The notes under the pieces are model-generated. The model was not told the DNA's origin. It made no database searches and saw only the letters and a program-made list of their open reading frames with translations. Both the position numbers and the translations under genes were made by a program. DNA of 64,000 bases from an uncultured Muribaculaceae bacterium (lineage in GTDB: Bacteria > Bacteroidota > Bacteroidia > Bacteroidales > Muribaculaceae): positions 1-64,000 of the forward strand of contig CANRPJ010000008.1 of assembly GCA_947632485.1 (NCBI GenBank). Reading direction: 5' to 3'. Shown one piece after another: positions 1-64,000 of this stretch (position 1 is its first letter; each line of letters starts with the position of its first letter).

Positions 1-951
1 CGTTTCAAATACGATAGGTTCGAGGTCTGTCTCTGATCCTGAAACGGTTACATGATATGTATAACTCTTGCCAAGTTCCCATCGAGGACTCCATGTACCG
101 GTAAGATTACGGTTCAAAAATTCTACCCTATTATTATTCTTGACTTTAACAGTAAAGTTGAGTTCTACCGTTTCACCTTCGTCTGAAGTATAAGTATATG
201 GAATTACATAACCTTCTTCCGAGGTAACTGCTTGTTTTTTTGTTGCAATCTTTTCTCCAGGAATATCAAGACTGATATAAGGCTCTGCAGTTATCTTTGT
301 AAGAGGAGTTACCCACCTCATTGTTGCATAATTGAAAGTACCCTTATCAAATATTCCAGCAATCTGCACATTAGAAACTTCTACAGTATATCCTTCAGGG
401 AAACCACTCTCAAACTCAAATGTAAGCTTAGAAAGTACATGCTTGAAATCTAAAGGTACGTTAGTGTTTCCACTTTCTTGACCCACTATGCCTATTTTTT
501 TTGCGACAACGAGATCGTGCTGATGGGAGTCATTACAAACGAAATTATTGATTCGAAGAGCGCGGGCAGGAGCATCATTTCCACTTATGTTTATAGAAGC
601 TGATCCGTAAGCGGCTGATAAAGCATTATTATCGCAGCTATAAGCATAAAAATAGTAAGTCGCATCTTTTACCCAATAGCGAGTATTGTCATACTTCCAC
701 CCATCGGTTTGCTTCGTTACTTCTTTACTAGTAAAGACAGTCGTTGGACTTGCTTCTTTACCTTCCGTTGTGTAATAAGCCGATACATAGAATGTATTGA
801 GGCTTGTGTTTGTCAGAGCTCTCGTTTCTTTGCTTACCACGTTCTGGAAGCCGATTGCGTTGCTCTGTACACCCTCTTCGACAACCTCGGATTGGGTGCA
901 AGCTGTGAGTGCCATAGCACCTGCAGCGAGAAGAAGAATTGATTTTTTCAT
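1..951 (-). CDS. Fimbrillin-family surface lipoprotein, C-terminus cut off by window edge
   Basis: Reading from the ATG at 951, the frame has no stop down to base 1, so 317 codons are visible and the 3' end is missing. The N-terminus is a lipoprotein signal peptide: charged MKKS, a hydrophobic run, and a lipobox LTAC with the lipidated Cys at residue 18. The mature part has the fimbrillin-like pattern NAIGFQN near residue 31 and later FKHVLSKLTFEFE, typical of the Bacteroidota Mfa/FimA-like fimbrillins, whose subunits are exported as lipoproteins and assembled on the outer surface. It lies 43 nt downstream of the DUF5119 gene and the DUF3575 gene, families often found with such fimbrial clusters, so the three are probably one operon. 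The family assignment rests on motif pattern and context; stalk versus tip subunit cannot be told. Confidence 0.75.
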   Translation of the reverse strand, partial: MKKSILLLAAGAMALTACTQSEVVEEGVQSNAIGFQNVVSKETRALTNTSLNTFYVSAYYTTEGKEASPTTVFTSKEVTKQTDGWKYDNTRYWVKDATYYFYAYSCDNNALSAAYGSASINISGNDAPARALRINNFVCNDSHQHDLVVAKKIGIVGQESGNTNVPLDFKHVLSKLTFEFESGFPEGYTVEVSNVQIAGIFDKGTFNYATMRWVTPLTKITAEPYISLDIPGEKIATKKQAVTSEEGYVIPYTYTSDEGETVELNFTVKVKNNNRVEFLNRNLTGTWSPRWELGKSYTYHVTVSGSETDLEPIVFET

Positions 952-994
952 TTGTTGATTTGTTAGTGAAAAATATTATTGTTCTGTTTCTTTT

Positions 995-2032
995 TTAGTG
1001 TTTGAATATGTCGTCGGGCAGATCGATGTCTTCGTGCTCGCCCCAGTCGTCGACGTTTACCTCGAAGCCGGAGTCGGCGAAGTTCTGCTCGTCTTCAATT
1101 CGGATTCCGGATACGCGGATCACTCCTCCTCGGGGCTGCTTGGCTATCTGGTCGGCTATGTCGAAGTCGAACTCGAAGATTTTGCCGTTGGTGAGCTTTA
1201 CCTCGAGGTTGAGGGTGTAGGGGCGCTCGGCGCGTGCTGATTCGGAGCGGCCGTAGTAAGAGTCGGGGAAGGCGGGCGCACCGAAGCTCCTCACGTGGGC
1301 CTCTACGCCGTAGTCTTTCACCTCGCAGTCGTAGAGGAGGATAGATGATTCTTCGGAGGTGACTCCGTTGCGGAGGTAGACTGACTCGGCGAGTCCGGCG
1401 AGTGCTCCCCGGGCGAGGGCCACATGCTCAATGCCGTGCTCGAATTCGTAGCGGATCACGTAGGTATATACGAGGGGCTGCATTCTTACGGGCATTGGCT
1501 TTGCCTCGTGGATACCGATTTCGGGCGCTTCATCAACGAATGCGGCGTAGAGCACGTCGGGGGGATTGGTGGAGCGCACTTCGGGATACATCTCCATCAT
1601 GTAGGCGATGCTTGAGCGGGAGCGGGTGGTGGAGGTGGCTCTGGCATTGGCGAGTGAGGCTACATCTGAGAGCACGATATATTCGGTATCGCTATTATAG
1701 AAGAGGTAGCTCTGGTTTTCGGGGTCGCCTACGTTGATATCGTCGCCGTTGGCCGGCATATAGTCTTCGCGCGGGTTGGCGTTGTCGGTATATGTGATCA
1801 TGGTGACCCACTCGGGCTTATCGGGGCGTAGGGAATGGTAATCGAAGCCGTGAAGGGCAGCGTCCCATGAGGAGGCATGGTCCATTCCGTAGTCTCTTTC
1901 CCATTCCTGCTCCCATTCGAGGCTTATAGCGGCGGTTCGGAAATGGTTGTAGCAAAGCTCTTTCCGACAGGCCGGCAGGAGCGCGAGCAGGAGGCAGGCG
2001 GTGGCGGCAGTAAGTATTTTGGTTCGTTTCAT
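995..2032 (-). CDS. DUF5119 family lipoprotein, fimbrial-cluster type
   Basis: A 345-residue protein with a lipoprotein signal peptide (lipobox LLPAC, Cys22) followed by CRKELCYNH, the Cys-Arg-rich start seen in DUF5119 proteins. The rest is a beta-rich body without membrane segments, with a duplicated feel (a repeated pattern of strands before and after residue 190) and a very acidic C-terminus (DWGEHEDIDLPDD). DUF5119 proteins occur in Bacteroidales fimbrillin operons and are thought to be anchor or accessory subunits; that role is from family context, not from motifs here. It lies between the DUF3575 gene (21 nt upstream) and the fimbrillin gene (43 nt downstream), all on the minus strand, consistent with co-transcription. 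Confidence 0.7.
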   Translation of the reverse strand: MKRTKILTAATACLLLALLPACRKELCYNHFRTAAISLEWEQEWERDYGMDHASSWDAALHGFDYHSLRPDKPEWVTMITYTDNANPREDYMPANGDDINVGDPENQSYLFYNSDTEYIVLSDVASLANARATSTTRSRSSIAYMMEMYPEVRSTNPPDVLYAAFVDEAPEIGIHEAKPMPVRMQPLVYTYVIRYEFEHGIEHVALARGALAGLAESVYLRNGVTSEESSILLYDCEVKDYGVEAHVRSFGAPAFPDSYYGRSESARAERPYTLNLEVKLTNGKIFEFDFDIADQIAKQPRGGVIRVSGIRIEDEQNFADSGFEVNVDDWGEHEDIDLPDDIFKH

Positions 2033-2053
2033 GATGTCGGGGTTGGTGGTTGT

Positions 2054-3634
2054 TTACCTGCGCTTGTTGGTATCGTAGAATCGCCAGACGAATGAGAACT
2101 TCAGTTTGAGGGGGCCGAAGTAGTTGAGCGTCTTGGTGCGCTGATAGAGGTAGTGGCCGTCGAAGGGGAGGTATTCCTTATAGCGGGAGTACATGTAGCC
2201 GAGTCCGATTCCGGCCTCGAGGGAGATGCATCTGCTTACGGGCCACATATATCCGAACGATGCTCCTACGAGGGCTCCTTCTCCGCAATATCCTTTCTTT
2301 CCGTTTTCGAGGTCGTATTTTCCACCTCCTGTGAAGAGGCCAACATACATTCCGCGCCAGGAGGGTTTGGGATTGATATGATAGCGCACTTCGGGAGATA
2401 CCATAAGGATCTGGTAGTATTTGTGTTTGGGATCGTTTTTCCACCATGCGATGTTGGCTTCGAGGGCCACTGACCAGTTGGGCCTGATGCGCCATTCGAG
2501 CTCCAGGTTGGGCATGAGTATGGGATAGTAGAGGAGGTTGGTCTTCAGGGCGAAGCGATGGTCGGCGGGCAGGGCCTCGGCGGGTGCTGGCTTCTCCGGC
2601 TCGGGAGCTGCCTCTTCATGGGGCTGGCTGACCACTCCTGCCTTGGCGGCTATCTCTTCGGCGACCGCCCGGGCCTGCTCTGCTTCGGCGAGCGATGCCT
2701 CGGCTGAGACGCGTGCGGCTTCGGCCACATCTTTTGCGGCGAATGCTTCGGCGGCTTTCGCTCTGGCTTCTTCTACCTCTTCAGCGGTGGCAGCGGCATC
2801 GGCGGCGGCAGATGCCTCGTCGGCTGCTGTGCGAGCTCTGTCGGCGGCTTCTCCGGCGTCTTTAGCGGCTTTGGCAGCTCTTGCGGCAGCTTCTTCAGCA
2901 GCGCGCACCGCCTCGGCATACTGGCGGGCGGCGTCGGAGGCCTGGTCGGAGGCATCGGCGGCTGATCGGGCTGCCTTAGCTGCTGCCTCTGAGGCTACTG
3001 CGGCTTCGCGGGCTGCTGACGCGGAGGCTTCTACGGCTGCCCTGATGTCGGATTTAAGGAAGAGGGATACGGCGACGGCGTTTCTGAGGCCGGGGAATAC
3101 GTTGGCGAATAGCCAGCGGTAGGTGTTGCCTCCGCTAAGCTGCATGAGGCGGTGTTTGCGGCCGTCGATTATCTTTCCGTTGTCGTCGTAGATCCAGACG
3201 GGGGTGTTGGTGATGATATCTATAATCTTCTCCCTGTCGGGCGCTCCGGGAATGGTATCCACCACCTTAAGAAGCTCTTCCCAGGCGATTCCTTCGGGAA
3301 TGGATTTTATGAGGGATCGGTCGATAGAGGTCTGCTTCACTATCTGGTTCGTGATCTCGGTGCACCGAAATCCGGTAAGCCGGTTATTGGCTTCGTTCTG
3401 TCCGTCGGGCGATGCGTATGCTCGCACTACGATGCGGTGGATATCGTCGTCGGCCGCCGCTTTCTTCACCATTTCGGCAAATCGCTTCATCTGGGCGGCG
3501 TTGTCGCCCAGGGTTGGGTCGAAGTATCTATTGCCAATACGGAAGTAGATCTTCGCAGAATCGGCCGGTGCTTGTGACCAGAGGCTCGGCAGCGTGAAGA
3601 TCGCTATGATAAGTCCGGTTATAATCCTTTTCAT
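2054..3634 (-). CDS. DUF3575 outer-membrane protein with OmpA-like part and long alanine-rich coiled coil
   Basis: The start was placed at the ATG at 3634 (MKRIITGLI) because a signal peptide begins exactly there; the frame stays open upstream to 3703 but adds only a hydrophilic, His/Lys-rich stretch. From this start it has 526 residues. Signal peptide 1-20; residues about 25-190 include an OmpA-like patch (VVRAYASPDGQNEANN); residues about 197-332 are an extreme Ala/Glu/Arg heptad-like segment, roughly half alanine, with no proline; a short Pro/Glu/Ala hinge follows; residues about 358-526 are a DUF3575 domain (FALKTNLLYYP, then alternating aromatic strands ending SFVWRFYDTNKRR), which looks like a small beta-barrel. 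DUF3575 proteins accompany fimbrillin operons and may anchor them in the outer membrane. The alanine-rich coiled coil between the two domains is unusual. Confidence 0.75.
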   Translation of the reverse strand: MKRIITGLIIAIFTLPSLWSQAPADSAKIYFRIGNRYFDPTLGDNAAQMKRFAEMVKKAAADDDIHRIVVRAYASPDGQNEANNRLTGFRCTEITNQIVKQTSIDRSLIKSIPEGIAWEELLKVVDTIPGAPDREKIIDIITNTPVWIYDDNGKIIDGRKHRLMQLSGGNTYRWLFANVFPGLRNAVAVSLFLKSDIRAAVEASASAAREAAVASEAAAKAARSAADASDQASDAARQYAEAVRAAEEAAARAAKAAKDAGEAADRARTAADEASAAADAAATAEEVEEARAKAAEAFAAKDVAEAARVSAEASLAEAEQARAVAEEIAAKAGVVSQPHEEAAPEPEKPAPAEALPADHRFALKTNLLYYPILMPNLELEWRIRPNWSVALEANIAWWKNDPKHKYYQILMVSPEVRYHINPKPSWRGMYVGLFTGGGKYDLENGKKGYCGEGALVGASFGYMWPVSRCISLEAGIGLGYMYSRYKEYLPFDGHYLYQRTKTLNYFGPLKLKFSFVWRFYDTNKRR

Positions 3635-3847
3635 ATTATGGTGGTGGCAGCCGTTAGGGCAACCGTGTTTTTCCTGTTGCTTAGGATTTGACTTTTGGCG
3701 CACTGACAGTTAATTCAAGCAGCTATGACCAAAGATGTGGCGCGAAGTTAAACAAAAGTTCACAATTACCCCCCATTTAGTTAAAAAATCTTAATTATTC
3801 CAAAAAAAGGGTGATTTTTTAACATTTCGGCAGGATTGGCGGCTATA

Positions 3848-3893
3848 CAGAAAGCCCGGCCTCCGAGAAGCTGGGTAGCTTTCAGAGGCCGGG
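3848..3893 (-). terminator. Probable terminator of the lytic transglycosylase gene
   Basis: A long hairpin has outer arms CCCGGCCTC and GAGGCCGGG and inner arms AAGCT/AGCTT around an ACCC loop. Read on the minus strand it follows the stop of the transglycosylase gene at 3947 and is followed by a weak U-run (CTTTCTG). It separates that gene from the fimbrial cluster. The short U-run lowers confidence. Confidence 0.6.
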
Positions 3894-3946
3894 GTAAATG
3901 GGGAAATCCTGTTTCGCTCTCTGGGAGCTTACAGGCGGGGCGGCGG

Positions 3947-5650
3947 TTAGCGACGGCGCTTTTTGGAGGAGCGCTTCTTGGAGCTGGATTTGGAGGAGCC
4001 GGATTTTGACTTGCTGCCGCTTTTAGCCGGGATTTTCAGGGTTTTGCCTGCGCGGAGGGCGTCGCTGGTCATTCCGTTGGCTTTCTTGATCTCGGCTACG
4101 CTTACTCCGTATTTAGCAGCGATCGATGAGAGGGTATCGCCGTTCTTGATGTTATGAATCTTGGGCTGCGCGGGGGCTGCCTGCGTCTTGGCGGCTGAGG
4201 CGGCTTTCGAGGAGCTGCCTGAGGAGGCGGATTTGGCAGCGGTTTCGGTGCGGGTCTCGGCGGGCTGAGTCTGGGCTGAGGCGAGCTCGCGGCCTTCGCC
4301 GGCTACGGAGGTGGTGATGCGGAGCTGCTGGCCGGTGCGCACGGCGTTGCGGCGCAGGCGGTTCCAGATCTTGATGTCGGCTTCGGTCACGTCGTATTTG
4401 GCAGCGATCGAGGAGAGGGTCTCGCCGGCGAGCACCTTGTGGGTGATGGTGCGTCCGCCTGTGCGCTGCGCTGCTGCGGCGCGCACTTCGGCGATGTCGG
4501 ACTCTCCGGTATCGTCGGCGGCGGGCTGGGCCTCGGTGGCGTCAGCGAGCACTGGCTCAGCTATCTCGCGGCGGGAGTATTTATCTGCCTCATAGTTCTT
4601 TATGGCCTCTTCGCTCATAATGTAGGCGAGCGCCTGCTGCGAGGGGAGCACGAGGAAGTAGGGGTGGTCGGCGGTGGCGGGCACCACATCGCGGCGGAAC
4701 TGGGGATTGAGCATCCGGAGCTCCTCCACGGGAATGTCGAGCACGTGGGAAATCTGGTCGAAATGCAACCTGTCGGTCACTCCGATGGTATCGGTGACCA
4801 GCGGCTTGGTTGGGAGCACGGGGCTGATGTTGTGGCGCGGATAATAGTTCATCACGTAGTTGGCGGCGATGAACATGGGCACGTAACCTCGCGTCTCGGC
4901 GGGCAGATACTGGTAGATGCTCCAGAAATCGAGGTTTTTCGGGTCGCCTCCCGCGCGGCGCAGGGCCTTGTTGACGGTGCCGGGTCCGCAGTTGTAGGCG
5001 GCGATGGCGAGGCTCCAGTCGCCGTAGGCGTTGTGGAGGTCCTTGAGGTAGGAGGCGGCCTTCTCAGAGGATGCGTAGGGGTCGCGGCGCTCGTCGACGA
5101 GGGTATTCACCTCCATTCCGAGCCCCTGCGCGGTGCCTATCATGAACTGCCAGAGGCCGGTGGCTCCGTGGCGCGATACTGCATTTGGGTCGAGTCCCGA
5201 CTCGATCACCGGAAGATATTTCAGCTCGAGGGGCAGTCCCTCAGCCTCCAGAGCTTGCTCGAAGATGGGCATATAATAGGTGCTCAGGCCGAGCAGAGCC
5301 GCGACCTGGGGCCTTGATTTCTTGGTGTATCTGTCGATATAGCTGCGCACTATCTGGTTGAACGGCATCTCAATAGCCGTAGGCATAGCCTTGAGGCGGG
5401 CTATTATCTCGCTGTCGGGGGTGTCGGTATCTTCGGAGGTGGCGTAGTTTTTATCGCCGGCGGTATAGTTGGTCATATACCAGCCCTCGAGCAGCTTCTG
5501 CGTGTCGGCCTCGTAGCTCTCCGGGTAGATTATGGCGTTGTCGGTGATGCTCTCGCGGATATCGAGCACATTTTTCTTTCCGTGGGTCTGAGCCCCAGCC
5601 GCCAGTGCGGAAGCAGCTATTATGCCAAGAAGAAGGAGGTGTTTTTTCAT
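3947..5650 (-). CDS. Lytic transglycosylase with two LysM domains (MltD-like)
   Basis: A 567-residue periplasmic or outer-membrane-associated murein enzyme that should cleave the MurNAc-GlcNAc bond to leave 1,6-anhydro ends. Residues 1-20 are a cleavable signal peptide (ends AAGAQ). The SLT domain covers about residues 118-245: YLPVIESGLDP holds the predicted catalytic Glu150, then HGATGLWQFM and AIAAYNCGPGTVNKA, the usual family-1 goose-lysozyme-like motifs. Two LysM domains follow (from THKVLAGETLSSIAAKY and from IHNIKNGDTLSSIAAKY), joined by a Thr/Ser/Ala linker; these bind peptidoglycan glycan. The last 25 residues are a Lys/Ser/Arg tail, strongly basic. It is followed downstream by a terminator and lies 11 nt downstream of the DUF5683 gene, so it may belong to the parA-parB-DUF5683 transcript. 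Confidence 0.92.
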   Translation of the reverse strand: MKKHLLLLGIIAASALAAGAQTHGKKNVLDIRESITDNAIIYPESYEADTQKLLEGWYMTNYTAGDKNYATSEDTDTPDSEIIARLKAMPTAIEMPFNQIVRSYIDRYTKKSRPQVAALLGLSTYYMPIFEQALEAEGLPLELKYLPVIESGLDPNAVSRHGATGLWQFMIGTAQGLGMEVNTLVDERRDPYASSEKAASYLKDLHNAYGDWSLAIAAYNCGPGTVNKALRRAGGDPKNLDFWSIYQYLPAETRGYVPMFIAANYVMNYYPRHNISPVLPTKPLVTDTIGVTDRLHFDQISHVLDIPVEELRMLNPQFRRDVVPATADHPYFLVLPSQQALAYIMSEEAIKNYEADKYSRREIAEPVLADATEAQPAADDTGESDIAEVRAAAAQRTGGRTITHKVLAGETLSSIAAKYDVTEADIKIWNRLRRNAVRTGQQLRITTSVAGEGRELASAQTQPAETRTETAAKSASSGSSSKAASAAKTQAAPAQPKIHNIKNGDTLSSIAAKYGVSVAEIKKANGMTSDALRAGKTLKIPAKSGSKSKSGSSKSSSKKRSSKKRRR

Positions 5651-5661
5651 GTGTGGTCGGT

Positions 5662-6498
5662 TCAGAATGTGAAAGCCCAGTTGAGGGCGAGGTTTACGCG
5701 CGCTCCTGCCGGGGTAGGCGCTAACTGTAGGGTAGGGCTCATATCGAGAGCCACATTGTCGGAGATGTCGAAATGCGCCAGAGAGGCGTCGACATAGGCA
5801 TCGACCATGCAGAGCAGGTAGAGCCCCACTACGCAGATGATGCAGAGGTCGCGGTTGCGGCGGTAAAAGTCTTTCCTGGTTTTCATTACGTTGGTGAGCC
5901 AGCTCTTGTCGAGGCTGTCTTCCGACGTGGTGGGAGGAAAGAAGTCCATGTAAGATTTCGTATCAGGATCATTGTCGAGCAGGTCGCGGTAGGCCTGCGA
6001 ATAGTCCTGATACTGCCCGTTGTTCCAGGAAGTGGCGTAGGCGAGGCCCATGAAGCCTCCTACCACTATTGGCAGCTTCCAGTAGCGCCGGTTATAGATC
6101 TGACCCAGGCCGGGGAAGAGGGCCGAGAGCCATACGGCGCGCGTGGGGTTGGGATTGAAGGGAATCTTACCGTTGAGGCCGTAGGGGGAGTTTTCATCGA
6201 TTACGATGGTCTTGGTCGTATCGTTTTCCTCAACGAAGTGAGCGTCGCCGGGCACGCTTACAGTGTCGGGGCGCACGGCCGGCACGAGCAGCTCCGCGTT
6301 CACGTAGGTCACCGTGTCTTGCGGAGCCGGCGCAGGGGGCAAAGCCTGAACGCCCGCGGCGCTTCTGCTTCCGCTGCGGGGAGCTACGAACGCATCGGCG
6401 GGGATTCCGAGGCAGCAGCACAGCAGGCATACTACCACGCGGCGCCAGCCCCGGAGGGCGACCGGAGCTGCGGCTGTAGGCAGAAGGGTAGGCGTCAT
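5662..6498 (-). CDS. DUF5683 family membrane protein
   Basis: A 278-residue protein. An N-terminal hydrophobic segment (about residues 20-38) is followed by a low-complexity Pro/Ala/Ser and acidic region, then the DUF5683 core beginning SALFPGLGQIYNRRYWK, with a first membrane helix just after it (IVVGGFMGLAYA) and another near residues 214-232 (LCIICVVGLYLLCMVDAYV). The core motif PGxGQxYN is shared with other small membrane families found in Bacteroidota. No biochemical function is known. The gene lies 21 nt downstream of parB and 11 nt upstream of the lytic transglycosylase gene on the same strand, an arrangement common in Bacteroidota, so a role at the envelope linked to segregation or cell-wall growth is possible but unproven. 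Confidence 0.8.
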   Translation of the reverse strand: MTPTLLPTAAAPVALRGWRRVVVCLLCCCLGIPADAFVAPRSGSRSAAGVQALPPAPAPQDTVTYVNAELLVPAVRPDTVSVPGDAHFVEENDTTKTIVIDENSPYGLNGKIPFNPNPTRAVWLSALFPGLGQIYNRRYWKLPIVVGGFMGLAYATSWNNGQYQDYSQAYRDLLDNDPDTKSYMDFFPPTTSEDSLDKSWLTNVMKTRKDFYRRNRDLCIICVVGLYLLCMVDAYVDASLAHFDISDNVALDMSPTLQLAPTPAGARVNLALNWAFTF

Positions 6499-6519
6499 GC
6501 TGGCTGAGAGGGGTTTAGG

Positions 6520-7389
6520 TTATTGTGCGAGGCGTTCGAGGGTAGCCATAAGGCGGCTGAACTCCTCTTCTCCTGCGAATTTTATGCTTAGCTCACCGCG
6601 GCCATCGGGCTTACGGGTGATTTTCACGGGGCTTCCTACCAGGGTTTTGATGCGGGCTTCCGTCTCTTTGAAGTCGGGTCTGGGCTCTTTCGGAGTCTTG
6701 GCGGGCTCTTCGGAGGCGGCAGCGGCCTCGCGCGCCAGCTCCTCCACCCGGCGCACCGAGAGGCCCTCCTTCAGGATGCGGGCGTAGATGCGGAGCTGCG
6801 CCTTCGGATCGCCTACCGCCAGGAGGGCGCGCGCATGGCCCATCTCCAGCTTGCGGTCGCGCAGGCCGAGCTGAATTTCAGCGGGCAGGCGGAGCAGACG
6901 CAGATGGTTGGCTATCGTGGCGCGCTTCTTTCCGAGGCGCTCTGAGAGGCGCTCCTGGGTGAGCTGATAGGTATCAATGAGCTTGCGGAAAGCGAGGGCT
7001 ACCTCTATGGCATTGAGATCTTCACGCTGAATGTTCTCTATAAGAGCCATTTCGGTCACTTCGGAATCGCTGGCCGTGCGCACATAGGCCGGCACGCTCG
7101 TGAGCCCGGCTATTCTTGCCGCCCTCCACCGGCGCTCGCCGGCTATTATCTGATAGCTGCCGTCGTCGAGTTTGCGCAGCGATAGGGGCTGCACGATTCC
7201 GAGCTCCTTGATCGAGGCTGCGAGCTCTTCGAGGGCTTCTTCATCGAAATTGGTGCGCGGTTGCTCAGGGTTGGGGAAGATCACACCTACCTCGATTTCC
7301 TTTATGGCGGAGCCGCCGTCGGTCGAGAAATCGCCCATGGAGAACATGGAGTCGAGGCCGCGTCCCAGTGCTTTGCGTTTGCCGGTCAT
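6520..7389 (-). CDS. parB: Chromosome partitioning protein ParB
   Basis: A 289-residue ParB/Spo0J-type protein. Residues about 30-120 form the ParB N-terminal (sulfiredoxin-like, CTP-binding) domain with NPEQPRTNFDEEALEELA and the diagnostic GERRWRAA box; ENIQREDLNAIEVA follows. The central helix-turn-helix domain (ERLGKKRATIANHLRLLRLP) binds parS, and the C-terminal part carries a charged linker and a dimerization segment. It overlaps parA by 4 nt (ATGA), so translation is probably coupled. No convincing parS palindrome was seen near the genes by eye. It works with ParA to segregate the chromosome origin region. Confidence 0.95.
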   Translation of the reverse strand: MTGKRKALGRGLDSMFSMGDFSTDGGSAIKEIEVGVIFPNPEQPRTNFDEEALEELAASIKELGIVQPLSLRKLDDGSYQIIAGERRWRAARIAGLTSVPAYVRTASDSEVTEMALIENIQREDLNAIEVALAFRKLIDTYQLTQERLSERLGKKRATIANHLRLLRLPAEIQLGLRDRKLEMGHARALLAVGDPKAQLRIYARILKEGLSVRRVEELAREAAAASEEPAKTPKEPRPDFKETEARIKTLVGSPVKITRKPDGRGELSIKFAGEEEFSRLMATLERLAQ

Positions 7390-8177
7390 TTTTCAGTCTT
7401 TTGGTTTTTGCGTCTGCGCCCGCGGGCAATAAGCTCCCTGGCGAGTTGAATGTAGGCTATCGCGCCGCGGCTGTCGGGGTCGTAGAGGATCACGGGCAGG
7501 CCGTGGCTCGGCGATTCCGAGAGCTTGATGTTGCGGGGAATCACGGTGGAAAACACCATATCGCCGAAATGGCCTTTGAGCTCCTCGTAGATCTGATTTG
7601 CGAGGCGTAGGCGGGCATCATACATTGTCAGCAGGAATCCCTCTATCTCTAGATCGGGGCGGGTGCGGCTCTTCACGATGCGGATCGTATTGAGCAGCTG
7701 CGCCACTCCCTCGATGGCGAAATATTCGGCCTGCACGGGTATGATTACCGAGTCGGCGGCCGTAAGTGCGGCTACTGTTACTGCTCCCAGCGAGGGGCTG
7801 CAGTCGATCAGCAGATAGTCGTAGTTATCTTTTATCGGGGCCAGAATCTGCGCGAGCGCAAATTCCCGCCTCTGGCGCTTCATCAGCTCTATCTCGGCTC
7901 CCACCACGTCGATACGCGAGGGAATCAGGTCGAGCCCCTCCATGCCGGCGGGTATGATGGCTCCCTCGGCGGGATAGCCGTCGACGATGCATTCAAAGAT
8001 TGTAGCCTCTACGGTGCTCGGGTCGATGCCGAGACCGGAAGTGGCGTTTGCCTGCGGGTCTACGTCGACTACCAGCACTTTTTTACCCTCCTGCGCGAGG
8101 CAGGCGGCGAGGTTGAAGGCGGTAGTGGTCTTTCCTACTCCGCCCTTCTGGTTGGCTATTGCTATGATTCTGCCCAT
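7386..8177 (-). CDS. parA: Chromosome partitioning ATPase ParA (Soj type)
   Basis: A 263-residue MinD/ParA-fold ATPase. The deviant Walker A box is at the N-terminus (ANQKGGVGKTTTAFNLA), the A' motif is VLVVDVDPQANAT, and Walker B-like YLLIDCSPSLGAVTVAAL follows. There is no N-terminal DNA-binding extension, which matches the short chromosomal ParA type rather than plasmid class Ia. It heads a likely transcript parA-parB-DUF5683-lytic transglycosylase: the parB start overlaps the parA stop, and a promoter candidate lies at 8231-8262. Confidence 0.95.
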   Translation of the reverse strand: MGRIIAIANQKGGVGKTTTAFNLAACLAQEGKKVLVVDVDPQANATSGLGIDPSTVEATIFECIVDGYPAEGAIIPAGMEGLDLIPSRIDVVGAEIELMKRQRREFALAQILAPIKDNYDYLLIDCSPSLGAVTVAALTAADSVIIPVQAEYFAIEGVAQLLNTIRIVKSRTRPDLEIEGFLLTMYDARLRLANQIYEELKGHFGDMVFSTVIPRNIKLSESPSHGLPVILYDPDSRGAIAYIQLARELIARGRRRKNQKTEK

Positions 8178-8230
8178 GCTTGCGTTCCGAAATCAGGTCC
8201 GGACCAATTGCCCGGAGCCTATTTGGAGTG

Positions 8231-8262
8231 CAAAGTAAGAATTTTTCTCCGAGACTTCACAA
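8231..8262 (-). promoter_or_regulatory. Promoter candidate for parAB
   Basis: On the minus strand a TTG (8260-8262) is followed 21 nt later by TTACTTTG (8231-8238), a 7 of 8 match to the Bacteroidota -7 box TAnnTTTG. It lies about 54 nt upstream of the parA start. Confidence 0.45.
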
Positions 8263-8281
8263 TCTGAAATGTTAAGATGGC

Positions 8282-9661
8282 TTAAACGGCTTCGCGGTCG
8301 GCTGCCTCAAGGAGCCTCACAGTGCGCTTGAACGACCAGAGGAAGAGCACTGCAGCCACGGCCAGCGCAACCACGAAACTATAGTAGACACCTACATTGT
8401 GCCAGCCGAATCCCGCTCCGAAAAGCACCGACAGAGGCATGCCCACGCAGCAATAACTGAGCACGGCCACCCAGAGCAGCGGGCGCACTACCTTCGTGCC
8501 TCGCTGGGCGTTGGCATAGGTGACCTGCATGGCGTCGCACACCTGATAGAGCACCATCGGCAGGATCAGCGGCAGAGCCGATTCGATCACCTCTGGGTCG
8601 GGCGTAAAGAGGCGGATAAGTGGACCGGGCAGGAAAATGAATATCAGCGACGCCGCCGCGCAGAGCATCAGGTTGAGATGGAGCCCGGCGGAGGCGGTGC
8701 GCCGCATGCCGCGCCAGTCGCGCACGCCGTAGAGGTTGGCCACCCGGATTGAGGTGGCGATAGCGAAGCTCAGGTAAGTGGTGAATCCGATCTGGCTGGC
8801 AGTGTTAACCACCTGATAGGCTGCTAACTGAACCTTGCCGAACCAGCCTGATACGACCGCTCCAAACGACCATAGGGCGCATTCTGCACCTCCTTGAATC
8901 ATTGGAGGATACGAGGTGAGCCACACTTCCCGGCGCAGGCGTCGCTCATCGGTGCGGTCGTGCATTCCGGCGCGGTAGGGCGCATAGCGGCGGTGGAAGA
9001 GAATCCAGAGGAGAATGGCTGCGGCAGCGAGATAGCGGGATACTACGGTGCTGATGCCGGCGCCGTTGAGCCCCAACTCGGGAGCGCCGAAATTGCCGAA
9101 GATCAGAATCCAGTTGCCCACGATATTGAGCAGATTGGCGCTGATCATTACCCACATCGGCATAGCCGTGTCGGTGGTGCCGTTGGCGGTCTGCTGGCAG
9201 CAGCAGAATATGCTTCCGGGCACGAGTCCGGCGAGAATTATCAGATAATAGGGGCGGATAAGGGGCAGCAGGTCGGGATCCTGACCCATGCGGTCGAGGA
9301 AGGGGTAGAGGGCCGCCATTATGCCGGTAAAGACCACTCCTACAAGAATATCGACCTGCAGCGAAGCCCGGAAGATACGGCCTACACCGCGGCTGTCGCC
9401 CTTACCGAAGAGGGCGCCCACCATCGGTGTGACACCGTTGGCCAGGCCTATCAGCATAACGAAGACCACGAGGAAGACGCTGTTGACAAATGCGGCTGCC
9501 GCGAGCTCGGCGGTGCCGTAGGCGCCCACCATCATCGTATCGGCGAAGCTTACTACTATTATTCCCAGCTGGGTAACGAACACCGGGGCGCCTATTCTCA
9601 GCAGCCTGGCGTATTCCTCACGGTAGGAGGAGAGTTTTCCTATTGCGGCAGTGGGTCTCAT
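8282..9661 (-). CDS. MATE family efflux transporter
   Basis: A 459-residue polytopic membrane protein with about 12 predicted helices arranged as two similar halves, the MATE/NorM layout. Typical segments are GAPVFVTQLGIIVVSFADTMMVG (in part) in helix 1 and LIGLANGVTPMVGALFGKGD near helix 2, with the second half starting near WLTSYPPMIQGGAECALW. MATE proteins export cationic drugs or metabolites in exchange for Na+ or H+; the substrate here is not predictable. The gene stands alone: 104 nt separate it from parA, and upstream there is a terminator of the neighbouring broken gene plus a -7 box at 9670-9677. Confidence 0.9.
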   Translation of the reverse strand: MRPTAAIGKLSSYREEYARLLRIGAPVFVTQLGIIVVSFADTMMVGAYGTAELAAAAFVNSVFLVVFVMLIGLANGVTPMVGALFGKGDSRGVGRIFRASLQVDILVGVVFTGIMAALYPFLDRMGQDPDLLPLIRPYYLIILAGLVPGSIFCCCQQTANGTTDTAMPMWVMISANLLNIVGNWILIFGNFGAPELGLNGAGISTVVSRYLAAAAILLWILFHRRYAPYRAGMHDRTDERRLRREVWLTSYPPMIQGGAECALWSFGAVVSGWFGKVQLAAYQVVNTASQIGFTTYLSFAIATSIRVANLYGVRDWRGMRRTASAGLHLNLMLCAAASLIFIFLPGPLIRLFTPDPEVIESALPLILPMVLYQVCDAMQVTYANAQRGTKVVRPLLWVAVLSYCCVGMPLSVLFGAGFGWHNVGVYYSFVVALAVAAVLFLWSFKRTVRLLEAADREAV

Positions 9662-9669
9662 TGCGGCTG

Positions 9670-9677
9670 CAAAGGTA
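9670..9677 (-). promoter_or_regulatory. -7 box upstream of the MATE gene
   Basis: TACCTTTG on the minus strand matches TAnnTTTG exactly and ends 8 nt before the ATG at 9661, which would make a very short leader. No clear TTG lies at the expected distance, so this is a half-supported promoter. Confidence 0.35.
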
Positions 9678-9698
9678 CAAATAATACTTCGGTGAGCA

Positions 9699-9742
9699 TA
9701 AAAAATGCCTCCGGCCGGCTTGTTCGCACAAGTGGCCGGGGG
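9699..9742 (-). terminator. Intrinsic terminator after the glutaminase-family gene
   Basis: Read on the minus strand, a GC-rich hairpin with arms CCCCCGGCC(A)CTTGT and ACAAG(C)CGGCCGGAGG around a GCGA loop is followed by CATTTTTT. It lies about 34 nt after the stop codon at 9776. Confidence 0.75.
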
Positions 9743-9775
9743 ACTTCAATCAGGGTTAGGACCGTTTCTTTACCG

Positions 9776-12334
9776 TTAATTATTAGCGTTCCTATTGGTT
9801 GTCTTAGTCTTCATCTTGTTGAGCTTTGCCGCGAGCACCGGCATCCAGTGGCCCGCCACTACGGAGCGCGCCATGAAGCCTGTTTTTTTGCCGGTCTTGG
9901 TATCGAACCAGTCGCTGATGGGCACTCGGGTAGGCGTCTCGTTGACATAATTGTAGAGCGGCTCCACGAAGAGCATCATCTTCTCGGTATCGGGCGCCAT
10001 GGCGGCGGTCCACATTATCCAGTCGCTCTTCGAATAGTCTTTGCGGCAGTCGAGAGGCAGACCGTAGCGGTTCTGGCGGGTCAGGTAATAGTCGGTCTCG
10101 GCATTGACCGCCTTCTCGGGGAAGAGCCCCGTGCCCCAGAGCTTATCCCACACCATATTATATTTCTGGCTCCATGTGTCGTCGCGGTCGAAGGCTATCT
10201 TATAGTGAAGGTCTTTGCCGGAGCCTTCGCGGGCGTCTTTCTCCCAGCGCTCTGCCATTTCGCGGGCGCGGGCATGATAGCGCGCGGCTGTAGCGGCATC
10301 GCCGCGCATATCGGCGAGCTTCGCGTAGGCCTCTACTCCCATGATAGCCTTTACGGCGAGATTGGCATTGTGGGCCCAGTGACCGGCAAAATCGTCGGTG
10401 CAGAGCTGATTTTCAGGATCCTGCCCGTTTTCCGAAAGGTAGTCGGCCCAGGTGGTAAGTATATCCCAGTAAGGTTCTGCATAGAGGGCATTGCCGTCGA
10501 GCATGCAGCATTGTGCCATGAGAATCAGCATATTGCCGGCCTCCTCGAGAGGCATATTGCTGCCATAGCCCTGTCCGTTGGCTATCGGGTAGGTGCCCAT
10601 GTCGTGGGGCGCGTAGGGCTTGGTCCAGCGGCCGGAGTTGCAGTAGTCAAGGATAGAATTCATCATCGCCTTCTGGAGCTCAGGATTATAGACCATGAAG
10701 AGGGGAGCCTCGGGGTAGGTGAGGTCAACGGTATTTACGCAGCCGTTGGAGTCGTTTTCCTTGGAGAAGAAGAGCAGGGTACCCTTGTCGTCTTGGAAAA
10801 GCTTGTGGGCTCCTATCGCCTGGCGGTAGCTGGCGGAGAGGAGATCGGCATATTTCTGGCCTCCTACGGCATAGGCATCATCGTAGATAGTCTTGTCGAG
10901 CTCGCGGCAGCGCTTCATGGTCTGGGCATAGCCGGAGGCCATGCGGCGCAGCATATCGGTGATGCTCACCTCGCCGCCGTGGGCCCAATAGCCTTTATAG
11001 CGCTTGAAGAGATATTCTATGTCGAGAATCTCGTCGTAGCCCATCAGCGCGAAGCCGTAGGCCTGTCCGGTGGTGCCGAAATCGTGGAGGTAGGCGAGCG
11101 TCGGGCGCTCCTTGGGCTTATAGGCCTTCACCTCGCGGGCGCTCTCAGGGAGCTTTCCTCCTGCCATGAATGCAGCTTTCACCTCGGCATCGGGGGCGAG
11201 GCTCACTTCGCCGTTGATGGCCGGCAGGTAGAAATAGCCCCAGTCGATGCAGATATGGTCGTCGGCCTTGGCCAGTATAGGTTGCTCTATAGTGCCGGTC
11301 TTGAGATATTTAAGTCCCTTTTCCTCCTCCAGGGTCGAGATCGTGGGCTGATCGGCCTCGTTCTGAGCCATCTCGGGAGTAGCCGTAAGCAGCAGCTGCA
11401 CGCTTTGGGGCTTGCCGTCGCGGCTGCGCACCTGATATGAGATGTAGTTGGCCGGGGCGGAGAGCAGGTCGTAGTCATCTATCAGCATCGGCGCGGTGAA
11501 TACCAGGTCGAGGTCAACGGGGCCGCACTCAAACGTATAATAGGTAGAGGTAGGCATCACATCGATGCTTTTCTGCACTGCCGGAAGCACCTTGCCGCTA
11601 TCGGTAGGGAGCTTGCGGTAGAGACCGAGGTCGGCATAGCCGTCCCACCCGGAGTTGCGGCAATGGAGCGCTATCAGATTCTTTCCCGGTTTGAAATAGC
11701 TTTTCGCTTCGGCCGAAAGGGGAAGCTCCACTTCATTTTTCCATGTATCGCCGGTCTTTACGATCTCTTCGCCGTTCACGTAGATCTCCATCGCATCGTC
11801 GTGGGAGAATACGAGCGCCAGGTCACCCTCCAGATCGGCGGGAGTCAGGGTTACTTCACGGCGCACGTAGATGTCGCCGCGTCGGTCGTTCCAGTTGGTG
11901 CGCACATTGCTGAGTCCGAGGCTTCCGATGGCTCCTTCCGCTTCCGTCCAGCCGCTATCGTCGAAACCGGGCTTCTCCTAGCCCTCGCCGGGATCTTTGG
12001 TCACCATTCGCCCTTTCCAGGCTTCTTCATCGGCCATCGGCACTATGGTCTGCGCCATCTGTGCGGCCTCACCCATGAAGCGGTAGGTCTTGCCGTCGAC
12101 CCTCAGCAGCCCCTCGATAGGCTTCTGATTGCCGGTCCAATGGGCTGTAGAACCTTCATTAAGACGGTCATAAGGCGACCATACGGAGAAGTATGGATCT
12201 GCCACAATAACAGGCACCGACGGCAGCCGGAGCTCGGTAGCACGGTAGGGTTGAAATAGCTCATGCGTCTGGCCCGATGAGGCTAATGCAAAGGAGCATA
12301 ACGCGACGAAGACAGAGAGCCCTCTAAGTTTCAT
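9776..12334 (-). pseudogene. Glutaminase-domain (DUF4965/DUF5127/DUF1793 type) secreted protein, split by in-frame TAG
   Basis: One reading frame runs from the ATG at 12334 to the stop at 9776 (852 codons plus stop) but is interrupted by TAG at 11978-11980. The first part (118 codons) has a signal peptide (ends ASSGQT) and the family's N-terminal ELRLPSVPVIVADPYFSVW. After the TAG the same frame resumes at once with EKPGFDDSGW and continues through a jelly-roll-like region and the large helical barrel (KRYKGYWAHGG, SYRQAIGAHKLF, VDLTYPEAPLFMVYNPEL, DDFAGHWAHNANLAVKAI). In relatives a Trp commonly sits where the TAG lies (GEGW-EKP), so a TGG to TAG change is the simplest explanation. The downstream part could start at a GTG at 11905, but it would lack a signal peptide. 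These periplasmic proteins are often called glutaminases, but their substrates are mostly unproven. Pseudogene or assembly error cannot be told from sequence alone. Confidence 0.8.
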
Positions 12335-12496
12335 GGTTGTTATTGTTGCATTAATAAATGGTCGCTTCAGAACGGTTCCTGATAGCGATTTCTTCTAAAT
12401 CTGCGGCAAAATAAGGCAAAATTTCTCGAACCACCTAATATGGACTGGCATTTTGCCAAAAAATCTGCTCTTTTTATGTTTTAGGCCAACTTTCGG

Positions 12497-12527
12497 TTGC
12501 GGGTGATGGAAAAAAGACGTAACTTTG
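12497..12527 (+). promoter_or_regulatory. Promoter of tRNA-Tyr
   Basis: TTG at 12497-12499, a 20-nt spacer, and a perfect -7 box TAACTTTG at 12520-12527, 34 nt before the mature tRNA 5' end. This is a textbook Bacteroidota promoter layout. Confidence 0.75.
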
Positions 12528-12561
12528 CCACCGCTTTGGAGGCGCGATGCTTCCCCGGCAA

Positions 12562-12644
12562 GGGCGAATACCAGAGTGGCCAAATGGGGCAGACTGTAAA
12601 TCTGCTGGTTTATACCTTCGGTGGTTCGAATCCATCTTCGCCCA
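12562..12644 (+). tRNA. tRNA-Tyr (anticodon GTA)
   Basis: Acceptor arms GGGCGAA (12562-12568) and TTCGCCC (12637-12643) pair perfectly, with A as discriminator base at 12644. The anticodon stem is GCAGA (12589-12593)/TCTGC (12601-12605), the loop is CTGTAAA, and the anticodon GTA is at 12596-12598. A long variable arm, as expected for class II tRNA-Tyr, precedes the T arm with GGTTCGAATCC. The CCA end is not encoded (ACAAAC follows), as is usual in this phylum. It has its own promoter and terminator and is the only RNA gene seen in the window. Confidence 0.95.
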
Positions 12645-12654
12645 CAAACTAAAG

Positions 12655-12678
12655 GAGAGCTTCTTGAGCTCTCTTTTT
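12655..12678 (+). terminator. Terminator of tRNA-Tyr
   Basis: Hairpin GAGAGCT (12655-12661)/AGCTCTC (12667-12673) with a 5-nt loop, followed by TTTTT, begins 10 nt after the tRNA end. Confidence 0.85.
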
Positions 12679-12696
12679 CCGTTTTCAGAGACAAAT

Positions 12697-12728
12697 AAAA
12701 AAGAGAGCCTTTCGAGCTCTCCTTTTTT
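12697..12728. terminator. Bidirectional terminator between tRNA-Tyr and the aminotransferase gene
   Basis: AAAAAA, then GAGAGC (12703-12708)/GCTCTC (12716-12721), then TTTTTT. The A and T flanks make it work on both strands. It lies 18 nt past the stop of the minus-strand aminotransferase gene and is a near copy of the preceding tRNA terminator stem. Confidence 0.75.
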
Positions 12729-12745
12729 GTCATTGTGTAAGATTC

Positions 12746-13939
12746 TTAGCGGAGGCGGTCGGTGGCTTCCTTTATGCGACGCATCGCCTCGCGGATATTA
12801 TCATCGGAGGTAGCATAGCTCAGGCGCATATAGCCGGGAGCACAGAAAGCACCGCCGTCAACGCAAGCCACGTGGGCCTCCTCAAGCAGATACATCACAT
12901 AGTCGCTGCTGGTGGCGATTTCTCTTTCGCCAGCCTTCTTGCCCAGGCAGCCGCTCACCTCCGGGAAGAGATAGAAAGCTCCCTGCGGCACATTGCAGCG
13001 CCAGCCCGGAATCTCCTTTGCGAGCTCTACTATAAGATCGCGCCTGCGCTCGAATGCCTTGCGCATCTCCTCCACGCAGTCTTGCGGCCCGTCGAGAGCG
13101 GCCTCAGTAGCTTTCTGGGCAATCGAGGAGGCACCGGAGGTGTACTGACCCTGAAGCTTCGTCACAGCCTTTGCTATATCTGTAGGGCCGGCCATATAAC
13201 CGATGCGCCAGCCGGTCATGGCGTAGGCTTTCGATACGCCGTTGATCACCACCGTGCGCTCCGGCATACCGGGCATTCCGGCAATGCTCACCACTTCGCC
13301 GCAATAGTTGATATGCTCATAGATCTCATCGCTTATCACTATGATGTCGGGCCTGTCGGCCAGCGCTGCAGCGAGAGCCTCGAGCTCGCCGCGGGTATAG
13401 ACGCTGCCGGTAGGATTGGAAGGGGAGTTAAACATCACTACCCGCGTGCGCGGAGTAAGCGCTGCCTTAAGCTGCTCTGGAGTGACCTTGAAATCCTGCT
13501 CCACTCCGGCATAGACTGTTACGGGCGTGCCTTCCGCCAGCTTCACCATCTCCACATAGCTCACCCAGGCCGGTGTGGGAATCACCACCTCATCGCCGGG
13601 ATTCACCGTAGCGAGAATCACATTGCAGAGCTCCTGCTTGGCGCCGTTGCCCACTACTACCTGCTCCGGAGCGAACTCCAGACCGTTCTCGCGGCTCATC
13701 TTGCGGCTTACGGCCTGACGCAGACTCATATAGCCGGGCACGGGGCTGTAGTGGCTGTAGTTGTCATCGATGGCGCGCTTGGCAGCCTCCTTCACGAACT
13801 CAGGGGTGTTGAAGTCGGGTTCACCCACCGACATATTGATTACATCTACGCCTTGAGCCTTGAGCTCGGCGCTTTTTTGCGACATGGCCAGAGTGGCCGA
13901 CGGTGAGAGCGCCTGAAGGCGGCTCGAAATGCGATTCAT
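12746..13939 (-). CDS. Class I/II aminotransferase, aspartate aminotransferase type
   Basis: A 397-residue PLP-dependent fold-type I aminotransferase, close in length to the bacterial AspB/Ib aspartate transaminases. It has MSVGEPDFNTPEF near the N-terminus, GAKQELCNVILATVNPGDEV, the NSPSNPTG box that contacts PLP, SDEIYEHINY, and the PLP lysine in NGVSKAYAMTGWRIGY. A C-terminal arginine expected to bind the substrate carboxylate lies in APGYMRLSYATS. The likely reaction is aspartate plus 2-oxoglutarate to oxaloacetate plus glutamate; some subgroup Ib members also accept prephenate or aromatic substrates, so the exact range is open. It is a single gene with its own strong promoter (13971-14001) and terminator. 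Confidence 0.92.
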   Translation of the reverse strand: MNRISSRLQALSPSATLAMSQKSAELKAQGVDVINMSVGEPDFNTPEFVKEAAKRAIDDNYSHYSPVPGYMSLRQAVSRKMSRENGLEFAPEQVVVGNGAKQELCNVILATVNPGDEVVIPTPAWVSYVEMVKLAEGTPVTVYAGVEQDFKVTPEQLKAALTPRTRVVMFNSPSNPTGSVYTRGELEALAAALADRPDIIVISDEIYEHINYCGEVVSIAGMPGMPERTVVINGVSKAYAMTGWRIGYMAGPTDIAKAVTKLQGQYTSGASSIAQKATEAALDGPQDCVEEMRKAFERRRDLIVELAKEIPGWRCNVPQGAFYLFPEVSGCLGKKAGEREIATSSDYVMYLLEEAHVACVDGGAFCAPGYMRLSYATSDDNIREAMRRIKEATDRLR

Positions 13940-13970
13940 CGTTGAAGAAAGTTTTTTAAGATTTCGCCCG

Positions 13971-14001
13971 CAAAGTTAGCCAGAAACCGCTGCTCCGGCA
14001 A
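13971..14001 (-). promoter_or_regulatory. Promoter of the aminotransferase gene
   Basis: On the minus strand, TTG (13999-14001), a 20-nt spacer and a perfect TAACTTTG (13971-13978), about 31 nt upstream of the ATG at 13939. Confidence 0.75.
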
Positions 14002-14032
14002 CACCATAGCCCAAATGGGCGGGAATGATCTG

Positions 14033-14308
14033 CTATTTACCGAAAAGTTGCGAATGAGATCCCAGACGCAAAACACCTATTTGATTTTCGTATTCGTCTA
14101 TCCAAATCAATAGAAAATCGCCCTCTATATGACACTCCATACAGCCTTTGTAGTTACCTGCCAGAGTATGAGGGAAATACTCCTTGGGTATGGGAATATC
14201 ATCACGTAGCATCTGGAGAATCTTTGCAACCTTCTCCATTTTCTGGGGCTGATTCCGATACCTTTTCGCGTCTTTTTTATATTGGGTTGAGAAGCGAAGA
14301 ATCTTCAT
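14033..14308 (-). CDS. YafQ-type toxin (RelE superfamily mRNA interferase)
   Basis: A 91-residue basic protein of the YafQ branch of RelE toxins, which cut mRNA in the ribosomal A site. The residues needed in E. coli YafQ have clear counterparts: His47 (FPHTLAGNYKG), His60 (ECHIEGDF), Asp64 followed by an aromatic Phe65 in place of Trp, and His85 with Phe89 in GSHSQLFGK. The N-terminal helical hairpin (STQYKKDAKRY) is also typical. The start ATG overlaps the antitoxin stop by 4 nt, the standard antitoxin-toxin order with coupled translation. Length and active-site residues are complete, so it is probably functional. Confidence 0.88.
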   Translation of the reverse strand: MKILRFSTQYKKDAKRYRNQPQKMEKVAKILQMLRDDIPIPKEYFPHTLAGNYKGCMECHIEGDFLLIWIDEYENQIGVLRLGSHSQLFGK

Positions 14309-14556
14309 AATCCCATTGACTTATACATAGCCTCAACACTTGATACATCAAGAGGTCCTTGAAGTTTGCCGGATTTTGCTTCTTCGATTGCTGCTAAAGT
14401 TTCGGCATTAGGTTCTGTGTATGCCACATCTAATAATACGCACTCTACGAAGTTGTTAAGGCTGCGATTTTGCTTTTTTGCCATCTGCTTGAGGCGCTCT
14501 ATCAACTCAACAGGCAGACGGAAACTCTGCGCTTTCTTAGGTATTGCTATATCCAT
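14305..14556 (-). CDS. Ribbon-helix-helix antitoxin paired with the YafQ-type toxin
   Basis: The start was set at the ATG at 14556 (MDIAIPKKAQSFRLP), giving 83 residues; the frame reaches back to a TTG at 14577, but that overlaps the promoter -7 box. The N-terminal AQSFRLPVELIERLKQMAKK and SLNNFVECVLLDVAY match a ribbon-helix-helix DNA-binding fold, and the C-terminal half (ETLAAIEEAKSGKLQGPLDV) is the acidic, flexible type that wraps the toxin. It should neutralize the toxin and repress the operon; an inverted repeat overlapping the promoter (14595-14616) is a candidate operator. It differs in sequence from E. coli DinJ, and no specific family name is claimed. Confidence 0.82.
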   Translation of the reverse strand: MDIAIPKKAQSFRLPVELIERLKQMAKKQNRSLNNFVECVLLDVAYTEPNAETLAAIEEAKSGKLQGPLDVSSVEAMYKSMGL

Positions 14557-14574
14557 AATAAGTTTATTTGTAGG

Positions 14575-14605
14575 CAAAATTAATATGTTTGTATTACAAT
14601 TGCAA
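14575..14605 (-). promoter_or_regulatory. Promoter of the toxin-antitoxin operon
   Basis: On the minus strand, TTG (14603-14605), a 20-nt spacer and TAATTTTG (14575-14582), a perfect -7 box. It lies 19 nt before the chosen antitoxin ATG, which supports that start over the upstream TTG. Confidence 0.7.
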
Positions 14606-14616
14606 GCTGAATTGTA
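14595..14616. promoter_or_regulatory. Candidate operator of the toxin-antitoxin operon
   Basis: Inverted repeat TACAATT (14595-14601) and AATTGTA (14610-14616) with an 8-nt spacer. It covers the -33 element, where a bound ribbon-helix-helix antitoxin would block RNA polymerase. Binding is inferred. Confidence 0.5.
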
Positions 14617-14669
14617 CTAAAGTTTATTATGGCTGAGCTCCCATCTATAGGCAAGCGGAGGGAGGCCAC

Positions 14670-14748
14670 TTGACGGCCTTGACATTGACAAGGGGATATA
14701 TTGCTATCTCTCAGGAGGATAGCTCTAAAATCGTGTCAAGGCTGTCAA
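14670..14748. repeat. Nested inverted repeat of unknown role
   Basis: Outer arms TTGACGGCCTTGACA (14670-14684) and TGTCAAGGCTGTCAA (14734-14748) match at 14 of 15 positions; the inner arms GCTATC (14703-14708) and GATAGC (14718-14723) form a second hairpin. The block fills most of the gap between the toxin-antitoxin operon and the HlyD-like stub. It could be a small non-coding repeat element, a terminator-like structure, or a scar. No coding frame fits it. Confidence 0.5.
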
Positions 14749-14790
14749 TCCTCCTTCTGCTGCGTCCCGCTTACCATGACTGCGGAGGGG

Positions 14791-14994
14791 TCAGCTGAAG
14801 ATGTGGCGGAAGATGGATTCGCCAGAGCCGTAGGGGTAGGGGAGCATGAGCACCACCCCTATGATCAGGGCAAAGAGGAGAGCTATTATGGCGGTGCCCC
14901 AGCGCAGGAGCAGCGAGGGGCGGTCGCCGATTATATTGCGCACCTTCTCCGAGCGCAGTTCTATTCCTTCGGGATTACTTTTCTTCTCTTCCAT
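14791..14994 (-). CDS. Small membrane protein resembling the N-terminus of HlyD-type adaptors
   Basis: Starting at the ATG at 14994, 5 nt after the exporter's stop codon begins at 14999 on the minus strand, it encodes 67 residues; a start at 15015 with overlap is also possible. The sequence IELRSEKVRNIIGDRPSLLL followed by a single membrane helix (WGTAIIALLFALIIGVVLML) is the layout of the N-terminal end of HlyD-family adaptors that partner C39 ABC exporters in Bacteroidota, but it ends 16 residues later at PYPYGSGESIFRHIFS. The coiled-coil and barrel parts of an adaptor are absent, and the downstream DNA does not encode them. It may be a remnant, or a conserved mini-protein that helps the exporter; homologue searches would separate these. 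Confidence 0.6.
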   Translation of the reverse strand: MEEKKSNPEGIELRSEKVRNIIGDRPSLLLRWGTAIIALLFALIIGVVLMLPYPYGSGESIFRHIFS

Positions 14995-14998
14995 AGGG

Positions 14999-17185
14999 TC
15001 AGGCTCCAAGCTCAAGTTGGTTTTTTACAAGATTATAGTAGGCTCCCTGGTTGGCTATCAGCTCGGCATGGGAGCCGCTCTCCACTACGGTGCCTCCATC
15101 GATCACTACGATGCGGTCGGCATTCTTCACGGTCGATAGTCTGTGGGCCACCACCACTACCGTGCGTCCGCGGTAGAACTCCGCCAGGTTCTCCACGATT
15201 GCCCTCTCGTTGCGCGCATCGAGGGCATTGGTGGCCTCGTCGAGGAAGATAAAGGAGGGATCCTTATACACGGCTCTCGCTATCAGTATGCGCTGTTTCT
15301 GCCCCTGGGAAAGGCCGGTGCCGTCGCGGCCGATCTTGGTGTTGTATTTCAAGGGGAGACTCATCACGTAGTCGTGGATGCAAGCTATGCGCGCCGCCTG
15401 CTCGAGGCGCTCCGTATCTATCTCGCCATCGCCCACGGCGATATTGCGCGCTATGCTTTCGGAGAAGATCACGCCATCTTGCATCACTACGCCACACTGC
15501 CTGCGCCACCACTTCAGGTCGTAGCCCGACAACGGCTTTCCGGCAAGCAGAATCTCTCCCGCTTCGGGCGGGTAGTAGCCGAGCATCAGTTTTATGAGAG
15601 TGGTCTTGCCGCTGCCGCTGGCGCCAACAATGGCGGTCACTTTTCCCTCGTCGATACCGAAGTTTACTCCGGAGATAGTCTTGCGCGGGGAGTGGCGGTC
15701 GTAGCGGAAATCAAGGTTTTTCAGCTCTATCGCTTTCAAGCCTTCGAGTCCGGTGGCTCCGGTGCGCGTCTCCTCGTTGCGGGCCTCGTGCACCTCATTA
15801 ATGCGCTCGAGCGATATCTTCACGTCTTGCACGGCATAGATGAATCCCATCAGCTGCTCTACCGGCGAGTTGAGCTGGCCTACTATATACTGGATAGCGA
15901 GCATGGCGCCGAGGGTTATATCGCCGCGGATCACGGCCGTAGCCGCCAGCACGGTGATCAGTATATTCTTGATTTCATTGATGAAGATAGATCCGGCCTC
16001 CTGGGTCTGCTGCAGGCGCAGGCTCTTGAGCTGCACGGCGAAGAGGTCGGCCTGAGTGTCTTCCCATTCCCATCTGCGCCGGCGCTCGCAATCCTGAAGC
16101 TTTATCTCCTGCATGGAGGTGATAAACTGATAGGTCTTGTTCTGGTTTATGGCCTGCTGCTCGAAAAGCTCATAGTCGATCACCTTGCGGCGCGCCAGGA
16201 AGCGGGCTATCCAGAGGCCGTAGACGAGGCTTCCGGCCAAAAATACGGCGAAGATGAGCCGGTCGTAGACGGCGAGCACAACGCCGAATACGATGAACGA
16301 CAGCATCGTGAACATCACTCCGAGCACCTGGTTGGTGAGAAACGACTGCACCCTCTGGTGGTCGCCCATGCGCTGCAGAAGGTCGCCCATCAGCTTGGTA
16401 TCGAAATAGCTCATCGGCAGGCGCAGGAGCTTGATGAAGAAATCGCTTACCAGAGAGATGTTGATGCGCATCGATATGTGGAGCAGCAGCCAGCGGCGGA
16501 TAAAATCGGTAGCTGTGCGGCCCGCCACTATCATCAGCTCGCCGAGGAGCACGAGCCAGATGAAACCGATATCGGCATGGGCTATTCCGATATCGACCAC
16601 CCACTGGGTCAGGAAAGGCATCGCGAGCTGCAGCACGCAGCCAAGCAGCAGTCCAAGTATAATCTGCAGGAAATAGCGCCTGTAATGAAGCACATAGCCC
16701 CACAGGAAGCGAAATGACCTCCTCTCGCCTCCCGCGCTCCGGGTCTTGCCGAAATCCTCGTCGGGCTTCATCAGCAGGGCTATTCCCTTTGGCTCGCCCT
16801 GGCTCTGGGTGGATATCCAGTGGGAGGCGAGCTCGGCGGAGTCTACCTTATAGCGCCCCTTGCCGGGGTCGGATATCCAGTAGCGGCCACCGGAGCGGTC
16901 AATCTTATAGAGCACTACGAAATGATTCTGATTCCAATGGAGCACACATGGCAGCGGCACCTCGCTGAGCTGCCGTTCGGAAAGACGCGTGCCCAGGGTC
17001 TGCATGCCTAAATCCTTAGCCGCGTCGGATATCGCCTTGAGCGATACGCCCTCCGCCGTGAGCCCGCACAGGTCGGAAAGCTGCTCGAGCGAGTAGCGCT
17101 GGCCGTAGTGACGACAAATCATGGCCAGGCATGCCACTCCGCACTGCATTCCGTCGTGCTGCCTTATGAAAGGAAACTTGCCCAT
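14999..17185 (-). CDS. Peptidase-containing ABC exporter (C39 protease, membrane and ATPase domains)
   Basis: A 728-residue PCAT/bacteriocin-type exporter. Residues 1-140 are a C39 Cys peptidase: Cys15 in HDGMQCGVACLAM, His88 in NQNHFVVLY and Asp106 in WISDPGKG form the catalytic set that removes double-glycine leaders. Residues about 165-440 are a six-helix ABC membrane domain (LGCVLQLAMPFLTQWVVDIG). Residues about 480-728 are the ATPase: Walker A GASGSGKTTLIKL, signature LSQGQKQRILIARAV, Walker B FIFLDEATNALDARNE, H-loop VVVAHRLSTV. Such proteins process and export small peptides or larger proteins with leader sequences. No double-glycine leader peptide, full HlyD or TolC gene was found next to it; only the small HlyD-like stub follows. 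Confidence 0.93.
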   Translation of the reverse strand: MGKFPFIRQHDGMQCGVACLAMICRHYGQRYSLEQLSDLCGLTAEGVSLKAISDAAKDLGMQTLGTRLSERQLSEVPLPCVLHWNQNHFVVLYKIDRSGGRYWISDPGKGRYKVDSAELASHWISTQSQGEPKGIALLMKPDEDFGKTRSAGGERRSFRFLWGYVLHYRRYFLQIILGLLLGCVLQLAMPFLTQWVVDIGIAHADIGFIWLVLLGELMIVAGRTATDFIRRWLLLHISMRINISLVSDFFIKLLRLPMSYFDTKLMGDLLQRMGDHQRVQSFLTNQVLGVMFTMLSFIVFGVVLAVYDRLIFAVFLAGSLVYGLWIARFLARRKVIDYELFEQQAINQNKTYQFITSMQEIKLQDCERRRRWEWEDTQADLFAVQLKSLRLQQTQEAGSIFINEIKNILITVLAATAVIRGDITLGAMLAIQYIVGQLNSPVEQLMGFIYAVQDVKISLERINEVHEARNEETRTGATGLEGLKAIELKNLDFRYDRHSPRKTISGVNFGIDEGKVTAIVGASGSGKTTLIKLMLGYYPPEAGEILLAGKPLSGYDLKWWRRQCGVVMQDGVIFSESIARNIAVGDGEIDTERLEQAARIACIHDYVMSLPLKYNTKIGRDGTGLSQGQKQRILIARAVYKDPSFIFLDEATNALDARNERAIVENLAEFYRGRTVVVVAHRLSTVKNADRIVVIDGGTVVESGSHAELIANQGAYYNLVKNQLELGA

Positions 17186-17410
17186 AATCTTGTTTTCAGC
17201 CCATGTGTGGTTTAATTTCGGCCCATAAAGGTAAGCAAAAATCGGAAAACCAGCATCATGCCTACTCCCGGGCGAGTGGGAAAGAGCGGGGAGTCCGATT
17301 TGTTAATTCGGCGGTATATTTTTTGTTGTATGGAGTTTTTCATTACCTTTACCGCGCTGTTTGCAAACCTTTTGAGGCCTGCGGCAGGTACTAACCTTAG
17401 AAAACTGACT

Positions 17411-18733
17411 ATGAGATACATCAGTAAATCGCTGCTTCTGTGGCTTTTAGCCGTAGTGCTTCTGGCAGGCTGCCGCAAGGAGAGTTCAGGTGACATCGCC
17501 GACCTGCTTACCACCGTGCCCTCCGGAGCGGGAGCTGTGGTGGCCGTAGATCTTCAGCAGATTATCACTAAGGCCGGAGGCAAGGTTACCGACGGCAAGG
17601 CGCAGCCGGGTGAGAAATTCGCCGCAGCGCTCGGAAAAGTGGCAGCAAAGCCTGAACTGGCGCAGTTTTTCGATGAGAATGCAGGAGTAGATGCTTCGGC
17701 AGCCCTGGTGTTCTATGCTTCCGGACGCTGGTATCTTACAGGCCGTCTCCGCGATCCCAAGGCTTTCCGCACCTGGTGGGAGGCGAAAGGAGAGAGGTTT
17801 GAAACCTCCGGAGAGCTCGAGGCAGCCCGCAAGGTGGCCTATAAGGCGAACCGCTTCTGGTGGGGCCTTACAGATATAGATATTCCTTCAGTGAGCGATT
17901 ATGCGGCCCTGAGCGAATCGCGCAGCTGGGCCTCTCACCCGAATGCGCCGGTAATTACGGGCAGCAACCATGAGGTGACCTTCACGCTCGATGAGAAGGT
18001 GCTGTTCAGCTATGTAGGCTCGGAGCTCCGCCCCGGGCAGTTGCGCATGGCCCTCTCCTCAGCTTTTAAAGACGCTACGGCGCTCTCAGGCTATATAGAT
18101 CTGCTCGACGGCAAGATGATAGCTTCCGTTACCCCTGTGAGCGATGATATGAAGCCTTCCGAACTCCTCCTTCCGGTAGGCAAGATCGATGGCGATATGG
18201 TCAAGAAGCTCGACTGCAGTGCCTTCTCGGTGTGGGCAGTAGCTGTTCCGTCCAAGCTTTCCGAAAAGATTAGCTCGATAATAGGCGGTCTTGGACTGGT
18301 GCCCGGCGGAGTGGTCGAGGCCATGCGTGCTATCGACGGCACGGTGGTGGTGGCTGTTGATGCCTCCGGTCAGGGTGTGAAAGGCGCGGTTGAGACCAAT
18401 GGCAAGAATATCAGCCAGCTGACTGATCTGCTCGCTACGCTGGGAATCAACAGTGTGGTCGACGGCAAGAGAATTCAGATTTCCAAAGGGCAGGTAGTAG
18501 GTAAGCTTCCCGTAACGAGCTATGCGTCAGACTTCAAGGGTGCCTTCGTGGCCGGTGCGGTCGATATGACCGAGACTCCCGGAATGCAGACCCCCGGCTT
18601 CAAGAGCAGTGTGGACCGTATGCTGCTCGTGGCCAAACCCGATGGAAAAGGTTTGAGATTTGAGGCCACCTATTTTTCTCCCGATCCCAAGCGTAATTTC
18701 CTGCTCACCTGGCTTGAGCTCGGGCTCAAATGA
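17411..18733 (+). CDS. DUF4836-like lipoprotein encoded with an ABC transporter
   Basis: The start was set at the ATG at 17411 (MRYISKSLLLWLL) because a lipoprotein signal peptide begins there; the open frame upstream is not signal-like. This gives 440 residues with lipobox LLAGC at Cys21. The mature N-terminus DLLTTVPSGAGAVVAVDLQQ and the overall layout recall the Bacteroidota DUF4836 family, but I hold this loosely. No enzymatic motif is visible. Its stop overlaps the start of the ABC ATPase gene by 4 nt (ATGA), and the permease follows with the same overlap, so the three proteins are likely one complex or pathway at the envelope. A weak promoter candidate (TTTG, 18 nt, TACCTTTA) lies at 17322-17351. 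Confidence 0.65.
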   Translation: MRYISKSLLLWLLAVVLLAGCRKESSGDIADLLTTVPSGAGAVVAVDLQQIITKAGGKVTDGKAQPGEKFAAALGKVAAKPELAQFFDENAGVDASAALVFYASGRWYLTGRLRDPKAFRTWWEAKGERFETSGELEAARKVAYKANRFWWGLTDIDIPSVSDYAALSESRSWASHPNAPVITGSNHEVTFTLDEKVLFSYVGSELRPGQLRMALSSAFKDATALSGYIDLLDGKMIASVTPVSDDMKPSELLLPVGKIDGDMVKKLDCSAFSVWAVAVPSKLSEKISSIIGGLGLVPGGVVEAMRAIDGTVVVAVDASGQGVKGAVETNGKNISQLTDLLATLGINSVVDGKRIQISKGQVVGKLPVTSYASDFKGAFVAGAVDMTETPGMQTPGFKSSVDRMLLVAKPDGKGLRFEATYFSPDPKRNFLLTWLELGLK

Positions 18734-19389
18734 GCGGAGAGCGCATAGAAGCCATTGAGCTGCGCGGGCTGCTGCCGGAGGTGTTTGCCTCGGAAGGCGC
18801 TCCGGACTCGGAGATATGGCTGAAAGATATTGACTTCAAGCGCGGCTGCCGCATAATAGTGGAGGCGGCGAGCGGCATCGGTAAATCGTCGCTTTGCGCC
18901 TATATCTACGGAGCCCGCGCCGACTACCGCGGGCGGCTGCTCTTCTCAGGCCGCGACGCCAGCACTCTCGGAATGCGGGCCTGGCAGGAGCTCCGGCGCT
19001 GCCATCTGGCCTATCTGCCTCAGGAGCTTGGACTGTTTCCCGAGCTCACCGCCCTTGAGAATATCCGACTCAAAAATGACCTCACCGGCCATAGCAGCGA
19101 TGAAGAGATAGCGCGGCGTCTCGAGCTTCTTGGCATAGATTCGCGCAGTCATTTCCCGGTGGGGCGTATGTCGGTAGGGCAGCAGCAGAGAGTGGCATTG
19201 CTGCGCTGCCTCTGCCAGCCTTTCGATTTCCTGCTGCTCGATGAGCCGGTGAGCCATCTCGATGCCGAAAACAATGCGGTGGCGGCGCGCATGGTAGAGG
19301 AAGAGGCTGACCGCCAGGGAGCCGGCATAATAGCAACCTCCGTAGGCAATCGCCTGCGGCTCAGTTCGTTTGAAACCCTTAAACTATGA
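18730..19389 (+). CDS. ABC transporter ATP-binding protein
   Basis: A 219-residue ATPase of the LolD/MacB size class. The P-loop reads AASGIGKSS, with Ala in place of the usual first Gly. The Q-loop region is YLPQELGLFPELTALENI, the signature is MSVGQQQRVALLRCL (SVGQQ rather than the common LSGGQ), and Walker B is FLLLDEPVSHLDAENN. The final part lacks a clear H-loop histidine; IIATSVGNRLRLSSFE stands where VTHD is usual, so ATP hydrolysis may be altered. It overlaps the lipoprotein gene before it and the permease gene after it by 4 nt each. Function is likely lipoprotein or substrate extraction at the inner membrane, by analogy to the family. Confidence 0.88.
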   Translation: MSGERIEAIELRGLLPEVFASEGAPDSEIWLKDIDFKRGCRIIVEAASGIGKSSLCAYIYGARADYRGRLLFSGRDASTLGMRAWQELRRCHLAYLPQELGLFPELTALENIRLKNDLTGHSSDEEIARRLELLGIDSRSHFPVGRMSVGQQQRVALLRCLCQPFDFLLLDEPVSHLDAENNAVAARMVEEEADRQGAGIIATSVGNRLRLSSFETLKL

Positions 19390-20579
19390 AGAGCAGGCTC
19401 GTAGGGCGGTTGCTCCGCAAAAATCTCAGTCTGGCTCAGCTTGCCGGGTTCACCCTGTCGAGCTTCATCGGCCTCGCCATAGTGGCGGTGGCGGTTCAGC
19501 TCTGGCAAGATCTGCGCCCCGTGTGGGAAGGCGACGACAGCTTCATGACCCGCGGCTATATGGTGGTAAATAAAAAGGTTACCGCCGCCAACTCGCTGCT
19601 CGGAAGCGGCAAGGCAGCCTTTTCCGAAGCGGAAATCGATGAGCTGCGGGAGCAGCCCTGGGTGAGAGGCGCGGCGCCATTCTCTACTGTAGACTATTCG
19701 GTGAGCGCTGCCGTGCGCACCGGATCGTGCGGCCTGAGCACCAATCTTTTCTTCGAATCGATTCCCGACGGATATATAGATGTAGAAGATGCCGACTGGC
19801 ATTTCGATCCCGATTCGGGCGAGGTGCCCCTGATTCTCTCCAAAGACTATCTGAGCCTCTACAATTTCGGATTCGCCTCTTCGGCGGGGCTGCCGCAGAT
19901 GTCGGAGCAGATGATAGGCAGCGTGCCTCTGGAGCTGCGTCTCTCCAGCTTCGACGGGCAGCGCTCTGTTACCCTTCGCGGCAGGGTGGTGGGCTTCAGC
20001 AAGCGGCTCAACACTATTCTCGTGCCCGATTCCTTCATGAGATGGAGCAATGGGCTGCTCGGGAGCGGTAAGGCGGCTGAGCCGTCGAGGATTGCGGTCG
20101 ATGTGAGCGCGCCCGGCGACCCTGCTATAGAATCTTATCTGAAAGACCATGATATGGAGACCGGCAGCGATTCCCGGTCCGGCTCGGCATCGTTTCTTCT
20201 CAATGTAGCCGCGGCGATAGTAGGCGGCGTGGGTGGTGTCATCACCCTGCTTTCTCTTTTCGTGCTGATGCTCAGCATCTCCCTGCTGATGCAGAAAAAC
20301 CGCGAGAAGCTCCATCAGCTTCTCATGCTCGGCTATCCGGCTGCTGCGGTGGCTCGTCCCTACGAGCGGCTGGTGCTCCTTTGCTCCGCTGTGTCCGCGC
20401 TTCTCGCCGTGGCGGCTCTCGAGGGGGTGCGTGCCGCCTATATCGAACCGGTAAGGGCTCTCGGCGGCGGTGGCGGCTGGTGGGAGGCTCCCGCTCTCGC
20501 CTTAGCCATAGCCGGAGTGTTGGCCCTGGCGAATGTGGCGGCGGTCAGGAGGCGTGTGCGTGGGGCGTGGCGTCGCTGA
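19386..20579 (+). CDS. FtsX-like ABC transporter permease
   Basis: A 397-residue permease with one N-terminal membrane helix (about 20-40, LSSFIGLAIVAVAVQLW), a large periplasmic domain (about 45-265), and three C-terminal helices, the MacB/LolC/FtsX layout. The helix near residue 275 (VAAAIVGGVGGVITLLSLFV) opens the FtsX domain. It is the last gene of the lipoprotein-ATPase-permease operon, and a terminator follows at 20593-20622. FtsX-type transporters often act as mechanotransmission devices or lipoprotein extractors rather than importers; the partner lipoprotein in this operon may be its effector. Confidence 0.82.
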   Translation: MKSRLVGRLLRKNLSLAQLAGFTLSSFIGLAIVAVAVQLWQDLRPVWEGDDSFMTRGYMVVNKKVTAANSLLGSGKAAFSEAEIDELREQPWVRGAAPFSTVDYSVSAAVRTGSCGLSTNLFFESIPDGYIDVEDADWHFDPDSGEVPLILSKDYLSLYNFGFASSAGLPQMSEQMIGSVPLELRLSSFDGQRSVTLRGRVVGFSKRLNTILVPDSFMRWSNGLLGSGKAAEPSRIAVDVSAPGDPAIESYLKDHDMETGSDSRSGSASFLLNVAAAIVGGVGGVITLLSLFVLMLSISLLMQKNREKLHQLLMLGYPAAAVARPYERLVLLCSAVSALLAVAALEGVRAAYIEPVRALGGGGGWWEAPALALAIAGVLALANVAAVRRRVRGAWRR

Positions 20580-20592
20580 GTCTATAGTTAAA

Positions 20593-20622
20593 AGAGTTGA
20601 TTAACATTGTTAACTCTCTTTT
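20593..20622 (+). terminator. Probable terminator of the ABC transporter operon
   Basis: Arms AGAGTT (20593-20598) and AACTCT (20612-20617), with an inner TTAAC/GTTAA alternative pairing, followed by CTTTT. It lies 14 nt after the permease stop. Confidence 0.6.
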
Positions 20623-20651
20623 GAAATAAGGTTATCAAATATTAAAAATTG

Positions 20652-20659
20652 TATTTTTG
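20652..20659 (+). promoter_or_regulatory. -7 box candidate upstream of the SusC-like gene
   Basis: TATTTTTG matches TAnnTTTG, 142 nt upstream of the SusC-like ATG. No TTG at the proper distance. The leader that would follow includes a hairpin GTAGG/CCTAC near 20720-20752, so a structured 5' leader is possible. Confidence 0.35.
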
Positions 20660-20801
20660 CTACCCAATCTTATCCGATCTAATAGATGTCAGGCGGCAGA
20701 AGAGCAGTGACCGAACCGTAGGTTATGCGCTTTTTAAGCCTACAGGGAATGAAAATAGAGAGAAAAGATAATATTTGTAGAACTTAACTTAAAATTATTG
20801 C

Positions 20802-23800
20802 ATGAAGAACCTGTGTTTTCGCATGAATCGGAGGCTATGGACAGCTGCGGCGATGCTGCTGATGTTCGTGGTGCCCGCCCTTGCGCAAAAGATTACGGTC
20901 CACGGACTCGTGATTGATGAGCAAGGGGAGGAACTGATCGGTGCTACCGTAATGGAGAAAGGTACCACCAACGGCGTAGCCACCGATATTGAAGGAAAGT
21001 TTGAGATCAGTGTGGCTCCCGAAGCCACGCTCGTGGTGAGCTACGTAGGCTATTCGCCTCAGGAAGTAGCTGTCGACGGACGCACCGACATCACGGTGAC
21101 GATGACCAGCGACGCCACGATGCTTCAGGACGTGGTCGTGATTGGCTACGGTTCTGTAAAGAAGCAGGACGCTACCGGTTCGGTGGCAGTGATTACTCCC
21201 GACGAGGTTGATGCCGGCATAGCGACCTCCGCCCAGGATCTTCTGGTCGGCGCAAGCCCCGGTGTGGTTGTTACCTCCACCGGCGGTTCGCCTGAAGGCG
21301 GCGCTACAATCCGTATCCGTGGCGGCGCTTCGCTCAATGCCTCCAACGACCCTCTGATCGTGCTCGACGGTGTGCCCCTTGACAACGACAAGGTCAACGG
21401 TATGGCCAACCCCTTCGCGATGATCGCTCCCGACAACATCGAGTCGATGACCATTCTTAAGGACGCCTCCGCCACCGCTATCTACGGTTCGCGTGCATCT
21501 AACGGTGTGATCATCATCACCACCAAGAAAGGCCGCTCGGGTCGCCCGCAGGTCAACTTCTCGGCCAACATGACCATCTCGAAAGACCGCAAGCGCTATA
21601 AAGTGCTCGACGGCAACCAGTATCGCGAGCTCATCACCGACCTCTACGGTGCCACCCAGCCCGGCGTGGTAGCTATGCTCGGCGATGCCAACACCGATTG
21701 GCAGGACGAGATTCTCCGTACCTCCGTATCGCAGGAATACAACCTCAGCGTAGGTGGCACGGTAGGCTTCCTTCCTTATCGCGTAAGCGGTTCATATACC
21801 GACAACAACGGTATCCTCAAGGATTCCAAGATGCAGCGCGTCACCGCCGGTTTCAACCTCACTCCGCAGTTCTTCGACGGTCTGCTGAAGGTGAACCTCA
21901 ACGTGAAGGGCTATTATATCAAGAACCGTTTCGTTGATGAAGGTTGCGTAGGCGGCGCCATCGGCACCAACCCGACGCGTCCGGTATGGAGCAACGTGGC
22001 CAGCAATAACCCCGACTTCCCCTATTTCTTCAACGGTCTTAGCACCGATACGCAGAACGGTAATGACTATTGGGCTCAGGGTCAGGTGAATCCTCTGGCT
22101 CAGATTGTAGATAAGGACAATACGGCCGATATCTACCGTACCAACGGTAATTTCCAGGTAGATTACGCTCTCCATTTCCTGCCGGAGCTCCACTTCAACC
22201 TCAACCTCGGTTGGGACGTGACCAAGAGCACCAACAACATCTATACGGCTCAGAACTCGCCTACGGCATGGAGCAATACCGATAATCCCGGTGCAGGTCA
22301 GTACTATATGGCCTATGAGCTCCGCCGCAACACCCTGCTCGATTTCTACGCCAACTATAAGAAAGACTTCGAGGAGATCTACTCCAATCTTGACTTGACC
22401 GCCGGTTACTCCTGGCAGCGCTTCGACTCCCACGGACGCAACAACGGTACGCTCTACACGACTCCCGGCTTCTATATCCCCTCGACCGTAGGCGGACAGC
22501 TTATGATCGACCCGTCGTCGGAAAGCCGCATCGGCACCGCTATCAACCCCAACGTGCTTCCCTGGGACAGCGGCCGCCTGCAGCTCCTCTCGTTCTTCGG
22601 ACGTATCAACTACACCTTCAAGGATACCTACCTGCTGACCTTCACCCTGCGTGACGACGGCACCTCGCGCTTCTCAAAGAACAACCGCTGGGGTCTCTTC
22701 CCCGCTCTCGCTCTCGGCTGGAAGATCAACAACATGGACTTCTTCGAGGGTGCACGCGAAACCATGAACGAGTTCAAGATGCGTCTCGGCTGGGGTCAGA
22801 CCGGCCAGCAGTCGGTAGGCGGATTCTTCGACTATATGCCGACCTATCTGCAGAGCACCCAGGGATCCTACTATCCCAACCTGCTCACCGGTACCTACTA
22901 TGACGCTCAGGGCAACCTGATCGGCTATACCCTCTATCCGAAGGGCTACAACCCCGACCTGAAGTGGGAGACCACCACTACCTGGAACATCGGTTTCGAC
23001 ATGGGCTGGCTCAACAACCGCTTGACCGCCAACATCGACTGGTATCTCCGCGATTCGAAAGACCTGCTTTCGACCGTGACCGTAGCTCCCGGCTCGGCTA
23101 CTACCAACCAGATGGTGAAGAACGTAGGCTCGCTCCGCAACATCGGTCTTGAGCTCACGCTCGGCGCCCGCGTGGTGGAAACCGACAACTTCCGTTGGCA
23201 GACCAGCTACAATGTGGCCTGGAACAGCAACAAGATCACCAAGCTCAACGATAGCAACGACCCCAACTATATGATCCAGGCAGGCACGATACCCGGTTCG
23301 ATGGGTACTACTGCCACCGTTCATAAGGTAGGTCTTCCCGCCTACACCTTCGCTCTCTACGAGCAGATCTTCGACGAGCAGGGCAAGCCCATCAGCGGCG
23401 CCTACGTAGACCAGAACGGCGACGGACAGATCAACTCCGCCGACCTCGTCTACAAGCACTCGCGCGATCCGAAGGTGACCATGAGCTGGAACAACAACTT
23501 CTCCTATAAGAACTGGGACCTCAGCTTCCAGCTCCGCGCATCGATCGGCAACTACGTCTACAATGGCGTGCGCGCGCAGCGCTGCTATACCGCCGGAACG
23601 TACCAGAACGTGCTCCGCAACCTTATCGCTTCCGACGCTTACCTCGTAAGCCAGGAGTGGCAGAGCAGCTACTGGCTGGAGAATGCCGGCTACGTGCGTT
23701 GCGACAACATCACCCTCGGCTATACCTGGCAGAATCTCTTCAAGGATAAGCTCCGCCTCCGCCTCTACGGCGCCGTGCAGAATCCCTTCGTGATCACCAA

Positions 23801-23897
23801 ATACAAGGGCATCGACCCCGAGGTGTTCGACGGCATTGACAACAGCCCCTATCCGCGTCCGGTAAGCTTCACGGTAGGTGTGATTGCCAGCTTCTGA
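20802..23897 (+). CDS. SusC/RagA family TonB-linked outer-membrane transporter
   Basis: A 1031-residue TonB-dependent receptor. Signal peptide 1-28 (ends VVPALAQ), then a carboxypeptidase-regulatory-like domain (about 30-115: VHGLVIDEQGEELIGATV), the TonB-box/plug region starting DVVVIGYGSVKKQDATGS and including RGGASLNASNDPLIVLDG, and a 22-strand barrel that ends in SFTVGVIASF with a C-terminal Phe. It should import a polymer fragment, usually an oligosaccharide, together with the SusD-like lid encoded 38 nt downstream. The locus carries SusE/SusF-like genes but no glycoside hydrolase or sensor gene nearby, so the substrate is unknown. Confidence 0.95.
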   Translation: MKNLCFRMNRRLWTAAAMLLMFVVPALAQKITVHGLVIDEQGEELIGATVMEKGTTNGVATDIEGKFEISVAPEATLVVSYVGYSPQEVAVDGRTDITVTMTSDATMLQDVVVIGYGSVKKQDATGSVAVITPDEVDAGIATSAQDLLVGASPGVVVTSTGGSPEGGATIRIRGGASLNASNDPLIVLDGVPLDNDKVNGMANPFAMIAPDNIESMTILKDASATAIYGSRASNGVIIITTKKGRSGRPQVNFSANMTISKDRKRYKVLDGNQYRELITDLYGATQPGVVAMLGDANTDWQDEILRTSVSQEYNLSVGGTVGFLPYRVSGSYTDNNGILKDSKMQRVTAGFNLTPQFFDGLLKVNLNVKGYYIKNRFVDEGCVGGAIGTNPTRPVWSNVASNNPDFPYFFNGLSTDTQNGNDYWAQGQVNPLAQIVDKDNTADIYRTNGNFQVDYALHFLPELHFNLNLGWDVTKSTNNIYTAQNSPTAWSNTDNPGAGQYYMAYELRRNTLLDFYANYKKDFEEIYSNLDLTAGYSWQRFDSHGRNNGTLYTTPGFYIPSTVGGQLMIDPSSESRIGTAINPNVLPWDSGRLQLLSFFGRINYTFKDTYLLTFTLRDDGTSRFSKNNRWGLFPALALGWKINNMDFFEGARETMNEFKMRLGWGQTGQQSVGGFFDYMPTYLQSTQGSYYPNLLTGTYYDAQGNLIGYTLYPKGYNPDLKWETTTTWNIGFDMGWLNNRLTANIDWYLRDSKDLLSTVTVAPGSATTNQMVKNVGSLRNIGLELTLGARVVETDNFRWQTSYNVAWNSNKITKLNDSNDPNYMIQAGTIPGSMGTTATVHKVGLPAYTFALYEQIFDEQGKPISGAYVDQNGDGQINSADLVYKHSRDPKVTMSWNNNFSYKNWDLSFQLRASIGNYVYNGVRAQRCYTAGTYQNVLRNLIASDAYLVSQEWQSSYWLENAGYVRCDNITLGYTWQNLFKDKLRLRLYGAVQNPFVITKYKGIDPEVFDGIDNSPYPRPVSFTVGVIASF

Positions 23898-23935
23898 TCC
23901 ATTGCCAACTTCAAGAATCAAAGAATTAGGATTTT

Positions 23936-25690
23936 ATGAAATCATATATCAATAAATTTCTGATGGGTGCGGCCCTTGTGGCAGCAACCGGTCTGGGTTC
24001 CTGCACAGGCGATCTCGACCAGCTTCCCAAAGATCCGGGAGTGATCACTCCCTCTACCTTCGCCCAGAATCCTTCAGCCTATCTGGAGGAGGTGATGGCG
24101 AAATGCTATGCCGGCATCGCCACTTCCGGCTCGAAAGGCCGCAACGATTCAGCCGACCTCGAGGGTATGGACGGCGGTACATCGCAGTTCACCCGCGCCA
24201 CATTCTATCTCAACGAGTTCCCCGCTGATGAGTGCCTCTGGATCTACATGGACGGCGGTGTGGAAGACCTTCTTAAAGGCACCTGGAGCGACTCCAACGA
24301 GCTGCTCTACGGCTTCTACTCGCGCTATTATGTGGAGATCGCAATGTGTAACGATTTCCTGCGCCTCACCACTCCTGAAAGCCTCTCCGGCTATGGCATC
24401 TCTGTCGACGCCGCCCTTCAGGCCGAAATCGACCAGTATCGCCTCGAGGCCCGCGCTCTCCGCGCAATGGCATATTATAATGTGATCGACTTCTGGGGAG
24501 CAGGCCAGGTGGCTTGGGACGACCAGAGCTACGGCGAAGTGCCCCCGCAGGCTGAAAGCCGCGCCGCCCTTTATCAGAAGGTGGTGGCCGATCTCGAAGA
24601 TGTGCTCGCATCATTCCCTTCCTCAACTCCGGTCTACAGCCGCGTGGGTAAGGACGGTATCGAGGCTCTTCTGGCTAAGTTCTACCTCAATGCCGAGGTT
24701 TGGAACGGCGCCGCAGCATGGGATAAGTGCTGGACCGCCTGCCAGAACATCATCTCCCGCCATCAGGGCGGTGGCTATCAGGGCTCAGGCCTCGTGATGA
24801 GCTATCACAGCCTCTTCTGCGGCAACAACGATATGTTCATGCCCGGCGGCTCGCTGCCTTCGCAGAACGAGATTCTCTGGGGCGTGCCCTACGAACCGGT
24901 GCTCAACGAGCCCTGGGGTGGCAACGTCTTCGCTCTCTGCGCTCCTCTCTGGGGTAACTCAGGAAAAGATATGCAGTCTGGCTTCTGCAACTCTACCTAC
25001 TACGGCACCACGGCAGCCTGGGGCAGTCTCCACGCCACCAAGGAGATGTCGCAGAAATTCGGCCTCGACCAGGGTCCGGCCAGCGATATCCGCGCCGCTC
25101 TCTGGATGACCGACGCACAGGGCTGGAGAATCACCAACGATGTGATTACCGAGGCTCTCGACGGTTTCCCGACGATCAAATACAGCAACGTGCTCTGCAA
25201 TGCCGACGGCACTATGGATTATTGGAACGATCCTACGACCGGCATCATTCGTATCGGTCAGCACAATGGCGATGTCGTGGCCAATCTGGCTGGCGACGAG
25301 CCTGATACCGACCTGCCGATCCTGCGTCTGGCCGACATCTACCTGATGGCAGCCGAGTGCACTCTCCACGGACAGGGCGATGTGAACACGGGTGTGACAT
25401 ACGTGAACTACGTGCGTGGCCGCGCCGGCGCTTCCGCATGGACCGCCAACCAGCTCAACGCTCAGAACCTGATCGACGAGCGCGCCCGCGAGCTCTACAA
25501 CGAGGGCTTCCGCCGTCAGGACCTGATCCGCTTCGGCCTCTTCACCGGCAGCAAATATGTATGGAGCTGGAAGGGAGGTACGCTCAATGGCGCATCTCTG
25601 GCCGACACCCGCGCTCTCTATCCGCTGCCTGCCAACGTTACGGCTATCTACGGCGACGCCATGACCCAGAACCCGGGCTACGGCAAATGA
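23936..25690 (+). CDS. SusD/RagB family nutrient-binding lipoprotein
   Basis: A 584-residue surface lipoprotein: signal peptide with lipobox LGSC (Cys23), then CTGDLDQLPKDPG, the usual SusD start. The TPR-like core has RLEARALRAMAYYNVIDFWG, the strongly conserved SusD helix, and the C-terminal part has LRLADIYLMAAECTLHGQGD and IDERARELYNEGFRRQDLIR, all typical. It forms the lid on the SusC-like barrel and captures ligand. The gene lies 38 nt after the SusC-like stop and 35 nt before the SusE-like gene in one apparent transcript. Confidence 0.95.
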   Translation: MKSYINKFLMGAALVAATGLGSCTGDLDQLPKDPGVITPSTFAQNPSAYLEEVMAKCYAGIATSGSKGRNDSADLEGMDGGTSQFTRATFYLNEFPADECLWIYMDGGVEDLLKGTWSDSNELLYGFYSRYYVEIAMCNDFLRLTTPESLSGYGISVDAALQAEIDQYRLEARALRAMAYYNVIDFWGAGQVAWDDQSYGEVPPQAESRAALYQKVVADLEDVLASFPSSTPVYSRVGKDGIEALLAKFYLNAEVWNGAAAWDKCWTACQNIISRHQGGGYQGSGLVMSYHSLFCGNNDMFMPGGSLPSQNEILWGVPYEPVLNEPWGGNVFALCAPLWGNSGKDMQSGFCNSTYYGTTAAWGSLHATKEMSQKFGLDQGPASDIRAALWMTDAQGWRITNDVITEALDGFPTIKYSNVLCNADGTMDYWNDPTTGIIRIGQHNGDVVANLAGDEPDTDLPILRLADIYLMAAECTLHGQGDVNTGVTYVNYVRGRAGASAWTANQLNAQNLIDERARELYNEGFRRQDLIRFGLFTGSKYVWSWKGGTLNGASLADTRALYPLPANVTAIYGDAMTQNPGYGK

Positions 25691-25725
25691 TTGCAGAACC
25701 GACAACTTCAATTAGAATTTAAGAG

Positions 25726-26939
25726 ATGAAGAAAACATCGATCATGATAGCGATGGCCGGCATGCGGCCGCAGGCGCCCTTGGCAGCTGCGTGCGCGATA
25801 CCCAGCCCCGCATCGAGAAGCCCACGGAGTTCGTGCTCAACGAGCCCTACGAGGGCACCAATACGCTCGTGCTCTCTCCTACGGCCAGCCTCACGCTGAG
25901 CTGGAGCCAGCCCAACTATGGGGTAGGCACTGTGCCCGAGTATCAGCTCGAAATCGCTCCCGACGAGTCATTCGCCGATCCGATCGTGCTCCCCACGATC
26001 TATACCATTGCCAAGGCTACAGTCAGCGGCGAGGTGCTCGCAAAGCAGATTCAGGACGCCCAGGGCTGGGAATCGTCAGATGATGTGCCCGCCACTCCGC
26101 TCACCTACTATGTGCGCGTGAAGTCGGTGATCCCCAACTGGGAGGAGGGCACGATCTACTCCAACGCTTGGCCTCTGAGCCTGCTGCCCTATTATGTAGT
26201 GAGCGCTCCGCGCGATCTCTACCTCGTAGGTCAGCCAGAGGGTTGGGATATTGCAGGAAATGAAAACTGGATCCTTAAGGAGACCGGTATCGAGACCAAT
26301 ATCTATGAAGGTTCGTTCGATATCCCTGCCGGCGAATTCCAGTTCCGCTTCTATACCAAGACCGGCAACTGGGAATTGAACTCCGTTGGCTCTCAAGACG
26401 ATGATAGCCCTGTAGAAATCGCCCTGACCGATGGCGAATACATCGGCGCGGTGTTCTATGATCCCAATACCGAGAAGTCCGGCAAGGGCTCATGGCAGAT
26501 TTCTGACTGGGCAGGCGGCGTAGTGACCATCACCGTCGATCTCAAGAATATGTCAATCAAGATTGTGAGCGGCGCAGTAGCCAAGGTGCTCTATGTAGTA
26601 GGCGCCTGCAGCGCTAATGCCTGGAATATTGATGATTCCGGAACGGTGCTGACCGAGACTCCCGCCGGTTCGGGCATCTACGAGGGTGAGTTTGATGTGG
26701 CAGCTGATTCCTTCACCTTCCGCATCTATAGCGAACCCGGCGAGTGGAATGCCAATTCGCTCGGCTCTATTAGCGGTTATGCCGACGAGAGCGATGCCGA
26801 TACCAACATCTCGCTGCCATATTCCGGCAATGTGTTCGACGGTAAGGGTAAATGGGCTGTACCGGGTTGGGCCGGCGGCAAGATCCACGTGAAACTTAAT
26901 CTTACGGATATGACGATTGATATCGTCTCAGCCGAATGA
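25726..26939 (+). pseudogene. SusE-like glycan-binding lipoprotein, frameshifted in the signal peptide
   Basis: The ATG at 25726 starts MKKTSIMIAMAGM, but right after the ATG codon at 25762-25764 one base appears to be missing: adding a G restores a signal peptide ending ALGSC that joins the long frame beginning at 25791. Without it, the first frame ends early at a TGA and the body could only start at a GTG (25791) without a secretion signal. The body has a SusE N-terminal domain (SPTASLTLSWSQPNYG) and two tandem repeats of about 115 residues, each starting LYLVGQPEGW or LYVVGACSANAWN and ending in a strand such as NMSIKIVSG, as in SusE/SusF starch-binding modules. It follows susD-like by 35 nt. 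It would bind glycan on the cell surface if intact. Confidence 0.75.
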
Positions 26940-26953
26940 AAACTGAAGGAAAG

Positions 26954-28444
26954 ATGAAAAAGATAGGACTATATCTGGCTTCGATCGCCCTTCTGGGCGT
27001 AGCAGCCGCCTGTGAGGACGACCCCTTCAAGGGAATCCCGCAGGAGAATCCCTAGGGACCGGTGATGAGCGCTGAAGGCCTCACCGTGGCCTTCGGATCA
27101 GCCCTCGAAGGCTCTTCGCTCGACCTCAATTCGCTCGTCGGCGAGAGTCTGCCCGTAATCGCCACCGAGAGCATGGATAATCTCGAGGAAGGCGCTAAGG
27201 TGGAATATACTATGGAAGTGGCTACCGACGATACTTTCGCCGAGGTGCAGACGCTTCCTGTAGTAGGCGGCGCTGTGGCAGCCGACGATCTCAACGGAAT
27301 CTTCCGCGGCTTCTACGGAAGAGCTCCTGAGGCTCAGCCGCTGAGCGTGCGCTTCATAGCCTACGTGGTAAATGGCGACAACCGTATCCGCCTCGGAGGC
27401 GCAGATACCTACTATGGTCAGAAAACCATAGAGGTTACTCCGGTCGAAATACCCATCAAGGTAGAGTCAGCTTACTATTTCATGAGCAACTCCACTACAT
27501 GGAGTATCGGCGAAGCTGAGAGTTACAAGATGAACCACAGCGACCAGAGCGTGTTCGACGATCCCGTATTCACCTATACCGTAAAGGTTTCGCAGCAGTG
27601 TGTGGCCGACAACGGCGGTTCCTGGTGGAAGATAGCTCCGCAGAGCGTGATCGATGCCTACAACGCCGACGGTACCGAAGACTGGGGCGGCATGCTTGGC
27701 ACCGAAACCAACGGCGACGATGCCATGAGCGGCTATCTGACCGATACCAATGCTGAAAGCGGAGTGCTCAAAGAGGAGGGTACCTATAAGTTCACGGTCA
27801 ACATGGAGACCATGACCTACTCCATCACGAAGCTCTCTTACCTCGGCACACCCAACAACTGGAACGGCTGGACCAACCTCAGCTCCAATTTCCTTTCCTA
27901 CTATGATGGTCAGGGATTCATTGGAGCAGCTATGATCAATCCTGCCGACGGAGGCTTCAAGATGATTAATACCGAAGCCGGCAATGCCTGGGACGTGCCC
28001 GACACCGTGTTCGGCAGCACCGAGGCAGGTAAGCTCACCACCGAGGGCGGCGATACCAATATTGCCAACCAGGTATGGTATGAGGATAATGAGATGAAGA
28101 GCGCTCCGATCGAGGAGACAGGTCTCTACTGGATCACCGCTAATCTCGACGAAATGACCTATACCTGCCAGCTCATCACGAGCGTGGGCATCACCGGCAA
28201 TGACTTCGGCTGGGATGCCGGTGCGCCTCTCGAGCTCACTCCTTCCGACGACGGAGCCGTCTGGACCGCTGAGGTAGAAAGCGCAGGCGAATGGAAGATC
28301 GTGATCAACCACGGCTGGGATGCCAACTTCGGCGGTACCCTCGATGACCTGCAGTTCGGTGGCCCCAACTTCGCAGGCTTCTCAGGCAAGAAAACCGTGA
28401 AGGTATCCTTCGAAGGCAATCTTCCGGTGATCACTCTTGAATGA
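26954..28444 (+). pseudogene. SusF-like glycan-binding lipoprotein with an in-frame TAG near the N-terminus
   Basis: The ATG at 26954 gives MKKIGLYLASIALLG and a lipobox VAAAC (Cys21), then DDPFKGIPQENP and TAG at 27053-27055, codon 34. The same frame continues without a break to 28444 (GPVMSAEGLTVAFGSALEGS), so the full gene would be 496 codons. A CAG (Gln) to TAG change is the simplest explanation. A restart at the ATG at 27065 would lose the signal peptide. The body has a SusE-like N-terminal domain and three glycan-binding-like modules (YYFMSNSTTWSIG, LGTPNNWNGWTNLS, VGITGNDFGWDAG). It ends the Sus-like operon before a strong terminator. Confidence 0.75.
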
Positions 28445-28493
28445 AAAAAGATAATTTTTCATGATACCAAGTTTAAGTAGTTAGTAATTAGTT

Positions 28494-28530
28494 GTTTCCC
28501 GGCTCCGTGAGGCGCCGGGAAACTTTTTTT
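28494..28530 (+). terminator. Strong terminator of the Sus-like operon
   Basis: Perfect 10-bp arms GTTTCCCGGC (28494-28503) and GCCGGGAAAC (28514-28523) with a 10-nt loop, followed by seven T. Confidence 0.92.
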
Positions 28531-28556
28531 AAAGCCGCTTGGTTGCTCTTTTCTGC

Positions 28557-28587
28557 TTTGCTTCTATTTGTAAAAGTGTTATATTTG
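28557..28587 (+). promoter_or_regulatory. Promoter of the M61 peptidase gene
   Basis: TTTG (28557-28560), a 19-nt spacer and TATATTTG (28580-28587), a perfect -7 box, 32 nt before the ATG at 28620. Confidence 0.8.
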
Positions 28588-28619
28588 CGGCAGGAAAAAC
28601 TGATAGCTAACCTATAAAA

Positions 28620-30128
28620 ATGAAAAGAACTTGGATTTTCACGCTGATTCTGAGCATATTTGCCCTCTCTGCTGCGGCTAAAGTCAACACAGCGTATCAG
28701 CTTAGCTTCGATCCGGAGAAGCATTATGTAGATGTCGAAATGACAGTAAGCGGTCTTGAAGGGCCGGAGGCTCTGCTAAAGATGCCGGTATGGGCTCCGG
28801 GATACTATCTGATTCTTAATTCCCCGAAGCATCTTTCCGGTTTCGAGACTACCGATGCCCAGGGCAATCCTCTGAAATGGGAGCGCGTCGGGAAGACGGG
28901 CTGGAAAGTGGCTACTGAAGGAAACTCCGAGATAAAGGCAAAATACCGCATCTTCGCCAACCGCCAGTCGGTAGGCGAGGCGCAGGTAGATGAGAAGAAA
29001 GCTTTCCTGCCGGGCAATGAGATATATCTCTACGTAGACGGCGCTAAAGATGCCCCCGCTACAGTGACCCTCAATCTGCCCCAGCAATGGCAGACGGTGA
29101 GCACCGGCCTTAAGCCTGAAGGAGACAATACCTGGAGCGCCACTGACTATGACCTGCTCGTAGACAGCCCCATATATATCGGCAATCAGGCCGTGAAGAA
29201 ATTCAAGCTCGATGGCCGCGACTATGAGATAGCCGTGGCGGAGGTGAAGGATCTCGACCTCGACAAATATGCCGATGAGATGGGCGCTATTGTAACTGCC
29301 GCATCGGAGCTGATGGGCCATGTGCCCTACGACCGCTACGCCTTCATCTGGATGGGTCGCGGCGGCGGCGGACTGGAGCACATCAACTCGCAGGCCTGCT
29401 TCTCCGACGAGGGACTCTACAGCCCCGAGCGTGCCGATCATCAGCGCTGGCTGCGCTTCGCCGCCCATGAGTATTATCATCTCTACAATGTGAAGTGTAT
29501 CCGTCCTTTCGAGCTCGGTCCTTTTGACTACGACCAGGAAAACTATACCGACCAGCTCTGGGTGAGCGAGGGTCTCACATGCTATTATGAGGGCGCCCTG
29601 CTGCAGCGCGCCGGCCTCTGCACCCCGGAGGAACTGATGGATATCTGGGCCGGCTTTATCCGCGGCCTCGAGAAGACGCCAGGCCGCAACGTGCAGCCTC
29701 TCTGGGCTTCCAGCTATGATATATGGCTCAATTTCTTCCCCAGCGACGGCAACAGCAACGATGTGCTCGTGAGCTACTACGTGAAGGGTCCCGTGGTGGG
29801 CGCCATGATGGATCTCGCTATCCGCGACGCTACCGACAACCGCCGCTCGCTCGACGACCTGATGCGCCTCCTCTACAACCGCTACTACCTTGAGAAGGGC
29901 CGCGGATTCACTACTCCGGAGTTCTGGGAGGCAGCTACGGAGGTGGCCGAGGGAAATCCGCTGCAGGATATCCGCGACTATGTGTTCACACTCAAACCGA
30001 TCGACTACGACAAGCATCTCGGCGTGGCCGGCCTGCGTCTCGACCGTGACAACTGGAAACTCGTGGAGGTAGCCGATGCCACTCCGCGCCAGATTAAAAT
30101 CAGGGAGTCAATATTTGGAAAGAAGTAG
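28620..30128 (+). CDS. M61 family metallopeptidase (glycyl aminopeptidase-like)
   Basis: A 502-residue secreted protein with signal peptide 1-21 (ends SAAAK). The N-terminal beta domain carries MPVWAPGYYLILNSPKHL, and the zinc site is HEYYH at 283-287 (RFAAHEYYHLYNVKCIRPF), followed by VSEGLTCYYEGALLQRAG, where the downstream Glu is the likely third ligand. This is the M61 pattern. The C-terminal PDZ domain found in many M61 proteins appears shortened or absent: only about 40 residues follow the last helical section. It likely acts in the periplasm on short peptides. Its stop is TAG at 30126, and the next gene's promoter lies across its 3' end. Confidence 0.85.
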   Translation: MKRTWIFTLILSIFALSAAAKVNTAYQLSFDPEKHYVDVEMTVSGLEGPEALLKMPVWAPGYYLILNSPKHLSGFETTDAQGNPLKWERVGKTGWKVATEGNSEIKAKYRIFANRQSVGEAQVDEKKAFLPGNEIYLYVDGAKDAPATVTLNLPQQWQTVSTGLKPEGDNTWSATDYDLLVDSPIYIGNQAVKKFKLDGRDYEIAVAEVKDLDLDKYADEMGAIVTAASELMGHVPYDRYAFIWMGRGGGGLEHINSQACFSDEGLYSPERADHQRWLRFAAHEYYHLYNVKCIRPFELGPFDYDQENYTDQLWVSEGLTCYYEGALLQRAGLCTPEELMDIWAGFIRGLEKTPGRNVQPLWASSYDIWLNFFPSDGNSNDVLVSYYVKGPVVGAMMDLAIRDATDNRRSLDDLMRLLYNRYYLEKGRGFTTPEFWEAATEVAEGNPLQDIRDYVFTLKPIDYDKHLGVAGLRLDRDNWKLVEVADATPRQIKIRESIFGKK

Positions 30129-30145
30129 AATTTTTCCTATCTTTG
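30114..30145 (+). promoter_or_regulatory. Promoter of the alanine dehydrogenase-like gene
   Basis: TTTG (30114-30117), inside the end of the peptidase gene, a 20-nt spacer and TATCTTTG (30138-30145). It places transcription start just after 30150 and argues for the ATG at 30176 rather than an upstream start. Confidence 0.75.
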
Positions 30146-30175
30146 CAGTATAAACGATACCAAACCCGAAAAGAG

Positions 30176-31312
30176 ATGACAACCAGAGCAAGCAAGATCC
30201 ACGCAGCCGCCGAAGCGGAAGTAGCGGTAGCCGACCCCGAAGTTCAGCTGAAAGAAGCGCAACTCGCCGCCGGTGGCCGTAGGCTTCAGCTCGGAATCCT
30301 GGGCAACGACCCGAAGAATGAGGAGACGCGCCAGTTCCTCACTCCCGAGGCCTGCGGCTTGCTCACATCGGCAGGTATAGATATCGTGATGGAGACAGGT
30401 GCCGGTATCGACCTGAGTTTCTCCGACGATATGTATGCCGAATATGGTGTGAAGATCGTGACCCGCACAGAGGCTCTTCAGGCGCCGATTGTGCTCAGCT
30501 ATCTGCCGCTGCCGGTGAAGGACGTGAAGAAGATGAAGCCGGATTCCGCAGTGCTCTGCACCATGTCGTCGGCTCTTTTCGACGGGCATCTCGTAAAAGA
30601 GCTTCTGGATAAGAAGATCACTCTGGGAGTGCTCGACAATATGTACAGCTACAAGGATATCCCCGTCTTCGCTGATATCATAGCCGAGATCAACGGCCGC
30701 GCCGCCATAATCTACGCGCAGGAGGCTCTGTCGTTCTTGGGCGAGGGCAAGGGGGTATTGCTCGGTTCGGTAGGCGGCATCAATCCCTGCGAGGTGCTGA
30801 TAATCGGTGCCGGACTCGAGGTGGAGGCTGCCGCTACGGCAGCGATGGCTACCGGAGCGCTCGTTACTCTGGTGGATAATGATGTGTCGACTCTTCTGGA
30901 GGCGCGCCGCCATTGCTCCGACAGGCTGCTTACGGCGTCTATCCACCCCAAGGTGCTCTACAATAAGGTGAAGACGGCCGACGTCATAATTCTCGGCACC
31001 TGCTCGCGCCCATTCGAGATGCCCCGCAATCTCATGGTCACGATGAAGGAATCGGTTTATGTGCTGGATCTTTCGCAGGTGGAGCCGAGCATGAGCGTGC
31101 CGCGCACGGTGGCTATGGCTCTGAGCAATGTGCTCGTGAATTTCTTCAATGAGATGCAGATCAAAGATGGCCTCATGTCGATGATCGCCTCTTCCGAAGG
31201 CGTGAGAGCCGGAATCGTGACCTTCCGCGGCCACATGGTCGATAAGCTCGTAGGCAGCTATACGGGCCACCCGGCGGTGGATCTCAATGTGCTCCTGACC
31301 GGCGCTAACTGA
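30176..31312 (+). CDS. Alanine dehydrogenase / transhydrogenase-alpha-like protein
   Basis: Start at ATG 30176 (MTTRASKIHAA), downstream of the promoter, giving 378 residues, near the usual length for alanine dehydrogenase. The N-terminal AlaDh/PNT domain has LGILGNDPKNEETRQFLTPE, and the C-terminal NAD-binding half has VLIIGAGLEVEAAATAAMA, where the third glycine of the usual GxGxxG is replaced, then LVDNDVSTLLEARR and the helix-rich end MSVPRTVAMALSNVLVNFF. Alanine dehydrogenases turn alanine into pyruvate and ammonia with NAD+. The altered nucleotide loop and weak match in the substrate region make the exact reaction uncertain; it may be a divergent Bacteroidota paralogue. Confidence 0.72.
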   Translation: MTTRASKIHAAAEAEVAVADPEVQLKEAQLAAGGRRLQLGILGNDPKNEETRQFLTPEACGLLTSAGIDIVMETGAGIDLSFSDDMYAEYGVKIVTRTEALQAPIVLSYLPLPVKDVKKMKPDSAVLCTMSSALFDGHLVKELLDKKITLGVLDNMYSYKDIPVFADIIAEINGRAAIIYAQEALSFLGEGKGVLLGSVGGINPCEVLIIGAGLEVEAAATAAMATGALVTLVDNDVSTLLEARRHCSDRLLTASIHPKVLYNKVKTADVIILGTCSRPFEMPRNLMVTMKESVYVLDLSQVEPSMSVPRTVAMALSNVLVNFFNEMQIKDGLMSMIASSEGVRAGIVTFRGHMVDKLVGSYTGHPAVDLNVLLTGAN

Positions 31313-31319
31313 TAAGCCT

Positions 31320-32414
31320 ATGGGCGGCAGGCTGATACAGCTTGTAGCCAGCAATGTCTGGGGTGGTGCCGAGCGTTGCGCCCTCGACTTGTGTCGCCAT
31401 TTCTCTGGCCTGGGCTGGAGCGTCACGGCCTATACGCGCGATGCCGCGGCAGTCGATTCCCGCTTCGCGGCCTGCCGTATAGATTTGCGCCATGCGCCCC
31501 TCTCCGGAGCTTTCGATCCTTTCACGATTGCCGAACTGGCTTCTCATTTCCGCGGAGAGCCTCACGGCGCGATCGTTCATGCCCACAGATACCGCGATGC
31601 CTTCGCGGCGGCGATAGCGCGGCGCATAGCCCGCAGGAGCGATATCAGGATTGTCGCGACGCGCCACACCGTGGCCTGCGCGCGCCACCCGCGCATGCTC
31701 CGCCGCCTCTATTCCGAGCTTGACGGCCATGTGTTCGTAAGCCGGCTCGCCCGCCGCCGCTTCGAGGCTCCGTTTGGCGGCGAAAATGTGCTCAAAGGGC
31801 CGGTAGAGATCATTCCCGACAGCCTGAATATGTCGGCGCCCGGGGTGCTCCCTGAGCCGGAGAAGGGGCCGGTGATAGCTCAGTATATGGGCAGGATCAT
31901 GCCGGGTAAGGGTCTGGAGACCCTGATCGACGCGCTGCCGCGCCTTCGGGGCAAGCGCACGCGCCTCCGCATAGTGGGAGGTGGAAATCCTGATTATGTC
32001 GATGGTCTCCGCCGGCGCGCTTTTGCCAGAGGAGTGAGCGATATGATTGACTGGTACAAATTTACGCCCGACACGATGCCGCTCGTGGCCTCCTCTCATT
32101 TCGGAGTGACCCCTTCGGTAGCGGCCGAGGCTTTCGGGCTTGTAAATGTGGAGTTTATGGCTGCGGGCAGACCGGTGGTCACCACAATCAACGGCGCTCA
32201 GCCAGAATATATCACCGATGGTGAGGAGGGTCTTCTTGTGGCTCCGGCCTCTTCGCAGGCTCTTGGCGAGGCTATGGAGAAACTCGCTGCCGATGCTTCC
32301 ATGCGCCGGCGCATGGGCGAGGCTGCCTTCAGGCGTTGGGAAAATGATCTGGCGTGGGAGAAAGTGGCCGGCGCGATGGAGAAGTTTTATTTCTCTCTCT
32401 TAGAGGGGAATTGA
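31320..32414 (+). CDS. GT4-type glycosyltransferase
   Basis: A 364-residue GT-B fold enzyme. The N-terminal domain starts LIQLVASNVWGGAERCALDL, with the Gly-Gly-Ala-Glu motif of GT4 sugar transferases, and HAHRYRDAFAAAIARR. The C-terminal nucleotide-sugar half has AQYMGRIMPGKGLETLIDAL, RIVGGGNPDYVDGLRRRA and the E-x7-E-like AEAFGLVNVEFMAAGRPVV. It likely adds a sugar to a surface glycan, but donor and acceptor cannot be read. It starts 7 nt after the alanine dehydrogenase-like stop and its 3' end overlaps the convergent Lrp gene by 28 nt. Confidence 0.88.
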   Translation: MGGRLIQLVASNVWGGAERCALDLCRHFSGLGWSVTAYTRDAAAVDSRFAACRIDLRHAPLSGAFDPFTIAELASHFRGEPHGAIVHAHRYRDAFAAAIARRIARRSDIRIVATRHTVACARHPRMLRRLYSELDGHVFVSRLARRRFEAPFGGENVLKGPVEIIPDSLNMSAPGVLPEPEKGPVIAQYMGRIMPGKGLETLIDALPRLRGKRTRLRIVGGGNPDYVDGLRRRAFARGVSDMIDWYKFTPDTMPLVASSHFGVTPSVAAEAFGLVNVEFMAAGRPVVTTINGAQPEYITDGEEGLLVAPASSQALGEAMEKLAADASMRRRMGEAAFRRWENDLAWEKVAGAMEKFYFSLLEGN

Positions 32415-32875
32415 GGCAGGGGAATCTCGTGGGTACGCTTAAGCTGGCTCATCACGAACGATGATTCCACCGTGGCTATAGCCTCGACCGCTCCGAGCAC
32501 ATCGAGGGCGAAGCGGCGGTAGTAGGCCATATCAGGGGCATTGATGCGCAGCAGAAAATCGAACGGGCCGGAAATGTTGTAGCATTCCGTAACCTCCGGA
32601 ATAGAGTTCACCAGGTCGAGAAACTCCTGAGCCGTCTTGTTGTCGAGCCTCTTCATGCGGATATTGCAATACACAGAGAAGCCCATATCGAGCTTCTCAG
32701 GGTCGAGCATAGCCACATATTTGGTTATGTAGCCTTCCTTCTCCAGACGCTTCACGCGCTCATACGTGGGTGTAGGAGAGAGGTTTACGATAGCTGCCAG
32801 CTCTTTGGTGGTGAAAGAGGAATTGGCCTGCAGGATTTTGAGGAGTTGCAGATCGATGTCGTCCGGAGTATACAT
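32387..32875 (-). CDS. Lrp/AsnC family transcriptional regulator
   Basis: The frame stays open far upstream, but the Lrp domain begins at the ATG at 32875 (MYTPDDIDLQLLKILQ), so this start was used: 162 residues, a normal Lrp length. Winged helix-turn-helix at about 5-60 (TKELAAIVNLSPTPTYERVKRLEKEGYI in part), then a RAM/AsnC ligand-binding domain (YCNIRMKRLDN, VTECYNISGPFDFLLRINAP). Such proteins sense amino acids and control amino-acid metabolism or global genes. It is a single gene on the strand opposite its neighbours; its end overlaps the glycosyltransferase end by 28 nt, and its start faces the DUF2723 gene divergently. Confidence 0.92.
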   Translation of the reverse strand: MYTPDDIDLQLLKILQANSSFTTKELAAIVNLSPTPTYERVKRLEKEGYITKYVAMLDPEKLDMGFSVYCNIRMKRLDNKTAQEFLDLVNSIPEVTECYNISGPFDFLLRINAPDMAYYRRFALDVLGAVEAIATVESSFVMSQLKRTHEIPLPQFPSKREK

Positions 32876-32938
32876 TGTGGGCGTGTCGGTTCTATGGTCG
32901 GGATAAAATGGATTCAGAAAATTTATTGTTTTCCGGGG

Positions 32939-32946
32939 CAAAAGTA
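32939..32946 (-). promoter_or_regulatory. -7 box candidate for the Lrp/AsnC gene
   Basis: Minus-strand TACTTTTG matches TAnnTTTG, 63 nt upstream of the ATG. No TTG at the right spacing. A TAACTTTG box for the divergent gene sits at 32968-32975. Confidence 0.35.
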
Positions 32947-32977
32947 GAAAAATAATCTGAATGTGGCTAACTTTGCC

Positions 32978-35815
32978 ATGATGAAACCCGTAGGCGGAAG
33001 GAGCAGCGTAGAGGCATTGTGCGAAAGGCTGGCAGGCATTCTGGTGTTTGCCGCCGCCCTCGCAGTCTATTGGCTCACGTGTGAGCGCACCGTATCCTTC
33101 TGGGACTGCCCGGAATATGTAATCAACGGTTCGCTCCTCGAGCCCGGGCACCCGCCAGGCAATCCCACCTGGACGCTGATAATGCGCGTGGCGGCTATCT
33201 TCTGCGGGGTAGGAGAGGCAACCGCTTTCGTGTTCAACAAGATGAGCGGCCTCTTCACGGCTCTTGCCGTTTGGCTTGCCTACGGCATTCTGACCCGCTG
33301 CCTGCGCTATTGCGGCGCCTCGGGCTGGCGCCTGATAGCTGCGTCGGCCGTGGGAGCGCTCTGTATGGCCTGGTGCGACACCGTATGGTACTCCGCCGTA
33401 GAGGCTGAGGTCTACGCCCTGAGTCTTCTCTTCACCGTGCTTACCGTATGGCTCGCGCTCGTATGGGCCGGCAGGCGCCGGGGGAGTTCCGACAGGCTGC
33501 TGGTCCTCGTGGCCTATGTAGCAGGTCTCGGCGTGGGTATTCATCAGCTCAACCTCCTCTGTCTTCCCGCCGTGGCCCTCATAATAGTCTGGAAGATTTG
33601 GCCGGGCCGCTCCTGGAAGCGCACTCTGGGCGCCTTGGGAATCTCGATAGGCGTTCTCGCTCTGGTGCTCTATGGGCTGATGCCCGGTCTTCCCGCGCTT
33701 GCCGGCAGGGCTGATATTCTGGCCACTGGCTCGTGGGGTTGGCCGCGTCATCTCGCTGCCGCTTTGGCAGTGGCGGCGGTTGTGGCTCTCTTCGTGGCCG
33801 GAGGCATGCTGCTTCCCCGGAGTTGGGCAAGGCTCTGCTCCTGGTGCGGAGCCCTTTTCTGCGTAGGCTATTGCATATTTGCGCTCGTGATAGTCAGGGG
33901 AGCGGCCAATCCTCCGCTCAACACCGGCTGGCCCGGCGATGTCATCAGCTTCTCGGCCTATTCCGCACGCGATCAATATGGCTCCTCGGCGCTCGTTCAC
34001 GGTCCCACAGCCTGGAGCAAACGAATGCGCGGAGCCGATGGCCGCCCCGCTACCCGGCGCGGTAAGGAGCTGTGGGCTGCCGATTCCGACGGTGGTTACC
34101 GAATGACCGGCCACCGGCTTGAACCCGTATTCGCCCCAGAGCAGGATATCTGGCTTCCGCGCCTCGGAATCAGGTCGGAGGCCGACAAAATAGCCTATGA
34201 AGATTGGGCCGGCACATCGGAACCGGAGCTCGACAAGGTGAAGATTTCAGTCATGACCGATTCCGCCGGGAGAGCGGTGGAAGGGTCGGAAGAGATAGGT
34301 CTGCGCCCCACGATAGGGCAGAATCTCAGGTTTCTGTTAGGCTATCAGCTCAGCTATATGTATCTGCGCTATCTGGCCTGGAACTTTATCGGTCGCCAGA
34401 ACGACCGAGCAAGTCAGGGTCAGGTGGAGGAGGGCAATTTCATAACCGGAGTTGAGCCGCTCGATGCGCTGATGCTTGGGCCGCAGGCTGCGATTCCCGA
34501 CGATATGGGGCGCAAGGCGCGAGGCCGTGCGGTATATTTCGGCCTGCCATTTCTCCTGGGTCTGTTGGGCATAATAGGCTTGGTTTCAGTCAGGAAGCGA
34601 TACAGGCAGGCACGCCGTGTTGATTTCGGAATCTTTGTGCTTTTCGTGATGACGGGTCTTGCCATAGCCTTTTATCTCAACATGGGGCCTGTGCAGGCGC
34701 GTGAGCGCGATTATGCCTTCGTGGGGTCGTTCTTCGCTTTCTCGCTCTGGATAGGCTGTGGATCGTGGGTGCTGCTTGCCAGTGTCCGCAGAAAGGCGGC
34801 GGTAGCCATCACGGCACTTGCGACTGCCGCTGTTCCGGCATTGATGCTCTGTCAGAACTATTATGCCCACGACCGCTCGGGGCGCACCCTCGCCCGCGAT
34901 TTCGGCTGGAATATTCTCCAGAGTCTTGAGCCTGAGGCGATTCTCTTCGTGAGCGGTGATAATGTCACCTTTCCGCTCTGGTATCTTCAGGAGGTAGAAG
35001 GGGTGAGGCGAGATGTGCGGGTAGTGAGTCTCGCTTATCTGGTCACCGACTGGTATGCCGACCAGCTCCGTACTCCCGCGTGGGATTCGCCCGCTGTAGC
35101 CCTCACGCCGGGGCGTCGCTTTCCCCGGGGAGAGAGCCGCCGGCGCGAGATTGTGGCCGATATAGTGGCCAACCGCGGCAGCCGGCCTGTATATTGGGTT
35201 GAGGGTCTGAGCGCGTCGATGAGGCCGGAGCAGGAGGATTCCCTATGGTCAACCGGTCTCGCCATGCGCTTCGGGCGCCCCAAGGAATCGGATACGCGTC
35301 TTTGGCTTGACAAGTTTCGCTACGGCAATCTTTCTCAGGGCAGAGATACCTATGTCGACGATGCATCGCGCAGCGCCATACGCCTGATGCGTCGCGTGCT
35401 TCTGCAGCGAGCCGATTCCTGTCTGGCGGGTGGAGATGTGCATACGGCCGTCAGGCTTCTCGACCTCTCCATGCGCGAGATGCCCCCCGAGGCGGAGCCG
35501 CTCGCGAGCCGTACCCTCTCCGGAAAGAGATTCAACGAAGCGCTCTACACCGCTTCTCTCTACCGACGGGCCTACGAAGCTACCGGCGACCTGAATCAGC
35601 TTTTCAAGGCGAACAGGGTAGCCCAGATGGGGCGCGACCGCACGGCGGCATATAAGAAATATTACCTCTCCCTGCCTCCTCGCCTGCGGCGCACGCTCGA
35701 CCCCGTATCGCGTCTTGAGGCGGCTATGGCCGATAGCCTCGCGGCTGAGGAGAGAATGTGCAATGAGATGTGGCACAAAGCGATGGCTCCAAGATTAGAC
35801 CGTATTGATAGATAA
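32978..35815 (+). CDS. DUF2723 membrane protein (TMEM260-like)
   Basis: The start was set at the ATG ATG at 32978, because the frame's earlier GTG at 32963 precedes a -7-like box TAACTTTG (32968-32975); if that box is used the mRNA would be nearly leaderless. This gives 945 residues. About 10-12 membrane helices lie in the first two-thirds: the DUF2723 domain has CERTVSFWDCPEYVINGSLL and PGHPPGNPTWTLIMR near the N-terminus and NMGPVQARERDYAFVGSF later, then a soluble C-terminal part (about 630-945). The family resembles protein O-mannosyltransferases (GT-C fold), and Bacteroidota are known for O-glycosylation of exported proteins. Activity is inferred from the family. Confidence 0.85.
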   Translation: MMKPVGGRSSVEALCERLAGILVFAAALAVYWLTCERTVSFWDCPEYVINGSLLEPGHPPGNPTWTLIMRVAAIFCGVGEATAFVFNKMSGLFTALAVWLAYGILTRCLRYCGASGWRLIAASAVGALCMAWCDTVWYSAVEAEVYALSLLFTVLTVWLALVWAGRRRGSSDRLLVLVAYVAGLGVGIHQLNLLCLPAVALIIVWKIWPGRSWKRTLGALGISIGVLALVLYGLMPGLPALAGRADILATGSWGWPRHLAAALAVAAVVALFVAGGMLLPRSWARLCSWCGALFCVGYCIFALVIVRGAANPPLNTGWPGDVISFSAYSARDQYGSSALVHGPTAWSKRMRGADGRPATRRGKELWAADSDGGYRMTGHRLEPVFAPEQDIWLPRLGIRSEADKIAYEDWAGTSEPELDKVKISVMTDSAGRAVEGSEEIGLRPTIGQNLRFLLGYQLSYMYLRYLAWNFIGRQNDRASQGQVEEGNFITGVEPLDALMLGPQAAIPDDMGRKARGRAVYFGLPFLLGLLGIIGLVSVRKRYRQARRVDFGIFVLFVMTGLAIAFYLNMGPVQARERDYAFVGSFFAFSLWIGCGSWVLLASVRRKAAVAITALATAAVPALMLCQNYYAHDRSGRTLARDFGWNILQSLEPEAILFVSGDNVTFPLWYLQEVEGVRRDVRVVSLAYLVTDWYADQLRTPAWDSPAVALTPGRRFPRGESRRREIVADIVANRGSRPVYWVEGLSASMRPEQEDSLWSTGLAMRFGRPKESDTRLWLDKFRYGNLSQGRDTYVDDASRSAIRLMRRVLLQRADSCLAGGDVHTAVRLLDLSMREMPPEAEPLASRTLSGKRFNEALYTASLYRRAYEATGDLNQLFKANRVAQMGRDRTAAYKKYYLSLPPRLRRTLDPVSRLEAAMADSLAAEERMCNEMWHKAMAPRLDRIDR

Positions 35816-35835
35816 AGAAATAGAAACACCCTCCT

Positions 35836-36378
35836 ATGAGACCCATTTTCCTTATAGGCTATATGGCAGTGGGAAAGACCACCTTCGGGCGCGCGCTCGC
35901 TTCCCGGCTCGGATTGCAGTTCATTGACCTCGATTTCTATATCGAGCAGCGTTTCCGCACCACAGTAAAGGAGATATTCGCTACCCGCGGAGAGGCGGAG
36001 TTCCGTCGGCTGGAGTCGGAGATGCTTCGCGAAGTGGGCGAGATGACCGATGTGATAGTGAGCTGCGGAGGAGGCACCCCCTGCTTCGGCTCCAACATGG
36101 AATATATGAACTCCCACGGCCTCACGGTGCGCCTCACGGCCTCGGAAGACTGCCTTGTGCGCCGCCTGACCCGCAAGCGCTGGAAGCGACCCCTGATAGC
36201 CGATAAAACTGAGGAGGAGATCCGCCTCTTTATCCGCGAGCATCAGGCGCAGCGCGAGCCCTGGTATAGCCTTGCCTCCGAAACCCTCGAAAGCGATGAG
36301 CTTGAGAATGCTCCGGAAATCAGCTCCACGCTGACCCGTTTCCTCGGGCGCCACCCTGAACTATTGGGAAAAGAGTAG
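35836..36378 (+). CDS. aroK: Shikimate kinase
   Basis: A 180-residue P-loop kinase: IGYMAVGKTTFGRALASRL holds Walker A, then the shikimate-binding FIDLDFYIEQRF, FRRLESEML and VSCGGGTPCF, all typical, and LIADKTEEEI at the LID. It phosphorylates shikimate at the 3-OH in aromatic amino-acid synthesis. It starts 20 nt after the DUF2723 gene and is probably read from the same transcript. The stop is TAG. Confidence 0.95.
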   Translation: MRPIFLIGYMAVGKTTFGRALASRLGLQFIDLDFYIEQRFRTTVKEIFATRGEAEFRRLESEMLREVGEMTDVIVSCGGGTPCFGSNMEYMNSHGLTVRLTASEDCLVRRLTRKRWKRPLIADKTEEEIRLFIREHQAQREPWYSLASETLESDELENAPEISSTLTRFLGRHPELLGKE

Positions 36379-36399
36379 GAAAAACTGGTCTGATTGCCA

Positions 36400-36428
36400 T
36401 TTTTGCCCTATGCTGCTGAGGGCAAAAA
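36400..36428. repeat. Perfect inverted repeat between aroK and the TolC gene
   Basis: TTTTTGCCCT (36400-36409) and AGGGCAAAAA (36419-36428) with a 9-nt loop, 22 nt after aroK. No T-run follows on the plus strand, so it may be a weak terminator or a protein-binding site. A TAAATTTG -7-like box follows at 36441-36448. Confidence 0.6.
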
Positions 36429-36519
36429 CAAAATCGGGTGTAAATTTGTAGATATTAGTGCGGAAGGTATGTGCCGGCTCGCGCCGTGCCGCTCCCGCAC
36501 CCCACTATAGGCTACGAAT

Positions 36520-37980
36520 ATGTTACGATTCAGATTCTTTACCCTTCTTCTGGCGTTGCTGCCGGCTGGCCTCCTGGCTCAGACGGTATCGCTTGATTCC
36601 TGCCGCAATATGGCCGTAAGGAATAATAAGACGCTGCGTATGGCCGAGGAGAACATAGCTTCTGCCGGCTACACCCGCAAGGCTGCCCGCGCCGCGTATT
36701 TGCCGGGAGTAGACTTCACCGGCGGCTATACCTACAACCAGCACCAGATCGAGCTCCTTGGCGCCGACGCCAAGCTGCCCACCATGAGTTTCGATCCGCA
36801 GTCGATGAAATATGAGATGAACCTCTTGAAGGGTCCCGACGGGGTGCCCGTGAAGGATCCTCAGAGCGGGTCGTATATCCCTACGGAGGTGGCGGTGATT
36901 CCGAAAGAGGCGATGAGCTTCGATACCCACAATGTGTTTGCCGGAGCCGTGACGCTCACCCAGCCCGTGTTCATGGGCGGTCAGATCAGGGCTCTCAATG
37001 CCATAGCCCGCTATGCGGAGCAGGCTGCTACCACAGCGCGCAATGCCGCGGCTCAGGAAGTGGTCTATGCGGTCGACGAGGCTTATTGGCAGGTGGTGTC
37101 GCTCGGTGAGAAGCGCAAGCTGGCGGAGAGCTTCCTCGAACTGGTGGATACGCTGAAGCATGATGTCGACGTGATGGTGCGCACCGGAGTCGCAACGAAG
37201 TCTGACGCCCTTACGGTAGAGGTGAAATACAACGAGGCTCAGATCGCCCTTACCAAGGTGACCAACGGGCTGACGCTCTCCCGCATGGCTCTGGCTCAGC
37301 TCTGCGGCCTGCCGGTTGATACGAAGATGGTGCTCGAAGATGAGCAGCTCCACCGCACCGGCGCTCCCGACCGGCTCCCGACAGAGAATATGGCCGACAT
37401 ATATTCTCGCCGCCAGGATCTGGCTACTCTGAGGGCCGGCATAAGCCTTCTTGAAGGCCGCGAGAAGATGGCGCTTGGCGATATGCTTCCCAAGGTGGCC
37501 GCGTTCGGAGCCTACAGCTTCTCCAACCCCAACGTGAACCACGGTTTTGAGAAGCGCTTCGGCGGCGGCTTCAATGTAGGCGCGATGGTCACCATTCCTA
37601 TCTGGCACTGGGGAGGCAACTACAATAAATACAAGGCCGCAAAGGCTCAGACCAACATGCAGCGTCTGCTTCTTGAAGATGCTCAGGAGAAAGTGCAGCT
37701 TCAGGTGCAACAGGCCCGCTTCAGCTACGATGAGGCATATAAGACCTACGACATGACGCTCACCAACATGAAGAGCGCCGACGAAAACCTCCGCCAGGCG
37801 CAGCTGGGCTTCCGCGAAGGAGTGCTTACGAGCGAAGACGTGATCCGCGCGCAGACCGCCTGGGTGCAGGCCCACAGCGAGAAAATCGATGCCCAGATAG
37901 GTATCAGCCTCTGCCGCACGTATCTCTCCAAGGTGCTCGGCACTCTCGACAATTATGATCTACATTCCGAAAAACGATAA
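36520..37980 (+). CDS. TolC family outer-membrane efflux protein
   Basis: A 486-residue outer-membrane channel with signal peptide (ends AGLLAQ) and the two OEP repeats of long helices: MAEENIASAGYTRKAARAAY and ALTVEVKYNEAQIALTKVTN in the first, ALGDMLPKVAAFGAYSF and QLGFREGVLTSEDVIRAQT in the second. It forms the exit duct for the HlyD adaptor encoded 15 nt downstream and the two ABC-2 permeases after that. Together they are an export operon (36520-41440); the substrate is unknown. Confidence 0.92.
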   Translation: MLRFRFFTLLLALLPAGLLAQTVSLDSCRNMAVRNNKTLRMAEENIASAGYTRKAARAAYLPGVDFTGGYTYNQHQIELLGADAKLPTMSFDPQSMKYEMNLLKGPDGVPVKDPQSGSYIPTEVAVIPKEAMSFDTHNVFAGAVTLTQPVFMGGQIRALNAIARYAEQAATTARNAAAQEVVYAVDEAYWQVVSLGEKRKLAESFLELVDTLKHDVDVMVRTGVATKSDALTVEVKYNEAQIALTKVTNGLTLSRMALAQLCGLPVDTKMVLEDEQLHRTGAPDRLPTENMADIYSRRQDLATLRAGISLLEGREKMALGDMLPKVAAFGAYSFSNPNVNHGFEKRFGGGFNVGAMVTIPIWHWGGNYNKYKAAKAQTNMQRLLLEDAQEKVQLQVQQARFSYDEAYKTYDMTLTNMKSADENLRQAQLGFREGVLTSEDVIRAQTAWVQAHSEKIDAQIGISLCRTYLSKVLGTLDNYDLHSEKR

Positions 37981-37995
37981 AACCGCTCCACAGAT

Positions 37996-39027
37996 ATGGC
38001 AGAACAGAACAATGCGCCCGCCGGCCAGCAGGATGCGCTGGCGCCCCAGGTATCGGCGAAAGACAAATCCTTGATATTAGCTATTCTGGTCACATTGCTG
38101 ATCATGGCTGCGCTGGCAGTGGCCGGCCTGATATTTGTAAAGCAGGGTCCCGACACGGTGCAGGGGCAGTGTGACGCTACAGAAGTGCGTGTGTCCGGAA
38201 AGCTCCCCGGCCGCGTAGTGAATATCTTCGTGCAGGAAGGGCAGTATGTGAAGGCCGGCGATACGCTGATCCACATTCATTCCTCCCTCGCCGAGGCAAA
38301 GCTTGCCCAGGCACAGGCTATGGTAGAGGTCGCTTCGGCCACGAATCAGAAGGTCGACGCCGGCACCCGCCGACAGATAATAGCCGGTGCGCGCGACCTC
38401 TGGGAGCAGGCTCAGGCAGCCTCCGGAATCACCAAGAAGACCTACGACCGCATGCAGAAGCTCTTCGAGGAGGGTGTGATCAGCGAGCAGAAGCGCGATG
38501 AGGCGAAAGCCGCCTACGATGCTGCTGTAGCAGGCGAGAAAGCCGCCAAGAGCCAGTATGACCTCGCGGTGGCCGGAGCCCAGAAAGAGGATAAGGAGGC
38601 TGCGGCAGCTATGGTGCAGGCCGCCAAGGGAGGTGTGACCGAAGTAGATGCAGTGCTGGAAGACCAGTATCTCACCGCGCCCTGCGATGGCCAGATCACC
38701 GTGATTTATCCCAACGTGAGCGAGCTCGTAGCTACCGGCGCTCCGCTGATGTCGCTTCAGAAAGACGACCATTGGGCAGTATTCAACGTGCGCGAGAATC
38801 TCCTCAAGGATATAAAGCTCGGTGAGGATATTAAGGTGCGCATTCCGGCGCTCGATGTGGAGACCACCATGCGAGTGTTCTATATCCGCGACCTTGGCAC
38901 CTATGCCAACTGGCAGGCTACCAAATCAACCGGCGACTACGATGCCCGCACCTTCGAGGTGAAGGCCCGCCCGGCCAAGCCGATCAAGGATTTCCGTCCC
39001 GGTATGTCAGTGATTCTCGTGCAGTGA
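37996..39027 (+). CDS. HlyD family membrane-fusion protein
   Basis: A 343-residue adaptor with one N-terminal membrane helix (about 30-52, LILAILVTLLIMAALAVAGL), a lipoyl half-domain (VSGKLPGRVVNIFVQEGQYV), a coiled-coil hairpin (about 95-205, KLFEEGVISEQKRDEAKAAY) and the second lipoyl half and barrel (APCDGQITVIYPNVSELVAT). It should bridge the inner-membrane permeases and the TolC-like channel. It lies 15 nt after the TolC gene and 4 nt before the first permease gene. Confidence 0.9.
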   Translation: MAEQNNAPAGQQDALAPQVSAKDKSLILAILVTLLIMAALAVAGLIFVKQGPDTVQGQCDATEVRVSGKLPGRVVNIFVQEGQYVKAGDTLIHIHSSLAEAKLAQAQAMVEVASATNQKVDAGTRRQIIAGARDLWEQAQAASGITKKTYDRMQKLFEEGVISEQKRDEAKAAYDAAVAGEKAAKSQYDLAVAGAQKEDKEAAAAMVQAAKGGVTEVDAVLEDQYLTAPCDGQITVIYPNVSELVATGAPLMSLQKDDHWAVFNVRENLLKDIKLGEDIKVRIPALDVETTMRVFYIRDLGTYANWQATKSTGDYDARTFEVKARPAKPIKDFRPGMSVILVQ

Positions 39028-39031
39028 TAAG

Positions 39032-40240
39032 ATGAACAGTTCAGAAGCCACCCGCGCATCATCTGCATCGCTCCGTCGTGACGGCGGCGTGAGGGCGATC
39101 ATGCTCCGCAGCCTGCTGGAGATAGTGAGGCGTCCGCTCTATTGGATAGGCTTCTTCGTGCTTCCTCTTTTCTGCTTCCTCTTTCTGGCCAACGAGATGG
39201 AAAACGGGCTCCCGATGCGCACTCCTGCGGCAATCGTGGATCTCGACCGCACAAGCCTCTCGCGCACCGTGGAGCAGAACCTCAACGGCATGCAGCTCGT
39301 GCAGCTTGATATGGCCTGCGAAAGCTTCACCGAGGCGCGGAAAGCGATGCAGGAGGGCAAGGTGTTTGGCGTATTCGTGATTCCGCGCGGCTTTCAGGCC
39401 GACTTGCTTTCGGGCCGCGGACCGGTGATACAGTTCTATACGAATATGACCTACTTCGTGCCCGCCAATCTTCTCTACAAGACTTTCAAGACCACTGCCC
39501 TCTACACTAAGGCGGGTGTGGCTCTGAAGGTGCTTGAGACGGCCGGCGCGAATCCCGAGGAGGCGGTGCCGATGCTGAATCCGGTAAGCGTGGTAGACCG
39601 TTCGCTGGGAAACCCCTCGCTCAACTACGGAGTGTATCTCTGCAACTCGTTCATTCCCGGAGTGGTGCAGCTGATGATATTTCTGGTTACGGTGTTCTCG
39701 CTTGGCCAGGAGCTTAAATATGGCACGAGCCGCCGCCTCATGCAGATGGCTCACGGCTCGATAATCCGCGCGCTTTTCGGCAAGCTGCTGCCTCAAACCC
39801 TGATTTGGCTCGTGGTGGTATTCTTCATGGAGAGCTGGCTCTTCGGCTGGAACGGCTATCCGATGAACGGCTCCTGGTTCTGGATCACCCTTTCGGAGGT
39901 GCTCTTCGTGCTGGCAGCCCAGGGTATGGCGGTCTTCATCTTCGGCGTCCTTCCCAACCTGAGGCTCTCGCTTTCGGTCTGCGCGCTGATAGGAGTGCTT
40001 ACGTTCTCGATCGCGGCGTTCTCGTTTCCGATCCAGAGCATGTATGGCCCGATAAGCATATTCAGCTGGATAGTGCCTGTGCGCTATAACTTCATGATCT
40101 ATATCAACGAGGCGCTCAACGGTCTTGGCTTCTACTGGTCGCGTTGGTGGTTTGCTGCCTATATGGTATTTATCCTGTTGCCTTTCACGCTCTTGTGGCG
40201 CATCAAGAAGGCTATGCTCAATCCGGTCTATGTGCCATAA
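39032..40240 (+). CDS. ABC-2 type permease, first of a pair
   Basis: A 402-residue inner-membrane protein with one N-terminal helix (about 35-52, PLYWIGFFVLPLFCFLFL), a periplasmic loop domain (about 55-195) and five to six C-terminal helices, the ABC2_membrane_3 layout of YhhJ/DrrB-like exporters. No ATPase domain. It is encoded 4 nt after the HlyD gene and 12 nt before a second permease of the same kind; two such subunits probably pair. The ATPase partner is not in this operon. Confidence 0.85.
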   Translation: MNSSEATRASSASLRRDGGVRAIMLRSLLEIVRRPLYWIGFFVLPLFCFLFLANEMENGLPMRTPAAIVDLDRTSLSRTVEQNLNGMQLVQLDMACESFTEARKAMQEGKVFGVFVIPRGFQADLLSGRGPVIQFYTNMTYFVPANLLYKTFKTTALYTKAGVALKVLETAGANPEEAVPMLNPVSVVDRSLGNPSLNYGVYLCNSFIPGVVQLMIFLVTVFSLGQELKYGTSRRLMQMAHGSIIRALFGKLLPQTLIWLVVVFFMESWLFGWNGYPMNGSWFWITLSEVLFVLAAQGMAVFIFGVLPNLRLSLSVCALIGVLTFSIAAFSFPIQSMYGPISIFSWIVPVRYNFMIYINEALNGLGFYWSRWWFAAYMVFILLPFTLLWRIKKAMLNPVYVP

Positions 40241-40252
40241 TCCCGCGCTGTC

Positions 40253-41440
40253 ATGAAAAAGATATTTGCCTGGATAAGAGGTCTTGCAGCAGTCTACTGC
40301 AATGAATTCCGCCTGATGCTTCACGATGCGGGCCTGATGCTCTTCGTGACCTTCCTTCCGCTGGGCTATCCGGTGATTTATTCGCTGATATATAACCCGG
40401 AGATAGTGCGCGAGGTGGCCACGGTGGTGGTAGATCATGACCGCACTCCGATGTCGCGTGAGTTCGTAAGGAAGCTCGATGCAGCTCAGGGAGTATGGGT
40501 GAAAGGCTATGCCGCCGATCTCCATGAGGCGCAACGCGCCATGGCGGGGCAGGACTGCTTCACGATTTTCGAGATTCCCGAGGGCTTCCAAAAGAGGTCG
40601 GGCCGCGGAGAGACGGCCGAGGCCATAATGTATTGCGAAATGAGCCTTCTGCTGCGCTACAGGGCCTGCCTCGTGGCCGCTACCGATGTGAGCCAGGTGA
40701 TGGGCGCGGAGATACAGACGCGCGATATCCAGGAGCTTGGTCTCGGATCGATAGCCACCACGGACCCGATGCCGGTGAATTCCGTGGCGATGGGTAATAT
40801 AAAGAGCGGATTCGACTCCTTCATCATGCCCGGCGTGCTGATGCTGATTCTGCAGCAGTGTATCGTGCTCGTGCTCGGCATGCGTGGCGGCGCCCGCCAT
40901 GAGAGTCCTAAGCTGATAGGTTACGACCCGATCAACCATGATTCTTCAGTCGTGGCCACCATGATCGGCCAGATGGCCGCCTATTTCACGATCATGTTCG
41001 TGCCGCTGATGTTCCTCTTCCATTATGTGCCTCTCATCTTCGCCTTCCCTATGGCCGGCGATCCCTGGGAGATTCTGGCCTTCATGCTGCCGATGGTGCT
41101 CGCCTCGATGTGCATGGGTCTTTGCCTGCAGGCATTCGTGTGGGAGCGTGAGGCGGTGTTCGTGCTCTGGGTAGTCACCTCGGTGATTTTCCTCTTCCTT
41201 TCCGGTCTCACATGGCCGATCTATGGCATGTCGCCCGTATGGAAGGCTCTGAGCGCCATCTGTCCGAGCACCTGGGGTGTGGAAGGCTTTATCCGCATGA
41301 ACAGCAACGGCGCCTCGCTTGCTCAGGTAGGCGACTGCTACCGCAATCTGTGGATTCTCGCCGGCGGCTACTTCGTGCTCGCCTGGGTGCTCCATCGCTT
41401 CGTGATCCGTCCGACCGAGCCCCGTGCTGCCCGCGCCTGA
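40253..41440 (+). CDS. ABC-2 type permease, second of a pair
   Basis: A 395-residue permease similar in layout to its upstream neighbour: N-terminal helix (about 25-45, MLFVTFLPLGYPVIYSLIY), a periplasmic domain with VVVDHDRTPMSREFVRKLDA that parallels the neighbour's IVDLDRTSLSRTVEQN, then five helices at the C-terminus (FVLWVVTSVIFLFLSGLTWP). The matching Asp-Arg-Thr patches suggest duplication. It is the last gene of the TolC-HlyD-permease-permease operon. As with its partner, no ATP-binding subunit is encoded nearby. Confidence 0.85.
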   Translation: MKKIFAWIRGLAAVYCNEFRLMLHDAGLMLFVTFLPLGYPVIYSLIYNPEIVREVATVVVDHDRTPMSREFVRKLDAAQGVWVKGYAADLHEAQRAMAGQDCFTIFEIPEGFQKRSGRGETAEAIMYCEMSLLLRYRACLVAATDVSQVMGAEIQTRDIQELGLGSIATTDPMPVNSVAMGNIKSGFDSFIMPGVLMLILQQCIVLVLGMRGGARHESPKLIGYDPINHDSSVVATMIGQMAAYFTIMFVPLMFLFHYVPLIFAFPMAGDPWEILAFMLPMVLASMCMGLCLQAFVWEREAVFVLWVVTSVIFLFLSGLTWPIYGMSPVWKALSAICPSTWGVEGFIRMNSNGASLAQVGDCYRNLWILAGGYFVLAWVLHRFVIRPTEPRAARA

Positions 41441-41441
41441 G

Positions 41442-41472
41442 TTGGAGTGTAGCGGAAAATTTAGTATTTTCG
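41442..41472 (+). promoter_or_regulatory. Promoter candidate for upp
   Basis: TTG (41442-41444), 20-nt spacer and TATTTTCG (41465-41472), 7 of 8 matches to TAnnTTTG, 18 nt before the ATG at 41491. Confidence 0.5.
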
Positions 41473-41490
41473 CAGAAATAACGGCATACG

Positions 41491-42144
41491 ATGGAAGTCT
41501 ATAATTTCGCAGATCATCAGAGCCTGGTCAACCAGTATATGCTGGAGATGCGCTCGGTGGATATTCAGAAGGATCCGATGCGGTTCCGCCTCAATCTCGA
41601 CAGGGTAGGCCAGATAATGGCCTATGAGATATCGCGCCACCTTAACTATGAGACCGTAGAGGTCACAACTCCGCTGGCGAAGGCTGCCTGCCGGCGCGTG
41701 GCCGACAAGGTGGTGATAGGCACGATCCTGCGCGCAGGGCTTCCTTTCCACCACGGCTTCCTCTCCTATTTCGATTATGCCGAAAATGCCTTTGTGAGCG
41801 CCTACCGGCGCTACCGGGAGAAGGGCGACAGCTTCGATGTGCTCGTGGAATACCTCGCTTCTCCTGCTCTCGACGGCAAGACCCTCATTCTGGTCGATCC
41901 GATGCTCGCTACCGGCACCTCGATGGATCTGGCCTACCGCGCCCTTCTTATCAAGGGAAAACCGGCCCATATCCACGTGGCGGCTGCCATTGCCTCGCAG
42001 CAGGCGGTAGATTATGTGAAGGCTCATTTTCCGGAGTCGACAACCGTATGGGTCGGGGCGATCGATCCCGTAATCAACGACCATAGCTATATCGTGCCCG
42101 GTCTGGGTGATGCCGGCGACCTGGCATTCGGTGTGAAAGACTGA
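41491..42144 (+). CDS. upp: Uracil phosphoribosyltransferase
   Basis: A 217-residue type I phosphoribosyltransferase that makes UMP from uracil and PRPP in pyrimidine salvage. The PRPP loop is LILVDPMLATGTSMDLAYRA, and the C-terminal GLGDAGDLAFGVKD is the usual uracil-binding end. GTILRAGLPFHHGFLSYFDY also fits the family. It has its own promoter and is followed 13 nt later by recF. Confidence 0.95.
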   Translation: MEVYNFADHQSLVNQYMLEMRSVDIQKDPMRFRLNLDRVGQIMAYEISRHLNYETVEVTTPLAKAACRRVADKVVIGTILRAGLPFHHGFLSYFDYAENAFVSAYRRYREKGDSFDVLVEYLASPALDGKTLILVDPMLATGTSMDLAYRALLIKGKPAHIHVAAAIASQQAVDYVKAHFPESTTVWVGAIDPVINDHSYIVPGLGDAGDLAFGVKD

Positions 42145-42157
42145 GGCGGAGAGAAAG

Positions 42158-43267
42158 GTGAGGCTCGACCATCTCGACATAGTAAATTTCAAGAATATAG
42201 CTGAGGCGCAGCTCGATTTCAGCGCCGGGGCTAACTGCCTGCTCGGCCTCAACGGCATGGGCAAGAGCAATCTGCTCGAAGCCGTGCATTTCCTGAGCAT
42301 GGCGCGGGGCATGACTCCGATGCCGGAAAGCGCCCTGATTCGCCACGGTGCCGATTCCATGCTCCTCAAGGGGCAGTGGACATCGGAGACCGACAGCAAT
42401 GATACGGTAGCCTGCGGGCTGGTGCGCGGAAAAGGCAAGACGTTGAAAGTGAACGGTAAGGACGTGGGGCGCATTTCAGCCCACATCGGGCGCTTCCCGG
42501 TCGTGACCGTCACTCCTCAAGACAGCCGCCTGGTCAGCGAGAGCGGCGAGGAGCGCCGCCGCCTCATGGATATGGTGATTTCGCAGGGAGATCCCGCCTA
42601 TCTCTCGCAGCTCATACGCTATAATAAGGCACTTGAATCGCGCAACAAGATGCTTCGCGCAGGCTTGCGCGATAAGCTCCTGTTCGAGAGCGTGGAGGCC
42701 GGCATGGCTGAGGCTGCCTCGGCGGTGCATGAGGCCCGCATGGCCTGGACCGAGACGATGCGCCCCGAGGTGAGCCGCTACTATACGGCCATCTCTTCCG
42801 ACCGCGACCATATCGACATTTCCTACCGCAGCTCGCTCAATTCCGCTCCTCTTCAGCAGCTTCTCGATGCCTCACGGGAGAAAGACCAGGTGCTTGGCTT
42901 CACTACCCAGGGCCCGCATCGCGACGACCTCGGAATGGAGCTCGACGGCTACAGTCTGCGTCGCCTCGGCAGCCAGGGTCAGGTGAAGACCTTCACCATC
43001 TCGCTCCGGCTGGCCATCTACGGCTATCTGCGCCGCCTCAGGGGGGAGCGCCCCCTTTTGCTGCTCGACGATATTTTCGATAAGCTCGATGCCACGAGAG
43101 TAGGCAGGATAATGGAGCTCGTGTCCGGTTCTGATTTTGGGCAGATCTTCATAACCGATACCAACCGCGAGCATCTCGACGAGATCATGGCCGGCCTCGG
43201 CGGCGGCAGCCGGATCTTCGAGGTGGCCGATGGAAACTTTACTCCGCTAACCCCGGCTGCCCCATGA
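42158..43267 (+). CDS. recF: DNA replication and repair protein RecF
   Basis: A 369-residue SMC-like ATPase that loads RecA at gaps. It starts at a GTG (42158), where the RecF pattern MRLDHLDIVNFKNIAEAQL begins. Walker A is LLGLNGMGKSNLLEAVHFL, the signature is SQGQVKTFTISLRLAIYGYL, and Walker B is PLLLLDDIFDKLDATRV, then the D-loop region and QIFITDTNREHLDEIM. The stop overlaps the DUF721 gene start by 4 nt (ATGA), a pairing common in bacteria. It is not next to dnaA or dnaN here. Confidence 0.95.
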   Translation: MRLDHLDIVNFKNIAEAQLDFSAGANCLLGLNGMGKSNLLEAVHFLSMARGMTPMPESALIRHGADSMLLKGQWTSETDSNDTVACGLVRGKGKTLKVNGKDVGRISAHIGRFPVVTVTPQDSRLVSESGEERRRLMDMVISQGDPAYLSQLIRYNKALESRNKMLRAGLRDKLLFESVEAGMAEAASAVHEARMAWTETMRPEVSRYYTAISSDRDHIDISYRSSLNSAPLQQLLDASREKDQVLGFTTQGPHRDDLGMELDGYSLRRLGSQGQVKTFTISLRLAIYGYLRRLRGERPLLLLDDIFDKLDATRVGRIMELVSGSDFGQIFITDTNREHLDEIMAGLGGGSRIFEVADGNFTPLTPAAP

Positions 43268-43581
43268 AGCGGAATGAACCGGTGAGCCTCCGGGAGGTGC
43301 TTGAGGCGGCTATCTCTCAGGCGGGTATGGACGGCCGCCTTGCCGAGCGCAGGGCCGTGGCAGCCTGGCCTGCTGTGGTGGGCGAGGGGTTGGCGCAGCT
43401 CACCGCGGCAGCCGATGTGCGCGGCGGGGTGCTGACGGTGGTGGCCCGCGACGCCGCTCTCCGGCAGGAGCTGACGATGATGCGTTCAGTTCTTGTGGGC
43501 GCCCTAAATAAGGAGGCAGGCGCCGAAGTGGTGAGCGATATCCGTTTTGTCTCTTCATTGATTAAACCGATAAATCCCTGA
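43264..43581 (+). CDS. DUF721 family protein
   Basis: A 105-residue protein with the DUF721 core: RRAVAAWPAVVGEGLAQLT, VLTVVARDAALRQELTMMRS and a basic C-terminus. Members are found just after recF in many genomes and are suspected nucleic-acid-binding accessory factors; no reaction is known. It overlaps recF by 4 nt and shares one base with the next gene's start, so it is probably translated with both. Confidence 0.85.
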   Translation: MKRNEPVSLREVLEAAISQAGMDGRLAERRAVAAWPAVVGEGLAQLTAAADVRGGVLTVVARDAALRQELTMMRSVLVGALNKEAGAEVVSDIRFVSSLIKPINP

Positions 43582-44027
43582 TGGATACCAATAAATTGCC
43601 CCGGCCCGACGAATTCCGTCATACCATGGAGGTGCAGCTGCGCTTCAATGATATCGACATTCTGGGCCACATGAACAATACCCGCTATTTCTCGCTCTAC
43701 GATACCGGCAAGGCTCGATATTTCGAAACGGTGCACGGCGTAGAAGACTGGCGCAAGGTGGAGGCGGTTATAGCCAACATCAACTGCACCTATGTGGCTC
43801 CGATTTTCTTCGGTGAGAAGATCAGCGTAGGCACGCGTTGCCTCTGGCTCGGCGAGAAGAGCTTCTGCCTGCAGCAGATTCTCTTCGACGACAAAGGGCA
43901 GGTGCGCTCAGTATGCGAGACCGTGATGGTCAGTTTCGATCCCGCGGCCAAGCACTCGGTAGTGCTGCCCGACCATTGGCGCGATGCCTTCACGAGCTAT
44001 GAAACCTCTGAAATCAAAAGGCGATGA
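43581..44027 (+). CDS. Acyl-CoA thioesterase (4HBT family)
   Basis: A 148-residue hot-dog-fold protein. MEVQLRFNDIDILGHMNNTR contains the Asp that is catalytic in YbgC/FadM-like thioesterases, followed by YFSLYDTGKARYFE; TYVAPIFFGEKISVGTRCLW completes the fold. It should hydrolyse an acyl-CoA or acyl-ACP; the substrate is unknown. It begins inside the stop codon of the DUF721 gene, and its own stop overlaps the SIS gene by 4 nt. Confidence 0.88.
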   Translation: MDTNKLPRPDEFRHTMEVQLRFNDIDILGHMNNTRYFSLYDTGKARYFETVHGVEDWRKVEAVIANINCTYVAPIFFGEKISVGTRCLWLGEKSFCLQQILFDDKGQVRSVCETVMVSFDPAAKHSVVLPDHWRDAFTSYETSEIKRR

Positions 44028-44662
44028 AGACAGTGAAAGAGAAAATGGCCGAAATCCTGAGAGCTGAGGCTGAAGCGATCAGGAGCATACCGGTGAGCGA
44101 TGCCTATGACAGAGCGGTGGAGCTGATTCTGGATCATGTGCACCGTCACCACGGCAAGCTCGTGACCTCCGGCATGGGCAAGGCGGGCCAGATAGCTATG
44201 AATATAGCCACAACTTTCTGCTCTACAGGCACTCCGGCCGTATTCCTGCACCCTGCCGAGGCTCAGCATGGCGATCTCGGAATCCTTCAGCCGGGCGATG
44301 TGATGCTGCTCCTGAGCAACTCCGGCAAGACGAGTGAGATTCTGGAGCTGGTGAGGCTTGCGCGGATTCTGAACCCGCAGCTCCCGATGATTGTTATAAC
44401 AGGAAACGCCTCAAGCCCGCTTGCGGAGCTTGCGGAGGTGGTATTGTGGACGGGCGGGTCTCCGGAGGTGTGTCCCCTCGGTCTGACGCCGACCACTTCC
44501 ACCACGATGATGACCGTGATGGGCGATGTGCTGGTGGTAGGTGTGATGGAGAGGATCGGCTTCACGGTGGCCGACTATGCCAAACGCCACCACGGAGGCT
44601 ACCTGGGCGCGGTATCGGCGGCTGAGGCGGCCGGAACTGAAGAAAACAACCGATCGAAATAA
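44024..44662 (+). CDS. SIS-domain sugar isomerase, KdsD/GutQ-like without CBS domains
   Basis: A 212-residue SIS protein: SGMGKAGQIAMNIATTFCST, FLHPAEAQHGDLGILQPGDV, LLSNSGKTSEILELVRLARI and TSTTMMTVMGDVLVVGVM match arabinose-5-phosphate isomerases, which make the KDO precursor. It has only the SIS domain; the tandem CBS domains of the 320-residue KdsD are missing, as also seen in shorter isomerases of this type. The probable reaction is D-ribulose 5-phosphate to D-arabinose 5-phosphate for lipopolysaccharide core. It overlaps the thioesterase gene by 4 nt. Confidence 0.82.
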   Translation: MKTVKEKMAEILRAEAEAIRSIPVSDAYDRAVELILDHVHRHHGKLVTSGMGKAGQIAMNIATTFCSTGTPAVFLHPAEAQHGDLGILQPGDVMLLLSNSGKTSEILELVRLARILNPQLPMIVITGNASSPLAELAEVVLWTGGSPEVCPLGLTPTTSTTMMTVMGDVLVVGVMERIGFTVADYAKRHHGGYLGAVSAAEAAGTEENNRSK

Positions 44663-44682
44663 TCATATAAAACCGAACAGTT

Positions 44683-45543
44683 ATGAATTTCATCGACATA
44701 CCTCTGAACCTCAAGGAGTTCAAGAAGCATGGTCCCGAGCTTGAGCTTATCAAGCAGGTAGAGGCCTGCAGGGTAACCGCTCATAAGCTGGCGGAGGAGA
44801 AGTGCTACCGCGATGCCGTGGAGCGCATAGTGGAGGCTATGCATACGGCACGCGAATTTCCCGATTTCTCCAATCCGGAATTTCGTGCTCTGGTGGCAAC
44901 TCTTCTTTTTGATCTTGCGGAGCTTCATTTCGAGCTTAAGGATTTCAAGCAGGGCGAGAAGGATCTCGACAATCTCTTCAAGGTGCTTGAACCTCTGGTG
45001 AAGAAGGATCCTGACCGCTTCGGCCCCCACAACGTGGCGGCTATGGAGGTGTCGACGCGCATTCTGCGTTCGCGCCGCAAGCTGATGGATCTGCTCGCCA
45101 AGCAGCAGATGGCTACCGGAATGCTCTTTGAGAAGGTCAATGCCGGAGTGGCCGAGGCTACCGACAAACTGGTGGAAAGTCTTCGCAAGACGGGAGAGCT
45201 GCTGGCAAGCATGGGCTCTTACCGCGAGGCGCTGAAATTCTATACCGAGGCGATAAAATACTCCAAGAAGCGCAGTGGGCGAGTAACTCCGCGCGAAATC
45301 AGAATGACGATAGAGATGGCCGAGGTGATGAGGCGCGTGAAGCGGCTCCGCCCGCGGGCCAAGAGGCTGCTTGAGGCCGTGTTGCCTCATGCTATCGCCG
45401 CCAAGGAGATCAAGATGGAGGCCGATATTCTGGCTCTTGTGGCGATAATAGATGCCGACATAGAGGAGGAACCCCGCTGGAAGGCGCTGATGCACAAGCT
45501 CTCGCTCTCCTCGCGCAAAAAGACGGCTGCCGATGGCGACTAA
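44683..45543 (+). CDS. Helical TPR-like protein of unknown function
   Basis: A 286-residue soluble, highly charged, all-helical protein. Helix pairs near AHKLAEEKCYRDAVERIVEA, LFDLAELHFELKDFKQGEKD and ELLASMGSYREALKFYTEAI look like degenerate TPR repeats (the last is closest to the consensus). No signal peptide and no membrane helix. I do not recognise a specific family. It lies 20 nt after the SIS gene, and its end overlaps ribH by 11 nt, so it may be transcribed with both. Confidence 0.7.
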   Translation: MNFIDIPLNLKEFKKHGPELELIKQVEACRVTAHKLAEEKCYRDAVERIVEAMHTAREFPDFSNPEFRALVATLLFDLAELHFELKDFKQGEKDLDNLFKVLEPLVKKDPDRFGPHNVAAMEVSTRILRSRRKLMDLLAKQQMATGMLFEKVNAGVAEATDKLVESLRKTGELLASMGSYREALKFYTEAIKYSKKRSGRVTPREIRMTIEMAEVMRRVKRLRPRAKRLLEAVLPHAIAAKEIKMEADILALVAIIDADIEEEPRWKALMHKLSLSSRKKTAADGD

Positions 45544-46036
45544 TTTAACAGGCGCCGCCCCGGTGCTTCCTGCCGAGCGTCCGCTCGATCCCGATTTCCA
45601 CTGTGTGATAGTGGCCGCGGAATGGAACTCCGTGATAATCGACGGCCTTCTTGCCGGGGCAAAGAGGTGCTTTGCCGACTGCGGAGTCAATCCAGATGTG
45701 GTGGAGACGGTGAGGGTGCCGGGCGCTATCGAGCTCACTTTCGGCGCGCGCGAGGCTATAGAGGTGATCGGGCCGTCGGCGGTGATAGTGTTCGGCTGTG
45801 TGATCCGTGGAGATACTCCTCATTTCGACTATGTGTGCCAGTCAGTGACGCAGGGCATCACGAGCCTGAATGCGGAAGGCAAGGTGCCGGTGATCTTCGG
45901 AGTCCTTACCACCGAGAATCTCGATCAGGCTCTCGACAGAATCGGAGGCAAGGCCGGCGATAAAGGTTATGAAGCGGCTCAGGCGGCGATTGCGATGTCG
46001 AATCTACGGTGCAAAATGCGCGGCAGCCGGGGTTGA
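45533..46036 (+). CDS. ribH: 6,7-dimethyl-8-ribityllumazine synthase
   Basis: A 167-residue lumazine synthase: VAAEWNSVIIDGLLAGAKRC, VRVPGAIELTFGAREAI and GCVIRGDTPHFDYVCQSVTQ contain the ribitylaminouracil and phosphate sites, with His in GDTPHFDY as the catalytic residue, and PVIFGVLTTENLDQALDRIG follows. It makes the direct riboflavin precursor. No other rib gene is nearby. The start overlaps the TPR-like gene by 11 nt. No FMN riboswitch was seen upstream. Confidence 0.95.
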   Translation: MATNLTGAAPVLPAERPLDPDFHCVIVAAEWNSVIIDGLLAGAKRCFADCGVNPDVVETVRVPGAIELTFGAREAIEVIGPSAVIVFGCVIRGDTPHFDYVCQSVTQGITSLNAEGKVPVIFGVLTTENLDQALDRIGGKAGDKGYEAAQAAIAMSNLRCKMRGSRG

Positions 46037-46103
46037 AAGAATTTATATATTCCGTAAAATACGGTAATTTTACGTTAAAAGAGTGAAAAAACTATAGTCA
46101 GGG

Positions 46104-46135
46104 TTTGCAGGTACGCTCATTTATGCGTAAATTTG
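46104..46135 (+). promoter_or_regulatory. Promoter of the Tat/keto-sugar cluster
   Basis: TTTG (46104-46107), a 20-nt spacer and TAAATTTG (46128-46135), both perfect. The start of transcription would be near 46141, leaving a leader of about 115 nt before the ATG at 46257. Confidence 0.75.
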
Positions 46136-46143
46136 CCCTGCGG

Positions 46144-46180
46144 GAAGGTCGGAGATGTGGCATTCGCGTCTCCGGCCTTC
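46144..46180 (+). promoter_or_regulatory. Leader hairpin upstream of the Tat/keto-sugar cluster
   Basis: Arms GAAGGTCGGAGA (46144-46155) and TCTCCGGCCTTC (46169-46180) pair over 12 bp with one G-U, right at the predicted transcript start. Only TT follows, so it is a weak terminator at best; it may be a 5' stabilizing hairpin or attenuator. Confidence 0.5.
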
Positions 46181-46256
46181 TTGGCAGATGAACCATAATT
46201 TAGAGCAACCAGATGAAACGGGCCTTCTTTAAGGGGAAGGGAGTGCTGATTAGTGA

Positions 46257-47336
46257 ATGAAAACGATTAAGGCGGGAATTATAGGTTTTGGCCGCATGGG
46301 TGGTTTCTACCTTGAGGCGATGAAGAAGAGCGGCAGATGGGAGGCTAAAACCATCTGTGAGCTCGATGAGTCGCGTCATGATGAGATAAAGGAGCGCAAC
46401 CCGGGCGGCACAGTGACCGCAGATGAAGATGCCATCTTTTCGGATCCTGAAATCGAAGTGGTGGTTCTATCCGCTCTGGCCGATTCCCGGCTCGACCAGA
46501 TACGTAAGGCCGTAAAGGCCGGAAAGCATATTATAGCCGAAAAGCCGATATCCGACACGGTGGCCAACGAATGGGAGGCCGTGAAGGCAGTGGAGGAATC
46601 GCCGGTAAGGGCGGCGGTGAATCTCTATATCCGCAATTCATGGTATCTCCAGGAGCTTGCCGATGCGATAGAATCCGGCGATCTCGGGGAGCTTGCCATA
46701 GTGAGAATCTGCCACATGACCCCCGGTCTCTCACCGGGCGAGGGTCATGAGGCTGAAGGTCCTGCCTTCCACGATTGCGGAATGCATTATGTAGATGCCG
46801 CCCGCTATCTCGCCAAAGGCGACTACAACACGATGCGCTCGCAGGCTGTAAGAATGTGGGCCTACAAGGATCCCTGGTGGCTTCAGGCTCAGGGCACGTT
46901 TGACAATGGAGTGGTGTTTGATATCACCCAGAGCCATGCCTACGGGCAGCTCTCGGCCGAGCAGACCCACAATTCCTATATCGACATCATCGGGTCGAAA
47001 GGAATAGCCAGAATGCACCATGATTTCAAGACTGCCGTGGTGGAGATCCACGGCGAGCACAACACCCGCCGCATCGAGCGCCCCTATGGCGGAAAGAATA
47101 TTGGCACGATGCTCGACCTTATGGCCGAATCGATTGAATCGGGCAAAAGGGTGGCCCGGCTGCCGTCGTTCCGCGATTCGGCGATAGCCTCCGAGTTCGC
47201 CTGGAAATGTCTGTCCGATGCCGCGGCCCACGATCTTCCGGTGAAAGGCACCCCCGAAGAGCTCGAGCGCATTCATGAGCGCCGGCGCACCATGACCGAG
47301 GGCTACGGACTGCTGAGAAAACAACCCCATAAATGA
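46257..47336 (+). CDS. Cytoplasmic Gfo/Idh/MocA family oxidoreductase
   Basis: A 359-residue NAD(P)-dependent sugar dehydrogenase-like protein. Rossmann fold with KAGIIGFGRMGGFYLEAMKK at the N-terminus, the EKP motif in IIAEKPISDTVANEWEAV, and a C-terminal domain with GPAFHDCGMHYVDAARYLAK that carries the likely catalytic His. No signal peptide, so it is cytoplasmic. It may interconvert hydroxyl and keto groups on a sugar or inositol. It is the first gene of a run that includes a second, Tat-exported Gfo/Idh/MocA protein, so it could process the product imported from the periplasm. Substrate unknown. Confidence 0.88.
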   Translation: MKTIKAGIIGFGRMGGFYLEAMKKSGRWEAKTICELDESRHDEIKERNPGGTVTADEDAIFSDPEIEVVVLSALADSRLDQIRKAVKAGKHIIAEKPISDTVANEWEAVKAVEESPVRAAVNLYIRNSWYLQELADAIESGDLGELAIVRICHMTPGLSPGEGHEAEGPAFHDCGMHYVDAARYLAKGDYNTMRSQAVRMWAYKDPWWLQAQGTFDNGVVFDITQSHAYGQLSAEQTHNSYIDIIGSKGIARMHHDFKTAVVEIHGEHNTRRIERPYGGKNIGTMLDLMAESIESGKRVARLPSFRDSAIASEFAWKCLSDAAAHDLPVKGTPEELERIHERRRTMTEGYGLLRKQPHK

Positions 47337-47388
47337 CCGGGAGACTATAAAAAACACACATTTCAAAACTAACAAAAGAGAAAACATC

Positions 47389-47589
47389 ATGACGAATCAA
47401 CTATTGTTCATAGGAAATCTTGGTACCGGCGAGATCATAATCATCGCCCTGGTTGTGTTGCTGCTCTTCGGCGGCCGCAAGATACCTGAGCTCATGCGCG
47501 GCCTGGGCAAGGGAGTAAGAAGCTTCAAGGAAGGAGTCAACAATATCGAGAAAGATATCGAGAACGCCGCCGAGGAGCCCAAGAAATGA
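47389..47589 (+). CDS. tatA: Twin-arginine translocase subunit TatA
   Basis: A 66-residue protein with a short N-terminal membrane helix (about 9-25, GTGEIIIIALVVLLLFGGRK in part), a Gly hinge, then the amphipathic helix ELMRGLGKGVRSFKEGVNN and a charged tail. This is the TatA/E layout. It forms the pore for folded proteins with TatC (51099-51935). It is next to a gene whose product has a clear Tat signal, suggesting dedicated use. No TatB was found in the window, so this may be a minimal TatA-TatC system. Confidence 0.93.
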   Translation: MTNQLLFIGNLGTGEIIIIALVVLLLFGGRKIPELMRGLGKGVRSFKEGVNNIEKDIENAAEEPKK

Positions 47590-47625
47590 CCAATTTAGCC
47601 AATCCTCAATAAATTATCCAAGCTT

Positions 47626-49110
47626 ATGGCAAAAAACATTTCAAGGAGACAATTCCTTAAATCGGGCGCAATGGCAGGTCTGGGTCTGGCCGTAGTGCCC
47701 AACACAGTATTAGGCAAATCATTCGGCCACATCGCTCCGACCGACAAGCTCAATATAGCAGTTGTCGGCATCGGCGGTATGGGCCACTCCAACATCAACG
47801 CCGTGAAGGGCACCGAGAATATCGTGGCTCTCTGCGACGTGAACTGGGACTATGCCAAAGACGTATTCAACGAGTTCCCCAACGCAAAGCGCTACTGGGA
47901 CTACCGTAAGATGCTCGATGAGATGGGCGACAGCATCGACGCTGTGATCATCGCTACAGCCGACCACACGCACGCCATCATCACGGCTGATGCCATGACG
48001 ATGGGCAAGCACGTGTTCTGCCAGAAGCCGCTCACTCACTCGGTTTATGAGTCTCGCCTGCTGACCAACCTGGCGAAGAGCACCGGCGTGGCTACGCAGA
48101 TGGGCAACCAGGGCGCATCGTGGAACGGCACGGCCGACGTATGCGACTATATCTGGAACGGTGGTATCGGCGAGGTGACGCGTGTAGACTGCGCTACCGA
48201 CCGCCCCATCTGGCCGCAGGGCCTCAACGCTCCCGAGAAGGTGGACCGCATTCCCAAGACCCTCGACTGGGATCTCTTCACAGGTCCGGCAAAACTGAAC
48301 TCCTACAGCGAGGTTTATCAGCCCTGGAACTGGCGCGGCTGGTGGGACTACGGTACGGGCGCTCTCGGCGATATGGCATGCCATATCCTGCATCAGCCCT
48401 TCAAGGCCCTCAAGCTCGGTTATCCCTCTCAGGTAGAAGGCTCTTCGACGCTGCTTCTCAACGCTTGCGCTCCGCAGGCACAGCACGTGAAGATGATCTT
48501 CCCCGCACGCGACAATATGCCTAAGCTGGCTCTTCCCGAGGTGGAGGTGCACTGGTACGACGGCGGCCTGCTGCCTGACCGTCCGGAAGGCTTCCCGCAG
48601 GGTAAGGAACTGATGGGTCCCGGCGGCGGTCTGACGATATTCCACGGCACGAAGGATACTCTCGTATGCGGTTGCTACGGTCAGAAGCCCTGGCTCCTCT
48701 CCGGCCGCGAGGTTAAGGCTCCCAAGATTGCGCGCCGCGTAGAAAACCAGGCTCATGAGATGGACTGGGTGGCAGCCTGCAAGGAGAGCAAGGAGAACCG
48801 CCGCAAATGTAACTCCGACTTCTCGGAGGCAGGTCCTTTCAACGAGATGGTTGTGATGGGCGTGCTGGCAGTGCGTCTGCAGGGTCTCAACAAGGTGCTC
48901 GAGTGGGACGGTGAGAACATGGAGTTCACCAACATATCACCCGACGAGACGATCCGCACGGTTGTGAAAGACGGCTTCAAGATCCACAATGGTCACCCGA
49001 CGTTTGACAAGACCTGGACTGATCCCGTGAATGCTCAGGCTTTCGCCAAGGAGCTGATCAAGCACAACTACCGCGACGGCTGGAAGCTTCCCGATATGCC
49101 TAAGGCCTGA
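47626..49110 (+). CDS. Tat-exported Gfo/Idh/MocA family oxidoreductase
   Basis: A 494-residue protein with a canonical Tat signal: NISRRQFLKSGAMAG places the twin arginines at 7-8, then a hydrophobic stretch to about residue 30 (VVPNTVLGK). The mature part begins with a Rossmann fold (NIAVVGIGGMGHSNINAV), then the HVFCQKPLTHSVYESRL variant of the EKP motif, and a large C-terminal domain (WDYGTGALGDMACHILHQPF). Tat export is expected because the enzyme must fold with its NAD(P) cofactor inside the cell. It lies 36 nt after tatA and 38 nt before the DUF1080 gene. Members of this group oxidize glycosides at C3 in some Bacteroidota systems; the substrate here is unproven. Confidence 0.92.
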   Translation: MAKNISRRQFLKSGAMAGLGLAVVPNTVLGKSFGHIAPTDKLNIAVVGIGGMGHSNINAVKGTENIVALCDVNWDYAKDVFNEFPNAKRYWDYRKMLDEMGDSIDAVIIATADHTHAIITADAMTMGKHVFCQKPLTHSVYESRLLTNLAKSTGVATQMGNQGASWNGTADVCDYIWNGGIGEVTRVDCATDRPIWPQGLNAPEKVDRIPKTLDWDLFTGPAKLNSYSEVYQPWNWRGWWDYGTGALGDMACHILHQPFKALKLGYPSQVEGSSTLLLNACAPQAQHVKMIFPARDNMPKLALPEVEVHWYDGGLLPDRPEGFPQGKELMGPGGGLTIFHGTKDTLVCGCYGQKPWLLSGREVKAPKIARRVENQAHEMDWVAACKESKENRRKCNSDFSEAGPFNEMVVMGVLAVRLQGLNKVLEWDGENMEFTNISPDETIRTVVKDGFKIHNGHPTFDKTWTDPVNAQAFAKELIKHNYRDGWKLPDMPKA

Positions 49111-49148
49111 TCTGAAGAATTATAACCCAAAACACAACGATACAAAAG

Positions 49149-50012
49149 ATGAAGAAAATTCTCATGCTGGCTCCTGCTGCCCTTGCGCTGATGTGCTCAT
49201 GCGGCGGCAACAAGGCAGCTTCCGCAGCTGATTCCGCAGATGCAGCAACTGACTCCGTGCCCAAGTACACGGTGATTGAAAAAGAGCAGGTAGACCTGGC
49301 TTCTTATCCGAAAGATGCCGAAGGTTACTACGTGATCTTCAATGGTAAGGACTTCAACGGCTGGCGCGGCTATGGCAAGGACTCGATTCCCGGTCGCTGG
49401 GTGGTTGAAGACGGTGCCATCAGGTTCAACGGCAGCGGTGGCGGCGAGGCCCAGAATGCCGACGGCGGCGACATCATCTTCGGTAAGAAGTTCAAGAACT
49501 TCGAGCTCGAACTGGAATGGAAGGCTTCGAAGGGCGGTAACTCCGGTATCTTCTACCTGGCCCAGGAAGTGGAAGCTCCCAACGGAGAGGGTGAGGTAGT
49601 GCTTCAGCCTATCTATATCTCGGCTCCTGAATATCAGGTGCTCGACAACGAGAACCACCCCGACGCCAAGCTTGGCAAGGACGGTAACCGGATGTCGGCT
49701 TCCCTCTACGATATGATTCCTGCCAAACCGCAGAACCAGAAGCCTTACGGCGAATGGAACAAGGCTAAGATCATGGTCTACAAAGGCACCGTGGTTCACG
49801 GCCAGAACGGCGAGAACGTAGTAGAGTATCACCTGTGGACTCCGCAGTGGACCGAGATGCTTCAGAACAGCAAGTTCAGCCAGGAGGCATGGCCTCTGGC
49901 ATTCGAACTGCTCAACAATGTCGGCGGCGAGAATCATGAGGGCTACATCGGCTTCCAGGATCACGGCGACGACGTATGGTTCCGCAATATCCGCGTGAAG
50001 GAGCTTGACTGA
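49149..50012 (+). CDS. DUF1080 lipoprotein (3-keto-glycoside hydrolase family)
   Basis: A 287-residue lipoprotein: signal peptide with lipobox MCSC near residue 18, an Ala/Ser/Asp linker, then the DUF1080 jelly-roll starting YYVIFNGKDFNGWRGYGKDS, with LELEWKASKGGNSGIFYLAQ and ending DDVWFRNIRVKELD. DUF1080 (3-keto-disaccharide hydrolase) proteins are lectin-like folds, several of which cleave 3-keto-glycosides. Placed directly after the Tat-exported oxidoreductase, it would act on the oxidized product in the periplasm or at the surface. A terminator-like hairpin follows its stop (50043-50077). Confidence 0.88.
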   Translation: MKKILMLAPAALALMCSCGGNKAASAADSADAATDSVPKYTVIEKEQVDLASYPKDAEGYYVIFNGKDFNGWRGYGKDSIPGRWVVEDGAIRFNGSGGGEAQNADGGDIIFGKKFKNFELELEWKASKGGNSGIFYLAQEVEAPNGEGEVVLQPIYISAPEYQVLDNENHPDAKLGKDGNRMSASLYDMIPAKPQNQKPYGEWNKAKIMVYKGTVVHGQNGENVVEYHLWTPQWTEMLQNSKFSQEAWPLAFELLNNVGGENHEGYIGFQDHGDDVWFRNIRVKELD

Positions 50013-50042
50013 AAATCCTTTTCCAACCAATAGATAAGTGAG

Positions 50043-50077
50043 AAAGCCTTCCTCTCTTTCGGGAGGGGAGGGCTTTT
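50043..50077 (+). terminator. Terminator or attenuator inside the Tat/keto-sugar cluster
   Basis: AAAGCC (50043-50048) pairs with GGCTTT (50071-50076); further pairing of TTCCTC with GAGGGGA gives a long, partly G-U stem, ending in TTTT. It lies between the DUF1080 gene and the isomerase gene and may lower expression of the distal part. Confidence 0.6.
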
Positions 50078-50105
50078 GAAAACCTGAAAACAAAAGGAGG
50101 AAACG

Positions 50106-51023
50106 ATGAAATTCGGAAAGATTCTCGCTCTGGCGATGACCGGCGCCCTGGCCATGACGGCCTGCAAGGGCACCGACACAAAGGGCGATGCGGAAAGCAA
50201 GAAAGAAGTGGGCTTGCAGCTCTATTCTGTGCGCACGCTTCTGGATTCGGCAGCGGCTTACGACGGCGATGTGCCGGGTCTGCTCGACACTCTCGCCAAG
50301 ATGGGCTATACTCAGGCTGAGGCGGCTTACTACGACTCCAAAGCCGGCACATTCTATGGCATGGAGCCTGCGAAGCTGGCTCAGACGGCCGATTCGCTCG
50401 GCATCAGGTTTATGTCGTCTCACGCAGGCCGTCCGCTCAATGCCGAGGAGCTTCAGAGCGGCGATTACACCGCTTTCAAGGAGTATTGGGAGAAGGCAAT
50501 CAAGGATCATAAGGCGCTTGGTGTAGAATACCTCGTGCTCCCTTGGATGTCGGTGCCTGAGACTCTGGAGGACCTCGACAAGCAGTGCAAGGCTCTTGAT
50601 GAGGTGGGCGCGATGGCAGCCAAGGAAGGCATCAAATTCGGCTATCACAACCATTCCCATGAGTTTAAGACGGTGCAGGATTCCGTGATGTATGACTATA
50701 TGATCCAGCATACGGATCCCCAGAACGTGCTTTTCGAGATGGACGTGTATTGGGCTATGATGGGTCATGCAAGCCCGGTAGACTATTTCAAGAAGTATCC
50801 CGGCCGCTTCAAGCTCCTGCATATCAAGGACCGCAGGGAAATCGGACAGAGCGGCATGGTAGGCTTCGACGCAATTTTCGACAATGCCGAAACAGCCGGT
50901 ATGGAGACCTATTTCGTGGAGCTTGAAGAGGCTACCAACGATATCACCGAGGGCGTGAAGGAGAGTGTAGACTACCTCGTAGCCGCACCTTTCGTAAAGG
51001 CCTCGTATTCAAAATCGAAGTAA
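50106..51023 (+). CDS. Sugar phosphate isomerase/epimerase-like lipoprotein (TIM barrel)
   Basis: A 305-residue AP-endonuclease-2-like TIM barrel with a signal peptide and lipobox AMTAC near residue 20, so it is envelope-attached rather than cytoplasmic. Metal and substrate motifs include GYHNHSHEFKTVQDSVMYDY, LFEMDVYWAMMGHASPVDYF and GRFKLLHIKDRREIGQSGM, and a terminal metal-binding Glu lies in YFVELEEATNDI. Members next to Gfo/Idh/MocA and DUF1080 genes act on keto-sugars, for example by beta-elimination or isomerization. It lies between the DUF1080 gene and tatC. Confidence 0.87.
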   Translation: MKFGKILALAMTGALAMTACKGTDTKGDAESKKEVGLQLYSVRTLLDSAAAYDGDVPGLLDTLAKMGYTQAEAAYYDSKAGTFYGMEPAKLAQTADSLGIRFMSSHAGRPLNAEELQSGDYTAFKEYWEKAIKDHKALGVEYLVLPWMSVPETLEDLDKQCKALDEVGAMAAKEGIKFGYHNHSHEFKTVQDSVMYDYMIQHTDPQNVLFEMDVYWAMMGHASPVDYFKKYPGRFKLLHIKDRREIGQSGMVGFDAIFDNAETAGMETYFVELEEATNDITEGVKESVDYLVAAPFVKASYSKSK

Positions 51024-51098
51024 TTCACTATTCAGGGTGGAGGGCGCTTTGCGGCCCCTCCATTCACCAACGAAACCTTAATTATAGAATTCTGATCT

Positions 51099-51935
51099 AT
51101 GGCAGAAACCGAAAAAGAAATGTCTTTCTGGTCGCACCTGGAGGCCCTCAGATGGGTGCTGGTGCGGGTGGTGCTAATATATCTTGTGGTGGTAGGGTGT
51201 TGCTTCGCCGCGATGCCTCATATCTTCAATCAGGTGATTCTCGGGCCTACCACATCTGACTTTATATTGTATCGGTGGCTCAACGGGCTGCATGGCGACG
51301 GCACCTTCTTCCCCGACTTCGGGCAGGAGTTCAAGATCAACATAATCAATGTGAAGCTCGCCTCGCAGTTCATGACCCATATAAGCACCTCGTTTTTCCT
51401 GGGGCTCCTGATCATCTTCCCTTATCTGGTGTGTGAGCTCTGGATGTTTGTGCGTCCGGCGCTCTATGCCGGCGAGAGGAAGAGTGTGTTCGCCCTGATG
51501 ACGTTTGGAGTGCCGATGTTTTATCTGGGTTGCGGTGTGGGCTATTTCATCGTGTTTCCCTTCACTTTCCGGTTCCTGGCCATGTATGAGCTGGGTGGGG
51601 AAGTGACTAACCTGATCTCTCTGAGCTCCTACATGGATAATTTCCTGATGCTCGTGTTTGTGATGGGGGTAGTGTTCGAGTTGCCTTTTGTGGCCTGGAT
51701 ATTGTCGAGAATGGGTCTTATCACTTCGCAGCTGCTTCGGAAGGTGCGTAAGCATGCCGTAGTAGTGTTGTTGGTGCTTGCCGCCATAATCACCCCCACC
51801 GGCGATCCCTTTACCCTGATGACGGTGTTCGTGCCTCTTTATCTGCTTTATGAGTTCAGCGTGATTCTGACCAGAGGGGGCAAGAAGAAGCAGGAAGAGG
51901 AGACTGACGAGGATCTGGCGCTTGCCGAGAGCTAA
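51099..51935 (+). CDS. tatC: Sec-independent protein translocase TatC
   Basis: A 278-residue protein with six predicted helices. The N-terminal EKEMSFWSHLEALRWVLVRV contains the conserved SFxxHLEELR-like motif, and KSVFALMTFGVPMFYLGCGV and LELPFVAWILSRMG-like segments follow; the proline-rich ATPTGDPFTLMTVFVPLYLL end is usual. The C-terminal tail is long and charged (KKKQEEETDEDLALAES). It binds the twin-arginine signal and works with TatA (47389-47589). Three genes for envelope sugar enzymes lie between the two Tat genes. A GC-rich hairpin (51038-51062) precedes it. Confidence 0.93.
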   Translation: MAETEKEMSFWSHLEALRWVLVRVVLIYLVVVGCCFAAMPHIFNQVILGPTTSDFILYRWLNGLHGDGTFFPDFGQEFKINIINVKLASQFMTHISTSFFLGLLIIFPYLVCELWMFVRPALYAGERKSVFALMTFGVPMFYLGCGVGYFIVFPFTFRFLAMYELGGEVTNLISLSSYMDNFLMLVFVMGVVFELPFVAWILSRMGLITSQLLRKVRKHAVVVLLVLAAIITPTGDPFTLMTVFVPLYLLYEFSVILTRGGKKKQEEETDEDLALAES

Positions 51936-52052
51936 CTGAGGGCTGACTGAGGCCTCCTGTTCCAAGAGAAAGGAGATTTCAATAAGCAAAAAGTGGAGTT
52001 ATTCTGCTTTGAGCTTAATATTTGTTGTTATTTTCTATAATTTCTGATTTTG

Positions 52053-52083
52053 TTGGAATAAAACTGAGGTGATTCTAACTTTG
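52053..52083 (+). promoter_or_regulatory. Promoter of the O-acetylhomoserine sulfhydrylase gene
   Basis: TTG (52053-52055), 20-nt spacer and TAACTTTG (52076-52083), 29 nt before the ATG at 52112. The 120 nt before it are AT-rich with no further signal seen. Confidence 0.7.
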
Positions 52084-52111
52084 CGCCAGAATAAGTAAAA
52101 AAGATGGTGAT

Positions 52112-53401
52112 ATGAAAAATCAGAAATTACATTTCGAGACCCTACAGCTCCATGTAGGTCAGGAAACTCCCGATCCCGCCACGGATTCACGCGCTGTGCC
52201 GATTTATCAGACTACTTCCTATGTGTTCCGCAACTCGCAGCATGCTGCCGACCGCTTCGGCCTGCGCGATGCCGGCAATATCTACGGACGTCTCACCAAC
52301 TCTACTCAGGGAGTGCTTGAAGAGCGAATCGCGGCCCTTGAGGGTGGGGTGGCGGCGCTTGCCGTGGCCAGTGGCGCGGCGGCGATATCGTATGCTCTTG
52401 AGAATGTGCTCCAGAATGGCGACCATGTGGTGGCGGCCGATAATCTCTACGGTGGCTCCTACAATCTGATAGCGCATACCTTCAAGCCGCGCGGCATCAG
52501 CTCGACCTTTGTAGATGTCCGGAATTTCGATGAGGTGGAAGCTGCGATCCGGCCAAATACGAAGGCGCTCTTTGTCGAGACTTTCGGAAATCCCAACTCC
52601 GATGTGACCGATATAGATCGTCTCGCCGAGATAGCCCACAGGCATAATATCCCCCTGATAGTAGACAATACCTTTGCCTCGCCTTTCCTGATGAGGCCGA
52701 TAGAGCATGGCGCTGACGTTGTGGTGCATTCAGCCACTAAGTTTCTCGGCGGCCACGGCACTACGCTCGGCGGAGTGATAATAGACGGCGGCACATTCAA
52801 CTGGAAGTCGGATCCTGAGAAATTTCCGACGCTTGCCAAGCCTGATCCGAGCTATCATGGAGCGGTGTTTGCCGATGTGGCCGGCCCGGCAGCCTTTGCC
52901 ACCCGTATCAGAGCCGTGTTGCTGCGCGATACCGGAGCCGCAATCTCGCCTTTCAATGCCTTCCTGCTTCTGCAGGGCGTGGAGACGCTTTCGCTCAGGA
53001 TTGAGCGGCATGTGGAGAATGCCCTTAAGGTGGTGGAGTTTCTTGAGAGTCACCCGAAGGTAACGAAGGTGAACCACCCCTCTCTGCCCGCTCACCCGGA
53101 CCATGAGCTCTATAAGAAGCTATATCCCGACGGCGCAGGAAGCATCTTCACAATAGAAATAGCTGGCGGACAGGAAGAAACCTGGCGGTTTATCGATTCC
53201 CTGAAGCTCTTCTCGCTTCTGGCCAATGTGGCCGATGTGAAGAGTCTGGTTATCCACCCCTACACCACTACTCACTCGCAGCTTTCCGAGGAGGAGCTGG
53301 AGCGGCAGCATATCACTCCCTCAACCGTGCGCCTCAGTATCGGTACCGAGCATATCGATGATATTCTGGCCGATCTCTCGCAGGCTCTCGATAAAATCTG
53401 A
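52112..53401 (+). CDS. metY: O-acetylhomoserine sulfhydrylase (Cys/Met PLP enzyme)
   Basis: A 429-residue gamma-family PLP enzyme, the usual MetY length. LQLHVGQETPDPATDSRAVP and YQTTSYVFRNSQHAADRF at the N-terminus, NIYGRLTNSTQGVLEERIAA, and VVVHSATKFLGGHGTTLGGV with the PLP lysine are typical. The C-terminal TTHSQLSEEELERQHITPS is also conserved in the family. It makes homocysteine from O-acetylhomoserine and sulfide. It is a single gene with its own promoter; MetY and cystathionine gamma-synthase can be confused, but the insert around residue 230-260 favours MetY. Confidence 0.9.
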   Translation: MKNQKLHFETLQLHVGQETPDPATDSRAVPIYQTTSYVFRNSQHAADRFGLRDAGNIYGRLTNSTQGVLEERIAALEGGVAALAVASGAAAISYALENVLQNGDHVVAADNLYGGSYNLIAHTFKPRGISSTFVDVRNFDEVEAAIRPNTKALFVETFGNPNSDVTDIDRLAEIAHRHNIPLIVDNTFASPFLMRPIEHGADVVVHSATKFLGGHGTTLGGVIIDGGTFNWKSDPEKFPTLAKPDPSYHGAVFADVAGPAAFATRIRAVLLRDTGAAISPFNAFLLLQGVETLSLRIERHVENALKVVEFLESHPKVTKVNHPSLPAHPDHELYKKLYPDGAGSIFTIEIAGGQEETWRFIDSLKLFSLLANVADVKSLVIHPYTTTHSQLSEEELERQHITPSTVRLSIGTEHIDDILADLSQALDKI

Positions 53402-53443
53402 GTAAGAGCGCTCCAGCGGTAGGTGTAAGTCGGCGATTTTGCG

Positions 53444-53451
53444 TACCTTTG
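53444..53451 (+). promoter_or_regulatory. -7 box of the GH92 gene
   Basis: TACCTTTG matches TAnnTTTG exactly, 26 nt before the ATG at 53478. It lies after an open upstream start at 53439, which argues against that start. No clear TTG partner. Confidence 0.5.
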
Positions 53452-53477
53452 TAAAAATCAAAGACCTTACACTTTCA

Positions 53478-55778
53478 ATGAAAGCTTCAAGAAGTATTTT
53501 ATCGCTTTTTCTGGCCGGGCTCGCGGTCGCCTCAGCTCTCCATGCGGAGGCGCGGCGGCCGGAGTCGACGGCAGATCTGGTAAATCCCTTGATGGGAACC
53601 TATTCTTCCATAAGCCTCAGTAATGGCAACACGGTGCCTTCCGTAGCTGTGCCATGGGGCATGAACCAGTGGATTCCCCAGACCGGCAAGATGGGCAACG
53701 GCTGGAGCTATACTTACGATGGCGAGAAGATCCGCGGCTTCAAGCAGACGCATCGGCCGAGCCCCTGGATCAATGATTTCGGCCAGATGAGCCTGATGCC
53801 CGTAAGCGGAGAGTTGCGCACCAACGAAGATGACCGGGCTGCCTGGTTCTCTCATAAGACGGAGGAGTCGCGCCCGTACTATTATAAGGTGTATCTGGCG
53901 GATCATGACGTATGGGCCGAGATGACTCCTACAGATCGCGCGGCAATGTTCCGCTTCTCTTTTCCTGAGCAGGATCAGAGCTGGGTGGTGGTCGATGGCT
54001 TCGATCGCGGCTCGATGATCAGGATTGAGCCGGAGAAGAACCGCGTGGTAGGCTATTCTACCCGCAATAGCGGCGGAGTGGCCGATGGATTCCGCAACTG
54101 GTTTGTCGTGGAGTTCGACAGGCCGGTGGCCGAGGCGGTAGTGTGGGACGGCGAAGGAGTGAAGAAAGGTCAGAAGGAGCTGACGGGCAATCATTCCGGA
54201 GCCGCAGTGCGCTTCTCTACCAAAGCCGGCGAGAAGGTCGGTGCCCGTGTGGCTACTTCCTTCATAAGCCTAGAGCAGGCAGAGCAGAATCTTAAGGAGA
54301 CCGACGGCAAGGACTTCGAAACCGTGAAGGCTGATGCCAAGAAGCAATGGGAAGATGTGCTTGGCCGGGTGGAGATCGAGAGCGACGACACTGATCGCCT
54401 CCGCACCTTCTACAGCTGCCTCTACCGCGCTCTTCTCTTCCCCCATAAGATGCATGAGGTGACGGCTGACGGACGCACAGTGCACTGGAGCCCCTCAACG
54501 GGTGAGGTGACCGACGGCTATCTTTACACCGGTACAGGATTTTGGGATACCTTCCGCGCCCTCTTCCCGCTTCTGAACCTTCTCTATCCGGAGGAGGCTG
54601 CGAAGATGACGCAGGGCTGGCTAAATTTCTATCGCGAGAGCGGTTTCATTCCTGAATGGTCAAGCCCCGGCCACCGCGGCTGCATGGTGGGCAACAACAG
54701 CGCCTCTGTAGCTGCCGATGCCATTCTGAAAGAGCAGATAACCGGGAAGGACGCCGAAGAGCTCTATGAAGCTCTCTTAGAGGCTACTACGGCGGTTCAC
54801 CCTACGGTGGAATCGTCGGGCCGACTGGGTCATGAATGGTACAATAAGCTGGGATATGTGCCCTCAGACCAGGGTATCAACGAAAGCGGGGCGCGTACGC
54901 TGGAATACGCCTACGATGACTGGGCAATCCTGCAGGCAGCCAAGAAGCTCAACCGGCCGAAAAAGGAGCAAGAGGAGCTGGCGAAGCGCGCGATGAACTA
55001 TAAGAATCTTTACGACCCGTCGGTAGGGCTGATGCGCGGGCGTCAGACCGATGGCTCCTGGAAGCCTGATTTCAGTCCTTACAAATGGGGCGATGTGTTT
55101 ACGGAGGGTAATCCTCTTCACTACACCTGGAGTGTGTTTCAAGACGTAGCCGGTCTCATTGACCTTATGGGCGGCCCGGAAGCCTTCACTGCCAAGCTTG
55201 ATAGCGTGATGATTCTTCCGCCGATATTCGACGACTCCTACTATGGCGGCACTATCCATGAGATCCGCGAGATGCAGATAGCGGGCATGGGCAACTATGC
55301 CCATGGCAACCAGCCGATTCAGCACATGCTCTATCTCTATCCCTATGCCGGGGAGCCCTGGAAGACCCAGCATTGGGTGCGCGAAACGATGGATCGCCTA
55401 TATGCCGCAACCCCCGACGGCTATTGCGGCGATGAGGACAACGGACAGACTTCGGCATGGTATATCTTCTCAGCCCTCGGTTTCTATCCGGTGATACCGG
55501 CTGGCGGCGAGTATGTGGTAGGCGCGCCTCTGTTTGATCGCGCGGTGCTTCATCTGCCTGAGGGCAAGAAGGTTGAGATAAAGGCTCCGGGCGCTCCCGA
55601 TAAGCGCTATGTGGGCGATCTCAAGGTGAACGGTAAGAAGCATACCTATGGGGCGATAAGCTACGATACGCTGCGCTCCGGTGCCGAGCTCGACTTCACT
55701 ATGAGCTCCGAGCCGGTGAAGACCCGTGGCACTGCGGCCTCCGATGCGCCCTACTCCTTCTCCCGGGAGAAGAGATAA
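53478..55778 (+). CDS. GH92 family alpha-mannosidase
   Basis: The start was chosen at the ATG at 53478 (MKASRSILSLFLAG), which opens a signal peptide (ends ALHAEA) and lies after the -7 box. This gives 766 residues, the usual GH92 size. N-terminal beta domain: DLVNPLMGTYSSISLSNGNT, AVPWGMNQWIPQTGKMGNGW. Catalytic (alpha/alpha)6 domain: TGFWDTFRALFPLLNLLYPE, GNQPIQHMLYLYPYAGEPWK and GDEDNGQTSAWYIFSALGFY, the latter in the usual Ca2+-dependent active-site region. GH92 enzymes remove alpha-mannose from N-glycans or mannans by inversion. It stands alone with its own promoter and no local SusCD pair, so its partner uptake locus is elsewhere. Confidence 0.92.
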   Translation: MKASRSILSLFLAGLAVASALHAEARRPESTADLVNPLMGTYSSISLSNGNTVPSVAVPWGMNQWIPQTGKMGNGWSYTYDGEKIRGFKQTHRPSPWINDFGQMSLMPVSGELRTNEDDRAAWFSHKTEESRPYYYKVYLADHDVWAEMTPTDRAAMFRFSFPEQDQSWVVVDGFDRGSMIRIEPEKNRVVGYSTRNSGGVADGFRNWFVVEFDRPVAEAVVWDGEGVKKGQKELTGNHSGAAVRFSTKAGEKVGARVATSFISLEQAEQNLKETDGKDFETVKADAKKQWEDVLGRVEIESDDTDRLRTFYSCLYRALLFPHKMHEVTADGRTVHWSPSTGEVTDGYLYTGTGFWDTFRALFPLLNLLYPEEAAKMTQGWLNFYRESGFIPEWSSPGHRGCMVGNNSASVAADAILKEQITGKDAEELYEALLEATTAVHPTVESSGRLGHEWYNKLGYVPSDQGINESGARTLEYAYDDWAILQAAKKLNRPKKEQEELAKRAMNYKNLYDPSVGLMRGRQTDGSWKPDFSPYKWGDVFTEGNPLHYTWSVFQDVAGLIDLMGGPEAFTAKLDSVMILPPIFDDSYYGGTIHEIREMQIAGMGNYAHGNQPIQHMLYLYPYAGEPWKTQHWVRETMDRLYAATPDGYCGDEDNGQTSAWYIFSALGFYPVIPAGGEYVVGAPLFDRAVLHLPEGKKVEIKAPGAPDKRYVGDLKVNGKKHTYGAISYDTLRSGAELDFTMSSEPVKTRGTAASDAPYSFSREKR

Positions 55779-55806
55779 CTTGATTGTAAAATCCTGATTT
55801 ATAATT

Positions 55807-55834
55807 GAAAGCATGGTCTCGCGGCCATGCTTTC
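55807..55834 (+). terminator. Hairpin terminator candidate after the GH92 gene
   Basis: Perfect arms GAAAGCATGG (55807-55816) and CCATGCTTTC (55825-55834) around an 8-nt loop. No proper T-run follows, so termination strength is uncertain. Confidence 0.6.
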
Positions 55835-55857
55835 ATCGTATCTGAGCAGATAAAAAA

Positions 55858-55884
55858 ATAGACTCGCAATCACTGCGCGTCTAT
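55858..55884 (+). terminator. Second hairpin after the GH92 gene
   Basis: ATAGAC (55858-55863)/GTCTAT (55879-55884) with inner CGC/GCG, preceded by seven A and followed by ATTTT, so it could end transcription in either direction. Confidence 0.5.
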
Positions 55885-56260
55885 ATTTTCTCAGACTCAT
55901 CGAGTAACCAACGACGAGGCTGAATAGTCCTAATCCTAATTATTAATCCATAACTTTACTAATGCAACAATAAAAACAATTGTCAATGAAACGATTTATG
56001 AGAAGAATGTCTTGCTTTGCTTCTTTAGTTTTGTTGGTTTTGTGCCGCGAAATTAATCTTTTTTTCTCACTTGCAAGAGTCCCGCAAAGAAAAATTGGAG
56101 GCGTTTTTTTGTGAATTTAACAAAATTTAACGCCCTGAGAATTAAGAGCTATGATATGCACTGAGCAGCAGTGGTTTGGCGCGATTGTGCAACGATGGAG
56201 TATATTATATGCAAACTATTAATACTCAGTATATTGTGTGCTATTGTGTGGTCTTATCCC
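55885..56260. other. Long AT-rich intergenic stretch without a convincing gene
   Basis: Between the GH92 hairpins and the promoter of the second export operon the DNA is AT-rich with poly-T and poly-A runs and no coding frame that looks real. A 104-codon open frame starts at 56171 and runs across the promoter to 56485, but it has no recognisable domain and a Bacteroidota promoter lies inside it, so it is probably not a gene. No tRNA or known riboswitch was recognised. Confidence 0.6.
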
Positions 56261-56290
56261 TTGCGGATTGACCTAAGTTTAGTAATTTTG
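56261..56290 (+). promoter_or_regulatory. Promoter of the TolC-HlyD-MFS operon
   Basis: TTG (56261-56263), 19-nt spacer and TAATTTTG (56283-56290), a perfect -7 box. The ATG of the TolC gene is at 56516, so the leader would be about 220 nt, with a hairpin GTCTGA/TCAGAC near 56421-56439. Confidence 0.6.
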
Positions 56291-56515
56291 CAGTGCAGTT
56301 CACAAAGAGCTGCTCCAAATGTCAATAAAGGATTCCGCAAAGAGCGCTTCTGCAGCGCGCGTAGAGAACTACGCTTTCAAAGAGAACTGGAAGAGCACGG
56401 CCGGCAGGGCCGGTTGCATTGGTCTGAGTTGATATCAGACGTTACAGTGGTCTCGCCCGGAGAATCGCGGGCTGACTACGACTAAAATCCAGTAATTCAA
56501 CTTTATCTCTTTCTT

Positions 56516-57835
56516 ATGAACAATCAACGATTGCTCACAGGGCTGCTCGCGCTGGCTCTGTCGGGCGCGGTGACGTGCGCATTCGGGCAGGATTCCTTGA
56601 TGATTACCCTTGATCAACTGTTCGAAACTGCTGAGAACCACAGCAGGCAGCTCCGTCCCTCTTTTTCGGCCGAGGAGAAGGCCAGGCGTGAGGTTAGCGT
56701 GGCCAAGGCCGCAAAGTTGCCTGATATTGGCGCTTCCCTTTCGTTAAGCTATATCGGCGATGGATTTACTATCCGGAGGAATTTCTCTGACTATCAGAAG
56801 GCTCCGATACCTCATCTGGGTAATTCACTGGGTGTGACAGTGAGCCAGCCGGTGTTTGCCGGTGGAGCTATCAATGCCGCTATTGACCTGGCGGAGCTGA
56901 AGCTTACAGCCTCGCGCTATGCCACAGAGCTCCAGAGGGATAATATCCGCTTCATGCTGACCGGATTCTACCTCGATATCTACAAATACTCCAATCTCAG
57001 AGGCGTAGTGGAAAGCAGCATCAGCCAGGCCAGGAAGATGCTTGAGGAGATGGAGGCGCGATACCGGCAGGGAGTGGCGCTCCGCAATGATATTACGCGC
57101 TATGAGCTCTTCTTATCGAATCTTGAGCTACAGCTTGTGAAAATCAATAATACGCTCAATATCCTCAACTCCAATCTTGTAAGCATAGCGGGGCTGCCTG
57201 AGTCCGCGGTGATAAAGCCGGATCCGGGTATCCTTGAGGGGGCGCTGCCATCGCAGGGAGAAGCGGTATGGCAGGCTGATGCCTCGGTTAACGCTCCGTC
57301 GATACGCCTGGCTCAGTCGAAAGTAGAGATCTCCCGCAAGGCCGAGACCCTCACCAGATCCGGACTGATGCCCAAGATCGGGCTGCAGGCCGCCTGGAAT
57401 GCGGAAGGACCTGTTCTTACGGAGGTACCCCCTATTAACCGTAATCTCAGCTACTGGTATGTAGGTGTAGGTGTGAGCTACAATATATCATCGCTCTTCA
57501 AGAGCAACAAGGATATTGCCTTAAACCGGGCTGCTACGGCTAATGCAGCCGATGAACTCGCGGCTGTGCGCGAGGATACGGAGCTGTCGGTGCGAGGTGA
57601 CTATATCCGCTATCTTGAGGCCTACGAGGAGCTGAAGACCAGGAAGGTAGGCGTGGAGCTCGCAGAGAGAAACTACTCAACTGTAGCTACCCGATATTCG
57701 GTCGATATGGCCCTGATTACCGATATGCTCGATGCGGCAAATGCCAAGCTTGATGCTGAGCAGCAGTTGGTAAATGCCCGTATAGATATCATTTACTATT
57801 ATTATAAACTTCTATTTACTTCAGGAAAGATATGA
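56516..57835 (+). CDS. TolC family outer-membrane efflux protein, second copy
   Basis: A 439-residue channel protein with signal peptide (ends AVTCAFGQ) and two OEP repeats: SFSAEEKARREVSVAKAAKL, LGVTVSQPVFAGGAINAAID in the first, and AQSKVEISRKAETLTRSGLM, DAANAKLDAEQQLVNARIDI in the second. It forms the outer duct for the HlyD and MFS proteins that follow. It overlaps the HlyD gene by 4 nt. It differs clearly from the TolC family protein at 36520, so the two operons are separate systems. Confidence 0.92.
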   Translation: MNNQRLLTGLLALALSGAVTCAFGQDSLMITLDQLFETAENHSRQLRPSFSAEEKARREVSVAKAAKLPDIGASLSLSYIGDGFTIRRNFSDYQKAPIPHLGNSLGVTVSQPVFAGGAINAAIDLAELKLTASRYATELQRDNIRFMLTGFYLDIYKYSNLRGVVESSISQARKMLEEMEARYRQGVALRNDITRYELFLSNLELQLVKINNTLNILNSNLVSIAGLPESAVIKPDPGILEGALPSQGEAVWQADASVNAPSIRLAQSKVEISRKAETLTRSGLMPKIGLQAAWNAEGPVLTEVPPINRNLSYWYVGVGVSYNISSLFKSNKDIALNRAATANAADELAAVREDTELSVRGDYIRYLEAYEELKTRKVGVELAERNYSTVATRYSVDMALITDMLDAANAKLDAEQQLVNARIDIIYYYYKLLFTSGKI

Positions 57836-58857
57836 AACGCGGTACAAAGAAGATAATCTCATATATAATGACCCTCGTGGTGATCCTGGGTGCCGGAATC
57901 TGGGTAGCCTCCAAGTTCGTTCACCCCGGGAGGGTCGAATTCACTTATAACGCGCAGATCCGGCGGCAGATCGTGCCTGTATGCAGCCGCGTGCAGGGCT
58001 ATATAAAAGAGATCCGGTTTAAGGAATACGAGCCGGTGAGAAAGGGAGATACACTTGTGGTGATCGATGATGCCGACATGCGTCTGCGTGTGGCTCAGGC
58101 TTGGGCAGATTATCAGAGCGCGCTTGCCGGCCGCACGGTGGCCGACAGGAGCGTAGGTGTGGCTTCGGCGAATGTAGCCGTGAGCGAGGCTTCGGTTTCG
58201 GAGGCTAAGGTGCTGATGGAGAATGCGGCGGTAGAGTTGGAAAGATACCGGAAGCTGCTTGAGAAAGATGCCGTGACCCGCCAGCAGTATGATGGGGCAG
58301 AAACGGACTATAAGGCGAAGAAAGCACGCTATGAGATGCTTGCGCAGCAGCGCTCCGCTACATCGACCGTGGTGGCGGAAAGCCGTCAGCGTCTGGCCCA
58401 GAACGACGCCGGCATTGGGCTCGCAAAAGCTCTGCTCGAAACGGCGGAACTCAACCTGTCGTATACGGTGATTACCGCTCCTTGCGATGGCTATGCCTCG
58501 CGTAAGGAGATTCAGGTAGGGCAGCTCGTGCAGCCGGGGCAGGTGATGCTCGATGTGGTAGATGATTCGGAGGTATGGATCGCCGCCAACTATAAGGAAA
58601 CCCAGATCAAGCATATTCACATTGGCAGTGAGGTGGATATAAAAGTAGACGCGCTTCCTGACCGGACTTTCAAGGGCAAGGTCGTGTCACTGTCTACGGC
58701 CTCGGGATCGGCGTTGTCATTGCTGCCTCAAGATAACTCGGCAGGAAATTTCGTGAAGGTGAGGCAGCGCATCCCGGTGAGGATAGAGCTTATAGATACA
58801 GCCTGCAGGCAGCTTCTGAGGGCGGGAATGAATGTGGAATGCGAGGTGAGATACTGA
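57832..58857 (+). CDS. HlyD/EmrA family membrane-fusion protein
   Basis: A 341-residue adaptor with an N-terminal helix (about 10-27, ISYIMTLVVILGAGIWVASK in part), lipoyl halves (IVPVCSRVQGYIKEIRFKEY and VITAPCDGYASRKEIQVGQL) and a long coiled coil (about 80-205). This is the EmrA layout that pairs with 14-helix MFS pumps such as EmrB. It overlaps the TolC gene by 4 nt and ends one base before the start of the MFS gene, so the three would form a tripartite exporter. Confidence 0.9.
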   Translation: MKRGTKKIISYIMTLVVILGAGIWVASKFVHPGRVEFTYNAQIRRQIVPVCSRVQGYIKEIRFKEYEPVRKGDTLVVIDDADMRLRVAQAWADYQSALAGRTVADRSVGVASANVAVSEASVSEAKVLMENAAVELERYRKLLEKDAVTRQQYDGAETDYKAKKARYEMLAQQRSATSTVVAESRQRLAQNDAGIGLAKALLETAELNLSYTVITAPCDGYASRKEIQVGQLVQPGQVMLDVVDDSEVWIAANYKETQIKHIHIGSEVDIKVDALPDRTFKGKVVSLSTASGSALSLLPQDNSAGNFVKVRQRIPVRIELIDTACRQLLRAGMNVECEVRY

Positions 58858-58858
58858 T

Positions 58859-60484
58859 ATGGGAGACTGGCACGAGCCTCAGGGCCCCTTCGATATTCCT
58901 GATATTCCTAACTATGTGCCTCGCAGGCTGAAGCCCTGGATATTCGTATGCTTTGTGCTGATAGTGCAATTCTCCGGCGGCCTTTATCTCGCAGCCGCCA
59001 CAGATATGGTAGGCACTACGGCGCTGATGCAGGAAGATATTCTTATGGCGGGCTATGCGTCGCTGGTAGGAATGTCGATCAATTTCTGCGTGATGTTCAG
59101 GCTCAAGTTCCGCTTCTCCAACCGTGTAAGTCTTCTTGCCTGCGGAGCTGTATTGATAGCGGCCAATGCCATCTGTAGCCTTACGGCAAGCGTGCCGGTT
59201 CTTGTCGGCGCGTGCTTTGTGGCCGGTTGGTTCCGGATGTGGGCCACATTTGCTTGCAACTCCACTATCCAGACGTGGATCACTCCCAAGCGTGATATGG
59301 CGGTGTTCTTCTGCTACGTCTACATCATCGTAGACAGTGTGATTCAGCTAAGCGGAATCTCCGCCATCTATCTGGCTTTCCATTCGCAGTGGGAGTGCAT
59401 GCAATGGATAATGACAGCTCTGCTTGCGCTGATGATGCTGGCGGTGCTGATACTGCTACGACCCGTAAAAGGACCCGTGAGGATTCCTATGCTCGGTATC
59501 GACTGGATAGGAGCGGCGCTGTGGAGCGTATTCATGATGAGCTTTGTTTTCATCTGCGTCTAAGGCGATTTCTACGACTGGTGGGAGTCTGAGGAAATCG
59601 TAGGCGCTGCGGTTTTAGGTGCTGTATGCCTCGGCATAAACCTATGGCGGGCGTCGTTTCTTCATCACCCGTATATATCGTTGCCGGTTATGAGAAACCG
59701 TAATGTGGTGAGGGCTACGTTAGTCTATCTGATTTTCTTCACGCTTCTCGCCACGGAGCATGTGTTTGAGCATGGTTATGCCTCCGCGATACTCGGATTC
59801 GACGAGACCAATCTTATAGATCTGAACTGGTACGTATGTGCCGGAATTGCCGCAGGTTGCACCTTTACATATTTCACCTTCGCCAGGCGCCGGTGGAGAT
59901 ACAAGACCATGACCGCAATAGCCTTCGGTTTGGCGGCTCTCTATCTCGGCTGGTTCTATTTCTGGATAGATTACGGGGTGGAGAAAGAGGCATTGTTCGC
60001 GCCCTTGTTCGTAAGAGGTTTCGCATCAGTGATTATCTCCATCGTATTTCTCACTTCGATGACTCCCGGCGAAAGCAAACTGCATTTCTTCGTATTCCCT
60101 CAGGCACTTACGCTTAATGGATTCACGGGCGCGGTGATGGGTGCCACTCTCGGTCCGGCTCTGGTGGGGGAGTTTCTCCAGCGTACCGTGGCTAAGAATC
60201 TGGCTTTACTGAGTTCTCGGCTCACGGATATTGATGCCGGAGCTATGGGCATGCCCGTAGGGCAACTATACGGCCTGGTTTATCCTCAGGCTCTTGTAGT
60301 TTCAATGAAAGAGATCTACGGCTGGCTGTTGATCGGGGCGTTAGCTTCTCTGGCCCTAATAATAGCGAGCTACGGCAATCTACGTCCGTCGTCGGTATTC
60401 CCGAAATGGCGCACGATCCGCAAAATCTTTCGCCGTGAAGCCATTGAGGCGGGGAGAATCGAAAACACTACTGAGTACACGTGA
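58859..60484 (+). pseudogene. EmrB-like MFS transporter split by an in-frame TAA
   Basis: The ATG at 58859 starts one base after the HlyD stop. The frame is open to TAA at 59561-59563 (234 codons, about seven helices) and continues in the same frame right after it, GDFYDWWESEEIVGAAV, up to the stop at 60482, giving 541 codons in total and about 14 helices, the expected DHA2/EmrB size. The TAA replaces what is probably a Tyr codon (TAT or TAC). A TTG at 59681 could start the second half, but a half transporter is unlikely to work. The pump is probably drug or fatty-acid export in partnership with the TolC and HlyD proteins. As with the other disrupted genes, an assembly error remains possible. 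Confidence 0.8.
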
Positions 60485-60539
60485 ATTAGAAACAATTTTT
60501 TCAACATAATAAGGTTTAAAGTTAGAGGTAAAAAGAATA

Positions 60540-60570
60540 GGCAGTGATAACCCGAATGGTTACCACTGCC
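60540..60570. terminator. Hairpin between the MFS gene and the exonuclease gene
   Basis: Arms GGCAGTG (60540-60546)/CACTGCC (60564-60570) and inner TAACC/GGTTA with one A-C mismatch. It lies between convergent genes and may end transcription in either direction; the T-runs are weak. Confidence 0.55.
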
Positions 60571-60694
60571 GGTAAGTTAGTGGTCAACAGTAGACTTTGA
60601 GAGGTGCCATATCTGATCACGTTTTAGGGTTACATTGCAAAATTAACCCTGAGGTGTATCAGATTTGGTTTCAGCTCAATATTTCTCCCCGTTT

Positions 60695-61189
60695 TTAGAG
60701 AATTTTTAGGGCTATGGCAGCGCAGGCCTCGGCATCGCAAAGAGCGTGGTGGTGATTCTCCATATCGAAACCACAGGCCGCAGCAGCTACGTCGAGGCAA
60801 TAGCTTGGGAGATTGAGACGCCTGCGCGAGGCGGCAAGCGTACAGTAAAATTCGTATTCGGGATATTCCATACCGTATTCTTTGAAGGCTGCCCGGAGAC
60901 AACTTTCGTCAAACGGCCGGTTGTGAGCTACCAGAGGAAGCCCCTTTATCAGAGGGGCCACTCGCGCCCATACCTCGGGGAATAATGGCTGATCATCAGT
61001 ATCCTGGCGTGTCAGACCGTGCACTCTCGTGGTCCAATATGAATAGTAGTTGGGAGTCGGTTTTATGAGGCTGTAGAATCTATCTACTACCTCACCGCCT
61101 CTTACAATCACGAGTCCCACACTGCATACGCTCGAGCGCCGACTATTGGCAGTCTCAAAATCGATAGCCGCAAAGTCTTTCATAATCAA
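60695..61189 (-). CDS. DEDDh-type 3'-5' exonuclease
   Basis: A 164-residue DnaQ-like exonuclease: DFAAIDFETANSRRSSVCSV provides the first Asp and Glu (motif I), GLPLVAHNRPFDESCLRAAF motif II, and NHHHALCDAEACAAIAL motif III with the His of the DEDDh type. Length and layout match small oligoribonuclease/RNase T/epsilon-like enzymes, not polymerase fusions. It overlaps the WYL gene by 4 nt and is last of the minus-strand run rtcB, FtsZ-like, WYL, exonuclease. It could trim RNA or DNA ends; in this setting RNA is plausible. Confidence 0.85.
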   Translation of the reverse strand: MIMKDFAAIDFETANSRRSSVCSVGLVIVRGGEVVDRFYSLIKPTPNYYSYWTTRVHGLTRQDTDDQPLFPEVWARVAPLIKGLPLVAHNRPFDESCLRAAFKEYGMEYPEYEFYCTLAASRRRLNLPSYCLDVAAAACGFDMENHHHALCDAEACAAIALKIL

Positions 61190-62091
61190 TCGTTTTTATA
61201 GAGAGCATGCATGTCGGCAGTCCAATCTTTCATAGTCTTGCGGAGTGATGCCGGCTTGATCACTTCGATCATAGCTCCGACGTGGAGCAGCTTCATCACA
61301 AAATCGTAGGTAGGAGCAAGATACAGTTCGAAATCAGCGTAATCTCCGCAATCTTCAATCAGTCGCTGACTGTGGTGCAGAGGCAGCGACTTCATATAGT
61401 GCTTATGTTCTTCATTGGCACGGATCACGATTCTTTCAGCCTTTATCTCCGGATCGACTACTATACCATAGGCGGTGGAGAAGAACGAGCCTGGGTCATA
61501 ATCTTTTGGCAGCTTGAAAGTATCGTCGGTGAGCTCTATGTTTTCCACTCGGTCGAGTCCATAGAGACGGAGTTCGCCATAATCAACGTTGAGCGCCAGC
61601 ACATACCAGCGGTTTTCAAACAGCTTCACGCAGTAGGGCTCTATCGGAAAAGTAGAGCTATGTTGCTTCCTGAAAGATCTGTATGTGATTTTTACTACTC
61701 GATTCTCTTTCATGGCCTCAATAATGGTAGTGAGATGATCTCTGCCGGAAGGAATCTCATTGACGATAATCCTTCCTTTCAGCGAGAGATTTTCTCCTAT
61801 CAGATTGCCCACGGCGAAGGAGTCGAGCATCCACTTTTTGAGTTTGTCGTCGTCGATGTCTTCCGGATTGGCTATGAAATATAGATAGCCTCCTACCTTC
61901 TGGCAATCGATGAAGATGCTGAACTGCTCGTAGATAGCATCGCGCCATCGGTTGAACGTAGCGCGGTGGAGCGGGCGGCAGTCGCTGAGGTCTTTGTTGC
62001 GCTCCCACTTGTCGGAAAGCTCTTTATGGGTGATCTTTCCGGCCCGGCGAATGGTCTCTATCAGCCAGGTGTATTTCTGCAGTTGAGTCAT
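61186..62091 (-). CDS. WYL-domain transcriptional regulator
   Basis: A 301-residue regulator: N-terminal winged helix (about 1-75, KYTWLIETIRRAGKITHKEL, RPLHRATFNRWRDAIYEQFS), a WYL domain (about 118-200, FENRWYVLALNVDYGELRLY holds a W-Y-L-like core and LDRVENIELTDDTF follows), and a WCX C-terminal domain. WYL proteins sense nucleic acids or nucleotides and control defence or DNA damage genes in many bacteria. It sits between an FtsZ-like GTPase gene and an exonuclease gene, overlapping the latter by 4 nt. A -7 box lies 23 nt upstream. Confidence 0.9.
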   Translation of the reverse strand: MTQLQKYTWLIETIRRAGKITHKELSDKWERNKDLSDCRPLHRATFNRWRDAIYEQFSIFIDCQKVGGYLYFIANPEDIDDDKLKKWMLDSFAVGNLIGENLSLKGRIIVNEIPSGRDHLTTIIEAMKENRVVKITYRSFRKQHSSTFPIEPYCVKLFENRWYVLALNVDYGELRLYGLDRVENIELTDDTFKLPKDYDPGSFFSTAYGIVVDPEIKAERIVIRANEEHKHYMKSLPLHHSQRLIEDCGDYADFELYLAPTYDFVMKLLHVGAMIEVIKPASLRKTMKDWTADMHALYKND

Positions 62092-62113
62092 ATCGGTAAA
62101 TGCTTTGTCACTG

Positions 62114-62121
62114 CAAAGTTA
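62114..62121 (-). promoter_or_regulatory. -7 box candidate upstream of the WYL gene
   Basis: Minus-strand TAACTTTG matches TAnnTTTG and ends 23 nt before the ATG at 62091, so the WYL and exonuclease genes may have their own start. No TTG at the usual spacing. Confidence 0.4.
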
Positions 62122-62178
62122 ACACAAAGCTGTATCATTTTGCGCTACAGGATGAAAAATATCTCTTTTCTGCTGATT

Positions 62179-62709
62179 TCAGGCCATACCCTCCTCAATA
62201 GCGGCCAATATCTCCTTATCGGCTATTTTGAATGCATCGGCAAAACCGAGATCCGGGTAATTCTTTACCAGGTTTTCATTGTTGAAAGCCTTCAATTCTA
62301 CGTCTTTAATCCTTGATACGGGCAAAGCTGCATCAATTGCCTTAATAAGTCGTTTCTCCCCTTCAAACAGGAATGGTGTGGTGGTAATCACCTGGATCGA
62401 CATAACCCCGGCTTTCTTAGCTTCGCTCACCGCCGGCATTAAGAATTTCGATCCAGTCATGCCACCCATACCTGCAATGATATAGAGCTTCTCCACCTCA
62501 GTGAAAACACCTTCAGGAAAGGCGTCCTGCTCCGGGTTGAGAACAATCAGTTGTCGATTGTCGGCATTATGTTTCTTCAGACTGTTTTCATCGGTATCAG
62601 CAAATAGATAGTTTGCCTCCTTCAGCTCGGTCTGCTTCGCATCTCTGCATATCGTTTCAGCAATATTGCCACCGGCACCGCCGAGAGCGAGAATCATGGT
62701 CTTTGACAT
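62179..62709 (-). CDS. Stand-alone FtsZ/tubulin-like GTPase domain
   Basis: A 176-residue protein that matches the N-terminal half of FtsZ: LGGAGGNIAETICRDA (T1 loop, residues 9-24), LFADTDENSLKKHNAD (T3), IIAGMGGMTGSKFLMPAVSE (T4 tubulin-signature-like loop, residues 77-87, with Met in place of a Gly), ITTTPFLFEGEKRLIKAIDA (T5 side) and FNNENLVKN followed by DLGFADAFKIADKEILAAIE (T6 and central helix H7). It ends right after H7. The C-terminal domain of FtsZ, with the T7 loop that gives the catalytic Asp to the next subunit, is absent, so self-polymer GTPase activity is not expected. It is not ftsZ itself, which is about 400 residues and lies in the dcw cluster. It follows rtcB on the same strand and has a promoter of its own at 62729-62757. 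Confidence 0.8.
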   Translation of the reverse strand: MSKTMILALGGAGGNIAETICRDAKQTELKEANYLFADTDENSLKKHNADNRQLIVLNPEQDAFPEGVFTEVEKLYIIAGMGGMTGSKFLMPAVSEAKKAGVMSIQVITTTPFLFEGEKRLIKAIDAALPVSRIKDVELKAFNNENLVKNYPDLGFADAFKIADKEILAAIEEGMA

Positions 62710-62728
62710 ATATCAGTTTCTTTTTTAG

Positions 62729-62757
62729 CAAAGGTACATATTAGATTCGATCCTCAA
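62729..62757 (-). promoter_or_regulatory. Promoter candidate for the FtsZ-like gene
   Basis: Minus-strand TTG (62755-62757), 18-nt spacer and TACCTTTG (62729-62736), a perfect -7 box, 19 nt before the ATG at 62709. It sits in the 52-nt gap after rtcB. Confidence 0.5.
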
Positions 62758-62761
62758 CGGG

Positions 62762-64000
62762 TTATGAGGCTTTGAAATTGAAGATGGGGCGAATAATGGT
62801 ATCGATGCTTACGGTATCACCGATGTTGGCGATAATCTCTTCGGCCGGCTTATAAACCATCGGCGATTCGTCACGAGTGAAGTCGTTGACCGATTCTGAG
62901 TAGATGCCCTTCATCGAAGCCTCGAAGTCTTCCATCGTAATCTTTTCGTAAGCCTGGCTGCGGCTGAGCACGCGCCCGGCACCGTGGGGAGCGGAGCAAT
63001 TCCAGTCGGGATTGCCCTTTCCCGTGCATAGCAGCGAGCCATCGCGCATATTCAGGGGAATGATACAGCGTTCCCCTGCTGCCGCTGAGATCGACCCCTT
63101 GCGGATTATATTGCTGTCACTTATGTAGTTGTGAACAGATTCGAACTCCTCCATAACCTCCGTATTCTGAAAGAATTTCAGGAGAAGCAGCGAGATGAGC
63201 CTGCGGTTGAGCACGGCCCAACGCTGGCAGATGCGCATATCGTGAAGATACTGCTCGCGCTCTTCTCCTTCCACATAGCACAGCGCATCGGGCAGCGAAG
63301 GAGCTGAAGCCGGCCTATCCCTGCGCATCTTCCGGATCACCTCCTGCAGCTCGGAGCGCCGTCCGGCGGCTTTATATTCTGAAATAGTGCGCTTTATGCT
63401 CTCTTCAAATTCATCAGAGCCGGCAGTGAGGTGCTTTACCGCCTTCGCCTGATAAATCTCCGCCACCTGCTTGCCGAGATTGCGCGACCCGGTATGAATC
63501 ACGAGATATACGTTGCCCTCGTCGTCTCTGTCGAGTTCAATAAAATGGTTACCCCCACCGAGAGAGCCGATCGACTTGTTGATGCGTCCCGAGTCTTTCA
63601 GCTGCCTGTAGCAGTAAAGCTCAGTCACGAGTTGCTTCGCCTCCCGATATATCTCCATCTCTTCGCCAACAAGGCGTTTGAACCCCAACCGGTCTTCACG
63701 AACTATCTTGCCGGAAGGCACGCTGCTGCGGATATGCTCGTGGAAAGCGTGATAGTCAATATCGGTGAGTTTGCCAAGATTCAGGATTCGCATACCGCAA
63801 CCGATATCCACACCTACTATATTGGGTATCACTTTATCGCCGAGGTCGCCCGTGAAACCAATCACGCAGCTAGCCCCTGCGTGAACGTCGGGCATAATCC
63901 TGATTTTCTTATCAGAGAAAACGTCGATCGAAAGCAGCTCCCTGATCTGCTCCAATGCGGATTCCTCAATATTATCTGTGAATATCTTCACGTCGTAGCC
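62762..64000 (-). CDS. RtcB-type RNA ligase, 5' end at window edge
   Basis: The frame is open to the window edge, with three codons (GYD) beyond the GTG at 63991, so the true start probably lies outside; 412 codons are visible. It has the RtcB metal and guanylation set, counted from the GTG: Asp35 and His37 (MPDVHAGA), Asp62 and Cys65 (VDIGCGM), Asn148-His149 (GSLGGGNHFIEL), His166 (VIHTGSRNLG), His287 (ESVHNYIS), and His336 in APHGAGRVLSR, the residue linked to GMP in family members. RtcB joins 2',3'-cyclic phosphate or 3'-phosphate RNA ends to 5'-OH ends, repairing RNA cut by ribotoxins and in some organisms ligating tRNA halves. In bacteria it is usually under damage-response control. Here an FtsZ-like domain, WYL regulator and exonuclease follow in the same direction. 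Confidence 0.93.
   Translation of the reverse strand, partial: GYDVKIFTDNIEESALEQIRELLSIDVFSDKKIRIMPDVHAGASCVIGFTGDLGDKVIPNIVGVDIGCGMRILNLGKLTDIDYHAFHEHIRSSVPSGKIVREDRLGFKRLVGEEMEIYREAKQLVTELYCYRQLKDSGRINKSIGSLGGGNHFIELDRDDEGNVYLVIHTGSRNLGKQVAEIYQAKAVKHLTAGSDEFEESIKRTISEYKAAGRRSELQEVIRKMRRDRPASAPSLPDALCYVEGEEREQYLHDMRICQRWAVLNRRLISLLLLKFFQNTEVMEEFESVHNYISDSNIIRKGSISAAAGERCIIPLNMRDGSLLCTGKGNPDWNCSAPHGAGRVLSRSQAYEKITMEDFEASMKGIYSESVNDFTRDESPMVYKPAEEIIANIGDTVSIDTIIRPIFNFKAS

Follow-up and report, generated by a model that had tools for sequence, protein, structure and literature searches.

A probable WYL-controlled, two-ligase RNA-repair island with an optional FtsZ half-domain in an uncultured Muribaculaceae bacterium

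INTRODUCTION

RtcB2 and PrfH are a known pair for ribosome and RNA repair. In E. coli ATCC25922 their operon, which repairs 16S rRNA cut by colicin E3, encodes an RtcB paralogue and then PrfH in overlapping frames, an arrangement shared by the locus described here. In the RtcBA operon under RtcR (sigma-54, CARF), RtcB likewise has as its neighbor a CARF/WYL-type regulator that senses a ligand. To our knowledge, what turns on the repair of RNA by RtcB-PrfH in bacteria other than proteobacteria is an open question. The locus also encodes a small relative of FtsZ; in FtsZ itself, the T7 loop and C-terminal domain serve filaments and the T3 loop contributes to the longitudinal contact. Among WYL proteins, the class of both regulators found here, BrxR is reported to bind inverted repeats and to repress, and single-stranded DNA is the reported trigger of DriD and PafBC.

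RESULTS

The window, a stretch of 64,000 nucleotides from an uncultured Muribaculaceae bacterium, had been predicted to carry a run of minus-strand genes for RtcB, an FtsZ-like protein, a WYL regulator, and an exonuclease. All four open reading frames are present and match Pfam domains; we call them RtcB1, FtsZL, WYL1, and EXO (Table 1). The predicted gaps of 52 and 87 nt are as claimed. The predicted 4-nt overlap between the WYL and exonuclease genes exists with a TTG start for EXO and vanishes with the more probable start near 61183, which we prefer because homologues at L260 and L262 start with MQDF and MKDF. These genes make up the left half of a larger RNA-repair island, which runs beyond base 64000 and in which EXO-WYL1-FtsZL-RtcB1 is divergent from a metallophosphoesterase gene (MPE), followed by WYL2 divergent from RtcB2-PrfH-AAA.

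TABLE 1 Positions of the island features in and next to the window
Feature	Position	Strand	Basis or pattern
RtcB1 RNA ligase	62762..64000, leaves window; conserved start ~64015 on contig	-	PF01139
FtsZL, stand-alone FtsZ GTP-binding half-domain, 176 aa	62179..62709	-	Pfam Tubulin, AlphaFold model
WYL1 regulator (WYL + WCX), 301 aa	61186..62091	-	Pfam
EXO, DEDDh 3'-5' exonuclease	60695..61189, start probably near 61183	-	PF00929
Operator 1 at RtcB1	64059-64077, just past window end		TGCGCA-N7-TGCGCA
Operator 2 upstream of WYL1	62131..62149	-	TGTAGC-N7-GATACA
-7 box TAACTTTG, WYL1-EXO promoter, 9 nt after operator 2	62114..62121	-	
-7 box TACCTTTG ahead of FtsZL, without island operator	62729..62736	-	
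Terminator-like hairpin after EXO, 13-bp stem, possible operon end	60540..60570	-	Pattern match only

Both ligases match PF01139 (RtcB1, E 2e-57 and 195.6 bits; RtcB2, 188.9 bits; cut-off, 27). The guanylylation-site and metal-ligand motifs of RtcB1 align with PH1602 RtcB, and the catalytic motifs DxxC, GNH, HxGSR, and HGAGR align to solved RtcB chains for RtcB1 and partly for RtcB2. PrfH adjoins RtcB2 with a 4-nt overlap of their frames and scores 193.1 bits against TIGR03072 (cut-off, 166.65). RtcB2 reaches 79.1 bits against the PrfH-linked RtcB model TIGR03073, below its cut-off of 271.8; the pair is therefore a divergent form of RtcB2-PrfH. The WYL and WCX domains of the WYL regulators exceed the Pfam cut-offs (WYL in WYL1, 1e-16), and the sole solved-chain match found for WYL1 is PafBC. 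EXO matches PF00929 RNase_T (E 3e-19), with a PolC-type exonuclease as its nearest solved chain. A match to the NCBIfam model of the anti-phage ATPase IteA/IetA, at 99.9 bits, falls under the cut-off of 510.

The island recurs. RtcB1, MPE, WYL2, RtcB2, and PrfH stand together in 10 of 61 stretches, the others ending at contig ends or lacking some parts, and the order EXO-WYL1-RtcB1 divergent from MPE, with WYL2 divergent from RtcB2-PrfH-AAA, is found elsewhere. Among 247 genomes of the family, the 39 with WYL2 include 37 with RtcB1 and 32 with RtcB2 (2 of these read by eye, at L241 and L251), and WYL1 accompanies RtcB1 in 29 of 39, statistics that are inflated by the relatedness of the genomes. 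Many RtcB1 and MPE genes are found without the rest. The genes are grouped more than chance would have it, and the island is a compact RNA-repair gene set that is apparently jointly controlled.

Two inverted-repeat operators link its genes. Operator 1 (TGCGCA-N7-TGCGCA; no more than 1 mismatch, searched up to 250 nt upstream) precedes RtcB1 at 37/40 loci, RtcB2 at 21/22, and WYL2 at 21/23, and was found upstream of none of the WYL1 (0/27), EXO (0/21), or AAA (0/10) loci. A whole-genome scan of the window's own genome gave two exact copies, both in the island. Twelve island genomes hold 29 exact sites, 25 of them beside RtcB or WYL2 (positions read by eye), compared with 3 in 12 control genomes; the reversed pattern occurs once in all 24. 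Operator 2 (TGTATC-N7-GATACA; at most 2 mismatches) precedes WYL1 at 16/27 loci, AAA at 10/10, FtsZL at 5/12, and MPE at 10/56, and also RtcB1 at 9/40 and C6 at 2/10, against 1.85% of random windows. Many of the MPE loci without it have a gene directly in front.

Both promoter candidates proposed earlier proved to be -7 boxes of the TAnnTTTG type, that of Bacteroides. This pattern fits better than E. coli-type promoters, which gave 6 matches against 4.3 expected. For both operators the commonest spacing to a -7 box is 9 nt (41/112 and 42/100 oriented sites, compared with 12 sites for the next commonest spacing), and 2 of the 10 operator-2 sites at MPE lack a box at 9 to 10 nt. The box TAACTTTG at WYL1 follows operator 2, common to other island genes, at this distance; TACCTTTG at FtsZL has no island operator, the best operator-2 match there having 5 mismatches.

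The distribution of the regulators suggests that WYL2 may bind operator 1 and WYL1 operator 2. At the threshold used, WYL2 was not found in the genomes of any of the three RtcB1 loci that lack operator 1, nor in those of 7 of the 37 that carry it (Fisher p 0.012), and because of these seven the link is imperfect. In G228 WYL2 is on a different contig and in G150 an intact WYL2 lies 2.5 Mb off, while both genomes retain operator 1 at RtcB1 and RtcB2. We rejected the idea that these are moved single genes: they adjoin decayed RtcB2/PrfH copies and so are leftover pairs, but the argument for action in trans, from an intact WYL2 apart from the RtcB1 and RtcB2 operators, holds. As for operator 2, only five of eight MPE loci with it are in genomes scored WYL1-positive at the threshold used, and only three of five such FtsZL loci, one of the two misses (G014) lying outside the search. 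Pieces of WYL1 do, however, adjoin MPE or FtsZL in G148 (L169) and G262 (L261).

MPE matches MPPED2-type metallophosphoesterases and carries the motif GHIH, which is also that of chain 3rl4; 3rl3 has GGIH, the wild type. It further matches the PADLOC candidate PDC-S10 (E 5.6e-71, residues 1 to 197 to model positions 10 to 215 of 223). MPE and FtsZL are also found where RtcB is absent, next to genes of the DprA/SLOG-like, metallo-beta-lactamase-fold, and PD-(D/E)XK nuclease kinds. This and the PDC-S10 match are consistent with a separate small defense module that merely shares the island, with FtsZL as sensor, MPE as a nucleotide- or RNA-destroying effector, and WYL1 repression holding it off. 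We consider this rather unlikely, however: of 69 MPE places, 22 are within 5 kb of RtcB1 and 14 within 5 kb of RtcB2, with constant relative orientation for each, and at part of its loci MPE has operator 2 in common with the WYL1 and AAA genes of the island.

Insertions of variable genes are numerous around MPE as well as between WYL1 and RtcB1, and FtsZL is rare, as if unrelated genes had gathered in a defense hotspot and FtsZL, EXO, and RtcB1 had no joint function. Against this stand the strong co-occurrence, the two common operators, one of them largely confined to island genes in the genomes scanned, and the recurrent promoter geometry, and we judge such mere clustering unlikely.

FtsZL matches the Pfam Tubulin/FtsZ GTPase domain (3e-9, 37.9 bits; cut-off, 33) and scores 54.6 bits against the NCBIfam ftsZ model (cut-off, 295). 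Its AlphaFold model has a pLDDT of 88, and among the PDB matches listed 50 of 50 are FtsZ. Aligned to the FtsZ of its own genome, it keeps T1, T2, T4, T5, and T6, whereas T3, T7, and the C-terminal domain are absent. All 12 aligned proteins are 171 to 183 aa long and end inside helix H7. Judged from alignment and model, FtsZL is the conserved GTP-binding half of FtsZ, and a dN/dS of 0.10 to 0.28 in the 12 pairs, of 13, that gave a finite ratio indicates that it is kept under purifying selection. The scaffold role once suggested for it is unlikely, since it lacks both parts on which FtsZ filaments rely, the T7 loop and the C-terminal domain.

FtsZL is an accessory to the island, present in 12 of the 247 family genomes. 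The original prediction had proposed looking for it near RtcB and WYL genes elsewhere, and this was borne out in part: of the 12 places, 5 are within 5 kb of RtcB1, 3 of RtcB2, and 10 of MPE, with FtsZL 2 to 5 nt upstream of MPE in 8. Only one of the 10 five-gene stretches, the window's own, contains it; there it lies away from MPE, without operator 2 and with its own -7 box. Across the 12 family places together with G013 and G014, no genome but that of the window has it between RtcB1 and WYL1, and we therefore dropped the idea of FtsZL as a core gene of an rtcB operon. A small half-copy of FtsZ has been recruited into the island as an optional extra, and it may be a passenger.

All 12 FtsZL sequences form one clade (support, 1.0) on a long stem, with nearest leaves from distant phyla, a placement that long branches can cause. 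Identity averages 30.0% to 27 same-genus FtsZ proteins and 29.0% to another 62, many still of the same family. A host FtsZ fragment or pseudogene was rejected on the grounds of the single clade, the dN/dS values, and a separate 458-aa FtsZ frame elsewhere in the genome. A viral origin was also set aside, one viral-contig scan having given 23 pattern matches and no relatives. Among 295 genomes of the order, at least 3 others of which belong to the same family, FtsZL was found only in its own genome. An FtsZL-GNAT fusion at L041 (GNAT named by eye) looks like a local deletion by which an acetyltransferase gene lying downstream became joined to FtsZL (compare L044) and was discarded as a functional form.

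That FtsZL, induced via operator 2 after RNA damage, binds by its nucleotide face to FtsZ filaments at their exposed T7 end and halts septation until RNA is repaired would fit the retained nucleotide face, the lost C-terminal partner surface, operator 2 at 5 of 12 genes, and a local identity in the matching part of up to 46% to same-genus FtsZ compared with at most 39% in other families of the order, but it is quite unlikely given the missing T3, the single long-stemmed clade, which is not a recent host FtsZ copy, and an MPE rather than a division gene as neighbor. A precedent for such a brake is Caulobacter, where the WYL activator DriD (PMC9122601) and the division inhibitor DidA are reported to act in this way after DNA damage (PMC4211646).

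FtsZ half-domains were also seen in a vWA fusion, in a fusion behind a domain that is macro-like by eye, beside ADP-ribosylglycohydrolase and FtsK-type ATPases, and, in addition to the MPE pair in RtcB islands, as a distant second form adjoining WYL1 (L239). Such a second form (227 aa) adjoins WYL1 in the RtcB1 run of G219, a counterpoint to the exclusion of FtsZL from the operon core.

DISCUSSION

The proposal of an RNA-damage-response module holds in outline, with a WYL-controlled look, because RtcB1 has RtcB2-PrfH in its company and the genes are tied together by two operators; FtsZL as a core member of an rtcB-FtsZ-WYL-exonuclease operon does not. We think that the locus is probably a WYL-controlled, two-ligase RNA-repair island, with WYL2 on operator 1, WYL1 on operator 2, and FtsZL as an optional partner of MPE. 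WYL2 would control RtcB1, RtcB2-PrfH, and itself, and the targets of WYL1 would be WYL1-EXO, AAA, and MPE, the last alone or together with FtsZL. Given its spacing from the -7 box, each operator would overlap the -33 region, and a simple reading would therefore be repression by the unliganded WYL protein, relieved by a nucleic-acid or nucleotide damage product. The trigger may be a ribonuclease toxin or phage-triggered nuclease that cuts tRNA or rRNA. RtcB1 and RtcB2 would then seal 3'-phosphate/5'-OH breaks, PrfH would free the stalled ribosome, and EXO and MPE would act on RNA ends or cyclic-phosphate products, processing or clearing them. FtsZL could serve MPE as an optional subunit that binds GTP/GDP, in which case it would most likely adjust MPE activity to the GTP level.

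More broadly, the GTP-binding half of FtsZ might be reused as a non-filament nucleotide sensor in the conflict systems of the family, reading GTP, the RtcB cofactor, in RtcB islands and deciding between repair and arrest of growth or division under WYL control; we offer this tentatively, as the chances lie clearly against it.

In the island, both operators are defined, and two WYL proteins stand as candidate regulators with predicted targets, one of them unlinked. Should WYL2 sense RNA damage, WYL sensing would extend from DNA damage and phage defense to RNA damage. FtsZL, under purifying selection and directly before MPE in 8 of the 12, would put the tubulin/FtsZ fold to a use other than filaments.

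Compared with E. coli RtcB2-PrfH, the island pair is divergent from a WYL regulator, has a TGCGCA operator in common with another RtcB gene, and stands with genes for MPE, AAA, and an exonuclease; PMC9223846, searched for the word WYL, gave no occurrence. In contrast to RtcBA-RtcR, the island regulators are WYL proteins, and RtcA (PF01137) is found in none of 12 island genomes by a search that detected the E. coli control. Unlike BrxR, DriD, and PafBC, the island has two WYL proteins that appear to divide the RNA-repair genes, each with its own 6-N7-6 operator. The island MPE, alike to both MPPED2-type enzymes and PDC-S10, is encoded beside FtsZL or RtcB. FtsZL shares the GTP-binding fold and loop motifs of FtsZ and, going by the descriptions in PMC2875224, of FtsZl1/FtsZl2, but it differs in stopping in helix H7, without the T7 loop, the C-terminal domain, or the T3 loop.

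Gene layout of the island

Reading the open reading frames (ORFs) of the window bears out the original prediction of four minus-strand genes in the order RtcB1, FtsZL, WYL1 and EXO, with both gaps as proposed. The predicted 4-nt overlap is doubtful because the true start of the DEDDh exonuclease gene EXO is probably a few codons downstream. Pfam likewise upholds the gene identities (RtcB; Tubulin/FtsZ GTPase; WYL plus WCX; RNase_T), with the GTPase domain of FtsZL, a stand-alone FtsZ GTP-binding half-domain, scoring 37.9 bits at a cut-off of 33. The RtcB1 frame is truncated by the window end, beyond which the island continues with genes for a metallophosphoesterase (MPE), a second WYL protein (WYL2), RtcB2, PrfH and an AAA protein. 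The two RtcB genes of this genome are both on contig CANRPJ010000008.1, about 2.0 kb apart.

Island features beyond the window, with coordinates past base 64,000 continuing the same contig numbering (operator 1, TGCGCA-N7-TGCGCA; operator 2, TGTATC-N7-GATACA)
Feature	Position	Strand	Remark
Operator 1	64059-64077		
Operator 2	64173-64191		2 mismatches
MPE	64228-64824	plus	calcineurin-like phosphoesterase
WYL2	64929-65951	minus	
Operator 1	65992-66010		
RtcB2	66045-67241	plus	
PrfH	67238-67870	plus	TIGR03072
Operator 2	67882-67900		1 mismatch
AAA	67943-69640	plus	

PrfH passes the TIGR03072 cut-off. The only solved relatives of MPE at E 0.01 are MPPED2 chains, and the protein matches the PADLOC candidate PDC-S10. 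No RtcA was found in any of the 12 island genomes examined. Elsewhere in the window, a frame resembling an MFS transporter by eye (58859-60484) looks interrupted, as it consists of two ORFs in the same frame (58859-59563 and 59681-60484).

Conservation of the island in the family

Among 247 genomes of the family, MPE occurs in 65 (69 places), RtcB1 at 75% identity or above in 53, WYL1 at E 1e-90 or better in 47 (39 were used, after dropping 8 with more distant matches), WYL2 at E 1e-120 or better in 39, and FtsZL at E <1e-30 in 12, the best match read as ordinary FtsZ being at 7e-23. We took 60 stretches around the MPE places, of which 58 were readable; with the window's own locus (L003) and loci L034 and L035 they make a table of 61 rows showing at most seven genes per side. 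Another 20 RtcB1 regions and 8 others were additionally read.

RtcB1, MPE, WYL2, RtcB2 and PrfH occur together in 10 of the 61 rows (L003, L145, L146, L147, L148, L152, L153, L158, L160, and L169), and only L003 among these ten has FtsZL. In the recurrent layout, EXO-WYL1-RtcB1 is divergent from MPE, and next comes WYL2, itself divergent from RtcB2-PrfH; AAA is often present as well. Variable genes occupy the region upstream of MPE and the one separating WYL1 from RtcB1. Orientation is constant where MPE lies within 5 kb: RtcB1 is on the opposite strand at 22/22 places, and RtcB2 on the same strand at 14/14. Of the 39 genomes with WYL2, 37 contain RtcB1 and 32 contain RtcB2 (Fisher p ~1e-28 each, kinship ignored), the RtcB2 set including genomes G135 and G289, added by reading loci L251 and L241. 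RtcB1 has no island neighbours in the stretch read at L242, L243, and L245-L249.

Additional genes are seen at some loci. A MoxR-type AAA gene (by eye) lies near EXO in L148, L152 and L260; in L148 and L152 it is accompanied by a partner of 442-445 aa. A metallo-beta-lactamase-fold gene (cluster C0) of about 420 or 620 aa is upstream of MPE in L143, L151, L174 and others, and L034 and L172 contain a separate piece of 200 aa. On another contig of the window's own genome (G000:C24, L199), a 50-residue MPE remnant (4871-5020) and a WYL1 paralogue of 60% identity (9079-9978) apparently represent a second, decayed island.

Placement, domain content and origin of FtsZL

At 8 of its 12 places, FtsZL is co-directional with MPE and directly precedes it, with 2-5 nt between the two genes. 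Two further places are within 3.2 kb of MPE, the window's being at 1.5 kb and on the other strand; one of the remaining places lacks MPE and its frame contains an internal stop, and the other is a longer divergent frame on a contig without MPE. The position behind RtcB1 in the window looks derived. Upstream of FtsZL-MPE there is often C5 (DprA/SLOG-like), C6 (an unnamed gene), C9, which is weakly restriction-endonuclease-like below cut-off, or C0, whose metallo-beta-lactamase fold has a weak RNase J likeness below NCBIfam cut-offs.

The structure model of FtsZL (pLDDT 88, from 8 sequences) resembles FtsZ in all 50 PDB matches listed. Aligned to the FtsZ of its own genome, FtsZL retains T1, T2, T4, T5 and T6, with the NNENL and AF..AD segments among the parts kept, and is without T3, T7 and everything beyond; loop names (T1-T7) and roles are those generally given for FtsZ. 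By this pattern of retention and loss, FtsZL likely binds nucleotide and is not likely to carry out self-activated GTP hydrolysis or form filaments. FtsZL is under purifying selection, with dN/dS of 0.10-0.28 in 12 pairs and a 13th pair saturated. In a tree, it forms one clade on a long stem, which rules out a recent copy of the host FtsZ. The 12 proteins used for the alignment, dN/dS, tree and operator-2 count differ from the 12 places in lacking those of G230 and G294 and including those of G013 and G014. Eight further FtsZL loci are not independent, because they largely repeat the same genomes (L039, L040, L042, L044, L045, L046).

More distant FtsZ-like proteins, either small or within longer proteins, also exceed the Pfam cut-off. 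The one in L239 adjoins WYL1 inside an RtcB1 run, that in L255 has a WYL1-like gene 3.3 kb off on the same stretch, and that in L256 stands alone; the domain is part of a longer protein with vWA in L036 and of one whose long N-terminal region is macro-like by eye only in L257. Another relative (L037) is beside ADP-ribosylglycohydrolase and FtsK-type genes. No island operator with up to 2 mismatches lies within 200 nt upstream of the FtsZ-like genes of L239, L255, L256 or L036.

Two putative operators in the island

Reading of upstream regions identified TGCGCA-N7-TGCGCA (operator 1). We counted sites with at most 1 mismatch within 250 nt of ORFs that exceeded the identity threshold and had a near-complete N terminus and at least 150 nt upstream. 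By this count, operator 1 precedes RtcB1 in 37/40 cases (33 exact), RtcB2 in 21/22 and WYL2 in 21/23, is absent upstream of WYL1 (0/27), EXO (0/21), AAA (0/10), C5 (0/5) and C0 (0/13), and precedes C6 once in 10. Its occurrences at MPE (7/56) and FtsZL (1/12) we take to reflect the intergenic region common with divergent RtcB1. Whole-genome scans gave 29 sites in 12 chosen island genomes, of which 25 adjoin RtcB or WYL2 as judged from their positions, and 3 in 12 chosen genomes without an RtcB match; the reversed pattern gave 1 site across all 24. The window's own genome has two, 64059-64077 and 65992-66010.

In most cases at RtcB1 and RtcB2, 9 nt separate the end of operator 1 from a [TC]AnnTTTG box; towards WYL2, the distance to the -7 box is 15-17 nt. 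None of the genomes whose RtcB1 locus is without operator 1 at up to 1 mismatch (G018, G188, G094) has WYL2 at E 1e-120, but 7 RtcB1 loci have operator 1 in genomes without WYL2 at this threshold (Fisher p 0.012). Two other sites were seen. At G228:C55:188058 (L292), a site followed after 9 nt by a -7 box falls inside the 5' part of a 357-aa frame, the true start of which may come after it; the adjoining gene is restriction specificity subunit-like by eye. In G094:C67 (L288), an exact operator 1 lies between a WYL2-like gene (40%) and a divergent third RtcB type (31%).

In the window, TGTAGC-N7-GATACA lies upstream of WYL1, with 9 nt between it and TAACTTTG. Counted with up to 2 mismatches to the consensus TGTATC-N7-GATACA, operator 2 is upstream of WYL1 in 16/27 cases, FtsZL in 5/12, MPE in 10/56, RtcB1 in 9/40 (including any common with the divergent MPE promoter), C6 in 2/10, C0 in 1/13 and C3 in 1/2. 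It precedes all 10 AAA genes with near-complete N termini, two AAA fragments being without it, and is absent at this threshold upstream of C5 (0/6), RtcB2 (0/22), WYL2 (0/23) and EXO (0/21). Of 2000 windows picked at random within the loci, without excluding true sites, 1.85% contain it. A narrower pattern occurs in 6 of 9 genomes with the island versus 1 of 9 without, and its matches in the window's own genome are confined to WYL1 and one unlinked site, on contig 10. This unlinked site (G000:C10:44152-44170, L293) precedes a 180-aa gene; the G219 island contains an apparent homologue of this gene (by eye), likewise preceded by operator 2 at the 9-nt spacing.

Both operators are 6-N7-6 repeats, and their distribution supports two parallel regulons in the island. 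WYL1 and WYL2 are the obvious candidates for binding operators 2 and 1, respectively, given that each of the two WYL genes has its own operator beside it.

Proposed mechanism and relation to known systems

RtcB ligates 3'-phosphate or cyclic-phosphate ends to 5'-OH ends, using GTP. RtcB2-PrfH is reported to protect E. coli from colicin E3 (PMC9223846), and PrfH-RtcB is regarded as coupling the rescue of ribosomes with repair (PMC6514570). Among WYL proteins, BrxR is described as binding inverted repeats and repressing (PMC9122601), and single-stranded DNA as bound by DriD and as the trigger of PafBC (PMC12340889, PMC11804915); the study that found DriD also reports the division inhibitor DidA (PMC4211646). 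Given these precedents, the simplest model would be that damage-derived nucleic acid relieves WYL repression. Control may also act by activation, since DriD and PafBC are activators; we infer both the sign of WYL control and the inducer.

Among the matches listed in literature searches on RtcB with WYL, PrfH, metallophosphoesterase, tubulin/FtsZ-like proteins or operators, a set that does not cover the key 2016 survey, no title or abstract opening describes the island. We rate it as a variant of RtcB/RtcB-PrfH repair, in which the enzymes are known and the regulatory layout and accessory part are new.
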